A DNA stretch of 64,000 nt. Source: Phycomyces nitens (taxonomy: Eukaryota; Mucoromycota; Mucoromycetes; Mucorales; Phycomycetaceae). The notes under the pieces were generated by a model. That model ran no database searches. It worked only from the letters and a program-made list of their open reading frames with translations, and was not told the origin of the DNA. This document shows positions 1 through 64,000 of this stretch, in pieces. Position 1 is the first letter of the stretch. Every line of letters starts with the position of its first letter. The translations under genes were made by a program, and so were the position numbers. Location: assembly GCA_022702545.1 (NCBI GenBank), contig JAHRBC010000001.1, positions 5,022,001 through 5,086,000 of the forward strand, given 5' to 3'.

Positions 1-573
1 AATGCTTAAAACCAACTGATCATCAGCCACGGAAAGAACATTAGTCCGCTTTTAGAGAATCGATTTGATTGTCATTCTACAATCCCTGGGCTGGCTCTAT
101 CAGGGTTTAATAGGGTGGAAACTGTATATAAGATTTCGCATTCTAAAGACACCCTTTATATTGATTATAGTATGCAGACTGTAAAAGCGAGAATGCAGTT
201 GGGTCAAACAAAGGGTTAGGGATTTTGATAATCGGGCCGAGGTTTTTCCATAATACATATATGTATGTATATATATCAACCAAGCTTAATTTTATCTTGA
301 TCTTATAATCATCAATTCTCTATTTATGGGCTCAGGAATGACGATGATAGTGGTAGACAATTGGGATTCTATGCACCAAGACTTTTATAATATTGTTTAT
401 ATGCTCCTATATCACTTGGGGACTCATTATAATGGCTGCTGAACATCCTGAGCAGTTTATGCTCAGCCGCCTTATTTGAGCACAAGAAATACTTGGCCCT
501 GGTAGGCTAGCATTATAAATACTCATGGGATCTCGAACCAACGTTCTTTATCAATATCAACAACAACAGTATT
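1..573. other. Intergenic, upstream of the first gene
   Basis: I see no coding exon here. A TATA-like TATAAAT lies at 514-520, 54 bp before the ATG at 574, and is the likely core promoter of that gene. The rest is AT-rich with no recognised repeat. Confidence 0.6.
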
Positions 574-1236
574 ATGAAGATTACAGTTCTCGGTGGCTCC
601 AAAGGATGCTCTTGTGCTATGGTTAAGCAAGGTCTGGTCTCATTTCCCGACTATCAATTTACTCTGATGGTCCGTAACCCCGCTATAGTCCAGTTTACAG
701 AAGAAGAAAAGCAATCTATTAAATGGGTCAAAGGCGATGCGCGTTCCAACCAAGATATCAAGAATGCGGTTGAGGGTGCTGATTGTGTTGTGACATCGGT
801 TGGATGCACGATTAATTTGAAGGGAGCCATGGTGGATCCTGGCCTGTGCCAAGATTCAATGAAAGTGCTACTGGATGTTATTCAAGAACTCCCAGAAGAA
901 ACTCGTCCCAAAAGGCTGGTAACTGTGTCCACCACCGGTTTGGATGGAATGTCTGAGGTTCCTTATTTATTTCGCCCATTATATAAGTTTTTACTTCATG
1001 CGCCACACGAGGATAAGAAAGCAATGGAAGGTCTGGTACGAGCAAACACCGCGGTCTCGGATTGGATTATCGTTAGACCCACTCTACTGACAAACGGCCC
1101 AAAGACAGAGAAGTATCGTGATGGAGAAGGATTATGTGGCTACACGGTCTCTAGAGAAGATGTTGGTCACTTTATGCTCCACCAATGCCTAAGTAGCACA
1201 CAATGGATTAAAAAGGCACCAGTAGTCAGTAATTAA
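574..1236 (+). CDS. NAD(P)-binding atypical SDR (NmrA-like/NAD(P)H-binding) protein
   Basis: Intronless ORF of 220 aa from an ATG 54 bp downstream of a TATAAAT. The N-terminus is a Rossmann beta-alpha unit (MKITVLGGSKGCS) with a glycine motif that departs from the textbook GxxGxxG: the last glycine is Ser or Cys. It is followed by an acidic turn and the pattern GDARS, ADCVVTSVG, RLVTVSTTG and DWIIVRPTLLT, the order seen in the NAD(P)H-binding (PF13460-type) and NmrA-like families. The length is normal for that fold (about 210-250 aa). Such proteins act as flavin or quinone reductases, or as redox sensors without catalysis; the sequence does not say which. No YxxxK pair is obvious. The family call is fairly firm and the substrate is unknown. 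Confidence 0.8.
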   Translation: MKITVLGGSKGCSCAMVKQGLVSFPDYQFTLMVRNPAIVQFTEEEKQSIKWVKGDARSNQDIKNAVEGADCVVTSVGCTINLKGAMVDPGLCQDSMKVLLDVIQELPEETRPKRLVTVSTTGLDGMSEVPYLFRPLYKFLLHAPHEDKKAMEGLVRANTAVSDWIIVRPTLLTNGPKTEKYRDGEGLCGYTVSREDVGHFMLHQCLSSTQWIKKAPVVSN

Positions 1237-2181
1237 GCTTTAATCTAACTAGACATGAATGTACATTTATACCATATTCTAAACACCTATAAAATAAACA
1301 CTCAATTATATGTATAACATTATGATCCAGATAGTAATACAATCTATCAATGCGCTATTAATTGTACGAGTCAACAAGATCCATGTCTTTAAAAGTGGGA
1401 AGATGGCAAGATATAGATTATGGTAAAGTAACAGGCAGATCAGCAACATATTGGTAATTATTCACATTAGTTGGCAGTGTTTGCTGATTTGAAATCCAAA
1501 TCGTGATTTTCCTTATCCTCGAGAATTCTCTGTTCAATTGTTATGAGTCGTCAGAAACAATGTGAGATTGAACAATTGAATAGCGATTGGATACAAGAGT
1601 TGTACAGAGCTCGAGTAATTTTATCCTGATGATGAATTTAGTAGAACAACTGTTTTAAACTCGTTGTCGAATACATTAGGGCCATATACCCCAACCAACC
1701 ACAAAGTTTACCTATAGGCGCAGTTATTGATGCAAGATCCTTTGAAATCTATCTTGAAATAATTGTTGAATCTCAATTGGAATAAGTTTTATTTTCCTTT
1801 TTAGTATCATTTATCTATATACGCCGTTACGCTTGCCATACCACCATAAATAACACCAATAATCCATGGAATATTGACAGGAGTATATTATAAAAGATTA
1901 TATAATATTGAGCCTCAATTATCAGTATAAAAATGCTCATGCGTGACGATAAACTGATCCCACACCAAAGAAAAATTTAGTGAACACAAGGACAGAACCT
2001 CAGTGCACACACAAAATAATATTCTGCGCCAGTCACCTGAAGAACTTGGATCACAATACCTCCGAGCGCACGGAAATCATGTTAAGAAAAAAAAAGAAGT
2101 TTACAACTCCTGAGTATAGCCAGTAATTCTATATCTGACAGTATGATAGTAATAACTTGTCACTTTACTACATGATAGGGA

Positions 2182-2225
<44 letters not shown>

Positions 2226-5200
2226 AGCGATATATAAAGGTATATTATTCTAGATAAAAATATGATTAATTAAAAACTAGACAGAGATATAGAAACAGTA
2301 TCAAAGATAATTCTTTAAAAGTCTTTGTTATATGCTTTGAAAAAAAAAGTGAACAAGAAAAGTCAAGGTATTTCTTGCATAAAATATTTTGCCTTTTTTT
2401 TCAAAGTCTGAACTCAAATGTATAAGTATTGCCATGACAACATAAATAAACGCTGTAATGTAGACCTGAATAATATGTAATTGGAACTATTTAGTAACTA
2501 CGTAATGTGTTCTTTCTTTAAATCATTTTTTTTTTTTGAATTAGAGTCAGATATAAACCTTTTATTAATTCAGATGAGGTACCAAAGTATAGTAGTTTTT
2601 ATTTTGTTATAAAGGTATAAATACAAGATATATGTACTATCTTTACAGCTACAATGTCTTGTTTATCAAATGGAATAACGATTAGTAAAAATTCATTTTG
2701 GTACAAAGTAGAATACCTTTAATCTATAGCAGTAGTTAGACAAAATAAAAGAACCAGAAAGATTAAAGATCTAAAAAAAAAGATTACATTTCCACTCTTT
2801 ATAATGTTTTCAATAGATGAAACTAATTGTTATCCTTTGCCAATTATAATCCTATTAATACCAACAACAATAGGTATTTTATAAAGACACGAGTTAATTA
2901 GAGCTGATAAATATTTATGTGTTGTTTCATGATACCATCAAACTATAACTACTGTTATTCCCACCTTTAGTATCAATAAGATTTTATGGCTGTTTGAAAA
3001 GCCATGATAACAAGATGAAGTAAAATAGAGAAATAACGTCGAGGTGTGGGTTGCAAGATTCTTTGTTCTACTATTCAATCATTTGTCTGGTGTAATTGCT
3101 GTCTTTTCTGTTGCAATGAAAAGGTGTATATCCTAGATTAAGTTTGTAGTTTCGGTTATTATTTTGCCTAAAGCTTCAAATGGCTAACCTTGAGAATTTT
3201 GGCCAGTTGTCAGTAATATACTTGATCACACAAGAAATTCATTCTATTTCAACGTTTTGGCTTATTTTTGTGCTCAAGATCTATCGTCTTCTTTCTCTTT
3301 TAGGTATAAGCAACAAGATAACAAGTCAGATGTTGCTTTACTACAAAACGCGAGAAAAACTGTGTTGTTAAATTACTAGACCAGATTGAGCAACTTGGCC
3401 TTGGAATCTGTGTTTGATATTTTCTCACAAAACTTTCTCTGCCCAATTACAAGCATATGGTATATTTATAAATACCAGAGCCAATTACTTATTTACATGA
3501 TCGATACTTAAGCTATTTGGCAAACGCGGGCCCAGATACCATGACCAAAGACATATATGTGGACACGGTGTAAATCACGTCTTATGCATAACAAGAGTTT
3601 CAGAAGTTTCCACATGACTGCATATGCTCAATGGTGGAATGAGCCCCATTATATCAAAGTATTAGGTTATTGCCGAGTCAAATGTTGATTTAAATCTCAT
3701 AAAGCACTCATGAAACACTCTTGAGGTTCCCTTGAAGACGAAATATACTAGTAACTCCAAATATTCAAATCCAAGACTTACAGGAAGATTTTGTAGAATT
3801 AGGTGCCAAGGCACAGTATAAGCTTTTACAGAATCTGCAGTCTATATATACATTATACATATGCTTTTTTGTTTAATGTAGACAATGCATATCTGAAAAT
3901 CATTCATGTCTATTATATTTTAGTAAGTAATGTAGAAAAAGATATTAGAGTACCGTTGGAAAGTGACAATATAATACATGGATAGTATGATTCTAATGTA
4001 CCATAAAATATTTTCAAGTTACTACGGTTCCAATATAACTCAAATAATAGGATTGTTTTTAGGGGGTCGACATCTTTTGGGTATTAAAAACACAATATCT
4101 AAGCCATATATCCAAAAACGATCAAAGTACTCAATATCAAAGCCATGGGTGTCAATTTAATAATATTTCTTGTCAAAGTATCAATAGCAGGCCAACCTTC
4201 ACAGAAACATATAGTGTACACTCATTATTCGATAGCCAAGCAAGTGAATTGTGCAAGTAGTAGAGGGGTTTTTTTTTGTAAATATTACTTTACCACTTGT
4301 CATATCACTCTATAGTATTTCTACTCGGAATTGAGACGATGTTAGTTTTTTTTAAAGAATTTTTTTTTCTATAAACAGAATGTTCTTCACATATCTATAT
4401 GGCTTTTCAATATTTACCATTTATACTTTAGGGGTAGCAGCAGCTAAATATAATTGGACAGCTCCTATGATCCTTATGATAATTATCAAAAACCCAAACC
4501 CATCTTTTGAGAGTATTTTTGGCAACGACAGAATTACACTTTCAAAAACTATAAAAAGTTTATATTTATCAGCCTATCTTTGTTGGGTTTCCCGATCATT
4601 ACTGTATGTATCAAACATCCCTGCTTTATTTCCTATAATTTTTGCCAGAGCCCCAGACCTTTTGCCTAAAGTTCGGTTGAGGAAAATGACAAATTGATCT
4701 ATTAGAGTGGCAATTGATCCACTAGAGATACGTGCGTAAAATGGGATCAGTATATCTTTGAGATTACTTCATTGCTTCTAGTCACACAGCTATTGGTATC
4801 ACGTTCTTGTCTTTTTGTGGTTTCTGGACATGAACCCAAAGAAACCCACCAGGCTTAGAAAGACAATTGAAACTAGAAGAATTTTAAAAAGACACGAGTG
4901 ATTATCTTGTCTACTGGTCTCAGCATTTGGATTGAGAATATTTATCTACTCAAACAGTGTGAGTAACCCAAGCCAACTTCCAACCCGGAATAGTGTTTTT
5001 TTTAATGATTGCCACTTGTCAGGATCAAGATGATATGGAACAATCTATTACTATATCTATGTAATGTATCAAATATAAAATATTGATTAATATCCGTTCT
5101 TCTTATTCTATTTTCCCTTGATATAAGTTGCCTTTACGATCAAGTCGGGTTCAATTGAAAAACATAAAGTGACAAAAGTTATAGCTTTCTTGACATTAGC

Positions 5201-5536
5201 ATAAAACATGCTTTGGAATATCTTGCATTTAGACAAGAATTGTGCTTTGATACTATAAAAATTAATTATGAACATTGAATTTTGAGCAATCGAAATAATA
5301 ATAAGAAGAAGAAGAAGGGAGGAAGATTAGCTGTTGTAAGATGAATGTATTTGGGAGTTGGTCCTTCAAAACCTCAATTTCACTTTCCTCTTCTGGTCTT
5401 TTTTTGACTGCAGACAACAGCTATATGGACAGCACACTCAGCTCCTATATATCAACTCTATATCTTCATAAAAATGGGAAACCAGCACAGCCAATAGTTA
5501 ATTTTCTTCTCTTTTCCTATACCCTTGAATCAAACA
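1237..5536. other. Long gene-poor AT-rich interval
   Basis: About 4.3 kb without a gene I can support. It contains a T34 tract at 2184-2217, an AAT/AAG-rich simple stretch at 5296-5320, and only short unsupported ORFs, the longest being 105 codons at 4380-4697. A TATATAT-like stretch near 5446-5452, about 85 bp before the ATG at 5537, may be the core promoter of the next gene. Decayed transposon sequence may be present but I could not identify any. Confidence 0.5.
2184..2224. repeat. Poly(T)34 followed by A7
   Basis: An uninterrupted run of 34 T (2184-2217) is followed by seven A. It could be a simple-repeat expansion or the poly(A) end of a retro-inserted transcript on the minus strand. I see no recognisable gene body or target-site duplication next to it. 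Confidence 0.8.
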
Positions 5537-7612
5537 ATGACCAAGACCGAATACATACGCCTTGACTTTCCAACCTATGAAGCCATATCGGACAAGGAGA
5601 TTGACAGAGAAACTGTCAAAGGACTATCCGATGTAGCTATATCTCAAGCCCTGAGTGACACCAACTCCATCCTCTACAGGGAGATCACTTTACGCATCAT
5701 GATGACTGCCGTTACCGGAAACAGAGCCTCTCGTCGCGAGACTAACGGTCTCGATCGTACTTGTCCCAATCTGACCATCACTACATTTGTCGATGAGACT
5801 ACTGCAAGAATCGCAAGAGAACTCTTTCCTGATTACACACTTCATTTCAATCCCCAAGAGATTGTCACTAATCCCAGACCATATGTGCTGTTCCATCTTG
5901 CTACAGAACATGCTCTCTCTATGTTTGGCTCACATGACCTAGATATTATTCATCTTGGTGGTAATCCAATGTCATACGCAAAAAGACAGCCATTCAGATC
6001 CAATGTCCATTGCTGTGTCGATGAATCTGATATTTACGTTCGTTCAGAAATGACCCGCATGCGTGAAGAACTCCATGAATTGGAAGAAGACGAATCGACA
6101 CCGAATAAGAAACGCAGCCATAAAATACATGCAAACATGGCTAATCTGATTAATAATGTTGGTCATGGATTATACTGCGACCAACCCATGCTGTGCTTGC
6201 TCTCGGGCTACAATATGCTCGTCGACCACACAAAATACGATCTTTCTTTGGAACAGATTGGATTATGTATGATACGACACAGCGTCAAACTCACCCAAGG
6301 ATTCTTTCCTTATTCTCCCGAGATGATCTATGCTGATACCGGTTACCTGTTTTCGCTTGATGCCAAATTTATCATTGACAGAGAAGAAGATACCATTACC
6401 ATTGAGTACAACAGAGCAGATCAGTTTACACGAACCTATAGATACTCCAATTATGTGGAACTGTACTCAAAAGATATCATTCGGGTCGGTGAAGAACGCT
6501 TCAAGGTCGAGCGGAACGAGCCTCATCGTGGAAACATTGTTTACTACAAAATCGCTCGCCTTTCCAGAAACACTGATATCGAAAAGATCCCAGTCCATCG
6601 CATGTCCTTCTTGGGTGCAAACCAAATGTGTGTGTTGCGCATGCATATGCCAAAAAAGAGCGATCCAGAAAGTACAAGGAAACCAAGCTTTGAACTAGTT
6701 GAGCATGTCGTGCACAAATCCATCTATTCAGTTGTCTACAACTATGCTCTGAGAATGGCGCCGGGAAAACTGAACTTCAATGAGATCAATAACCATCTCT
6801 ACAAGATCACTGGTACACAAGGGTTCAATATGAAGAGCATATTTATACCAAAACACTCGTCAGTAAAGTCAATGTATGATATTGCAAAGGCAATCTATTT
6901 CCGGGCATATTGTGAAAGATTCATGACCACCTCAACCGTCAAGATTGCGTTTGAACGTCTCGACTCCAACCTAGACTCCTACCGCTTTGACATATCGACT
7001 GCGGTATCAAATTTTGTCAAATGCTCTTATTGGAGGACATGGAAAGCCTTTATCGCTTCTCACTCGGATGACACCCAATGCCTAAAGGAGTCTGATACAG
7101 GATTTTCCAAAAAGATGTCTGGATACTTGCATGTATTTGTGAGCACATGCTTGGCTAAGAATGACCTAACTGTCGAGGATGGCGATTACCCTGAATACAT
7201 TGAATATCCTGATTACCTCCGAGAACAGCACTCCAACTGGATGGATAACATTCGACTTGGACGGGGCACAAATATTCGCCAACTCCCATTCTTTTTTGAA
7301 GGGAAAGATGCTACCTACATTGTCTGTAACTTTCATCCAAAATATCCCGGTGGCATGTGGAGCCAAAGATACGATTCTGTTGAATGTTTCCAGCAGATAC
7401 TAGTCCCAAGCGATACACAAACTGCATCTCAGGAGCAGCGCAGGATACACTATAAGGATCCCGAAAATCTGTGGATCAAGATTATTCATTTTGATGAACA
7501 ACACTTGGGCATCAAGGATGAATGGAGCGAAAAGGATGAGAATGATTCGGAATCAAATGGAAGTGCAAAAGAAACAGAAACGATGATACGTGCAATTACT
7601 TTGGATAATTGA
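5537..7612 (+). CDS. Alphavirus-superfamily-like methyltransferase/guanylyltransferase (endogenous viral-like gene)
   Basis: Intronless intact ORF of 691 aa. The ATG at 5537 has a good context (AAACAATGA); the frame opens slightly upstream but without an ATG. I see, in order, landmarks of the viral Vmethyltransf (PF01660-type) domain. His-125 lies in an H-A-L motif, where the family carries the histidine that accepts m7GMP. Next come D-L-D-I-I-H-L-G-G-N (134-143), then V-H-C-C (157-160) with Asp-165 seven residues after His-158. Cys-214 and Cys-220 follow, then Tyr-234-Asp-235, and a D-x-I-x-I-x-Y stretch followed by Tyr-301. The acid that usually follows the D-x-R part of motif II is not evident. 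The remaining C-terminal ~350 aa I do not recognise. There is no helicase or RdRp. Known members cap viral RNA on membranes. Here I infer an endogenised or domesticated copy; activity is unknown. It stands alone between two long gene-poor intervals. Confidence 0.72.
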   Translation: MTKTEYIRLDFPTYEAISDKEIDRETVKGLSDVAISQALSDTNSILYREITLRIMMTAVTGNRASRRETNGLDRTCPNLTITTFVDETTARIARELFPDYTLHFNPQEIVTNPRPYVLFHLATEHALSMFGSHDLDIIHLGGNPMSYAKRQPFRSNVHCCVDESDIYVRSEMTRMREELHELEEDESTPNKKRSHKIHANMANLINNVGHGLYCDQPMLCLLSGYNMLVDHTKYDLSLEQIGLCMIRHSVKLTQGFFPYSPEMIYADTGYLFSLDAKFIIDREEDTITIEYNRADQFTRTYRYSNYVELYSKDIIRVGEERFKVERNEPHRGNIVYYKIARLSRNTDIEKIPVHRMSFLGANQMCVLRMHMPKKSDPESTRKPSFELVEHVVHKSIYSVVYNYALRMAPGKLNFNEINNHLYKITGTQGFNMKSIFIPKHSSVKSMYDIAKAIYFRAYCERFMTTSTVKIAFERLDSNLDSYRFDISTAVSNFVKCSYWRTWKAFIASHSDDTQCLKESDTGFSKKMSGYLHVFVSTCLAKNDLTVEDGDYPEYIEYPDYLREQHSNWMDNIRLGRGTNIRQLPFFFEGKDATYIVCNFHPKYPGGMWSQRYDSVECFQQILVPSDTQTASQEQRRIHYKDPENLWIKIIHFDEQHLGIKDEWSEKDENDSESNGSAKETETMIRAITLDN

Positions 7613-10554
7613 TTATAGATAAAAGGTTTGCTAATTTATACAAGTGTATGTCTAGATTGAGGGCTATATTAAACCATTCCAGAATATAAACCCAAGGATA
7701 ATTTAAAATAAATGAATAAAAGTTAATACAACGATATCTAAAGGTAATAAGGTGTACTGCGAGTGGAAAGCGATCTGAATCTTCTTTTTCAACATAATAA
7801 ACCTCGAGTAAATATGTATAATATACCATAAACTATAATAAAAGACAATATATTTATATATATATTGCAACAATCCCAATTCATGTACAATAGAGTATCA
7901 GTCTAAAGAATATTTAACTAGATTAATTATGTATGAATACTCTCTCATGGATTCTATTTTATCTTTCAACTTGAACCATTTCCAAAGTTTCGAGAGATAC
8001 TTTTATTTAATTCCATCAAGAGAGGAACAGTGCATGTCTCTCAAGGTTTTGATAGACTTTCTTTTTCGGACCAACTTTTGAAATGAAAGTTGGATGTATA
8101 ATGTCCTTGGCATAAAAGGAACATCAACCGAGTCTCCCCCCAATGTCTATAAGTAGGTGAGCTAAAGTTAAAATATATAAGTATTGTACTAAAAGAATTA
8201 TTCCAAGATTTGCCGCTTTAGGATGCTCCAACGAATATAAGTATTAATCTATTTCATGTACTATTTTTTGTTTTCCAAAAAAAAGCGTTGGAATGTCTTG
8301 AGAAACATAAAACTGGTTGTACTTTCTTTTATATTGGTTAGTATTAGTAAAAAGTATATATACACATACATGTAATATAGTATGTAAACATGTGTTCAAA
8401 ATATCATTATCTTGATAGAAAATGTTTTACAAATTATTTTTCAAGAGCTTGATCAATTGTTCAAATAATAATTTAATTATGTTTATATACTATAATACAA
8501 TGAATCCTTTGAAAAGTACCTTTTGTAGGATACACTGTCTGATATTTAACTTTTACACTGATACTCACCAAAGTTACTGATAAAAGATTGTTTAGTTCTA
8601 CTTTAAATGTCTTTAAATAAAACTAATTAGTGGCCATAATATCTACTTGCATCATATTAAACTGGTATAGAGATGGAGAGTGTTTCATTATCATTATGGT
8701 CAACAAAAATTTATTTTTCGAATTTTTCTTACCCCTTTATTTTCAATGTGGTGCAAATAGACGACGCGTAACTTGAATTTTTCAAATTTTCGTCTTTGTA
8801 TCCCTCTTACTCTTCATCTATTGGCCCATCAATGTTCAAACTTGAATATCATCTGGTCCCACACTTCTTGAGCATGCCCTTCCAGTTTTATGTTTTTTCA
8901 TCGAGTAAAGCAAGAGCAACAAGCGTTTGAATTCTGAAACACTTTAGCGGATTTTCCTGCCTCCTTAAAATGCTGGATTTTTTGTTTACATTTCCATATT
9001 TGTCCACTGTTTTTTCGCGTCTTTATACCTACGCGTACCAAATCACGGACGAAAACTAATGTCAAATTAATCTTGAGATGATCAATTGATCATTTCATTA
9101 CCATTAGCACATTATACAATTTATAGATACTCTACTAGGCATCCCATTACCATTACAATGATCAATGATCATCATTTACACCAAAATCAGGGCATTCAAC
9201 AACAATGTCATCTCTATCTTGTACTCTAATTACAGTATATTTTCTCATTCACTACTTGTATTGCATTTCATCCTGTCGTTATCAACATTCTAATAAATTA
9301 TTTTGGAATATTTAATATTTCTTGCATCTAAACAATATCTGGCTATTTATTCTATCCAAGAGTTTTTCTTGGTTATAAGCAGAGTAAGCAAATATGATAT
9401 ATAGCTCATGACATGGTCATTATAGATAACTTGTGCCTAGGTTGTAATTATGTCTATCCCAAGTCCAAATAATGTATCTGATCAGTAGTAAATGATACAT
9501 TGTAAGAGAGAGAGAAAAGTCTGCTTTAATGCTTTGAAACTGGAATCTCTGCTTGTTCTCGATCTATGATTTGTAGTGTAACACTTGTGTTCTACAGTGT
9601 GTAAATTACCATTTTTCCCTATTTCCTTAATACTCTTATTTTTTGTGCATATACATTCATATTGGATAATCAAAGTGAAATGTCAGTCTACTTGTAGGAT
9701 ATAATTATTTGAAAATCTAGCGCAAAGAAGTGCATAGGAATCCACAAGTTGTCAATTTAAATTCCGTCTGTAATTTTGGGATTGATTCTTACACATATGC
9801 ATGAATTTGGCAATCTTTGTGTCTAGGATAACATGTTTTCCTACTTGACAAAGTGCAGACCTGCATAGAAATGACAAATACATAGACAGCATGCATGTCA
9901 CAGAGTAATCGGCTATAAACAAGCCATCTTTACTTCTTTCTATCTTTCTTTGCTAAGCATGTCCTGGAGAGGACATTAAACTGTTTGATATTAGAGGATT
10001 CGTTCTAGTGCTATTGTAAAAAGCGCTCCTTCATATACACATTTATATCCTAGATATGAAAAAAAGAAGGCCTTGAACTTTGGAAATTTTCGGGTGATAA
10101 TGACTTTTGTATAAACACAACACTGTATTCACATTGACCTTGGTCGCTTTACTGTCTAGAATTACTATATTAAAGGCAAGACATTGTGAAACTATAAAGT
10201 GACACAAGATTTATATTTAATCTTTGATCTTTACCTTTTTACTATCTTGCAAAAGTTCAGAATTTAACATTAATTGGAATTCTCGGGCATAATAATAAAC
10301 CAAGTCTATAATCAGCTTGTAAGATTGGCTATAAATACTTCTTGGAAAGGCCATGTGATTTAGTGGTATCCAAGCTTTTTATATTTCTTGGATATTTAAA
10401 GTTGTCGTGACTGCTTTAATGACATAACGCGTCTAAAATAAACGTGTAGTGCTTCAAAAAAAACCAAACGCGAATTGGATTTGGTAGTAATAAAGAAATA
10501 TATTCATATTTTCCAGCACATACCTCTTTTCATTCTTATTATACACTAGTAATT
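7613..10554. other. Gene-poor interval ending in the TOP2 promoter
   Basis: About 2.9 kb of AT-rich DNA without a supported gene. ORFs here are under 65 codons. ACGCGT words occur near 8765, 9032 and 10427; the last lies in the promoter-proximal region of TOP2. Confidence 0.55.
10427..10473 (+). promoter_or_regulatory. MCB-like elements upstream of TOP2
   Basis: ACGCGT at 10427-10432 and ACGCGA at about 10468-10473 lie 128 and 87 bp before the TOP2 ATG. ACGCGT is the MluI cell-cycle box bound by MBF (Mbp1-Swi6) in ascomycete yeasts. Function here is inferred from sequence alone. Confidence 0.45.
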
Positions 10555-13500
10555 ATGTCAGCGAGTGATGGTGAATACGACAGCAATTCTGGGGAAAGTT
10601 CTGAGGAATACTCAGACTATTCCCCTGACGAGTATGTAGAAAAACCAGAGCCCAAAAAAGTACATTGATAATACTTTCAAATATAAAATAAACTTACCCT
10701 TCATTTTAGAGAAAACTTAATGCGATCCCAAGTAAATCCTCAAATGAATCTGTCGATTCCTCAAATTCCGCAGCAGAGATTAAAACACCAAAAAAGATCA
10801 CTAAACCAAGAGGGTCAGCAGCAAAGGAGTCAACACCAAAGGCTCCAAAAGCTCCAAAGACTCCAAAAGCTCCAAAGACTCCAAAGGTCACAAAAAAAGC
10901 AGCCAAGAAAACTCCAGACGAACCAATGGATGTAGATGATGAATCTTCTATAATAAATGACAGCCCTCCATTGAGCCAATCGACTGCCAATGGTCCCGAG
11001 CGAGCTGTAGAGGAGATCTATAAGAAGAAGAGTCAGCTTGAACATATTCTTTTGCGTCCTGATACATATATCGGAACAGTCGAGCAAGAAGAGCAGGAAA
11101 TGTGGATTTTCGGTGCCGAGGATAAAATTGAGAAAAAGAAGATTAAGTATGTACCTGGTTTATACAAGATTGTAGACGAAATCCTGGTCAATGCAGCTGA
11201 TAACAAGGTAAAAATAAGGACATACAAAAAGGCTGTGCCTTTCTTCTTCTTCTTTTTCTTCAACCAGGCACTTAATTTTTTTTGGGTGCGTATGCGAATA
11301 GATCCGAGATCCTACAATGAATACTATCAAAGTCTTTATTGATCGGGCCAGTAACTTTATTTCGATTGAGAACAACGGCAAGGGTATTCCTATCCTAATC
11401 CATAAAGACGAACAAGTATACGTTCCCGAGCTTATTTTTGGCCACCTTCTTACCTCCTCCAACTATGACGATACCGAGAAAAAAGTGACTGGTGGACGTA
11501 ACGGTTACGGTGCTAAGCTTTGTAACATTTTCAGTACAGAGTTTACTGTTGAAACCGCAGACAAAGAACAGAACAAGAAATACTCGCAAACATTCAAGAA
11601 CAATATGACTATAAAGGGCGAACCCAAGATTAGTGCAAACACAAAGAAACAAGAATATACTCGAATCTCGTTTAAGCCTGACCTTTCAAAGTTTGGCATG
11701 ACTGAGATGGACGAAGACTTTGTTTCTTTGATTAAGAAGCGTGTGTACGATATGGCTGGTACAGTTAATGGAATTAATGTATATTACAACGGCACCAAGA
11801 TCCCTGTCAAGGGGTTCAAACAGTATGTCGAACTTTATACCGATTCGATGGAAATCAGAAACGCCGAAGGAAAGAAGCCCATCCTACATGACACTCCTTC
11901 TGAACGTTGGCAAGTTAGTTTTGCTGTTAGTGATGGACAATTCAACCAAGTAAGTACAAAGACACAAGAGTATTGATTTAGAGGCTCATGCGTAATCGTA
12001 GGTTAGTTTTGTCAACAGTATTTGTACCCCAAAGGGTGGAACCCATGTGAACCATGTAGCCGATCAGATTGTCAAAGGCCTTATGGGAGATGTCCAAAAG
12101 AAAACAGGAAACAAGAGCATCAAGCCTTTCCAGATCAAGAACCATATGTGTATATTTGTCAATTGTCTTGTAGAAAATCCTACCTTTGACTCCCAAACCA
12201 AGGAAAACATGACACTTAAGATGAGCTCATTTGGATCGACTTATCAAGCAAGCGAAAAGTTTATCTCAGCTGGTAAATCATTAGTACATATATTGGCTCT
12301 ATTTAATAGTATCTATACTGATAAATATCGTATGCGAATTATAGTTGCAAAGTCGGGTATTATTGACAATATTGTTAAATGGGTCAAGTATAAGGAGGAT
12401 ACACAGATGATCAAGGCTGACAGTGGCAAGATGTCAAGACGTCTTAATATTCCCAAGCTCGAAGATGCCAACTGGGCTGGTGTGAAGCCCAAGAACAAAA
12501 GATGTACTTTGATCCTTACTGAGGGAGATTCTGCAAAGGCATTAGTTATGAGTGGATTGTCTGTGGTTGGTCGTGATGAGTATGGTGTCTTTCCTCTCCG
12601 TGGTAAACTTCTCAATGTTCGAGATGCATCGTCTACTGCAATCATGAGCAATGCCGAAATTACCAATGTCAAGTCTATTCTCGGTCTCAAGCATGCTCAA
12701 AAGTATAATTCAAGTGATGAGCTTCGTTATGGAAAATTGATGATCATGACTGATCAGGTAAGCTATAAAAGCAAGCATGCGTATGACGATATTAAATATT
12801 AAGAAAATGATGTGTATACAAAAAGGATCATGATGGTTCTCATATCAAGGGTCTATTAATTAATTTCATCGATCAAATGTTCCCAAGTCTGTTGGATATT
12901 CCTGGGTTCTTGTTGGAGTTTATTACACCCATTATTAGAGTAAGTATTCAAGAAAAACATTTGATAGAATGAACTAACCCATCATCACAGTGTACCCACA
13001 AAAGAACCAAAGAACGCAAGACATTCTTTACTATTCCTGAATATGAGAACTGGGCTCTTGAGAACAACGTCAATAAAGAGTGGACCCCCAAATACTTCAA
13101 GGTAAGATTTTAATATAGACGCAAGACATTTTTTCTTAATAGTATATGTATATATATATAGGGTTTGGGTACTTCCGATCGTAACGATGCAAGAGAATAT
13201 TTTGGAGATCTTCCTACCCATGTCAAGGAATTTCAGACAGCAGATGAAGAAGACCGAAAGCTGATTGAGATGGCCTTTGCTAAGAAAAAGGTTACTGATC
13301 GTAAAGAATGGCTTTCAACCTACGAGGTAAGCACACCGTTTTAATGATTCATCTAAACAGAATATAAAGCACTTTTACTTATTATTCTCTTAAATACAGC
13401 CTGGAATCTTCATTGATCATAATGTCCAAAAGATCAAGATCTCTGACTTTGTCAACCGAGAACTGATGCTGTTTAGTATGGCAGACAATATTCGCTCTAT

Positions 13501-15412
13501 TCCGTCATTGGTAGATGGTTTTAAACCTGGACAACGTAAAGCATTTTTTGGTACATCTAAGCGTGCAAACAATGCTGAAGTCAAGGTTGCACAGCTTGCT
13601 AATCATATTGCTGGAAAAACCCACTACCATCACGGTGAAACAAGTATGGCATCCACTGTCATTGGCATGGCCCAAGACTTTGTTGGAACCAACAATGTGA
13701 ACCTGTTCTTTCCTGCCGGTCAGTTCGGTACAAGAAACGATGTAAGAATTGTCGACTCGGAGGGGAAATATGTTTTTGTATTATCTCCAGACTTATTGCT
13801 GAAAATAAATTCCATGAAAACTATAGGGTGGAAAAGCAGCAGCAAGCCCTCGTTACTTGAACACAAGATTAGAAAAGATTGCTCGGTATATCTTCCACCC
13901 TGATGATGACCCTATCCTGGACTATCTTACCGAAGAGAACGATTCCATTGAACCTAAATGGTATATTCCTATTCTTCCCATGGTATTAGTAAATGGTGCA
14001 GATGGAATTGGAACTGGTAAGGAGTTTGTACGAAAATTACTGTATTTATGAATCTACTCCTGCACATATACTTAACATCGGATTTTAGGATGGAGTACGA
14101 GCATTCCAAACTACAACCCAATGGACATTGTTGATAACCTCCATAGACTCATGAACGGTGAGGAATTGGTTCCAATGAAACCGTGGTTCCGAGGATTCCA
14201 GGTAGAATACCAAACTCAAAGATAAATACATGATATTGGGTCTTGTTAACTTTTAACATTTCTATAGGGCGAGATTTTACCAAGCACAGATGGAAAGTTT
14301 ATTGTCAATGGAATTGCTCAAATCCAAGATAATGGAAACATCAAGGTTTCAGAATTACCTGTTCGATTCTGGACCGAATCTTTCAAAGAGCATTTGGAGA
14401 ATCTACGTGATCCTAAAGAAAAGAAGTTTGACTTGGTTATCTCGGTATAGTTTGCTTATTTTTTTTGTCTTTATATTCATATTGACACTAATATATTGGT
14501 TATTTTATTTAGGATTATAACAACAATTCCTCTGATTGTACCGTTGACTTTACCATCATGCTGGATGGTCCTAATCTTGAAAAGGCCCATACTATTGACT
14601 TTATGAAGGCTCTTAAAATGACCACATCTATATCTACAAACAATATTGTGTGCTTTGACAAAAATGAAAAGATTAAGAAATACGCTTCCCCTGAAGAAGT
14701 AATACGCGAGTTTTACGATTTGCGTTTGGAGTACTACCAAAAAAGAAAGGTAAGAATGAAATGAAAGTAAAATGTGCATAATAACATATATATCTCATCA
14801 AAAAATTTATTTAGGATAACCTAATTTCTGTCCTGGAAGATAGCTATGTACGCGCAGATAACAAAGCCAAATTCATCCAACTCGTTATCGACAAAAAGTT
14901 GATTTACATTGATCGCAAAGAAGAAGATGTCATTGCCGATATGGAAAAGAACGGACTGGAAAAGATTTATGCAAAGAAGAAGAATGTGTTGGTTGTTAAT
15001 GAAGAGGAAGAGACGCCTGGTGCAGACGCTAGTAAAGGATCTGATACTGGATATGAGTATCTTTTCGAAATAAACGTCCGTGGATTTACTGTCAAGAAGG
15101 TAAAGTATATCTACTGTTATTATATAATATATATCTACATATTAAACCGGAATCTTATGTCCAATATTATAGGTTAATGAACTCATGAAATACAGACAAG
15201 CAAAGTTTGATGAAATGGAAACAACCAAGGCAACAGACATAAAAGAATTCTGGAGAAGAGATTTAGAAGCATTCAAAAAACAATGGGAAGAACTCCTTGA
15301 AAAAGATAAGGATATGCTGTCAAAGAACAAACCAAAAACCCCAACGGCTGTTAAGCGCAAGAGAATCACAAAGCCAAAGAAAGCTGTTGACCATGATGCT
15401 TATATTGATTGA
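10555..15412 (+). CDS. TOP2: DNA topoisomerase II
   Basis: Type IIA topoisomerase, which passes one DNA duplex through another in the nucleus at the cost of ATP. My model has 14 exons: 10555-10659, 10710-11207, 11302-11949, 12002-12757, 12826-12939, 12991-13101, 13162-13326, 13400-13741, 13827-14016, 14089-14201, 14268-14444, 14513-14749, 14815-15099 and 15173-15412. It gives 1326 aa, and all introns are GT-AG. Seen: GHKL ATPase (QLEHILLRPDTYIG; EILVNAADNK; GRNGYGAKL), TOPRIM (EGDSAKAL, DQDHDGSH) and the winged-helix catalytic tyrosine Tyr-923 in PRYLNT. Two oddities. About 105 residues of low-complexity K-A/T-P-rich sequence (roughly 36-140) precede the ATPase domain. After the coiled-coil/C-gate only about 30 basic residues remain, so the long C-terminal domain of yeast and animal enzymes is essentially missing. 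Confidence 0.95.
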
Positions 15413-16304
15413 ATGAATAAATAAATAAATAGTGTATTATGTATTAACTTGTTTTTTTTTATTTGGATATAATTTGTAGACAAGTAGCTTTATTAATTAT
15501 CTAAATACGCATACAAAGAGCCATTTTTAACACATTGTTGTACTGCTCTTACCATATATTATACCTTGGCATCTAATTTCACACGTATTTTCTTTTGACA
15601 GAAGCCTTAAGAGTGTTCTATTGGTGCTTGGTGAGGGTCAATGTTGGTTTTTGACTTGAGAATACACAGATCCTTTAATATAATGGGTTTCATTGCACCA
15701 TCGAGCATATACATCCATGTGGAAATTTATGAAACGTATGAGATATACATAAGGCGTTCTTACCATCATGTCGACATATATCCCTTGGTTTATGATATCC
15801 GGATCATCAATAGCCAAAGATTTAAAGCATCTATCATGGAAATAAACCAAAGCTATCGTTTTATCGTTCCCTAGTTTCCCCATAATGATCATATTTCTAA
15901 TATATTGTCTAAAACAATCTTTTACTATAATAATCATTGTCTAGGAAGAGACTCAAACCGTATTGTTAAAAATTAGTTTAAATATTTCTTATCAGAACAA
16001 TTTATTCATCGTATAGATTACCAAGCATGGTTTTCTTATAATTGTTGCAAGTCTGTCTTTGCACACTTCACTGAAAGAATACAAATTTACTCAATTGACA
16101 AAGTCAATTAAAGCCTTTCAAAACCCTAACAAATATAGTTCTGTAGGTTGGCTAATGGCACAAATATGGCCCCTATTTTTTAAAAAAATCTCTAAATGCT
16201 ACCATCTATATTTTCTCGCTTTCTACTGTAAGAACATAGTATCAAAACTTACTGAAATAAAGAACAAAAGATAGTGTTAATAAAATATATTATTATTATT
16301 ATTA
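15413..16304. other. Intergenic between TOP2 and transposon relic
   Basis: AT-rich. Overlapping ORFs of 99 (minus) and 77 (plus) codons near 15640-15937 match nothing I recognise. An (ATT)n run sits at about 16289-16312 at the edge of the transposon relic. TAAATAAATAAATAG repeats directly follow the TOP2 stop. Confidence 0.5.
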
Positions 16305-17360
16305 TTATTATTTAGTATTTGTGTGTAATCCTTTGTTCTTTTGAAGTGCATGTAGTCGATTTGGCATATAATTGCAATGAGCTGCACACACTTCAACTGG
16401 TGTTTTATACCATTGTTCTTTCTACAAGTACTTCAAATCTTTAAGGCTCATAGTCTGGGGTCTTGTAGCTCTTACCGCCCTTCCTAGGTAAGCCCAAGTA
16501 TTCTCGATCGAACTGAGATCTGGGCTGTAGGCAGGCAACTTCAACACCTCTAGATCTGCGTTCTTTTGATACTTTTTCAGCATTTTGCTTCAATCTCATG
16601 GAGCATTGTCTTGTTGAAAGATGAAAAGTTATCTTTTTCATATTCTAAATTGTTTTTAAAGGGAGCCAAAGTGTCTTGGAGTATAGTTTTGTACCCCCAT
16701 TGCTCGAGATTACCATCGACCCAACACCATCAGACCAGACGCATCCCCAAATCATCATATATCCTCCACCGCATTGGATCCTGAAACTTACACAATCTAT
16801 GCTGTACTTCTCTGACTAACTACGTCAGACTCGTACATTCTTGCACATTGGAAACAGCATAAACATTGATTCATCACTCCAAACCACCCGATCCCAGCGT
16901 TGATTAACCTCTTTGGCATGCTGGGCAAAGGCAAGACAGTTTCTACGATGACACTCAGTGATCCATGGTTTGTATACAGCGCTACAAGACTTCATATGAA
17001 GAGTCTTTATGGCAGCACACATTGTATCCTCGCAAACATACCTTCCCAGATTCACACCCATTATGCGTATTATCATATCCAAACTGGCCGCTCGATTTTT
17101 TTTATCTCTCTGCGTAAAAAATGCAAATCTCGTTCACCAAATATCCTTGACGGTCCCTTGTGCCTATGTGTAACTGTCGTTCCAGTCTCTCTGTACCTTC
17201 GCACTGTATTGTATACAGTACGGGGTGTTACATTATATCGCTCACAAATGGGCAGCACTTTTACTCCTTGCTCAAAGGCACCAATAGTCATCTCTCTGAC
17301 TTTAACTGATATGTTATTTCATCTGGTAATATTTTTACGGATGTTTAATAAAGGTTGTTG
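16305..17360 (-). mobile_element. Tc1/mariner (Tc1-like, DDE) transposase, broken copy
   Basis: Read on the minus strand, this stretch holds a whole Tc1-type transposase in several frames. It starts near 17360 with a helix-turn-helix region (ICERYNVTPRTVYNTVRRY, within 17073-17291). Then comes VVWSDESMF with the first catalytic Asp (frame 16825-17082), then a QQDNAP block with the second Asp (about 16605-16625), then SPDLSSIENTWAYL with the third acidic residue (about 16480-16530). A typical C-terminus (WYKTPVEVC, MPNRLHALQK) ends near 16310. At least three frame changes and a stop after the QQDNAP block break it, so it is a pseudogene although all three catalytic acids survive. I could not find matching terminal inverted repeats. 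Confidence 0.85.
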
Positions 17361-17856
17361 AAGAGAAAGAAAGCATTGGTGTAAATATTTTATTTAAGAA
17401 TCCCTGGATTTCAAAGTTGTGCTATCCCAGAATTTACGCTATTGTAGTGAAACAACAATCCTAACACAAAAAAATATATTATAAAGTAGCCGCTGTTTTG
17501 ATATATTTACTTGCCAGGAAGATGAATATTTAAGTTTAATTGCTCTCAAAGATCTTGCTGGAACTTATTTATATTTTGCTAAAGAACAATTGACCATGAA
17601 TATGTGAGTAGTACAGTGGACTGTATAAAATATATCCAAATAAAGAAAACACCCTTTTATAATCCTCTCGTCAAATAAAAAGTCCGCTTTACAAAATAAC
17701 GCGGAATACTTGGCTCAATATTCAAATATTATATACGCGTTCACGCGTTTGTCTAACACGCGTTTAGAGATTTATATAAAACACGTACTATATCCAAAGT
17801 ACTTGTCTGCTTTATATTCACTTTGTTTCTGTTGTTCCTTTTGTTCACTTATCGAA
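17361..17856. other. Intergenic before thymidylate synthase
   Basis: No gene seen. The distal half may be transposon flank; the proximal half is the thymidylate synthase promoter, described separately. Confidence 0.55.
17698..17780 (+). promoter_or_regulatory. Triple MCB (ACGCGT) cluster plus TATA box upstream of thymidylate synthase
   Basis: Three perfect ACGCGT hexamers lie at 17735-17740, 17743-17748 and 17758-17763, with a near match ACGCGG at 17698-17703. A TATATAAA box follows at 17773-17780, and the ATG is at 17857. In budding yeast the thymidylate synthase gene is a classic MBF target controlled by paired MCBs at G1/S. Three copies in 29 bp are hard to explain by chance in such AT-rich DNA. 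Confidence 0.75.
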
Positions 17857-18811
17857 ATGGCCCCAGTCAATGAAGAAGAGCAGCAATACCTTGCGCTCAT
17901 CAAGCACATAATGGACAATGGTGAACATCGTGCTGACCGCACAGGCACAGGCACAATGGCTGTCTTTGCTCCTCCTCAGCTCCGGTTCTCACTGGCCAAT
18001 GACATCTTCCCACTCTTGACAACCAAGCGAGTGTTTTTTAGAGCTGTGGCCGAAGAACTTTTGTGGTTCATCAAGGGAGATACCAATGCAAAGCATCTTC
18101 ACGATCGTGATGTCAAGATTTGGGATGGAAATGGTTCGCGACAGTATCTCGACAGCATCGGCCTCTCTCATCGAAGAGAAAATGATCTCGGTCCAGTCTA
18201 TGGCTTCCAGTGGCGTCACTTTGGCGCAGAGTATGTTGACTGTGATACGGACTACACTGGCCAGGGTGTAGATCAACTTCAACAAGTCATTGACAAGATC
18301 AAGAACAACCCTACCGATCGCCGCATTATCTTGTCTGCATGGAACCCTGCGGGTAAGTCAAGGATTTTTTCCGGGGACCTTTTAAGTAATATTAATATTA
18401 TGTGCAGATATTCCCAAGATGGCGCTTCCTCCCTGTCATGCTTTCTGTCAATTTTATGTATCTAATAAGCCTGCCAATGGTCGTGCTCGTCTGTCGTGTG
18501 TATTGTACCAGCGGTCATGCGACATGGGCCTGGGAGTTCCATTCAATATTGCTTCATATGCGCTTCTTACACGAATGATTGCGCACATTACAGACCTGGA
18601 GCCTGGAGAGTTTATTCATACAATGGGAGACACGCATGTCTATGTTGACCATATGACTGCCCTGAAATCCCAGTTAGAAAGAGAGCCGAGACCATTCCCT
18701 ACCCTGAGTTTTGCACGCAAGATCCAGTCAATTGATGACTTTACCTATGAAGACTTTGTGTTGGAGAATTATAAACCTCATGGGAAGCTAGAGATGAAAA
18801 TGTCAGTATAG
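17857..18811 (+). CDS. CDC21: Thymidylate synthase
   Basis: Converts dUMP and methylene-tetrahydrofolate to dTMP, the only de novo route to thymidylate. Two exons, 17857-18352 and 18408-18811, with a 55-nt phase-1 intron (GTAAGT...GCAG), give 299 aa, the normal eukaryotic length. Family motifs seen: DRTGTGT near the N-terminus (phosphate-binding loop), [11 protein letters not shown], the nucleophile Cys-175 in [10 protein letters not shown], an [12 protein letters not shown] block and an HVYVDH motif. The ATG at 17857 is the first in frame with the conserved NEEEQQYL helix; upstream reading has no support and crosses the TATA box. The MCB cluster upstream predicts G1/S expression. Confidence 0.97.
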
Positions 18812-19043
18812 AGAAAGAGTGGGTAGGAGATTATATGAAATATATTTCTACATGTACATTTTAAACATTTAAAAATCATGGCATTCTGGCTACAAGATGT
18901 TATGTGACTGCAGCTCTCTTTCATTTCTTCAGTGAAGCATGACATACCCTCTGTATATGTGTATACAATAGAAAATAATTTGTGCGTGTGCCTGTGTGTG
19001 TGCCTGTGTATGCGATTGTGCGTGTACTTGAAATAGAAAATAC

Positions 19044-20476
19044 ATGTCATTAAATGTGGGAATGGCAATTGCCAATGGCATCCTACCTATTGTAGCGTAT
19101 GGCCTGCTCATTTACACCTGGTATCTATATGTATTTAGAGTATGCCGTAAGTCTTTTATTTTTTATTTAAGGCCATGCATAATCTCATCACAATTACAGA
19201 GACTCTCCTACTTGATCATGGTCAAGTTGCCATGGGAGGTAAGTCGAATGTCGTCTAGACATTCACTAATGGCCAAACAGGCATCTTTATCTTTATTGCA
19301 ACTACTCTTTGGTGGTTTGCTATGATATCCTACCTACGGATCCTTTTGTCTCATCCCGGAAAACCACCCCAAGTAGGTCGTTTAGGCTTTTTATCACCAA
19401 TACTAATCGATTTGTTCTAGTCTACACATACATATCAATTACCACCTACTATTTATTCGCCTAGTCTATTTGATACACCATCCATGACAACCAAACCCCT
19501 ATCTTTACGTGGAGAACAACTCCTGCCTCTCCTATCCCTATCGCGAGATGATGGAGGATTGCGGTATTGCACTATTTGCTGCTGCTACAAGCCAGACCGC
19601 GCACATCATTGCAAGGAGTGCAATAGCTGTGTACTAAAAATGGATCAGTAAAGTATTGGAACTAAAAAATGTATAATTTAAATGAGAAAGATATCTGATC
19701 GTTTTCTATATAGTCATTGCCCATGGTGTGTTTATTGTCCATTGTTTTAAAGCACCTCACTGACAATGCCCGTAGGATTCTTGGCTGTGTGGGGCATGGA
19801 AACTACAAATTCTTCTTTCTTTTTGTGCTTTATACAGGCCTCTATGGTGTCTGGTGCTTGTGTAGCGCACTGCCATTGGTAGTGGATGCAGTACAGTACA
19901 AAGTAAGCTACGGTAACCAAAAATGAATGATTAATTAAAAAAACCCAAAGGATTTCATGTTAGACCCACAGTGGATTGTGCTGTTGATTCTGTAAGCCTA
20001 AAGAATCGATCTAAAGTAGTGTGAGCTTATTCCAGTGACACAGGGCCTTTGTCTTTGGGTTCACGATCTTTGGATTTGCGGTCAGTCATTGCTATTACAT
20101 TATAAGAAATGAGACTACAATTGAGCACATCAACAACCATCCATATGAAGTACGAGTGGACTTTGACTCGAGTGGGGCAAATTATGAAATAGTTTCAGTC
20201 CAATGTACTGATATGCTGTGGGATAACGGTTTTTGCTTAAATTGGAGAGCAACCATGGGCAGCAATCCATGGGGATGGTTTAGTAAGTGATTTAATATGT
20301 ATTCCTCACTAACATTTTACTTAGTTCCTTTGTGGGGAGGCATGGGAGATGGTTTAATACACCCATATAATCCAACAGTCTATTACACTGTTGTAGCGCG
20401 GGCTAAATGTCAGCGAATGATGCTTAATCCACATTCATCATACGAACAGGATCCCTTGGTGATGTTGGAAGATTAA
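19044..20476 (+). CDS. DHHC-type protein S-palmitoyltransferase
   Basis: Membrane enzyme that attaches palmitate to cysteines of target proteins. Nine exons in my model: 19044-19146, 19200-19238, 19281-19372, 19421-19647, 19714-19725, 19776-19902, 19951-19991, 20044-20282 and 20325-20476 (343 aa). Order of parts: TM1 (about 8-33), TM2 (about 50-70), a Cys-rich zinc-binding domain ([19 protein letters not shown]), D-H-H-C-P-W with catalytic Cys-156, TM3 and TM4, then the TTIE motif (NETTIEH) and a conserved NPWGWFIPLWGG segment. The exon 19714-19725 is only 12 nt and encodes the heart of the DHHC motif. Length and four TM segments fit the PFA3/PFA4 and ZDHHC groups; which ortholog is not decided. 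Confidence 0.9.
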
Positions 20477-22214
20477 ATTTATACCCTCTTTTCCAAAGAA
20501 AGGATATTTAAATACTAGTGTTGTGATTGTTTTTGGGGGTATTATGGAATATGATGCTCTTCTTTATAAGTAGCACAACTAAAAAGATTAAGTTGGCCAC
20601 AAAACAAATGAACCCAGTATAAAACAGGCCATTAAGATACCAATTTAAAATGTTTTTATCATTTCGTCATTGATATTAAATCAATAATATTCAACAAGCA
20701 TATCATTGCAATCAATCTTTTTTTTAAAAAAACTCTAATTCATGTCCTTTGAACAAATGGCTAATAGACAAGCGTTGTTTGGCTCGGGACGTTCCAAAGT
20801 CAAGAACTTGCTAGAGAAAATATCTTTTTGAGTCTCCAGACAAAGGTTAGGGAACCAAGTGTTATTATCCAAATTAGAGATGATTTAAAGACTCTGCAAT
20901 AGTATGAAACAATAGGCCCTAACCCTGTGCATTTGATAAAACTAATATTGATGCTAGGCAGTAATTCGCAAAAAGATAAGCATATCCAACAATAGCCTCT
21001 TTTTTTTTAATAAATCACTAATTGATGTACCTAAAGGCTATATATTCCATACTTTGAACACAATACAGAGTCAGATATCAGGACATTTGTATACTAGAGT
21101 AATGTTATGAATAGAAAAATATTTAACTGATAAAAGAGGGCTTTATTAACAAACATGTCACTCTAATTGGTGACTATAGTATTGAATGTATATCAGTTAA
21201 TAAATATACTGAACATGTCAAGGTTCTTTTGTTGTTGATCAAAGGACAAATTCAGGGATCATTACAATGCAAAATACATGCCAATTCTTTTTTTATATAA
21301 AAGAAAAGTTATAAAGTGGCATCAAAATGATTTACTATCAATTTTTTTTGGTATTTGTCGTTATGAGTTATTTGTTGGGAATTCCCAAGAAACAAGTGAT
21401 TATCTTGAGAAGAAGAAAAGAGTATTGAGGGTTTAAGATTTAGACAAGTCTGTTGGGAACTATATTCTATCAATGCAGCCTGAAAATAAATTGAGTGGCT
21501 GATTCAGTGAAAATAATGATTATAAAAAAAAAGTAGAGGTTATTGGTCCATTCATCTATTGTCTTATTCAGCAGATATATTTTAAAATCATTTATAAACA
21601 AGTAACTCTGGATGATTTTTGTATATTTCTTTAAAGAGAAAGATGGCTTGTAATGCCATTGTTGGTTCAATACCAATGGCGAAATGATTTAAAGAAAACA
21701 CACATACATACTTTAAATCGGTATCTAGATGCTCTGGTTTTATGCTGGGCACATTTGTTTTGGGACCCTGTTTTATCTGGCTGCAGTGTTTCCAGAAACT
21801 GGTGTTGGATATTGGTAATTATATAATACAAAATATACATAATTATGACATTTAAAAGTAATAATGTTTATACATATAAAGGGCTTGTGCTACTCATAAA
21901 ATACATGGCACAAAAGGGATCTTCTGTCCATATAAAGATACTAGACAATAGAATCATAACAGTAAGCACGCCATACAAAACATGCCACATTAATTACAAA
22001 CGCAAGAAAGGAAGAAATCTTGAACCCTAGATATAAAAATAGCTGCCCAGCCCTTGTTCTCCGAGAATACCGCCTCTAGAAAGCCTCGAGACGACAAATA
22101 TGGGAAGTTTAGGCATGGCCAATGGACAAGTCACGCATATCTATTAACGGAAGAGCGACCATTTGCTTGGCTGATTCTCTTACTTGTCCTCATTGCCATT
22201 AGATTGATCCCAGC
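20477..22214. other. Intergenic
   Basis: About 1.7 kb of AT-rich DNA. Only short ORFs occur, for example 28 codons from an ATG at 20742. I see no transposase motif. The final 150 bp upstream of 22215 is probably the promoter of the WD40 gene. Confidence 0.5.
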
Positions 22215-24822
22215 ATGAATAGCTACATTGATTCAGTAAGTGGAGATTACCTCCTTTGATCCAGCAAGATCTCATCAGAAACCCACAGGTTCACATAACC
22301 AGCAGTCTATCACGGTCAACCAGTCGCCATACTCCTTTTCATAACCCCAAAATACTTCGACCCTTTCCTTCCTCCAACACTGATCCTATTGGAAATGAGA
22401 TAAATACACCCGAGGGTACCTATGGGATATCGCAGGAAGTCTACAACAAAGATATCCTACCTCAATTCGCTACCGGAACACGTTTATGCCTTTCTGAGAC
22501 GGCCTCTCTACGTCCCCAGCCAACAAACTCACTTGGAATCCTCTCCACCAAAGATTCTTCAGCATCTTCTTCAGTATCCGAGCAATTAGCTCAGGGAGAA
22601 AAGATTGAATGCAATGGAATGTATTCTGTCGAGGAACGTGAAGAGGACGAATGGGATGAGCGTGCCGATAATCCTTTGCCTAGCATTCATGTATCCACCC
22701 TCCAGGCACTTCCGATCCCAAATTCTTCTTCACATCGAGCCTTTAACTATAACGACCAAGGCTCTCCATGTCGACCCCAACCAGAAGGAGGGTCGCTTTC
22801 AAAGTCTAGTTTAAGAGTCTATCCTCTGAGCGGATCATATGCCCAGGATCCTGTTGGGCTTTCCGTTGAGATGGCTCAGGATGACCTATCTTCATCATTG
22901 GGTGGCAGCAGTGTGGGGTCACTTTCGTCCTTATTCAGTAAAGGGCTCCGACATCACTCGCACGCAAAAAGACCCAAGAATAGCCTGGCTAAACAGAAAT
23001 CATCATTTATCAACAAGGTTATTGTTCACGATCAATTGACAAAGATACTGTCTGGAAGGACCAGTGAAGACAATTACATGTTTACCAATATTGGAATGAA
23101 TTTTATGTGGACAGATGGGAAAAATAAAGTAAGTGCCTTTAAAGGAATATTTCCTTTTGGCTGCGAATTCCCTTTTCGTCAAAGGATTCTGTCTTACAAT
23201 CAAGAACTTCTTGTTAGGAATGTCTGACGAACATTGTATTCTCAAATGCCTATCCTACCTGCCATGATCTAAATAGACACACCAGTTCAACAATGGAGCA
23301 TATGGACATCATCATTGGCTTCTCTTCGGGCGACTTTATATGGTATGATCCCATCAGCCACAAATATTCTCGCTTCAACAAGAATGTAAGCCACACTCTA
23401 GAAAAATAAAAATACAAAAAAGAGAGTTTAATATTTTCTGCCTTGATTTGCAGGGAATTCTTAACAATTCAGCTGTAACGACTGTCAAATGGATCCCGGA
23501 ATCCGAAGATTTGTTTTTAGCCGGATTTGAAGACGGAACGATGCTTATAATAGACAAGGAGCGGGACGACCAGTCGCTGAGCATACCGGTGGTCCCAAAC
23601 ACATGGGCAGACGAGCAGTAGGTTGGTTGCCAAGCACAACAAGCCGTCTTGACACCCTTTTTAGATTCAAGGTGTCCAAGCCCTACCGACACTCCAAATA
23701 CAATCCTGTATCCCATTGGCGTGTTAGTAAGAAGGCAATCACAGGTAATCTTTACAACCAATTTGGCCAGCCTAACATCCTCTTGCTTTCTTTATAGCCT
23801 TTTGCTTCTCCCCTGACGGCTCACATGTGGCGGTTGCTGGTCAGGACGGCCTAATGAAAATAATTCAATACAATCAGGAAAAGTAGGTTAAATCTTGTTG
23901 ATCTACAGCGTCCCTTTTTTATTGTGCTAAAAAGGTTTCTGGATCGTCCAATTGGGAATGTAAAGGCTGTGTGATATATACATGGGCTATTTTGGCAAGA
24001 TAAACTGCGTAGCCTGGAGTCCGGACGGAAAGTACATTTTGGTAAGTCCTAGCAATCGTTTTCCCATTAAAGAGTTGTCTCAAATGAGTGTGTCAGACGG
24101 GTGGACAAGATGACCTGGTCGCCATTTGGTCTTTCCCAGAACAGCGTATCGTGGCCCGTTGCCAAGGACACAAATCATGGGTAAGATGAATAGCTAGATA
24201 TCAATTGGACTAACTCTCTTTAGGTCAACGGGGTGGCCTTTGATCCTTGGCGATTTGACGGCAAGGTCTATCGATTTGCAAGCATCGGTGAAGACTGCAA
24301 TTTGATAATGTGGGATTTCTCTGTCAATGCGTTACATCGACCCAAACAAGTATGTGAAACACATCACAAACAGTGAAAGTCAGGGGTTTCTTGAGTCGAA
24401 CGTTTCCATTTACAATCCAATAGAAGATCAAGCAGGCACCCGTCAAGACTGTCCAGAGTCCTCACTCATCAAGGCCCCAATACACAGAGAATGAGGACAA
24501 GGAAAAGCGGACCAGCCGACTGTTTAACTTTAACCATCCCAAGAATGCGTCAGAAACGACCGGCAATGGCAAGACGGGGAAGCGCACGTCGGTGGGCATT
24601 ACCTTCAATGGCTCAATGTGGTCCCTGGAAGCAGAGGAGACGCTTCACACCCAATTGCCCGTGTTTCATCGGTTCCTCAACAAATCCCAGGTTCCCTTTC
24701 TCCAGCCGGTTAGTATCCAGACAATCCATGCTGACCCATGCGTAGACATAGTGTTTAGAAAGGATTCTATCCATACAACAGATCGGCGAGGAAGAGTGCG
24801 TAAATGGGACCGCCCAAAATAA
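22215..24822 (+). CDS. creC: WD40-repeat protein of the CreC/WDR20 family
   Basis: WD40 partner of a deubiquitinase (CreB in Aspergillus, USP12/USP46 in animals), known from carbon catabolite repression. Ten exons: 22215-22235, 22289-23128, 23218-23385, 23454-23617, 23665-23744, 23798-23882, 23966-24041, 24097-24180, 24224-24349 and 24424-24822, giving 680 aa. The first ~280 residues are Ser-rich and poorly conserved, with a PEGTY segment. Family signatures follow: [19 protein letters not shown], then [46 protein letters not shown] and a C-terminal blade ending [11 protein letters not shown] seven-residue first exon is needed because the long exon has no usable ATG; its acceptor could be at 22264 (29-nt intron) or 22288 (53-nt intron), both in frame, and I prefer the latter. 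Confidence 0.88.
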
Positions 24823-25269
24823 ATAAGTGCTAGAGTGTAACGGTTATTCTTGTTCCTGTGATGTACGTCATGCTCTGTTGAGTTCAAATGTAAAGACAAA
24901 CACAAAGAAGTCTGTCTGTTGGCACATGCCTTTCAATTGGTCCTTTTGGTTCACGGTATCCATAGCAACATTTCAGTCCGGAGGGATCACATGAATGGGA
25001 TTCTTGCGACCATTTCAATGACCTCTTTGTATATCACTATTCCTCTCCAAATCCCAATTGTATCGGGAATGATCCGGGGATGCATAAAGCCAAAACAGAT
25101 ATATCTTAATTATTTATATAAGCTTGTATTTATATTCATTTTACTTTTTTTATTTTTATATATATTTATTTTTTATTTTTTTTAAAAAAATAAAAAGAAT
25201 TCAAATGGTTTTTTGATCTTCTTCCGTTCTTTCTCTTCATCAAAATTAATTACATTTATACACTTTACA
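24823..25269. other. Intergenic
   Basis: Terminator of the WD40 gene and promoter of the SWIRM gene. A T/A-rich low-complexity stretch spans about 25120-25200. No gene seen. Confidence 0.55.
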
Positions 25270-26183
25270 ATGCAAAATACCCAGGACAAATACTCTTCTT
25301 GCCATGCCCTCTTATCCCCACCATTAACCCCTGCAGAGTCAAAAAAGCAACTCAAGCCATTCTATACCACCACCAAGAATTCACTCTTACCACCCTTGCT
25401 GCCTTCCAGGAAGCAATTCATTCAGGACTATGCACGGATGATCTACTTCTTACGACCTTGCTCAGATACCTCGATCCACAAAAGAGGTCGTGAAAGGGTC
25501 TTTTCACTCGACCTCAATCTACTGCCTAAGCCCAACCTTAAGCCTATCAGATTACAGTCAGCCTCTCAAACATCTCTCGGCAAGAGAAACGGAAACCGCT
25601 GTGCGAGGTTGGACAAGTCTGGAGCCAGTAGAAAAAGGCCGTCAGTACCCGCCCAGCCTACCGAGTCCAAGCGTGTTTCAAGGACACCTGCCGTAGTAAA
25701 CCATCTTCAATTCTCTGGGACATCACTAAAGAAAGAAAAGGCCGATGCAGCAATTGCATTCGACACCATTGACATTGACACCCAGGACTCTGAACACTTT
25801 GGACCTCATTGGGTCCCGAATCTGGCAGCATTGGATCAAATCCAAGTAAAGGTCGTCTGGAAAGGTAAAATGACACACATACAATATAATTGATTGTCTT
25901 ACACAATTCGACAGGTGGCCCGCTTCAGATCAATGACCAGCCCTATTTTGATCGTCTGCATCCCGTCGAGGTTTCGATGGCATCTACGCTTCGACTGAGT
26001 CCTGTGCAGTACTTGCGATGTAAACGCGTTCTTATTCGTGCTGCACAAGAGTACGGAGAGAATGAAATGCCATTTAGGAAATCAGACGCACAAAAACTGT
26101 GTCGAGTGGACGTCAATAAGACCAGTGCGCTCTGGACAGTGTTTGGACAGTTGGGCTGGATGGGTGGACGATGGCCCAATTAA
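25270..26183 (+). CDS. SWIRM-domain protein
   Basis: Two exons, 25270-25864 and 25915-26183, with a 50-nt phase-1 intron, give 287 aa. The first ~190 residues are Pro/Ser/Lys-rich, begin with LLSPPLTPAESK and are probably disordered and nuclear (KR-rich stretches). The C-terminal ~90 residues form a SWIRM helical domain: WVPNLAAL, FDRLHPVEVSMASTLRLSP, QYLRCKRVLIRAA, AQKLCRVDVNKTSALWTVFGQLGWM. SWIRM domains bind DNA or nucleosomes in chromatin complexes. The layout of a short fungal protein with a C-terminal SWIRM domain recalls yeast Fun19/Yor338w and the S. pombe Clr6-associated Laf proteins. This is a domain-level call; the complex is inferred. Confidence 0.85.
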
Positions 26184-26501
26184 AAAAAATAATAATAATC
26201 AAAAATCAAAAATCAAAAAATTATCAATGTATATTCTATAGTTTATTTGGTATCAGTAGATCATAAAGAGAGACCATCTTATACTTTTAATAACAGCCAT
26301 TCTTCATGTGACTCTTGGCCGCGAGATGCCATACACTCTCAGTGAATATGATTCTTGTTTTCAATTGAGCGACATGCTTCGAATGCCATGAAACACAAAG
26401 ATCAGTAAATACTGGTGCACTGACAACTCAGGGGAAACACAAATAACATCAAAAAGAGAGAATTGAGCACAGTTTTACCATAAAAATACTCATCAAAACA
26501 C
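26184..26501. other. Convergent intergenic gap
   Basis: Space between the 3' ends of the SWIRM gene (plus) and the small membrane-protein gene (minus). AAAATC-type short tandem repeats follow the SWIRM stop. Nothing else seen. Confidence 0.5.
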
Positions 26502-26999
26502 TCAATCATCCAAAGATCCCCCCAAATATTTGTCTGTAGCTAATTGCCTGTGCTTGCTTTGAATCTTGTTCAACTCCCGCCATATGGTGTAAAAATATGC
26601 TCTGCCGTGTAACCTATAAACAAATTTTTAGATTGAAGAGCATATATAATAAACTATGGCCTACATACATGTTCCAAGCCCAAGCGTAGCAAAAACAAAT
26701 CCCTAAAAGCCCATGCTCATGTTTATATTGGCAAGAACATATGCTGGTCGGATCTCTAATTGAATCTAACCTGCCAAAACGCTGCTCAGCACCTTCATTG
26801 GATATAGTTGTATTGCCGCCTTAATCTCAATCGCCGCCTAAAACAACAAGAAACTTTTTTATTTTATTTTTCATTTTGATATCAAGATATCTTCCTTTTT
26901 TTTTAAGAGGATTGTTTACGCTAAAAAACTTAGAACCAAAGCAAGGCAAGCTGCACAAGATAGTGCTGCGGTTCTAACTATGATTGTACGCTCGGTCAT
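26502..26999 (-). CDS. Small putative two-TM membrane protein (four exons)
   Basis: I do not recognise this gene. On the minus strand four short exons join through GT-AG introns without a frame conflict: 26999-26937, 26837-26771, 26702-26669 and 26613-26502, giving 91 aa. Exon joins are phase 0, 1 and 2, and every acceptor is TTTAG- or TATAG-like. The protein has a hydrophobic N-terminus (VRTAALSCAACLAL), a second hydrophobic segment (VLSSVLAGICFCYAWAW), then a basic polar tail (RAYFYTIWRELNKIQSKHRQ). Size and shape resemble small mitochondrial inner-membrane subunits, but I cannot name one. The start and first exon are the weakest part. Confidence 0.42.
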
Positions 27000-28002
27000 A
27001 GGGCAAATGCATCATCATTATCATCGTTCTCTATACAGGCAACATGATTTGGCCAAGCTAATTTAATGCTGTAGTTGTGCTTCATTGTTAAGGCTCTTCA
27101 CACGCGAGCGTAGCACTGGATTTGGTTACTTGGTCCAATGCTTGGCATCTGACAGTTTCATGATCACTTTCTTTGTAAAGAAATATACATGTATTTATGA
27201 ATAATGTTAGGGAATTACACGACATGTTTGTTGACATGCATAGACTGACCTCATCAGCACAACCCCCAAAACAATCATTTGTATACATTGATAACTGAAC
27301 CATACAACTTTACCTTGTCGACCGGTCTGCCTGCATTCTTCCTAGCAACTCAACCATCATATTGATCACGCAAGTCGTACGTGATTATGAATTGGATTCG
27401 AGCCATTGGTTTTGGGCGGAGTCAGCAAACGATCTAAGAAACCAAAAAGCCTATTTGGCTCTCCAAGACGTACAATTTTCCGATGTTCATTTCATATGTG
27501 AGACCACTTGGACCAAGAGACTTGTACGACATTTTAAGCACCTTGGGGAACAAACACAAGTCATGATAATTTATATATATATGTATATATTTATTAAACT
27601 AGTTTTTTATTATTATTATTATTGTTGGTTTTAGTCAATAAATATACGAGTACCTTGAGAACTACTGCGACCAGCACGTGTCAATGAAAACTCTAGCCCA
27701 TCTTTACAGTTGCTCTTTGCACCTTGGCTGCTCTCTCAGCCATAAGGATAAATAAAAATAAAATAAAAAGAGGGGGCTCTTAACCCCTTGCTCTTTTTAT
27801 TTAATTACTGCTTCGTAATTAGTTTCAAAATCATATATCTAAAAGAGAACCTCCAAGAAAGCAGAAAAAAAGGAATGGATTACAGTCCCAAGAATTCACA
27901 TTGACCAATCAACAAGGTTCCTACGTCACTCATTCAAGCGCTGAAAGAAGACTTTCTTGAATTTTTTGCCAGTTGTTCTTCTTATTTTCTTATAACATCA
28001 TC
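27000..28002. other. Intergenic between small minus-strand gene and SVF1
   Basis: About 1 kb, divergent arrangement. The open frame at 27362-27634 has no ATG start and matches nothing I know. A minus-strand ATG near 27530 opens a short AKR-like start that quickly ends. (TTA)n at about 27606-27622. The last ~150 bp should be the SVF1 promoter. Confidence 0.5.
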
Positions 28003-29300
28003 ATGGCATCTTGGTGTGAGTAAAACCCTTGCTGGGACGCTTGTCTGTGGATATTTTATTAACGGTCCAATAGTCTCCCAAATCACCAGCACAGTCTCAA
28101 ACGTCACCGGCCTTGGCACAAGCGTTGAGCCCATCAAGACCGTAGCAGAGACTGTCCAGAATGAGCAATACTACGGCAAGCTGGCCGAGCATGACCTTGA
28201 CTGGACCTTGGCTTCTGGATCTTCTACAGAGAACCAGGTTTTCTATGTTTCGACCAACAACGGTGGTTTTGCTTTTGTCCAGTTGATTCATTCGAACATT
28301 GGGTAAGTTGATGACCATGTGTATGGAAATATGCGCCCACCCAACCGGCAAAACAGAACCATGTCACTAAGATGCTTTATAAAATAGTCTCTGGAACCCC
28401 ACCGTGTCTTTCACTTGCCGTTTCTATGAGCCCGCAACCAAGACTAATGTGTTCAAGAACATCAATATGTCCGCTAAATTTGAACTCTCGGCCGACCGTC
28501 GTTCCGTCAAGACCGACAACTTCAACATCACCTTGGACCCCACCTTGACTACCTACAAGATCCAAATCACCCACCCTGACCTCATCGTCTCGCTTGACTT
28601 TAAGCGCGTAGACCGTGGATTCAAGGTAGGCGAGGGCAAGACATACCTCGGTGGTGACCAGGGATCCGCTGCTGGTTTTGTCTCGCACAAATTCTGGCCC
28701 AGAGCAGAGGCCAAGGGTACATTTATTGTCGACAAGACCATTCATGATGTCGAAGGCCAGGGCATGTTTATTCATGCTATCCAGGGTATGCAGCCTCAGC
28801 TTATTGCCTCCAACTGGAACTTTGTCAACTTCCAATCCAAGGATGCCTCGCTGTCCATGATGCAGTTCACTACTACTAAGCAATATGGTGCTGTTGAGAT
28901 CAACCAGGGCTCGGTTGTTCTGGACGACAAGCTCATCTGTGTCTCTGTTGACAACCATGTCGAGCTCCTGGATCTTAAAAAGGACGAGGAGACTGAGTAC
29001 GACATTCCTCAGAAGATCAAGCTGACCTGGCGTGGTAAGACCATTGCCGAGGAAGGCAGCACCGAAGAACCCAAGGATGTGTCTGTGGTCATGGTTGTGG
29101 AAGTAAAGACTCTGGTGGACAAGATTGATATTTTGTCAGAGATTCCCTGGTTCCTCAAGAAACTTGTCCAGACCTTTGTTGTCAAGCCTTACATCTACCA
29201 GTGGCTTGATCAGGCTACTGCTGAAATCACAGTTGGTGACAAAAAGGTCGAAGTCCAGGGCAGCTGTTTCCAGGAACTGGTCTTTGTATCTGGCTTCTAA
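28003..29300 (+). CDS. SVF1: Survival factor 1 (Svf1-like) protein
   Basis: Svf1 is a fungal lipocalin-like protein with two beta-barrel halves, needed for oxidative-stress survival and reported to carry ceramides between ER and Golgi. Three exons, 28003-28015, 28074-28302 and 28388-29300, give 384 aa. The first exon is only 13 nt (MASW plus one base), so unspliced reading from the ATG stops after six codons. Conserved parts seen: the amphipathic N-terminus followed by YYGKLAEHDLDW, FYVSTNNGGFAFVQLIHSNIG, TYLGGDQGSAAGFVSHKFWPR and the C-terminal QGSCFQELVFVSGF. Yeast Svf1 is longer (about 480 aa). The protein is rich in favoured codons, which suggests good expression. Confidence 0.9.
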
Positions 29301-29852
29301 ATAACATGGGATTTTTTTTGTGCACGACATATTCACACATATTCACCCAATCTCTTGTATTCTCGCCTACTTCTTCAATCCGCACAGACAACCACAATCA
29401 ACCCCAATCTCAATCTTAATCTCAATCTTAATCTCAACCACAAACCACTCACACTTACACCAACATACACACTATTGTAACTACTTTTTCTCTTGGAGTT
29501 GAAGCAGAAAAAATTCTTTTTTTGTTGTTGGCACAACCGCCATCAAAACTAGTCTTTGTAGGTCCCAAGGTGGCTTCCACTATAAAGGACAAACTATTGC
29601 TGTTGTTATTATTTATCTATAATCTACGTTATTTTAATATAAAATTGAAAGAAGTTCAAAAAAAATATATAACTTTTTTGCTTGTTCCCACTAAAGTCAT
29701 GTAAGCTGTTGTCCTTACCAATAAGATCAAATGAAAAGAAGAATAGCAGTCACACGCTTGTTTTTTTGAACTACACTTGGACTTGGCCGCGACGTGTTTT
29801 TTTCTTTGACCGCTTGCATCAACGAGCTTTGATTCCGTCGCATTAAGCCATC
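29301..29852. other. Intergenic, SVF1 terminator and TMA46 promoter
   Basis: Contains a tandem CAATCT/TTAATCT stretch at about 29398-29440 and AT-rich sequence. A pyrimidine/TTTTTTT-rich block lies just upstream of the TMA46 ATG. No gene seen. Confidence 0.5.
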
Positions 29853-31185
29853 ATGCCACCCAAGAATAAGCAAACGAAGAATGAGAAGAAAAAGACCGTC
29901 AAGGTCGCTGATGACAAGACCTTTGGCATGAAAAACAAGAACAAGTCTGTCAAGGTTCAGAAATACATCCAGCAAGTCCAAGGTCAGGCTATGGCCAACG
30001 TAACAAACGTAGGTCACAAAGAAAAAAAAAGCCTTGCACAAGGAATAATTGCTCACCGTTCTACTTGTACAGTCATCGAATAAGGAAAAGATTGCCGAGA
30101 AAAAGGCTTTGGAACAGAAGCGCAAGGAAGAATTGGCTGAACTGTTCAAGCCTGTCCAGACACCACAAAAGGTGCCGTTTGGAACTGATCCCAAGAGTGT
30201 CATTTGCCAGTATTTCAAGGCTGGTCACTGTGAAAAGGGTTCCAAGTGTAAGTTCTCTCACGACTTGAACAGTGAGCGCAAGGTCCAAAAGAAAGATTTC
30301 TACACCGATTCCCGCGCAACCGATGAAGGTAATTTAAGATGGATCATTTACAGAGGAAGCACCAGACTGAATATATGTGGGATTTTGGGGCTGGTTAGAT
30401 ACTATGGATAGTTGGGATCAAACAAAGCTTGAGGAGGTTATCAAGAGCAAGTCTGGAAAGCAGCCTCCTACAGATATTGTGTGCAAGCATTTCTTGGAAG
30501 CCATTGAGAACAGCAAGTATGGTTGGTTCTGGGAATGTCCCAATGGTGGTAAGTCTGTGTATCCGAGTGATTCAGAGAAAATGGTCTTGACTTTTTATAT
30601 ATTTGGCTAGGTGTTGAGTGCAAATATCGCCACGCTCTTCCTCCTGGTTTCGTTTTGAAGTCAAAGAAGGATAAAAAGGATGATAAAAAGGAGATCTCAC
30701 TCGAGGAGTTCTTGGATACAGAGGTAAGAAGAAGAAAAAAAAAAATATTTGGTACAAGACCATGGAAACTTAGATTTTATTGGCATCATTAGCGTCACAA
30801 ACTTGGTCCCAACCAGACACCTGTTACACTCGAGTCCTTTATGCAGTGGAAGAAGAACAGACAGGTAGCCAAGGAGGCTGAAGAGGCTGCGATACGTAAA
30901 CAGAAGGAGACCAGATTCAAGGCTGGTAGATCCCAGGGAATGTCTGGAAGAGATCTGTTTGACTTTAATCCTTCTATGGCTGCTGATGCCGATGAGGATT
31001 TGGATGCCTTTGACTTGACAGAGTTTGATCGTGTTGAGGCAGAGAAGGAGCGTGACAGACAAGAACAGGCAAAGTTCTTGGGCACTACTGTGGATGCATT
31101 GACTTTGGAAGACAAGCCTAAAGAAGTAGCTGTTGATGAGGACCTCTTTGCAAAAGAAAACTTGGATGACCTAGATGATGATTAA
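29853..31185 (+). CDS. TMA46: CCCH zinc-finger DRG-regulating protein (Tma46/ZC3H15, DFRP1)
   Basis: Ribosome-associated partner that stabilises the translational GTPase Rbg1/DRG1. Five exons, 29853-30008, 30073-30328, 30399-30548, 30611-30723 and 30793-31185, give 355 aa, close to the yeast protein. Order: Lys-rich N-terminus ([14 protein letters not shown]), first CCCH finger CX7CX5CX3H (Cys-97, Cys-105, Cys-111, His-115), a second wider finger CX17CX6CX3H after DIVCKHF, then the DFRP region ([32 protein letters not shown]) that contacts DRG, and an acidic tail ending DDLDDD. All motifs are in family order. All introns are GT-AG with phases 0, 1, 1 and 0. Confidence 0.95.
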
Positions 31186-31468
31186 ACAACAACAACAAAC
31201 AACAACAAAAAAAAACTTGAAAAGAGAAAGAAAAGAGGAAATACATTTATTTCCATACAACTCAACCCTCATAAAATAGAAGAGAAGAGTATAAAACAGT
31301 GCCAAAAAAACACATTTATATATATATATTTTATTTTATTTTTATATAATTTACTTTATATTTTGGCTTTATGAGCCTTGTTTTATAACTAGAGACTAGA
31401 GACTAGAGGCTAGAGGCGAGCATGTTGGGTAAGCAAATAATGTCTAGCATTGAAAATCCCCACTTGGG

Positions 31469-32438
31469 TCAGTTGTAAGGCACACGAACAAATTTTCCAG
31501 AGTCAGTCTGGGAGAGCATTTCTTTGTAATATTCACGGACTTGTCCTTCAAGATAGATGGATTTATCGACCTGGTTCATGATACATTTGTGCTTGAATAC
31601 AGATGTTTATAATTGAATAAACTTACCTGTGGTCTACACACCAGCAGCACCTGCTGTGCCTCTACAGGTGTTAAGCGATAGACTCTAAGCAAGTAACACA
31701 GTGCAATCACTGCACTTCGACCTCTTCCAGCTGAGAAGCACAAATTAAGACATGCTGATGTGCATATGTTCTTCTTTTGTGCACATGAATAAAGATGACT
31801 AACCTTTACAGTGCAAATATATTGCTCCCTCAGTATTATCTATAGCTTCAATAATCGAATTCACTCCTTTGGTAATCACATTTACAGGCGGAATACTGAA
31901 GTCTGTAGTAGGTAATCTGACTTGCTGAATCGATAGTTCGTTGTACAGAGACAAATATCCCGGGAATTCAGCACACATGTTGATAACAGTACATAGATTC
32001 TCTCGTGCATGCAAATGTTTGATATAAGAAGGAGTTGGCAGGGCACCCAGAATCAACCGCTTATCAACACTAACCAGACAATTCATTATCAAGTTACTCT
32101 ATATCTTCATACTCTTACTGATCAAACCAAGCCCAGCCAGTGAAACAGCCGAATATATGAACTGCAGCCTAGTGAAAAAAGATGTGTTCAGCACAAGGAA
32201 ATGATGGAAAATCAATGGGCTTTTGAAGCAGGTTTACTTTGTTATAGTATAAAAGGATGATAAACGTTGCCCAGTTAAAGAACCCGGCATTTTCTGACAC
32301 TTCAGAAAACATTTGGTCGCTCAAAAGCTCTTGTGCTCTTGTATCAGAAGCCTCTCCATCATGAGACACTTTATATGCCTGGTTAATGCCTAACGAGGAT
32401 TTTTGGGTAGTTAGAGGACGCTTGTAAGCATCTGTCAT
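31469..32438 (-). CDS. PTPMT1-like dual-specificity phosphatase
   Basis: Minus-strand gene of five exons: 32438-32238, 32168-32119, 32069-31804, 31730-31627 and 31570-31469 (240 aa). The core reads WAWFDHVDKRLILGALP, then INMCAEFPG, then the P-loop HCKAGRGRS (Cys-171, Arg-177, a CX5R signature split by an intron after HCK) and a QVREYY helix. This order is typical of PTPMT1, the mitochondrial phosphatase that dephosphorylates phosphatidylglycerophosphate for cardiolipin synthesis, although ascomycete yeasts use Gep4 instead. The N-terminal ~75 residues are an extension with a hydrophobic segment (NWATFIILLYY), possibly a membrane anchor. The start ATG at 32438 is the first in frame. A different substrate cannot be excluded. 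Confidence 0.85.
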
Positions 32439-33357
32439 CAAGATCAGTAGATTGCCGAGCAATGTCGGTTTCGAATCAGAGAAAGAAGTTTGCTAAAAGA
32501 TGGCGTGTTACATTGAAAACAAATACAAGGCATCAAAGTTCCTGTGACTTTGGAGCTGTTGGTATTCCAACAAATGCCAAACATCTTTATTGAAAAAAAC
32601 ATTACTTTTAACGGTTGCCATTTGCAGTTATTATTTTTTATTAAAAAAAGGACGTTTATTAAAAGCCAACTAGACTTCTTTGTACCGCAGCTCTTGTTAA
32701 AGAACACCTTCAAGGTAACTCTGGAATAAATAAAGAGACAAATGGAAACATACCAGACTCTAATGTTTGAGCATTTAGATCTGTAGATCATTCTAGGTTG
32801 CACTGCGTTTTTAATGGTTCACAAGTTGTTCATATATATGTATGTCCATCAACTATGGATCTGATTGGACAGAATGGCTAGCAAATGTAGATGATATAAA
32901 GATAACATTTAACCTTGCCAGTAGAAATCTAAACGGTTGAAAAATATGACAATGCTGGTGAATAAAGAAGAAGGAAACATGGTTACCATCAATTAGCTCT
33001 ATAGATTCTGTAAATTCCTTCTTGACAACATTATAGTCTCTGCCATGATACTTGAGAGGTGTTTAGAAGCGGAGGGTACAATTAACCAGAATATTCAATT
33101 CAACAAGACATTATATAGAGTCTCTAAAGTATACACTGTTTACCACTTGTCCAGCACTAGCGTTTTTGAATACTCAAGATTGTATTTTTAATCTTGTCCA
33201 ATTAAATCCACACTTTATAGGCCAAAATGTATCTGTAGTTTGTGAATTACTGGTGAAAACACTTTATGCAAAATATTCGTGACTTCATTTTAACCTTACC
33301 ACCCCCATTCACCACATAGTTCCACATTTCTACTTAATAATAATACTAAAAAAAACA
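32439..33357. other. Divergent intergenic region
   Basis: Shared upstream DNA of the phosphatase (minus) and the HP1-like gene (plus). No convincing exon; ORFs at 32444-32803 (minus) and 32544-32729 (plus) overlap each other and match nothing I recognise. Confidence 0.5.
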
Positions 33358-33645
33358 ATGGCTGAAAACCTCATCAACACACATGCAATCGACGAAGATT
33401 CCGAACCTCTCGAAGAAGAAGAATATGAAGTTGAATCTATAATAGATCATAGATGCATCAAAAATAAAAAAAAAGTACGCGTCTATAGACATTCACACAA
33501 TTCAAGTGATGGGTACTAAGATATTCTAGGGAAAGTCTGGATGGTTGTTCCAATACCTCATCAAATGGAAAAATTATGATGAATCAGATAACACTTGGGA
33601 AGACATAAAAAATGTGTAAGTTGATATAATAGATCTCAATACAAT

Positions 33646-33685
<40 letters not shown>

Positions 33686-36058
33686 AATAGACATTCAATT
33701 GACTCGTAAATCTAAAGGTCCGCACCTGAACTGGTCGAAGAGCACTGGAAAGACCGTGGAGGGCTAGAGGCACTCGAAGCATGGAAAAAGTCCGGTTCAG
33801 TAGATAAACATCAAAAGAACACAACTTCAAAGAAGAAAGCAAGTGCACCAAAGCCCAAGCCTGTTCAACCCAACAAGTCTACGACCACCAATTCAAACGC
33901 TCGATCGGAGGAAATCGTTGTACACCATCGTTCAGACAGTTCAGAAGCCGTCGACAACACCAATATCAATAAACCGCAATCTAAACCAAAAGAAAGCCTT
34001 GAAAAAGATGTTGAATCATATTCTCCCAACACATTACCTATTGAAGATAAAGAGGAAAGACCAAAAGACGTATCCGTTAAAGCGCCAATTTCGACTCAAC
34101 AGGAACCTCAGGTTCAGCACACAGCCCTTGATACGATTGTAACCACAGAACCACCAATAAAGCGTAGCCTTCCAGACGTAGACGAACCAAATACAAAGAG
34201 ACCTCGTACCAATGAGACAAAAATAGTTGATTTATCCAAAGAAAAGGAATCTGAACATATGGAGATTGATAAAGATATTCCTGCCATAGAAAATTCTATC
34301 ATTATTGCAAGCATCTCACCAGAACCTAGCGGATCGTTGAAAAAGCCATCCTATACAGCTAGTCCTGTAAAGATGATCCAGAAAAGGCTTTCCTTCTCGG
34401 CAACCACATCTATAGTAACAAACACTGCCTCATCAACGAATCAATTAACCAAAGACACGTTGGTATCTTCAAATGGAATAAAAGATGGGAAAGAGAACAT
34501 TCCAAAAGTCCTCGAGACAACTACTGCTGCTGTACCAGAGCCTTCAAAAAAAGACTTTTCTGCAGGCGAACAAATTAAACAAAGAAGAGTTCCTATGGTT
34601 ATCTCTGCTGCTGATATGGAACTAATTTCTCGTAAAGAAGAACTTGTTAACGCCACCTGTTCATCTAGTACAGAAGAAACAACTCTTGGTATTTTGAGAT
34701 TATAAAACCTTGTAACCAACCTTACGCTTTGGACTTTTTTCTTTTTTAGATTCTAAAGATATTGATGTAGATATTCACAATCCAAGTTTACAAGGTCTGG
34801 ATTCCCCAGAGTCAAGCACACATTCAAATGTACCATCAACAAAAGATATTTCATCCCCAATATCTACAACTGAAGATTCAAAAGGTATTCAGTCTTCTAA
34901 GCAATCCAACGTGCATCAGACCAAACAAGATCTGGGAGAACATCATAACCAACAAACTAGTAAATTCGAAGGCTGGCTCCTTTTGGGCTCTGATGTTAGG
35001 AATGTTGATGGTGCCACTCAAAACAAAGATACACAAATGGTTGGCGATGCTGACAAGGACAAGGATGAGAATGAGAATGAGGATGAGAATGAGGATGATG
35101 ATATAGAGAATGAAGTCAAAAACGAAGCAGAGGAAGAGGAAGAAGATGAGCAAGTAGACGTAAGAGATCGAAATGATAAAGACGACAACGGCGAAGGAAA
35201 CGATGGAAATGGTTCAGAAAAGAGAGACCATAGTGGTAGTCAAGATGATGATAATGATGACTATGATATCAGTGAAAACGAGAAAGACCAGGATATTGAT
35301 CAACATGACGAGGATCAAACATACTACAAAACTGAAATAGATGAAGAAATTGAGGAAGAAGAAGAAGAAGAAGAAGAAAGCGAACTACTCTCGATATTAA
35401 CTACAGATAACGAAGAAATGTATGAAGCTGAAAACAAGCCAGCCAAGCCAACTGTAGATATGATGGTAGATGAGAACAAGGAGAATATGGAAGAAGGAAC
35501 AGGCGAAGAAGAGGAAGAAGAGGAAGTGGATGAAATTGATGACTCTGATGTGGAAATGCACGACGCTCATCAACAAGACTCTACGGTTGAAATAGTCGGA
35601 AGAATCCCCTTGAAACCACTCAGGAAGAGCCAATTGACGGACGATGATGTTATTTTTGATCCTGACTTTTTCAATGACACTCATGTCGACTGGGATACGG
35701 CTGTAAACATGGTCAAGCTTGTCGTAGAGAATCCCGAAGCTAAAGAAGGAGGAAATCTGGGTGAAGAGGAAGAAAAAGGAAAAATGAATCGATATGCTAT
35801 TGTTGAATGGTAAGACATACCACCAATCCAAAGAAGAGGTACTCAACATCTATTGCTATATCGTTGTTTAGGAAAGACAAGTTGCTGTCCATGCATCCTC
35901 TAAATGTCCTCTATAAAAAGTGCCCTCGTCATGTAAGGATAAGCTGTATAAGATAAAGGATTCAAGTTAACCTAGAAATGTTATTCATCTCCAACTAGCT
36001 TCATGAATACTATGACAAGTTCATCCATCTTATTCGTTCCGATGGTGATACAAAGTAG
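33358..36058 (+). CDS. HP1-like protein with chromodomain, long acidic linker and chromo-shadow-like C-terminus
   Basis: Six exons, 33358-33474, 33530-33615, 33718-34688, 34750-35809, 35872-35932 and 35999-36058, give 784 aa. The N-terminal chromodomain (about 21-70) has all three aromatic-cage residues for methyl-lysine: Tyr-23 (EYEVESIID), Trp-52 and Tyr-55 (IKWKNY), followed by NTWED. The C-terminus (about 735-780) resembles a chromo-shadow domain: YAIVEWKDKLLSMHPLNVLYKKCP, then HEYYDKFI. Between them lie about 650 low-complexity residues, first Ser/Thr/Lys/Pro-rich, then very acidic (E9 and DENEN repeats). Known HP1/Swi6 proteins bind H3K9me in heterochromatin and are usually 180-450 aa, so this is long. 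A (AT)17 repeat sits in intron 2. Confidence 0.85.
33649..33682. repeat. (AT)17 microsatellite inside an intron
   Basis: Uninterrupted AT dinucleotides within intron 2 of the HP1-like gene. Likely length-polymorphic. Confidence 0.9.
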
Positions 36059-36159
36059 CAACATAAATACTCCCACAGACCTTCTCTTCTCTCTCTCTCT
36101 CTTTTTGTCTTTGTACCCTTTTCTTTCTATCTATCAGAATAATAAAAGAAATCATCAAA

Positions 36160-37357
36160 ATGGACTATTCAAAGCTATTTGATGTAAAGGGAAAGGTAGA
36201 TTATACAACCACTAAACCTTTCAATTGTATATTCATCTGTTTTGACTGCTGAATATAGGTTGTATTGGTGACTGGTGGTTCCCGTGGAATAGGATTGATG
36301 ATTGCCACAGTAAGTCTAAGCATCATTACAACAACATTAAGCAACATTAGGGATTCGTTCAAAGTGGAGCCAAGGTCTACATTACCAGCCGATCAGCTAA
36401 TGTCTGCGCAAAAGTAACTATTCTCTGTGAGCCTCTCGAGACATCATACAAACCAGTTATTTAGGTGGCCAAAGATCTTAGTGCTCTTGGTCCAGGACAA
36501 TGCTTTTCTATTCCAGCCGATCTCCAAGAACTCGACGAAATCAAGAGACTCGTAAAGGAATTGGAGAATAACGAAGACCGTAAGCCTCTTTTTTAAAAAA
36601 AAAGAAAGAAAGAAAGATAAATATACCAGTACTCATGCTCCATGACTTAATTCTATCATAGACCTTGATGTGTTGGTGAACAATGCGGGTGCCACTTGGG
36701 GCGAGACTCTTGATGATTATCCAGACTCTGCTTTTGAAAAGGTCCTCAATCTCAATTTAAAGCGTGTGTTTTCTCTCACTCAAGCGTAAGTAGACCAGCA
36801 AAGTAGACGCATACCGTTTATTGAGATTTGTTTGAGAAAAGATGTCTTCCCCTCTTGAAAGCCAAAGCCGTTCCTTCTTGCCCTTCTTCAGTGATCAACA
36901 TTGGCTCTATTGACGGTATCACAGTATGTTCGGTCTAGAAACCAAAAGAGATATTAATATACTTCTAGGTCCCTTTTCAAGAGACATACGCTTACTCGGC
37001 TTCCAAGGCTGGTCTTCACCATCTTTCCAGACATATGGCTGCTAAACTTGGACCTGATGCAATCACCGTCAATACTATTGCTCCAGGTGCCTTTCCTTCA
37101 AAGATGATGAAGGCAACCTTGGATGCATTTAGTGATGTAATCATCGCATCTATTCCAGTGGGTCGAATTGGTACACCTGAAGATATTGCAGGCACTTGTA
37201 TTTACCTTTCCTCTCGTGCTGGGCAATATACTACAGGTTCCACAATAACGGTAATTCTGGAAATATATAGCTCTTGTTAAATAGATATCCTTCAGACTAC
37301 TCATACTCTTTGTCTTACTAGGTCGATGGAGGTGTAATTGTGGGATCCAAGCTTTAA
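36160..37357 (+). CDS. Classical short-chain dehydrogenase/reductase
   Basis: Eight exons, 36160-36195, 36259-36309, 36351-36413, 36465-36579, 36662-36785, 36842-36923, 36969-37250 and 37322-37357, give 262 aa, the standard size. Motifs: cofactor loop VTGGSRGIG (TGxxxGIG), LVNNAG, catalytic Ser in INIGSIDG, YSASK (YxxxK) and the post-catalytic NTIAPGAFPS, then a C-terminus of VDGGVIVGSKL. The cofactor is probably NADP(H), because Arg follows the Gly-rich loop (inference). There is no C-terminal peroxisomal SKL: the last three residues are S-K-L read as Gly-Ser-Lys-Leu-stop, so a PTS1-like SKL is in fact present and a peroxisomal location is possible. The ORF starts 101 bp after the HP1-like gene's stop in the same direction. 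Substrate unknown. Confidence 0.92.
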
Positions 37358-37860
37358 TTTATTTTTCAAGTTGACTATAGTCATATTACACAACACTTGA
37401 CGCTTTGCTTTTATACATTGAATACATCTGCTATAATTGTTCTTCATTATAACCGTAAATAAAGTCAACTGAAGTCACCTTTTATACCCACCAAATGTCC
37501 TATTGTTTGGAAAGGAATTATTAACACTAATCATTTAAAGACGACGTCTTAGGCCTTTGGTTTATTATACTCACAGAAAAAATACCATTGTAAAATTAGA
37601 GCATCTTTGCACCCCAGAAATATGGACATGATCTTTAAAAGATATATTTTTCATTAGTTTAAAGACTCGAGACTTTATATTTTGATGATAATAATAATAG
37701 TAAAATAGAATTTAATATCGGATATTCTCACTACGAGCAGCGATTATTGTATGTCTACATACAATAATACGAGCAAGCGCCAATTTTTTTTAGTGATAGA
37801 CATAGCTCTCAAAATGATGCCGCCTCATATTCAAATAAAGGGTAGTGTTTTCGGTAGTAC

Positions 37861-37978
37861 CAAGTTTTTTTTAGGCCTTCCTGACCTAGGCTTTGGTGCT
37901 ATTTCACTAGTTTCTTTTCAAGGTTTGATGATGCTTCTAATTGTTGATTGAGGGATGTCCATGATGACTTTATCTCCT
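37861..37978 (-). mobile_element. Tc1-like transposase relic, N-terminal HTH part
   Basis: The minus strand reads DIPQSTIRSIIK, a few decayed residues with one stop, then EIAPKPRSGRPKK. This is the usual paired-like helix-turn-helix followed by the GRPKK hinge of Tc1-type transposases. No downstream DDE core was found on this strand, so it is a fragment. Confidence 0.65.
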
Positions 37979-38431
37979 GAAAAAGTGCTGGGCTTGTAAA
38001 GGAAAATGATTCCTCACAAAGAAACTCCAACAACTCACGGAAATATGTGCTTCTTTTACATCGTCTTTTCACTTATAGGGCTTTGTTAATGGTGTTTTAG
38101 TTTTAAAAGCAAAATAAAGCAATAAGCAATAAGAAATACTCTGATTTTGGCTGGTTTGTAATGACTTTTTGTGTTGGAGTGTAATAGCATCCTCTTTTTT
38201 TTCCATCCTTGGTTTTTGGTTTGACTCTCCTCGCTCAAACTAAAAAGAAAAAACAAGAATAAAAAGATGCTGGCAGAAATATGTATTTGGTACCCAAAGA
38301 AAGCTAGCTAGATAAACAAACTATTCATTTATTATACAGACTTACAAAAGCATCGAGTTTGTCGATTCTCTATAACAAATGCCAATATACATGTAATTTC
38401 ACTTTTACTTTCCACACCATATAAAGCCGAA

Positions 38432-38665
38432 ATGTCAAAGATATGTAAAGACGAACTTGAGATGTCCTTGAGTCTAATAGAGAACATTTGGAATACATTG
38501 GACGATAAAATGTGTCAAGTTTCAATCCAACCTACAGCCAAAAGACAGCTGAGAGATGGTCTGACCAAATGGTGAATAAGTACAAGAGAGCACGTTGATA
38601 GTATTGTCTTGTGCATAATACATTACGAGCTTTATAAAGTATAAATGTGGGCCTATTCTATATTG
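38432..38665 (+). mobile_element. Tc1-like transposase relic, C-terminal part
   Basis: The plus strand reads SLIENIWNTLDDK (the block with the third catalytic acid), QPTAKRQLRDGLTKW and a stop at 38573-38575. A shifted frame then gives REHVDSIVLCI and the decayed end. The typical SPDLNP before IENIW has degenerated to MSLSL. Orientation is opposite to the HTH relic 500 bp away, so these are two insertions or a rearranged one. Confidence 0.7.
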
Positions 38666-40835
38666 AATAAACGGGTTGCTTGTACTGCATAGGCTAGACC
38701 CATCTGTACTTTGTAATGATATATTAAAAATAAGATCAATGTAAAGACACTTCTTTCATTTATATCTTATGACGGATATTACAATCGTTCAATACTTTTA
38801 TAGTAGCCCTGTAAATGAGTATATATTTGATTCAAGCAATAGAGGACTAGTTCTTACAATATCAATTTGATAAATACAGTTTTATAAACAAGTACTGAAT
38901 ATCTTTTTTTTTACAAAGAAAAATAAGCCTTGATTTCTAGAGAGGAGAGGTATATTGGGGAGATATTAATGCACGTATAAATGCAAGGGAAACTAGTAGA
39001 GCTATATAATTAGAGGATACAAGGGATGCATATAATATATATGGTGCATGAAAGAAAGGTAATGGAGGGACTTGTTCATCAAGACAGTCATTTTGACAGG
39101 AGTAAAAGAACGTCGTCAAATACGTTTCTCTAGTATGCTTTCCAGACTGCAGCCAGAACGCCATTCAAAGCATAATGAGGCAATATGCGGGGAGGACGGG
39201 GAGAGGAGTACTGAATGTCTCTCTCTTTTTTTTAGGACACAACATTTTGCTTCGAGGTAATATAAGCTGTTGAACACATCCCAAGGCACTTTAATATGCC
39301 TGGTGAATATGTAAAAGTGGTATTATTATTTTTAAAAAAACGTCGTGTTCAAATGAGCACTAAATGCATAACACCTCTGCTTGTCCTTTTCCTATACATG
39401 GTTAAATAGAAAACATAGTGTAAAGGATATATAATCTAGGCTTTAGGTACAAAAGCTCCCTCACGTTTATAGATCCTATTAAAGTAGTATAATCCCGACC
39501 AATATTTTGGGTGTCCAATAAGCGTAGATTTTGTTTCATTGGTGAAAATAATGTTTTATCATGCACTTGGCTGTCTTCAGATTAGTTGACAAAAGAGAGG
39601 TCACATAGCCATCCTTCTAATCCTTCCCCCCCCCCCCTTGCCCTGAAGTGAACTGATTCCTAGTCAAACAAGTCAATAAGATCATAAATGTCTCTATTTA
39701 TTATATAAGATATTCTATTTAGACCTACAGCTTGAGAATCATATAATGATAACCAGCAGTCAGAGAAAATAGTGACTAGAGTGGTTAGAGTGTCTAAAGA
39801 AGTCTTCTGGTTATTCTCTTAAAGTGAAACAAGTTCAATTATATTTAAAATAGAAGTGTTCTCTACATTATCGCGAGTACCAATAACCAAAGTTTAATTT
39901 AGTCATATCAAATAAAAACCCATTTGTCCTGTGCTCCTAATGAATCATGCCATTATGATGTTCTTGTGTATGAGTGTAGAAAAAAAGTCTTTGGGAGTTC
40001 AAGACTAAAAATAATATAATTATGCAATACACCTTTAAGGAAATGATATCCATTATTATTTTTTAAAAAAAAACCCCTTGGGATACTGGTACGATTGAAT
40101 CTCTAATTTGACTATTGCTATAATCATTTACTCTATAGGCACCAAAAGAATCCCAATGTATCTCCATGCTATTGATATGGCGAAACTTTCCAAGCACAGG
40201 CATCTTTTTTATAATACTTCTTTAATAAGGTAAGGAGTAGAATTGCATTAAAGGTTCTGAAATTGTAGAATATCTCTACATTCTAAACAGATCACGCCTT
40301 CATCCTCAAAGTCCGTAGATTAATGCAGCTCTCAACTTCATCGTTTGGGTGTGTTTGTCAATCTTGTCTTTAAAAATATATTACATGTATCTAAATTCTG
40401 CTGGTATCAAGTTAAAACTGCGATACTGTGAGGGTAACTGACAAATTAGATTTTGTTATTTCAAAAACATAACAATCTAATAAACGTACTGTCTATAAGA
40501 CAAGAAACATAGCTTTAGAAGCAGGCAGATTGAGAACGTTTCCAAGAATTTTGGATTCACAATTAGGTATATAAAGGCTCCAATGTCCATATACTTGTAA
40601 TTTTTCTTATAAGAATTATCTTTCCAAAAAAACACGACTCAAGCTTTCTCTCTTCAAATTCTTATTTGCAAAACCGAAAGCCAAGATTTTACAAACCACC
40701 CCTAAAGCCAAAATTCTACTCTTGAACGCACAAGAGTTTATCGATCCAAGTAAGGTCAAAGAGTAAATTGGAATGATTGTTGGCTTAAAAAAAACCTTTG
40801 ATTTGTCTTTTAGTAGGATCTTCATTAGAACCTCC

Positions 40836-41966
40836 ATGAAATTTAGTATAATAGCAGCCATAGCATTTGCTTTTGCAAGTGCAGCTGCATCTATCCCAGT
40901 AAAAGAAGAGTGTAAAAAGTATCACAAGTGTAAGTCTTTGTCTCTTGAGACTTTCAACTGTAAATATTTACGTGAAATTTCAATCTTTCTTGTAGGCTCC
41001 AAAGGCGAGACTTGCGAAGATGTTGCCAAACACTATGGAGTCAGTGTAAGCAACTTGCGAGAATGGAATAAAGACCTATCCAAACACAAGGATAACGAAT
41101 GCCACGGCTGGCATGAAGGAAACTCTTATTGTGTGGATGGTCCTCGCCATGGTAGCTGGTGGCATCAAAAACGTGATAGCCCTCCAAAAGACACTAAAGA
41201 TAAAGATCCTCCATCGGATTCTTCAAATCCGGCCAAGGATACCAAAGACCAACCCCCGCCTGACAACCATGATGGTTTGCCCAGAAATCCAGAGGAAATG
41301 GACCCAGCAGACTATGAAGCTTCCAGATATTCTGATCCTTATTATCCATATTATCCCTGGAGGCCACCTTATCGTCCACATTATAAGCGAGAAGATGCTC
41401 CTGTAGATGGTTCTCCAGACAAAGGTGTGGACAAGGGAGATCCTGATATTGAAACTTCAAGATATTATGGTCCTTATTATCCATATCCACCGTACCACCC
41501 TTGGCGACCTCCTCCTCCTCCTCCTCCTCGGCATCACAGAAAGAGAAAAGATTCATCACATGATCATGAAGATGGGGACGATACAGATGTAGACTATTCT
41601 CATCATTACCATAATCCACACAAACCATGGAGACCAGAACATGGAGAGCATAAGCATGATAAAAGAGCACCTCAGCCACCGTGGTTTCCTCCCCAGCCCC
41701 CGCCTCCTCCATGGTATAGTCCTCCAATCTACGGCCCTCCTAGGTACCCTTATGATCCTAGGTACCCTTACAGACCGTATGACACTGATGAGGACGAGTC
41801 AAATAAACCAAATGACCCTGCTACTGTAACAGATAGTCCCAAGGTTTCCTCTAAATTTGCAAAGCACCCAGATTATGAAGATCACAGAAATCCCAATTAC
41901 GATCCATGGGAACCACCCAGAGACGATGACAGAAACCATGATAGAGACAATGACGACAAGTCATAA
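40836..41966 (+). CDS. Secreted LysM protein with Pro/Tyr-rich repeats and kexin-type KR sites
   Basis: Two exons, 40836-40929 and 40996-41966, give 354 aa. The intron is 66 nt, a multiple of three with no stop in frame, so an unspliced reading also stays open. A signal peptide (MKFSIIAAIAFAFASAAAS) is followed by one LysM domain (about 31-80; YHKCSKGETCEDVAKHYGVS, LREWNKD, Cys pairs), which binds chitin or N-acetylglucosamine polymers. The rest is low-complexity, rich in Pro, Tyr, His and Asp. Lys-Arg sites at 90-91, 162-163, 214-215 and 254-255 split it into blocks. Two of these share an ending of SRYxxPYYPYxxxxPWRPP before the KR. This is the layout of Kex2-processed repeat proteins. An ATG at 40773 is in frame but would hide the signal peptide. 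Confidence 0.82.
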   Translation: MKFSIIAAIAFAFASAAASIPVKEECKKYHKCKSLSLETFNCKYLREISIFLVGSKGETCEDVAKHYGVSVSNLREWNKDLSKHKDNECHGWHEGNSYCVDGPRHGSWWHQKRDSPPKDTKDKDPPSDSSNPAKDTKDQPPPDNHDGLPRNPEEMDPADYEASRYSDPYYPYYPWRPPYRPHYKREDAPVDGSPDKGVDKGDPDIETSRYYGPYYPYPPYHPWRPPPPPPPRHHRKRKDSSHDHEDGDDTDVDYSHHYHNPHKPWRPEHGEHKHDKRAPQPPWFPPQPPPPPWYSPPIYGPPRYPYDPRYPYRPYDTDEDESNKPNDPATVTDSPKVSSKFAKHPDYEDHRNPNYDPWEPPRDDDRNHDRDNDDKS

Positions 41967-42696
41967 TCCAGAAAATATGACATAGCTCATGGTATCAATT
42001 AATTCTTTAATATCTTTTTCTAAATTCTAATAAACTAAAATTACTGCAAAAATATACAATTATACTCCTAAATGTGTGTGTGTGTGCTTCACTGTTTGTT
42101 TTGGCTTTACATCATATTAAAGAGTATATTCAGATCCGCCCTATATTTCCTTGTATCCTCGTAATAGTGAGAATGTTCTTTTTGTGTCCAAAGCTCATTT
42201 TATAGTAAGTTTGGAAATATCTGGAGTAACTTTCTCCACTAATTTATATATCTGTTATTCTCCAAGTGGTCAGTGTAAGTCATACATTGGACGGATATTG
42301 AATGCAAACCAGAATCTTGAATGCTCAAAAAGATGAAGTTTGATCCAAAAATAAAGATGAAGTATTCTAATTTTCTTTTTTAAATTTGTAGAGATCTTCA
42401 AATGTCTTGTTTTGGTTACTTCTCCCTGGTTGGTTTATGAAAATAGGAATAGTAGATTGATGGAGACAAAGGCAGAAAATAAATCTTGTTTTGTGTGTGT
42501 GGGTATTAAGCTAAAGTCTTTCGAGTATGTACGAGTGTAACCATGTGTTTGGAAAGTTTCCCATTGACTCTGATGGTACACCTTTTACTAAAATGATGAC
42601 GCAAGAAAAAAAAACAGTGTCACCGCTTTCCGTTATAACATTTTTCACCAATAAGATTATTATACAACTATACTATTGCACAGGTCAGCAATATAC
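41967..42696. other. Intergenic
   Basis: No supported gene. (TG)n-like runs lie at about 42074-42086 and 42492-42502. The ATG-initiated ORF at 42527-42757 overlaps the next gene in another frame and looks accidental. Confidence 0.45.
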
Positions 42697-43411
42697 ATGC
42701 CAAATCCTACTCCTTTGTCAAACGCTGTCAAACGCTCAGGCACTTGGGATGGAGTGAATGCATCGTTCCACAACCGTCCACTTCAGCCCCGCATCCATAT
42801 CGGTGGATGCTTCAATGCACCAATGTTGGCCGGTTCGAAGGCTATGCCCCATCATTGTCGATACTGTCGTAAGTACCATGTAAATATTTAGCATAAATTA
42901 AAGCAGCTTTTAACGCGTTAATTTACTCGTCTCGCAGATATGGTCATATCCATTTCGAGAATGAAGCCGATGCTGCTTCATTCTTCTATCTGTATCGCAA
43001 CCGTGCACATGTTTTGTGCACGAAATTTACAGATATCATATTAAGACCTAGTCGCGAAGACGGGGTTCCCGTCAGTTATGTAAGTAACAAGTGTTTTGAC
43101 ATTGTCAACTAAAAAAATACTAATACAGTTCAGAAACACAGGATATTTCGTTATATCAAAGACGGCTAGATGAGGATAGAGTAGGATGGTGTACTTGCTC
43201 GATCGACAACACCACCACCACCAACGCCGCCAGCAATGACACCGATGAAAGTGTCCATGTTCCTTCTTCCGGTAACGATGCGGCCGAAAGAAGGAACATG
43301 GCCTTGAAGAGATTGATCGAGGAGTTGAAAAAGGAGCTAGAAGAAGAAAACGAAAGACTAGAAAGAAAGAAGACAAAGTTGAGATTATTAAAAATCGCAT
43401 ATCAACTCTAA
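42697..43411 (+). CDS. RRM-like protein with C-terminal coiled coil; frame of first exon unresolved
   Basis: Exons two and three are fairly clear: 42938-43079 gives YGHIHFENEADAASFFYLYRNR (an RNP1-like strand and helix), and 43142-43411 ends in a charged coiled coil (LIEELKKELEEENERLERKK) and LLKIAYQL. The first exon is puzzling. From ATG 42697 one frame gives an RNP2-like RIHIGG. The frame that splices correctly at 42868 into exon two reads VGRFEGYAPSLSIL instead, and the switch falls within 42800-42840. A 38-nt GT-AG intron (42801-42838 region), a real frameshift or a base error could explain it. The gene may be intact or a recent pseudogene; RNA binding is inferred. Confidence 0.45.
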
Positions 43412-43941
43412 TCCCTTTCTTTTTATAAACTCCATCTTTCTTGCCGTTATATGACGAATAAAATTATGAAAATATCACGGTCATTTTCCTGTTGCCCCTT
43501 TTTCCATAACTATATTTTACATCAGTGCACAATTATATAAGTTCAAAGTCTTGATTCAGTCATGGTAATAACCAGCAGTTGGCTTATCAAGGAAATATAG
43601 GCCTGAGAATATCAAAAAGTTATTTATCAACTTGTGCAGAAAGAAAGAAAGAGAGAGAGAGTGGTCCTGTTGCACATCATGCTGCTTATAAAATACTCAA
43701 ACAGTAGAATGAAAGCGATTGAACTGCCATTTCCATCGATTGCATAAAGAAGCCTTCCAAGATCAATGGAGCCGTAAAAAAAAACAGACAACTGTAAGAT
43801 AACACAAGAACATGCTGACTTTTTCGTAGATTTAGTTGAAAAATAAAAATAAATCCATCTGTCACAGTTAGCATAGCAAGAAAAGAGCTTTGCAAACTGC
43901 TTCAAGGCATTGTCATATTTGAAAGTAGACTGAGGAAATAT

Positions 43942-44400
43942 ATGAAAGAAAAAGTTAGACTGTCGCTGAAAAGTCTACACACTAACACTATGCAGTTACA
44001 TGCTGCAAGAATTATTAAACCTCGCTTCAATATAATAACTGAATGGAAGGATGTCGGTATGTATTTTCAGAAAAGTTGTGTGTTTATCAGCGAGGCAGGA
44101 TTCAACTCTTATCAAATCAGAAATAGGGCTTGGTCTGTTAAGCGTACTCTAGCAATAGTAAAGGTTCCAACATAAAGGAGTGTCGGTCTCAGTATCGTCA
44201 GATGTATTTCTCCATTCCCAATTTCATACGCTTCTCACTTTCTTTCAGAATGATGACCCAACCAAGTTTTATTTTTGCCTGAGTGTCATAACTGTAAAGC
44301 AGGTCAACAAAATTAGTTACCCCAGGCAAAAAAGAAGGAAGAAACCACACGAAGCACCTTATAAGCTTCATAGAAGCACATCCTACCGCTTTTTTTGAGT
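43942..44400 (+). mobile_element. IS630/Tc1-type (DDE_3) transposase relic with catalytic Asp lost
   Basis: An open frame (43942-44175) gives LKSLHTNTMQLHAARIIKPR, EWKDVGMYFQKSCVFISEAGFNSYQIRNRAWS and AIVKVPT. This is the region that in IS630/Tc1-type fungal transposases reads VFIDEAGFN; here the first catalytic Asp is Ser. After a stop and frame changes, SIVRCISPF and a KKRRKKPHEAP-like stretch continue the family pattern to about 44400. It is clearly dead. Confidence 0.7.
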
Positions 44401-44912
44401 ATATTAAAATGAATTCCTGCAAGCAATTCAGTAATCTGAGCATTCCTACAGATAAAAAAAACTTTCTACTGTCATAGTAAGCGAAAGAGTGTTTGCGCAT
44501 CAATGAAATAGGGTTTTAGAGTGCGTTTTAGATCCCAACAAGAGCCATGTCTTTAATGGATTATTTTTGTTAGCATTTCACTCTTTTTCTGGAACTGGTC
44601 CGGGCGAACCAAAGGGGAAAAACATTGAACAATAGTCATCGTAGTCCATCTCATCTAAACTCTCATCGTTAACCAAGTAGGGCTATTCTAGACGAAAAAA
44701 GATCTCAATTAATTTCTCAACTGTCTAGAAGAAAAATACAAAATCGTCTCAAGACTATAGACTATAGGCCGCCCAAGAATTATTGTTGAACATAAAGGAG
44801 AACTAGCACAGGCGACCAAAAGCTTAGTTCCTGACTTTTATTACAAGTATCTCACTGTCACCATATCACCATAGATCAGCTGATGGATCAGATGACCAGT
44901 AGCTCAAAGTAA

Positions 44913-45065
44913 TTGAGAATTTCAAAAAGAACGCTCTACAGTTATATGGCAGACTTGAGGATTTTTACCATTAAAAAGGTTCAATTGGAGTCTGTAGAAA
45001 TAGATACTCCAGAGATTCGAAAAGGAAATAATGATTATTTGTTCTATTTCCGGATCCAAATGCAC
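44913..45065 (+). mobile_element. Possible transposase N-terminal relic
   Basis: The frame reads SKRTLYSYMADLRIFTIKKV then LESVEIDTPEIRKGNNDYL. This follows the pattern of the HTH end and hinge of IS630/Tc1-type transposases: a tyrosine-containing recognition helix, then KK, then xVExNTPE-like. There is no ATG. It could be the displaced 5' part of the element at 43942, since the order is reversed. Confidence 0.4.
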
Positions 45066-46115
45066 CAGATTATTACTATTATTATTATTATTTGCCTAGT
45101 CATCTTTTGAAGGGTTTGCACGCTATTCCGTTGAACGTTTTGATGACTGCCTTGCAGGCCATCCTATTTAATAAACAATTATATGTGCGACATATATATA
45201 TATATTTTCTTTCTTGAAAAGCACGGCACTAAATATTCTTTTTAGACGCGACACTATTTTCTTGAATCGTGCAACACTCTTTTCTAAAACGTGTAACATC
45301 ATCTAATGAAAGAATGATTCCTTTCTACTTGGCTGTAATACAAGGGAATTTTGAAGCAGGAACTATATTTCTTCTCATTTGGATTTCTATTGTGTTACTT
45401 TTAAACGAATATTATACGCCATTGGTTTGTGGGGAACTGTCGATATAAGAGATGAATTATCTGGAGATGTATTTTACATGTCGTTTCTATCATTGACCAT
45501 TATACAAGCTCCTTTGGTTTAATTTCAGTTGATTTTAATCGTTATATATATATATATATATAATGACAGTGTCCTGGATACATCTATGTTGTATTTATAG
45601 CCAAAAAATGCCTAGCAAATTCTATTCGGAAAAACCAATATTTTAAACACTAAATGTGGGGCTTGCCGACATTTTTCCCTACCACCAAGAATAAAAAATA
45701 AAAAATAAAAATCGGTGATCTTTTCGAATTTGAAACTATATTTCCATAACAGGAAGGTGATTAATTATCAAGAAAATAGGATTTCCTGTCCTTGTTATGG
45801 TTATATTTTCCCTATTATTATTAACCATGGCAAACTATCGTGTTTGCTATTTTTGAGCTTTGGATTTATTGACCTGGCCATAGTTTTAATAAACCATTTA
45901 AACTTGACAAATCGGATGACATCAAGTGCAATCTAAGCAACCAAAACTCTTTGTTCTGGATCCAGTAATGGCACTATAAATTACCAATTTCATAAAAATG
46001 TTCTCTGCCTGGATCGACCAATGCCACAAACTTTGTCTTGGACCCCTCTTTTGTGCATGCATGTTGTATTTATTTACTTTATTATCATTATTATTATTAT
46101 ACAAAAGCCATCTAA

Positions 46116-48020
46116 TTAACACAGAAATTTCTTGTAAACCTCATTGTCTGTCTCTTCTACAAAGTGATATCCAAGGCGGACAAGATATGCATCAAAGGCC
46201 TTTGTGTCTTGAGAAGGTACCTGGACACCCAAGAACACCTTGCCCATATCTTTTTTACAAGGCAAAATCAATAAAGATCCTCCTTTTTTTAAATAAAAAC
46301 ACTTACCATCGCCATGATTACGGTAGTGGAATCTAGATACATTCCATGTAGAATCCAAACCAACCAAAAACTTCATTAATGCACCAGGTCTCTCAGGGAA
46401 AACTATAATGGCCATTTTGGTTAAACAGAGTAAACACGGGCCAAACTGCTGCTGTGCTTACTGAATCTGAAGACGCGCTCATTAGCAGGCTGTCCCTTTC
46501 CACCGACCATGTAGCGTGCATGCGACTTGGCCAATTCGTTATGGCTGACATCGTAACCCTTCATGCCATTCTTTTCCCAGCCACCAAGCACCTTTTTAAC
46601 TTCGCTATCAAGGTCATTCACCTTGAAACTAATGTAGATGTGGGCGTCGTTGGGGTCAGAATAGCGATAGGCAAATTCGGTTATAGCACGAGGCTGGACT
46701 TCTTCAATCATATTGATAAAGCTTCCAGGTCTTTCAGGGATAATAACGTTGCAGAAGGCCTCGTTACGCTCACCCAACTCTGCACGGTCGCTGATGAATC
46801 GCAGACGGTCAAAATTTACATTTGCGCCCGACACAATCACAATGTGTGCACCCTTGTCTTTTTCTTCGGGATGCTCACTAAGATACTTCTTTGCACCAGC
46901 AAGAGACAAGGCACCAGTAGGTTCACAGATGGCCCGAGTGTCTAAACATATGTTATATGTTAGTGGCCTGTAGGTCCACACTCTTTTTTAATGTCTTACC
47001 TTCAAATACATCCTTGATGGCTGCACAGATCTCATCAGTGGATACATTAACCATCTCATCAATTAGATCCTTGGCCAGACGAAAGGTTTCTTCGCCAACC
47101 ATGCGTACTGCTGCACCATCTGCAAACAGACCAACCTCACCCAATTCCTTGCGCTTCTTGGCATGAAGACTTTGAGTCATTGCATCAGCATCGCTTGCTT
47201 CCACACCAATGATTTTGATATGAGGAGCGATACGCTTGATATAGCTTCCAATGCCTGCTACCAATCCTCCTCCACCAACGCAAATGTAGATAGATGAGAT
47301 CTTGCTGGCATCCATCTGGCGAAGGATCTCGAGGCCAATGGTTCCCTGGCCAGCAATGACATATGGATCATCATAGGGAGGGATATTGATCAATCCCTCT
47401 TCTTTTATCAGACGAGCACATTCAACCTTGGCTTCGTCAAAGTCATTGCCGTACAAGACCACTTCGGCACCCAGTCTCTTGACGTTTCTCCACTAGACAA
47501 ACGACATTAGCTGAGGATAGGCTTGATTGGTGCCCTACCTTGATAGCAGGTGATGGAAGGGGCATGACAATCTTTGCTTTGATGCCTAGATGTTTTGCTG
47601 CCATGGCCACACCTTGAGCGTGATTTCCTATCAGGTTGGTAACACATACATGGATGTTTAGGATATGAAACCATAATGCTGTTGTTGTTTTTGGAATCTG
47701 CAAGGCATACCTGCAGAACATGCAATGACACCAATCTTCTTTTCTTCGTCTGTCAAATGGGCCATTCTGTTGTAGGCACCTCTAATCTTGAAAGAAAAGA
47801 CGGGTTGGAGATCCTCTCGCTTCATATAGATCTGAGCTCCATTCAGTTTGGAATTGAGGTTGACAGCCTCTTGGAGGGGAGTCTGCTGGACAATGTCGTA
47901 CACCCTGGCTGTCATGATCAAGCGAAGATAATCTGGATCGGCATTTTCTTTGGCCTTGGTGGGGTTTAAGGAGGTGTTGGTGGAAACCATTGATTCTGTG
48001 GTGGTGTTGATTGGCGACAT
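46116..48020 (-). CDS. ILV1: Threonine dehydratase (threonine deaminase), biosynthetic
   Basis: PLP enzyme converting threonine to 2-oxobutanoate, the first committed step to isoleucine, normally mitochondrial. Six exons: 48020-47711, 47627-47539, 47492-47000, 46941-46462, 46402-46307 and 46249-46116 (533 aa). Seen: [18 protein letters not shown] with the PLP lysine, SAGNHAQG, the GGGGLVAG phosphate-binding loop, then two ACT-like regulatory domains ([11 protein letters not shown] and [12 protein letters not shown]) for isoleucine/valine control. The start at 48020 follows an AT/pyrimidine leader. A second in-frame ATG at 48203 would add 61 residues containing basic residues that could form a presequence. 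The short form has no obvious presequence, so the start remains open. Confidence 0.95.
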
Positions 48021-48116
48021 TATGAAAGAATTGGATGGTATAAGAGAAAAGAAGAGATTATTATATTTCTGAATATCTTTAATATCGTCAAGGCTCGGCG
48101 GGCATTCAAGTGGGCC

Positions 48117-48123
48117 TGAGTCA
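48117..48123 (-). promoter_or_regulatory. Gcn4/CPC1-type site (TGAGTCA) upstream of ILV1
   Basis: A perfect palindromic AP-1/Gcn4 consensus lies 97 bp upstream of the ATG at 48020. Gcn4-class bZIP factors activate amino-acid biosynthesis genes, ILV1 among them in yeast. If the longer ILV1 start (48203) were used, the site would lie inside coding sequence, which mildly favours 48020. Confidence 0.55.
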
Positions 48124-48203
48124 GAATGGGTACGTGAATACTGACTGGCTCTACCGAATAAGAGATCTTTCTGAGATTGATGAAGTTTTATTGATCCGAA
48201 CAT

Positions 48204-48310
48204 AATAATAATGATAATAATACTAATACTAATAATAATAATGTGTGTATGTGTATGTATATATAAATATTTAATATTTAATATTTAGTATTTAGTATTT
48301 AATATTTATT
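48204..48310. repeat. Compound simple repeat (AAT)n, (TG)n and 7-bp ATTTAAT/ATTTAGT tandem
   Basis: AAT/ATG trinucleotides run from about 48204 to 48242, then TGTGTATG-type repeats, then about six heptamer units of TATTTAA or TATTTAG at about 48267-48308. It lies between ILV1 and the next minus-strand gene. Confidence 0.8.
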
Positions 48311-48451
48311 CGAAATGAAAGACAGGAGAGATGGAATGAGCAGGTGGGTTTAACAACAACAGAAAAAAGAAAAGAAAAGCAAGCAAGTAATATGGATTAG
48401 AAAGAAGAAGAAAAAGGCGTGTACAAAACAATAAGAGGATGGTATATTTAT

Positions 48452-49648
48452 TTAGTGGAGAGTTGACTGGGAGAGTGGGCTTTTCTGTTTGCGTTTCCAT
48501 TCGACAACACATTCGTCTGTAGGTAGCTCGGGTCGATCTGGTTCTAGAGCAGATTCGAGATGGATTTCGAAACGGCCTTTACGGATAATACAATTACGAG
48601 AGGGAACAAGTTGGGAATTAGTATGTTGGTTGAGAGTCTCGGTAGAAAGGGTATTGAGTCTTCGCATGGTATGTATAATTGGAGGTTCGGGATCCTGGTC
48701 AAGACTGAGAAGAGGAGGAGTGGTGGGAATGGACGATCCAGATCGTTTGTGGCCAAGGTTTGGCTGCTGAGGAAGAGGTTGTGGCTGGCCGGGTTTGCGC
48801 CAAAAGTCAGAGTCCCAGATCTGTGGTTTCCGGTAAAGAGATCGAGCGTCATGACTGTGCATTGAACAGTAACTCTTGATGGATATCTGACTGTCTTCAT
48901 TGACATGCAGGGTGGTTGTGTCGCAGCTCTTGTGCCGGCCATGAGTACCACGGACCAGCACAGGCACAATACCCTCATCATCACACCCACATTTCCGCTC
49001 GTCTCCATCCTCACTATCTTCCTCGTTATTGTCCTCGGACAGGATACGGATGCCTGTATAGTCTGCAAATTCCTTGGCTGTCAAATCCTCCGAATTGACA
49101 GTGATGCTCGATGACACATGCGAAAAGTGCCTGACATGGCGAGATTGTTTGTGACGGCCATTGATAGACGGAACCGAGAGACCCGAGCTCTGCAGGCTGC
49201 TTGTGTGGCGATGGTGGCGAACAAACGGTGTCGGATGGTCGTCTTGAGGATCTTTCTTGAGGATGCTTGGAAGGGATTTTTTGCGGAGGGGTTGGGAGGG
49301 CTGGTCATAAACAGGTGGGGCCGGACATACAGACCGCTGGCGATAGTGCGTCTGTTCATAAAGAGCGTCGCCTGCGAGTGGGTGTGGTTCTGCAGTTGGA
49401 TCTGCACTTTTGAAACAATGCATAAGTGCACTGAGGGAATATTTCTTTGGTTGATCCCATTCGTCGTCTTCGCTGTTGTCTTGGCTACTGTTTGTGGTTC
49501 CAGATCCGAATGGGTTGGTCAATCTGCCAAACAGAGACAGACCAGACTTGAGTTTGGATAGTTTTCCGATTGGTGCCGTGGGTGGGGTCTTTGCCGTGCT
49601 GGGAGAGCGATGGCGTTTGTGGGAAAGGGACGCAAACGCACCGGTCAT
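48452..49648 (-). CDS. Ser/Pro-rich protein of unknown function
   Basis: Intronless minus-strand ORF. From the ATG at 49648 it gives 398 aa; the frame stays open upstream for 38 more codons but without an ATG. I do not recognise a domain. Visible features: a basic Ser/Thr-rich start (LSHKRHRSPSTAKTPP), an EDDEWDQPKKYSLSALMHCFKSADP block, a KKSLPSILKK motif, a His/Arg/Ser-rich middle, an acidic run (SEDNNEEDSEDGDE) followed by a CGCDDE cysteine pair, and C-terminal GRFEIHLESAL with ECVVEWKRKQK. Composition suggests a phosphorylated regulatory protein. A TATATAAAG on the minus strand at about 49837-49846 lies 190 bp upstream. Coding is supported by length and codon regularity only. Confidence 0.7.
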   Translation of the reverse strand: MTGAFASLSHKRHRSPSTAKTPPTAPIGKLSKLKSGLSLFGRLTNPFGSGTTNSSQDNSEDDEWDQPKKYSLSALMHCFKSADPTAEPHPLAGDALYEQTHYRQRSVCPAPPVYDQPSQPLRKKSLPSILKKDPQDDHPTPFVRHHRHTSSLQSSGLSVPSINGRHKQSRHVRHFSHVSSSITVNSEDLTAKEFADYTGIRILSEDNNEEDSEDGDERKCGCDDEGIVPVLVRGTHGRHKSCDTTTLHVNEDSQISIKSYCSMHSHDARSLYRKPQIWDSDFWRKPGQPQPLPQQPNLGHKRSGSSIPTTPPLLSLDQDPEPPIIHTMRRLNTLSTETLNQHTNSQLVPSRNCIIRKGRFEIHLESALEPDRPELPTDECVVEWKRKQKSPLSQSTLH

Positions 49649-50423
49649 AAGAGAATAGAAAGGAAAGAAGCAGTGAGCGAGAAAGGGATATCGAGTGCAA
49701 GATAAAAAGAAGAAGGGGAAAAGGGGAAAAGGGGAGGTTAATGGGGGCCACTTACATGCCAATCAATCACAATCAGACTGACGGCAAGGTTAGAAAAGAA
49801 AGCAAAAAAAAAAGAAAAAAGGCTGGACTGCAGCACTTTATATAGTTCTCCTTCTTTCCTATCCCCTTTGGACCCTCTAGGCTCTATCTTTTGAAAAGAA
49901 CTGATGGATCTTGCAAGCGCCAGAAGCTACATATAATTATTATTTATTTATATGTATGTATGTATGTACATAGAATGGGTATTTGTGTTTACGAAAAAAA
50001 GTATATCCAGCCACACCCCACCAGCGCATGTATGTTATGTATGCGATTGTATTGCCTACGTCACCAAATGACTTGTGGTCTAGACAATCCAATACATAAA
50101 AAGTCTAATATATCTCGTATAATCGAATAGCAGCCGTGCATGGCTCTGGACATCCCAGAAGGGTTTTGCATGATATTAAGATATGCGTACCAACTTGACC
50201 TTTCACCATGGCCGTGACAGTCGGGGTGGCTGGTTCATTACATACGGATGCATCTATTGATCTTTATGGGTCTGGAGAGGGAATGGAATGGGGTGTTGGC
50301 TATTTGCTTTTTTATCATTCCAGCTAAAGGAGTGCTAATTTCTTGTTGTAAAATGGTTTGTTTCCTGATTCAATCAAAACTCCACGCTTAATTTCCATGT
50401 CAAGTAGAACATGTTTTAATATC

Positions 50424-50458
<35 letters not shown>

Positions 50459-50777
50459 CTGGACCCTTTATTATTTGTTTAACCAATTTCCGCAACTTCT
50501 TTATCTAATTCTTTATTTATGTTATTGTACATACTGTATCTTGACGTCGTCTACTGCAATCTTTTGCCCAATCAGTCTATGCTTTTTAACAATAATTTTA
50601 ATTCTAAAGAATGGCCCTTTTATTTTTTATTTTATTTTTCATTCCCCACAATAATCAAATTATCACTGGGTTTTTTTTATATATATACGTCAGAATACTC
50701 TTTGATATTTAGTGCAAATGAGAAAAAACAAACCCCCATTTCTGGCCTCTCTTTGTCTTGACGTTTGGTCTCTTGTC
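49649..50777. other. Divergent intergenic region
   Basis: Upstream DNA of the Ser-rich gene (minus) and the CofD-like gene (plus). Contains GTATGTATGTATGTA-type repeats at about 49951-49968 and an (AAT)11-12 microsatellite at about 50425-50458. No exon seen. Confidence 0.5.
50425..50458. repeat. (AAT)n microsatellite
   Basis: About eleven uninterrupted trinucleotide units in intergenic DNA. Confidence 0.9.
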
Positions 50778-52504
50778 ATGGAAACACCTTCTTTTGTCGT
50801 ATTCTCTGGAGGATCAGCTTGCAATTTCATTGGTACTAATAATAGTCTCGAGCTTGATTTTATTGTAACCCTACATTGTAAAGAAACTCATGGCTGTAAA
50901 CAGCACCTGCATTTCAATCAATTTCTTCTGACGTCTGCTACGTCCTGGGGATCTCTGACAACGGAGGATCTACCGTAAGCAATAGAGTATGCTATGGCTT
51001 TTATGTAACCATGTCATAAGAGTGAGCTATTGCGAGTGCTTGGCGGTCCAAGTATAGGTGACATAAGATCCCGTCTTATCCGTCTCATAAATGTCAATCA
51101 CGACTCAGTCGAACTTCGGGCAATTAAAGATCTGCTCAACTACCGGCTGCCGTCTGGTAGCCAGGAACATGCCATTCTGGACGAATGGTCCCTTATTGTT
51201 GAGGGCCGTCATCGGTTAGCAAAGCGAGAATATGTTTGTGTTACAAATTCTAACAATTGAATGGCATGATGTCCTCTAGACTGTGGAATAATATATCCAC
51301 CGAGAAGAAAGAAGCCATCCGCGGGTTCTTGGTCCTCTTTAACTTTGAGATCCTAAAGAGAGCCTACAAGCATTTCAACTATCGAAACGGCAGTATCGGC
51401 AATTTCTTCCTCACTGGTGCCCGTTTATTCTTTGGGTCGCTTGAGGCGGCTATCTTTCTATTTTCATCAATCACAGCCATTCGGGAACCTACCCATGTAG
51501 TGCCAGTCATCAACACAAACCATACAGCCGCAATCGCCGCCCGGCTAGAGAATGGCGAGGTTCTGCATGGTCAGTGTGAGATTAGCCACCCAGGCCAGAA
51601 TGGGACAGCCAATCTGCGATTGATGAACCCTATCGACGCATTTTCACGCCTTGCCTTGCCTGGTTCGCCAGACCCATATGAAGATGATCGCAGCCAAACC
51701 AACGATAACCTGGTGTTCAGCAAGTCCACCAAAGAGAGCTTGCCGGCTGCAATTGACCGAGTGTATTATATCAATGAGTATGGCCAAGAGATCTATCCTA
51801 TCCCTAACCCAAAGGTCATTGTACAGCTGGCCACCAGCACAACCCTTGTCTACTCTATCGGCTCCTTGTATACATCAATCTTGCCCTGCCTTATCTTGCG
51901 TGGGGTCGGGAATGCTATTGCCCGGTCGCCAACTCTGAGGCACAAGATTCTGATGCTCAATGGACACAACGATAGAGAGACTGGAGACTTTTGTGGGATA
52001 GATTTCATTAAAAAGATTACCGAGGCATTGAATGAAAGCCAATTGATCGATGCAAGAAGACAGTATTATGATCGTAATCTTCCCCATGGTCCCAGCGACC
52101 CTCTTTCGAAAGATGGTCCTGAAGGGCTAGAGTTTGAGTACCTTGGACACCAAGCCAATTCAGGTCAGCATGAAGGCTATCCCTTGGCTAATTCTAGCCT
52201 TCCTCGTCCTCAGAAAGTAACCGACCAGAACACCGACCTGTTCAATGTACCACCCTTTCCGAGTGATCTCATTCCGTTTTCTCCCCCTCGGACATTCATT
52301 ACTCATCTCATTTATCTTTCAAATTCAAGTAAGGCGTTTTGAGTATCTTTTGCTAGTGCTGATTTGTATCTGATAGGAATAAAGGTCGATGTGGAGAGCA
52401 TTGAGCGACTAGGAATTACCTGTATTGAAATTGAGCCAGAGGATGGAGTTGAACCAGGCTATAGCTCTGTGAAGCTAGAGATGCTATTGCGCAAATTGAT
52501 ATGA
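50778..52504 (+). CDS. CofD/YvcK-family (UPF0052) protein
   Basis: Five exons, 50778-50832, 50904-50974, 51021-51214, 51280-52328 and 52377-52504, give 498 a.a. Motifs: VVFSGGSACNF near the N-terminus, VLGISDNGGSTSELLRVLGGPSIGDIRSRL (the nucleotide/substrate loop; SD-GGS and GGP-GD-R are invariant in the family), a DEWSLIVEGRH region, GSIGNFFLTGARLFFGS, the INTNHTAAIAA block and GQCEISHP. This is the family of bacterial YvcK/gluconeogenesis factor and archaeal CofD (2-phospholactate transferase); the fungal branch is represented by yeast YNL011C. Fungi are not known to make coenzyme F420, so the role here is unknown. The C-terminal third carries a fungal insert before LIYLSNSRIKVD. Confidence 0.88.
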
Positions 52505-53088
52505 ATATTATTAATTTTCTTTATAATCACATAGACAATAAAAGACATTAATATGTTTCCCAATGGCGTAATCGAGTCCAAGGCTGTGGTTATGATATAT
52601 ATATATATATGAATTTAAATTGTCATGACGCAGACTTCTTTTTATATACTTGCCTTGGACAGAATTTAATCAGACTCAGAGTGGTCTACAAAAGCGGATG
52701 GCCTGTACCACTAGATATTGTCACGGGGTCTGGCTCGTATCAGCAGACAAAATGGGTTGTCCGCAGTATCCAACACGAGGTTTGTGTGGCATGGGAAATA
52801 GAATAAAGAATTTCTTTGGAGACGATCATGAAGCCAAAAGAGACTAGGATATAAATAAATAAGTAAATATAAATACAGTTTGTCCTCTGTTGCATTTGTC
52901 CCATTTGGATACCTTAATCATTAAGTGATAAGCCAATTGAACCCAGAGATTATATCCAGACTACAAGTGACACTAATTTCCCTTGTAAAGCGGTTTTGAT
53001 TGGCCACCGCATTTTTTATTTCGTCTATAAATTAAATTTGGTCTCTATTGAATTCCTTTACCTCTTTCACACTATTATTAAACTCTCA
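52505..53088. other. Intergenic
   Basis: No supported gene; short overlapping ORFs near 52609-52847 have no motif. A (TA)n run lies at about 52595-52610. Confidence 0.5.
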
Positions 53089-53439
53089 ATGTCAAGCTTT
53101 GTCTTTGGTAATTTAAATTTTGTTGCTGTTGTTGCCATGTCAACGGTTGCTAACCTCCTTCTAGTTGCAAACCCAGGAAAAAAGATCTCTCTTGAGCACG
53201 CCACACATCCCTGCCCACGATGCAAACACCAAAGCTCAGTCCAACTCACTCGATCAGAAAAGCAAATCATTGTTCTCAACAAGCGAATCTCGGACAATAC
53301 TAGCGTACGATACGAATGCTCCCAGTGCCGCTGGAAGAACGAAGAACTTCCCTATGACACCGAGGCAGAAGTACGCCGCTATCTTAATGGCATGGATTAC
53401 CAAGACGTTTATGCCCACCCCATCAGCCAATCATACTAG
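53089..53439 (+). CDS. Small zinc-ribbon protein
   Basis: Spliced model with exons 53089-53107 and 53165-53439 gives 97 aa. The zinc ribbon is CPRC (about 25-28), then SVQLTRSEKQIIVLNKRIS, then CSQC, a pattern like the zinc-ribbon 15/17 families (CPxC...CxxC). The C-terminus (LPYDTEAEVRRYLNGMDYQDVY) is not recognised. The intron is 57 nt, a multiple of three, and open in frame, so unspliced reading adds 19 hydrophobic residues that would form a membrane segment. It is probably real: it has GTAATT at the donor, a GCTAAC branch-like site and a CCTCCTTCTAG end. Function unknown. Confidence 0.75.
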   Translation: MSSFVFGNLNFVAVVAMSTVANLLLVANPGKKISLEHATHPCPRCKHQSSVQLTRSEKQIIVLNKRISDNTSVRYECSQCRWKNEELPYDTEAEVRRYLNGMDYQDVYAHPISQSY

Positions 53440-53701
53440 ACATTCCAAATTAGTCAGTCTACCCATCGGCTGGTCCATGGCTCTTTACTTTCATTTATAC
53501 ATAGCACGCATCAATCTTTCATTCTACCCTCATGCCTGTCTGTACTTACATTATACATCCCTAACGTTTTCATGCCTACTCTTCAATATCTGTTCCATAT
53601 ATATATATATAAACATCAAATCAAATCAAATTCAACCAAGTAATAATAATAATAATAATAATCTTTTTTTATATATATATAATATAAACATCAAGTGTCA
53701 A
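53440..53701. other. Convergent intergenic gap
   Basis: Between the zinc-ribbon gene and the 3' end of GLN4. (TAA)n at 53641-53661 and AT-rich simple sequence. Confidence 0.5.
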
Positions 53702-56287
53702 TTAGGCTTTGCCAACATCTTCCTTTAGTGTTACTGTGCGGTTGACCACCAGACGTCCAAGACCTTCTCTCACCTGACCCTTGGTGATCTTGGAGAGGTC
53801 AAACTCAGTGTCCTTGTCAAGACAGAAATAACCTGTCCGGACAAACTGCCATCGCATGCTCTCCTTATCAGCACCACCCGTCTTGGTGGCCCAGCTGGCA
53901 ATCTGGTCATAGATACCCACGCTAGCAATAGCTCCAGTCACGGTAGTTAGGGAGTGACTGTTGATGTCATTGAGGAACCCTCCCTCGGCAGAATCAGGAT
54001 TAGCGTGCTTGAACAATGGCTCATACAGGCGCACTTGGTCAAGTCGCACAGGGGAGTTGTGGTCAGGAGACTCTGCAATCCAGTGAATGTAGGTCTTTGG
54101 CTTCTTGAACGGAATGTCGTTCTCGTACTTGCACACCAACTCGGCAATAGAACCATCTGCATTCTTCTTGACCTCGAGGCAGCGCACAGGGTATTTGACA
54201 TTCAAAAGGCCAACAGACTTGCCAGGTGCCATGCGGTAATAGTCCTTGGAATCCTGCTCACGGAAGTCAGATCCATCGATATAGACCACACGGGTAAAGG
54301 GCACGGTATGTTCGCCAAAGCTAGGGTCCTTGGGCTTGTTGGCAACAACAATCTCCTCGAGGTAGTTCTCGGGCAGGTTCTCCAGAACAACCTTGACAGG
54401 GTTCAGGATCGCCATCAGACGAGGTGTGCTACGGTCCAGATACTCGCGAGTCTTGGCGTCAAATCGAAGGGCATCAATGTTGGACACCGAGGTCGTGACA
54501 CCCAGTTCGAGAACAAAGGTGTTGATGGCCTCTGGAGGCACACCACGGCGACGCAGACCAACCAGAGTGTAGAGACGGGGATCATCCCACCCATTCACAT
54601 AGTTGTTATTGACCATCTTGAGAATCTTGCGCTTGGACATGATTGTGCCGGTTACATTGAGGCGTCCATATTCCCACTGTACAGGCTTGTACACCTCAAC
54701 TGCGTCCACAAGCCAGTAATAGCTCTCTCGGGACTGTCTAAATTCGGTGGTGCAGAGCGAGTGGGTGATGTTCTCAAACGAGTCAACAAGGCAGTGGGTA
54801 TAGTCATAGGTGGGGTAGATGCACCAATCAGACCCAGTACGATGGTGAGGTGTATAGAGCACGCGGTAGGCAATCAGATCCCAGAACTGTGGGTTTCCAT
54901 CTTCGAGGTTCATCTTCATTCGCAGTGTGGTCTCTCCTTCCTTGTATCTGCCTTCCTTCATCTTTTGGAACTGCTCCAGAGTCTCTTCTATAGGGCGGTC
55001 CCGGTGCTCACAAGCAGTTCTGGGTCCTCCATTGTCTCCACCACGGTGCTCATGGATCTGGGGTCCAGTGCACTGGCAGGTGTAGGCAAGTCCTTTGCGA
55101 ATCAGCTTGAGGGCAAGTTCATAGAGCTCCTGGAAGTAGTCGCTCGAGTATGTGATCTTGAAAGGCTCGAATCCCAACCAACGCACGGTCTCCAGGATCG
55201 ACAAAAAGTACTTTTCCTCTTCTGCCTCTGGATTGGTGTCATCGTAACGCAAGTAGGTTATACCGTTGTGAGCCTTTGCGTAACCAAAGTTGACGTTGAT
55301 GGCCTTGGCATGACCAATGTGCAAATAACCGTTGGGCTCAGGTGGGAAACGGGTAACGACCTTTCCACCAGTGGCCTTGAGGTGCTCGGCCATCAATTCT
55401 GGCTTGATCTGCTTGTTACCTCCGGGCTTGTGCAGACGAGCCAACTCTCCCTCAAAGAACATGTTGGCCACATCAGGCTTGGCCTCTTCCTTTTCATTCT
55501 TGGCATTAGAGGCAGGTGCTTTAGTAGCCTTGGGCTCCTTCTTCTTCTTTTGAGGAGCATCACGCTCATCCTTGGGGCCAAGAAGTTTAAGGTAGGCTTC
55601 ATCAATTGCCTGCTTGATCTTTCCACCATCGGCCCAGCGGAGGGCTGGGATCTTGCGGACATTGGCAAGAGTAGGACCAAGGGTCTTGTAACGGTCCTTG
55701 AGGATTGTATCCTTGTTGGCGTCCAGGTAGGTCTGGATAGCCTTTTGGATATCAGCCAAAGTGACGACAATACCTATCGTTTTACTCTTACCCTTAGTTT
55801 ACTCCAATCCAACATTTATCCCCCCTTTTTTATATATATTATTATTACTCACCGACACCAGAGGCCTCATTAAAGGCAGTCTCGTCAATAGTCTGGGCAT
55901 TCTCGGCGTACTTTATGGCAGCTAGTTGGGTGGGTTAAAAAGATGTGTTGTTAAAAATCTATAGTCCATTGGTAGGGTTCGACATTTCAATCTATAAATG
56001 ATCAAAATAAGGTCAATAGGCGTACCTGTAACCTGGTCAGTGGTCTTGAGGTCGCCCTTGACAATCTTGTTTACGAGGTAAGCACGATGCTGAGTGGCAT
56101 CCTTGGTAATAGTGGTAGCGAGTTGGTAGAGAAGGATGCCGACATCCTTGTCACATCCATTGGTGCGCACATTGGCTTCATCAATTACTGACTCGAGTGT
56201 GGGCGATAGTTTCTTGTTCTTGGCCGTGTCTTTGGCCTTTTGTTCAGAGAGTCCGATTTTGACAAAGAGCTCTACGAGGGGATCCAT
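53702..56287 (-). CDS. GLN4: Glutaminyl-tRNA synthetase, cytosolic
   Basis: Class I synthetase charging tRNA-Gln. Three exons on the minus strand, 56287-56026, 55921-55853 and 55773-53702, give 800 aa, nearly the yeast length (809). The first ~190 residues are the eukaryote-specific N-terminal appended domain (MDPLVELFVKIGLSEQKAKD; YLVNKIVKGDL), followed by a Lys-rich linker (PQKKKKEPKATKAP). The catalytic Rossmann fold has the HIGH motif (PPEPNGYLHIGHAK), YDDTNPEAE and the MSKRK loop (VTGTIMSKRK). The anticodon-binding beta-barrels follow (DFREQDSKDYYRMAPG; KTYIHW). A 639-codon antisense ORF spans the third exon and is a shadow. Confidence 0.97.
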
Positions 56288-56712
56288 TTGGGTGTTTTGC
56301 TGGGTGAGGAACAAAGGACGTGGCTTTCGATCAAGGTGGTATTTTTCTGATTGCGAGAAAACAAAATGTGACTCCTTTTTTTTATCTTTCTCTCTCTTTC
56401 TCTCTTCTTATTGCTGCTTGGATACACCCCCTTTTTATTAGGATTATTATTTTTAAAAAAATGCTATTGCTGCGGCCAGAAGAAATGATTATTATTATTA
56501 TTTGGTGACAAAATTGATGTAGTCATAAAGACTCAGTGCTTTGTGACCCTTTTTTCCGATTTGGATTGGCAAGACATGGTGCTTGCAAGATTTTTCTATT
56601 TGATTTACAAGTGTTGAACAGGTAATTGGCATGTAAAGGAGAGCAGAAAGTAAAATAAAAAGGACGAGAATTGGTTCTGCAATGGTTTGTGCATATTATT
56701 GTTATTGTGTAA
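56288..56712. other. Divergent promoter between GLN4 and CDS1
   Basis: 425 bp that must hold both promoters. It includes CT-rich repeats (TCTCTCTCTTTCTCTCTTC at about 56387-56407) and an (ATT)n at about 56488-56502. Unrecognised 5' exons of CDS1 might also lie here. Confidence 0.5.
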
Positions 56713-58037
56713 ATGATAAAGAACATTGTATTTCGTGTATTGGCTGGCATGGTTATGATTGGTACCTTGGCTACAACAGTATGGCTGGGGCCTAGGGCCG
56801 TGCTGGGGCTGGTGTTCTTGATTCAGTGCAAAGTATTCCAAGTAAGACAAACCAAATGATATATCAATATATGTGCGTATATATATTTGGGTGCTAACAT
56901 GGTCCACAAAGGAACTTATTAATCTGCCATTGATGAGCAACCCATCGATCTCTGCCGATTGCCCAAGCAGTCCAAGACGCCTTTTTGAATGGTAATTTAA
57001 AATAACTCATATCACACCATAGTAATGATAATTGTGCTAATATAGAATACATGCTCTTTATAGGATGCTGTATGGAATTGCTAGTTATTGGTGTCTGGGG
57101 TATCGCCTTGTTCAACCTCAATCTCGTTTGGCAGAATGCAAAGTCGACCTGGTGTGCATGATGCTGTACACAGCCTGTAGGTCCCTCTTGTAATTTGGGT
57201 AGCAATCTAACCAATGGCAGGGTTTTGTGGCTATGTTTATCAATTGAACCAGAGGTCTCTGTCCAAGCAGTTGATGCGCCTGTGCTGGCTTCACTGTAGC
57301 CTCTTGTTATCTGTGCTCCAGATGCCTTTTATGGTCTACAACATGCAAAAAGGACTGATCTGGTAAGAGACGGGAGCCGATATTATAACTATATGGACCA
57401 TGAAACATACTCTATATGTATTTGATAACACTTTCTTGTTCTTAATAAAGGTTTGTCCTTCCGGCCAGTCTTGTTGCAGTGAATGACATTTCAGCATACA
57501 CATTTGGGCTAGTGTTTGGTCGACACCAGCTATCCTTCTTGAGCCCTCGCAAGACCTGGGAAGGGTTTGGGGGCGGACTGGTGGCTACTCTCCTGTTTGG
57601 CTACTATGCAAGTGATGATATCCAAAGGCTTATTCTAATTGTTCCTTCTATAGTGCTCAAAAAGACTTGTTGGTTTTCAATTCTTGACATGTGAAGCCAG
57701 TGTATGCAATTATTCTATCTGTGTGAGACAAGACAGATTTTATCTTTATTTATTTCATTAGAATGGGTCGTTATCAGCCAACCCAAAATGTAATCTCCTT
57801 GAAGATACTATCGAGTACCATGGGATTGTGCTGGGATTGTACGCATCACTTGCTGCACCATTCAGTGGGTTCCTTGCCAGTGCCCTCAAGAGGTCCTGCA
57901 AATTCAAGGACTTTGGCCAATTCATTCCTGGACATGGCGGCATGACAGACCGAATGGACTGCCAGCTCTTTATGCCAGCATTCACCTATTTCTACTGCAC
58001 ATTTGTGGCCGAATATCTTTATGAACCCAAAGAATAA
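56713..58037 (+). CDS. CDS1: Phosphatidate cytidylyltransferase (CDP-diacylglycerol synthase)
   Basis: ER membrane enzyme making CDP-diacylglycerol from phosphatidate and CTP, the precursor of PI, PS and cardiolipin. Exons: 56713-56841, 56912-56991, 57064-57176, 57221-57362, 57451-57607, 57654-57701 and 57762-58037 (314 aa). Seen: [60 protein letters not shown] and the signature [14 protein letters not shown], with several hydrophobic segments. The fifth intron starts with GC (TAT|GCAAGT...TATAG, 57608-57653), a GC-AG intron; reading through it gives a stop and loses the family sequence. The protein is about 130-140 residues shorter at the N-terminus than yeast Cds1, so an upstream exon may be missing from my model. 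Confidence 0.9.
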
Positions 58038-60277
58038 ATTGAACGATGTGTTTGGCACAGAATATAATAAAATAAATAGTGTCTCATGGCGTAAAACTCT
58101 AAAGCCCCAATGTGGGCTCTTATCTTTTGGCCATTGTATTTCTTACTATTGATACAAAAAGAAAAAAGAAAATTGTAGTACAAAATACGCTTTATGATTT
58201 ATATATTTTACAGGGGGTGAAGTTTATCAGTATCACATTCTCAAAATGAACTTGCAGTTCCAATCATAAAAGCACGACTTGAGGTCTTGAAGATACTAAA
58301 GACCATTTGCCAAATTTTATAAAGACCACCAACTCGTGGGAATTTGGTTGGTTCAGAGAGAGGGAGAGAGGGAGAGGGAGAGTGAGGGGAGTGGAGTGGC
58401 AATGAGCTGTGGTATGAGTACCGCAAGCTATTTTTGATCATTTTTATATAAATATATATAAAAATATTTAGGTTGCGTGGAGCCTATGATTGCCACAACA
58501 TGCTAATTTGTTCATATTACAGTAGAGATAATATATATTCTGCGTTTCGATTGAATTTTCAGATAAAAGCATATTGGATATGTTTATTAAAAGAATATCT
58601 TTTTGATAGGCTACAATGTGCCGAAGGTTGGTCATGACTTTTAGACCTTTGATTGATAATCACAATGTACTGTTTGTTATTGGATAAAGTAAAAATATAT
58701 TCGAGACATCAAATATTACGGCTGTCCGGCCCTATTATTATAGTATGAAGATTGTATTCTATAATGCCCATTTTTTCGAGGAACAGACAGTGTGTAAAAT
58801 TTATTGACAGTCAAATTTTGCTAAACTGATGAAAGGATCAAAGAAATGAAAAGTAATACATGTTATTTGCAAGATCCCACTGTGCCTATTTTGATTTATC
58901 TCTTGTCTATAAAGTATTGACTTTCAAGATATCAACAATACTTCTTTTAATCTCTTTGGGATCTTGAACAGGCAATTAATAGCAAGGAAAGTAAATCCAG
59001 TACTCATTCTCTTTTACAAATAAATCATTTGAAAATCGGATCAATACAAATAAAGTATATCTTGACAATTATTTCTTTATCATTATACTGTTCTTTTGCA
59101 AACAACGTACGCTGACTTTTCGAGTTGGAAGCTGTAAAGTCTACTTTATGCCTCTCTTGTTAGATACAAGACATAGCAAAATAGCCGGTTGTTTATAGTC
59201 ATGACACGTCAAGATAGATTTGGTGGGATCTTGTAAATATCATGTATTACTATTTTTTCGCTTTAAAACCCTTTTTCATTAGTCTAAAAGGACTTCATTT
59301 GTCAATAAAAATTTACTCACGGCCTGTTCCCTAAAATAATGACAATTATAAAAAACGGTTCTTTGTTGTTGTAAACTGTAAACATTGTGGTATTTACGCT
59401 CTGATCACTAGGAAATACTTGAAATTTGTCTTGTGATTGAAACGTGAGTAATTATGATGCCGACCGTCGTGCAAACAATAATTGTTTAACGTCCATTTGC
59501 ACACACACGCATCGTTCCACCCATAAGAAAGTTTCTCTTTTCTTTTTTTACTTTAATTGGAAATTGCAGCTATGAGGGATTTAAGCGAAATTTGCGTTTT
59601 TTATCATGAAAAGCTGCCATTACACTTCTTTAACCTGTCTTTTATAGACAATTCTGCCTAATTTTACCTTTGCTTGACTCTCACAACAAATCAGAAAATT
59701 CTAGACTAATTTTCCGATTATCCGGTGATAAACACTAATAAAAATGCACTGTACGCCTTTGTTACGTACAAACTTACCATTTTTCAGGATGCCTAAAATA
59801 AATACAAAAATAAAAACAAACCATTTCATAAAATAGAAAGCGTAGACGGTTCGTGTCCTTTGAAAGGGAAGCAGCAGAAATCGCAGAAAACTATTCTTGC
59901 CAATTTTAGACTGGTACATCATTTTGGGAATCTAAATAGAGCCTAAATCGATCATTCGTGTCACATCGCTTGTCCTGCAAGTCCTAAAAAAGTCCAGAAT
60001 CAGTGACGCCAACTCCACCATTGTTAACCAATGCCAACTATTGAACACTTCTTGGAATTCAATAATACGACATAATCGAGGCCAATTAGAACCATCTGGG
60101 TTTCAGATCAGGCAATCAAAAAGAATAGACTTGATTCTTTGGCTTCTCGAGCTTCTTTTGTTACCCGAGATAAGAAAACAATTGACACTTATAAAGATCA
60201 AACATTGAGCATTCTTTATTCTTCATATCCACTACAGCCTATATCCATCGCAAAAATAATATTCATATATATTCTTG
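58038..60277. other. Gene-poor interval
   Basis: About 2.2 kb of AT-rich DNA. It contains a purine-rich GAGAGGGAGAGAGGGAGAGGG stretch at about 58357-58392. I see no exon and no transposase motif; the ORF at 59701-59922 (minus) is unsupported. The last ~200 bp is the presumed ATPase promoter. Confidence 0.5.
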
Positions 60278-63200
60278 ATGGACTCTACTGGAAACAACCC
60301 ACAAGATGTCCCAAATACCACAATTACCTTTGCAGAAACAGAGCATCATGAGCTGCCAAAAGAGGTCCACCATCACAACGAAAGGCTTTCTCAAAAGATA
60401 TTCAAGAGGACGTCTACTGGCCAGAGCAGTACAGACTGGGACGCAAAGTCGGTCCGCAGTGCGATCATGAAAAGGATGCATTTTGTCAAGCGAAAGAAGA
60501 ACAGGGATTCTGAACCTCGAGTCGAGGGTCCTCCGTACCATACCATGGATCTCGAAACTGTAGCCAAGCTCCTCAAATCAGATATAGAGGACGGTATCCA
60601 AGAGAGCCAAGTCGAAGAACGCCGCCAGCAGTGTGGCTACAATGAAATGGAAGGCGAAGGTGGTGTCAGTCCAGTCAAACTGCTATTAAAACAGTTTTTT
60701 AATGTCATGATTCTCATCTTGGCTATTGCAATGGTAAGTTGATCTCTTTTGATATACAGCCCCATTAAACATATCTGTAGGCTGTCTCGTTTGCATTTGG
60801 GGACTACATTGAAGGTGGTGTGATTGCAGCAATTGCCATTATCAATGCAATTGTTGGCTTTCTTCAAGAATACAAGGCCGAAAAGACCATGGACTCTCTG
60901 CGTCAGATGGCCTCTCCCACCAGCCATGTTATTCGTGATGGCCAGGGCAAGACAATTCCTACACGCGAACTCATTCCAGGCGACATAATTGTGCTCAACA
61001 GTGGAGATGTAGTTGGTGCTGATGCACGTATTGTAGAGTAGGTCAAAATGGACTCTAATGATGCATAAAACTGATCTGATTTTGTCTGGCTTTATTTAGG
61101 GCTTTCAATATGGACATTGATGAAGCGCTTTTGACAGGCGAGTCTGTTCCGGTCAACAAAGTGTAGGTCTAGGTTATCAATTTGAATCGATTTGTTAACC
61201 TTGGGTTGTATAGAAATGATGTTATCCAAGGTGCAGAGATCCCCTTGGGAGACCGTATAAACATGACTTATTCTAGCACAATCATGACCAAGGGTCGTGG
61301 TAAAGGTACGTTGGACTTGTGAAATTCTTGTTTTCTAACTTTCAAAATAGCCATTGTTACTTCAATTGGCATGCAAACCGAGATTGGCAAGATCGCCAAG
61401 CGCCTGCTGGACAGCAATGACAGTTCAAAGACTCCTCTCCAAAAATCCCTAGACCGTATGGCTCTGGTGCTGCTCGCAGTGGCAATCTGCGCTGTCATTA
61501 TCACCTTTGGTTCTGCAAAGTTCATAATTACCGATGAAGTTATCCTGTACGCAATCTCCACTGCAATCGCGGTTATTCCCGAGGGTCTTGTCGCTGTGGT
61601 CACACTCACTCAAGCCTTTGGTGTGCATTCAATGGCAATCAACAAGGCACTCATTCGTCGCATGGCTGCATTAGAAATGCTTGGTGCGGTCACCAACATC
61701 TGCTCTGACAAGACCGGTACTCTAACCCAATCCAAAATGGTTCTCACTCGTTTATGGATGCCGAAGTCAGGATTCTATTCAGTCGCTGGTCTTGGATTCG
61801 ACATTAAAGGCGAGGTAAAATCAGAGACTGACGGCAATGCAATCCAGCCAGACGATATGCCGTTCAATCTAAGACAGCTGGCCTACAATGCCGCGCTTTG
61901 CAACATGAGCGAAGTCCGTAAGGACAAGGAAAAGGAAGGCTATCATGGTATCGGTGACCCCACAGAAGTAGCCCTGCAAGTATTTGCCCACAAGGTGGAG
62001 ATGGGCAAGCCGAGTCTAATTAACGCCAAGGACGGTCCACAATGGAGCCTTATCTCCGAGTATCCCTTTGATTCTTCAATTAAACGCATGAGTGTCTTGT
62101 GCAAGAGTCCCAAAGGAGACCACCTTGGATTCCTCAAGGGGGCAACCGAACGTGTCCTGGAACGATGCGTGGGAATCCGTTCCGGCGACACAGTTGAATA
62201 TCTTGGCCAAGAACAGCTCAATGACATGATTCTACCCAAGGTCGATGAACTCGCTCGTGGTGGTCTCCGTGTGTTATCTTTGGCCAGTCGTACGATCAAG
62301 ACCAATGGAGATATAACTGCTGATACGTTTACTCGAGAAGACATTGAGCAAGACATGATTTTTCTCGGTCTTGTCGGCATTTATGATCCTCCCCGTGTCG
62401 AGTCCAAAGACGCAGTTGACGAATGTCACCAAGCCGGTATTACGGTTCATATGCTTACCGGAGACCACATTGCTACTGCCACTGCAATTGCTCGCGAAGT
62501 TTCCATCCTGCCAAGCGACTATGGGCTCAACCTTCCCCCTGGACACTCGGACCCTAGATCGCTTGTCATGTCAGCCCCAGACTTTGACCGGATGACTGAT
62601 GCCCAGGTAGATTCTCTTGATAACCTTCCCCTGGTGGTTGCTCGCTGTAGTCCGGACACAAAGGTCAAGATGATCGAAGCACTGCATCGTCGCGGAAATA
62701 TTGCAGCTATGACTGGTGACGGAGTCAACGATAGTCCAAGTCTCAAGGAGGCCGATATCGGTATTGCAATGGGCCAAGCCGGTTCCGATGTGGCCAAACA
62801 GGCGGCTGATATCGTGTTGGTTGACGACAACTTTGCCACTATCGTAAAGGCAGTTGAGGAAGGTCGGCGTGTGTTCAGCAACATCTCGAGATTTGTGGTT
62901 CATATGGTTTCTGGAAACGTAGCCGAGATAACACCACTTATCCTCGGTCTGGCCTTTAGAGATGCTAGCGGAGACCCTGTGTTTCCAATGACCCCAATTC
63001 AGATCCTATTCAACAACATTCTCACAAGTTCACCTCCAGCCATGAGCCTTGGTCTTGAACCTGTCCATGCCGACCAGATGCTCCAGCCTCCACGTACCAA
63101 AGATCAGGCCCTGTTTGCAAAAAACAACATTATCGACATTTTTTTCTATGGTGTGATGATTGGAGGTATCTGTCTATTGAACTTTGTGGTGGTTGTTTGG

Positions 63201-63575
63201 GGTTGGGGAACCGGAAATCTCGGCGAAGGATGCAACCACAGATACAACGACAGCTGCGAGGAAGTCTTCCGAGCCCGTGGTGCACTATTTGCTACCTTGA
63301 CCGTGATCATCCTTTTGCATGGGTTTACCTGCCGTGATCTGTACAATCCAACATGGACCTGGAGTGCGATGAAGAACATGCATAACAAGTATCTGTTGTG
63401 GAGCACTGCCTGTGGTATCAGCCTCATGTTTATCTGTCTCTATGTTCCTGTCTTGAATACCGATGTGTTTAAACATCACCCCATTTCCTGGGAGTGGGGC
63501 ATGGTCGCCGCATCTGTACTGGTCTATATTGCATTTGCCGAAGGATGGAAGTGGCTCAAGAGACATGTCTGGTAA
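60278..63575 (+). CDS. P-type II cation ATPase, probably alkali-cation type (IID, ENA/ACU-like)
   Basis: Ion pump of the plasma membrane or endomembranes. Five exons, 60278-60733, 60781-61037, 61100-61162, 61214-61305 and 61351-63575, give 1030 aa. Seen: N-terminal cytosolic region with a conserved MDLETVAKLL helix, TM1-2, the TGES dephosphorylation motif (LLTGESVPV), IPEGLVAV in TM4, phosphorylation site ICSDKTGTLTQ (Asp-409), MLTGDHIATA, the MTGDGVNDSPSLKEADIGIAMG hinge and C-terminal TM segments. KMVLTRLWMP after the DKTGT site and the overall layout fit fungal type IID sodium/potassium ATPases. However, IPEGL in TM4 is the acidic version seen in Ca2+ pumps (IIA), where yeast Ena1 has IPSSL. 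The ion is therefore not settled. Confidence 0.92.
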
Positions 63576-63703
63576 ACGCAATTGATACCAGAAAGTGAAT
63601 GGTGAATACAGGCACTTTGTGGCATGGTTCATGGCCAGTAGAGCGATGAATTGATAGCTCATTGGTGATTAGATTTCCTCTCTTTATATATACATATTAT
63701 TAT

Positions 63704-63736
<33 letters not shown>

Positions 63737-64000
63737 TACTATTAGATTATATGGCTACTCTCAAGATAATCCACCTCAAAAATACAAATATTACATACAA
63801 AATAAATAGCATCTATAAAAATAAATAATACTGATGTGTTTGTATATTTATAAGGGTGAAAATTCAAGCCAATATAAGATATCCAAATCGTCTTTTACGT
63901 GTATATATATATATCTTGTTTAAAAATCTTCATAGTCATCTATCCCACATCATTTGCCAGTCAGACCCCCTTTTACTCAATCGTATCTTTAGCAGGCTTA
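63576..64000. other. Intergenic end of window
   Basis: 3' flank of the ATPase gene. Imperfect (ATT)n at about 63694-63733 and TATATATATAT at about 63903-63913. No gene seen. Confidence 0.55.

Follow-up and report, generated by a model that had tools for sequence, protein, structure and literature searches.

The analysed stretch of the Phycomyces nitens genome (the window; 64,000 nucleotides, C1:5022001-5086000 on a contig of 9,945,285 bases) carries an intact, intronless frame of 691 codons on the plus strand, running from the ATG at 5537 to the TGA at 7610-7612 (Table 1). The open frame extends upstream to the TTG at 5525 and its first ATG is the one at 5537, within the start context AAACAATGA, where the base at -3 is A. 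A sequence-only reading had described 691 codons free of stops and introns, a good start context and gene-poor surroundings, and each of these descriptions held: no other ORF of at least 150 amino acids is listed between the gene for an NAD(P)-binding protein upstream and the exon with HATPase_c similarity downstream. Shuffling the ORF's own bases (2,000 shuffles, three forward frames) gave longest open runs of 88 codons on average and 246 at most. At third codon positions, two host genes of the window have GC contents of 0.61 and 0.52 and the ORF has 0.45, a mild gap open to either interpretation. Searches of the 49-Mb, 11-contig genome with the protein and with a 211-residue core piece (E up to 10) returned only the ORF itself, copy counts of this kind being lower bounds. 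The paired AATAAA hexamers beyond the stop are possibly host polyadenylation signals, or chance occurrences in A+T-rich DNA.

The ORF sits in host chromosome C1 and is flanked by genes with cellular Pfam domains; the downstream gene, whose HATPase_c match lies under the family cut-off, resembles topoisomerase II by eye. Two small ORFs (4380-4697 and 5341-5565) matched nothing when scanned against Pfam. The flanks are A+T-rich, and the dispersed repeat on the downstream side has 31 other genomic copies among the matches listed, at 70-94% identity, with no clear terminal inverted repeats. Flanking direct repeats were considered as target-site duplications and rejected, the only pairs being 14-16 bases long and chance-like. 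The locus seems to be present in a second assembly as well, because the ORF's own protein and that of its neighbour are both recorded on a contig of 809,118 bases, which is not C1. Elsewhere in the window, a glutaminyl-tRNA synthetase gene (53705-55759, minus strand) lies opposite a 639-codon open frame (53954-55870, plus strand); this antisense frame has no Pfam match and in all likelihood arose as a side effect of codon usage.

Table 1. Features at the capping-like ORF, with the polymerase match found elsewhere in the genome. Positions refer to the window unless a contig is named.
Feature	Position	Strand	Remarks
NAD(P)-binding protein gene	574-1236		Upstream flank of the ORF
Intact intronless ORF, 691 aa	5537..7612	+	One copy found; P. 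blakesleeanus ortholog 694 aa, 81% identity
PF01660-matched stretch, residues 94-364	5816..6628	+	Colinear matches merged; span 10-244 of the 310 profile positions; <27 bits
His125, candidate carrier of m7GMP	5909..5911	+	Assigned by eye; invariant in ortholog; viral role as described in PMC6165433
Gly-Gly-Asn 141-143	5957..5965	+	Invariant in ortholog
Val-His-Cys-Cys 157-160	6005..6016	+	Invariant in ortholog
Asp165, candidate S-adenosylmethionine-binding Asp	6029..6031	+	Assigned by eye; invariant in ortholog; viral residue as described in PMC6165433
Residues 212-220 with Cys214 and Cys220	6170..6196	+	9/9 identical between species
Tyr234-Asp235	6236..6241	+	Invariant in ortholog
C-terminal part, residues 365-691	6629..7609	+	267/327 residues identical in ortholog
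Two AATAAA hexamers	7707..7720	+	95 and 103 bases past the stop; possible host polyadenylation signals
Dispersed repeat	8521-9190		~900 bases beyond the ORF
HATPase_c exon	11317-11976		E 6.1e-5, under the HATPase_c cut-off; downstream flank of the ORF
RdRP_1 match	C6:1050340-1050969	-	ORF at L005:1129-2868

Among 5.8 billion proteins, searched by a method that requires shared five-residue words, the only other protein found was a hypothetical protein of Phycomyces blakesleeanus (F4703DRAFT_1046707; 694 residues, 81% identical), which has the same ends and differs in length, in frame, by 3 residues. The next gene upstream shows 80% identity to its P. blakesleeanus counterpart and has relatives widespread in Mucorales; counting self, protein matches numbered 2 for the ORF and 42 for this neighbour, many of them with Mucorales names. 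The narrow range of the ORF would be expected if it was acquired within the Phycomyces lineage, or if it diverged fast. Its start, its end and its divergence, measured against one neighbour gene and hence on a thin calibration, are consistent with a single insertion that predates the separation of the two species. We infer orthology from the equal divergence and the shared ends, and with it the probable vertical descent of one insertion in both species. A recently endogenised segment had been among the earlier suggestions and is not borne out: recent capture is disfavoured because an ORF with the same ends exists in P. blakesleeanus at host-gene divergence (81% vs 80%).

Selection, the other cause that had been offered for the long open frame, found support at the protein level. 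Codons of the ORF were randomly substituted until 131 of them differed (1,000 runs each at kappa 1, 2 and 4) under a simple neutral model with a uniform base target, one lineage and no indels. The 131 observed replacements include no stop, compared with neutral means of 7.3, 6.5 and 5.6 (kappa 1, 2 and 4), and stop-free neutral runs numbered 0, 1 and 2 per 1,000. The mean BLOSUM62 score of the observed differences (+0.19) exceeded that of all 3,000 runs (maxima -0.06, +0.08 and +0.17). Conservative changes made up 60/131 (45.8%) against neutral means of 30-33%, with a few neutral runs approaching or exceeding the observed value (maxima 44.0, 45.9 and 47.1%). Because no stop occurs among the replacements and the changes are unusually conservative, the comparison of the two sequences points to purifying selection, and the ORF has very probably been kept by it.

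The landmark residues of the capping-like region lie in the order and spacing, and at the places, that the sequence-only reading gave for them: H125, G141-G142-N143, V157-H158-C159-C160, D165, C214, C220 and Y234-D235. Only its "late Tyr" was unspecified, and several Tyr residues fit. We take the order His, GGN, VH-C, Asp, Cys pair and Tyr to be that of the methyltransferase-guanylyltransferase motifs of the alphavirus superfamily. All of these residues are identical in the P. blakesleeanus ortholog, and the Cys pair is kept amid variable stretches (23/39 residues identical before residues 212-220, 0/4 after). The landmarks with their spacing, written as a pattern, occur once in the 127,996 six-frame residues of the window and in 0/20,000 protein shuffles, and a looser two-motif pattern once in the window and in 3/20,000 shuffles; these counts are descriptive, since the patterns were written after the ORF had been read. 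By eye, H125, D165 and Y234-D235 appear able to fill the viral His, Asp and Tyr roles. For the nodavirus enzyme it has been proposed that a His carries the guanylate and that S-adenosylmethionine is bound by an Asp; where alphaviruses have the Tyr this enzyme has a Trp, and seven residues past its His lies an Arg that is highly conserved (PMC6165433). No counterpart of this Arg was found at +7 from H125.

The claimed similarity to a viral capping domain was recovered with Pfam family PF01660, colinearly, on pieces of both orthologs and below the curated cut-off. Seven of 12 core-containing inputs matched (5/8 from the window, 2/4 from the ortholog): window pieces 5804-6436 (E 5.2e-5), 5537-6628 (1.2e-4), 5864-6628 (2.6e-4), 5834-6793 (3.1e-4) and 5867-6349 (4.4e-4), and ortholog pieces of 161 aa (2.6e-5) and 219 aa (9e-5). 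Several piece boundaries were chosen by the analyst, and the E-values were computed over all 24,736 families, which makes them conservative for PF01660 because that family had been named beforehand. Scores ranged from 19.9 to 23.9 bits (best ortholog piece 23.9, best window piece 22.9), and no input reached 27 bits. The five inputs that missed PF01660 were both full-length proteins, window 5714-6796, window 5864-7609 and a 323-aa ortholog piece. These misses may stem from HMMER prefilters, because overlapping pieces match or do not. The full-length ORF protein had no Pfam match with E allowed up to 1, nor did residues 389-691 when scanned on their own. Scrambled controls of a 320-aa piece (four shuffles and one reversal) gave PF01660 in 0/5, with one shuffle matching another family at E 0.051. 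Further Pfam matches of the pieces were all weak (THAP9_C, E 0.018-0.039; 7tm_6, 0.07-0.17; RepB-RCR_reg, 0.06-0.45).

Other searches added little. The PF01660 search of the genome, run with no positive control, returned nothing. In the PDB, a sequence search with the full protein and a profile search (E up to 10) gave no match, and a 161-aa piece gave two weak, unrelated ones. AlphaFold2 models built from the two-sequence alignment were too poor for use (mean pLDDT 29.7 for the full length, 36.1 for residues 70-430). No viral relative was found by sequence among the 5.8 billion proteins or the viral contigs. One PHROGs match (E 0.17) was disregarded; one stretch fitting a degenerate motif pattern on a 43.8-kb viral contig was attributed to chance, its overlapping ORFs having no capping-like look by eye.

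The earlier reading had also noted no piece of a helicase or polymerase nearby. In the whole genome, Viral_helicase1 had no match (12 candidates scored; control positive in 9/14 genomes), nor did RdRP_2, the alpha-type polymerase, for which the control was positive nowhere. RdRP_1 matched once, in an intact 579-aa ORF on contig C6 (PF00680, E 1.3e-18), which shows that a virus-derived gene, of another polymerase type, is detectable in this genome. This ORF probably corresponds to the Phycomyces endogenous RdRp gene of PMC7482067, in which Myers et al. (2020) describe an expressed gene of this kind from two species of the genus as well as from Mortierellales. Exon pieces matching the host capping families were found for the triphosphatase (C5), guanylyltransferase-type proteins (C9 and C7) and the N7-methyltransferase (C1). 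With matches to these families present, the ORF is unlikely to have replaced host capping and more probably stands alongside it. The sole PF03291 (mRNA cap N7-methyltransferase) locus found, C1:4992762-4993818, lies ~34 kb upstream of the capping-like ORF; the proximity is probably a coincidence.

We propose that the ORF is a fungal gene derived from an alphavirus-superfamily capping domain, an old integration kept after insertion, and consider this reading reasonably probable as a whole; its viral origin, as against a very divergent host family, appears highly probable. The donor would have been an alphavirus-superfamily RNA virus with a methyltransferase-guanylyltransferase domain. Its RNA would have been copied into DNA and inserted before P. 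blakesleeanus and P. nitens diverged, and the capping-domain protein alone would have been retained from the integrated virus. Viral enzymes of this type methylate GTP first and then hand m7GMP via a His to RNA. By analogy, the predicted protein may bind S-adenosylmethionine and GTP and make m7GTP, and m7GMP might be taken onto a histidine and be transferable to 5'-diphosphate RNA in the cytoplasm. The role under selection would then be capping chemistry in the cytoplasm or hindrance of related viruses, alongside the usual capping genes. The conserved landmarks favour retained chemistry, and we rate retained putative catalysis at a little under an even chance. That Phycomyces owns an active, virus-derived cytoplasmic capping or recapping enzyme of the "methylate GTP first" kind, beside its nuclear capping genes, is a more tentative proposition and on balance doubtful.

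The absent helicase and polymerase matches leave room for a different use, in which the virus-derived protein would be kept as an antiviral decoy: it would join the ring-shaped replication complexes that related infecting viruses build and disable them, with catalysis dispensable. A capping-type domain standing without helicase or polymerase match would suit this, as would the report that methyltransferase domains occur in two viruses of Rhizopus, one virga-like and the other an endornavirus (PMC11351042), that of viruses akin to Virgaviridae by polymerase in Glomeromycotina (PMC7482067) and that of a nodavirus replicase with such a domain that builds a 12-fold "crown" (PMC6165433). However, the retention of the putative catalytic residues and of Cys214 and Cys220, a pair set amid variable stretches, exceeds what a decoy needs, and nothing among the proteins or viral contigs searched linked the ORF to a present-day virus; we regard this use as unlikely. 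A fast-diverged host family of other origin, with PF01660 matched by chance or distant analogy, would account for the sub-threshold scores, the misses in 5/12 inputs, the lack of a structure and the missing Arg at +7. It fits poorly with a family named in advance and then matched with E-values as low as 2.6e-5 when all families are counted, colinearly over most of the profile, with ordered landmarks and 0/5 controls, and with the failure to find relatives outside Phycomyces among 5.8 billion proteins, and seems improbable.

Two further explanations carry very little weight. The A+T-rich flanks and the dispersed repeat ~900 bases downstream would suit a passive relic, an endogenised fragment left open by luck, but the 131 differences hold 0 stops, the replacements are more conservative than under neutral simulation and the ORF ends are conserved in the ortholog; we give this account hardly any credence. 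Independent integration of one viral ORF into each of the two species, with the constraint dating from its time as a virus, would be compatible with the P. blakesleeanus records, in which the ORF ortholog and the neighbour ortholog are listed on contigs of different length (7,033,412 bases and, for the longest of three, 9,577,251); yet a fast-changing RNA virus would hardly have happened to match the neighbour in divergence (81% and 80%), and this account too is very improbable.

Genes for polymerases, coat proteins and nucleoproteins derived from viruses are known in host genomes. The proposed gene resembles the alphavirus-superfamily capping domain (PF01660; nsP1 and virga/bromo-like replicases) in its colinearity over residues 94-364 and its landmark order, and differs in being a single chromosomal gene below the Pfam cut-off. 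Unlike the replicases of that superfamily, it has no helicase or polymerase match, and it carries ~330 further C-terminal residues, with no Pfam match in residues 389-691. The nearest parallel by host is the RdRp gene of Phycomycetaceae and Mortierellales, which is likewise from this genus, virus-derived, conserved between species and reported as expressed, but the polymerase that it encodes belongs to a different group of viruses (RdRP_1 type), and the authors consider it older because Mortierellales have it too (PMC7482067). CsFRLS1 of cucumber (Chiba et al. 2011, PMC3136472) is an endogenous alpha-like replicase region that includes a methyltransferase domain; it is a plant element, nearest to citriviruses (Betaflexiviridae), and combines methyltransferase and helicase, and hence is no standalone capping gene. 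The virga/nege-like endogenous elements described by Kondo et al. (2019) stem from the same broad virus group but belong to insects, and in planthoppers a co-opted virus-derived gene has been described (PMC10636211).

Among fungal viruses, P3 of polymycoviruses and hadakavirus is a standalone methyltransferase on its own segment, but is reported as the AdoMet_MTase type cd02440 (PMC7251205, PMC7606342), and PF01660 is not mentioned in PMC7251205 within the terms searched; polymycovirus P3 was set aside as a donor on this described domain type. Virga-like mycoviruses, one of them in a Mucorales host, have methyltransferase domains and are a plausible kind of donor, although in those described the domain is coupled to a helicase or polymerase. 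A survey of RdRp-derived elements (PMC12548735) has neither the word Phycomyces nor methyltransferase in its main text, and a tick-virome paper was rejected as a prior report, Phycomyces being merely among the organisms found in its RNA data. No report of the Phycomyces gene or of a standalone endogenous fungal capping domain was among the matches listed from the open-licence literature.

To our knowledge, the viral capping route that begins with GTP is known only from viruses. If the protein is active, Phycomyces would be a cellular owner of this chemistry, and the gene would offer a way to study RNA capping in the cytoplasm, or virus resistance in Mucorales. Since a virus-derived polymerase gene has already been reported for Phycomyces, the capping-domain gene would bring the RNA-virus genes apparently retained in this genus to two or more, of differing origin.
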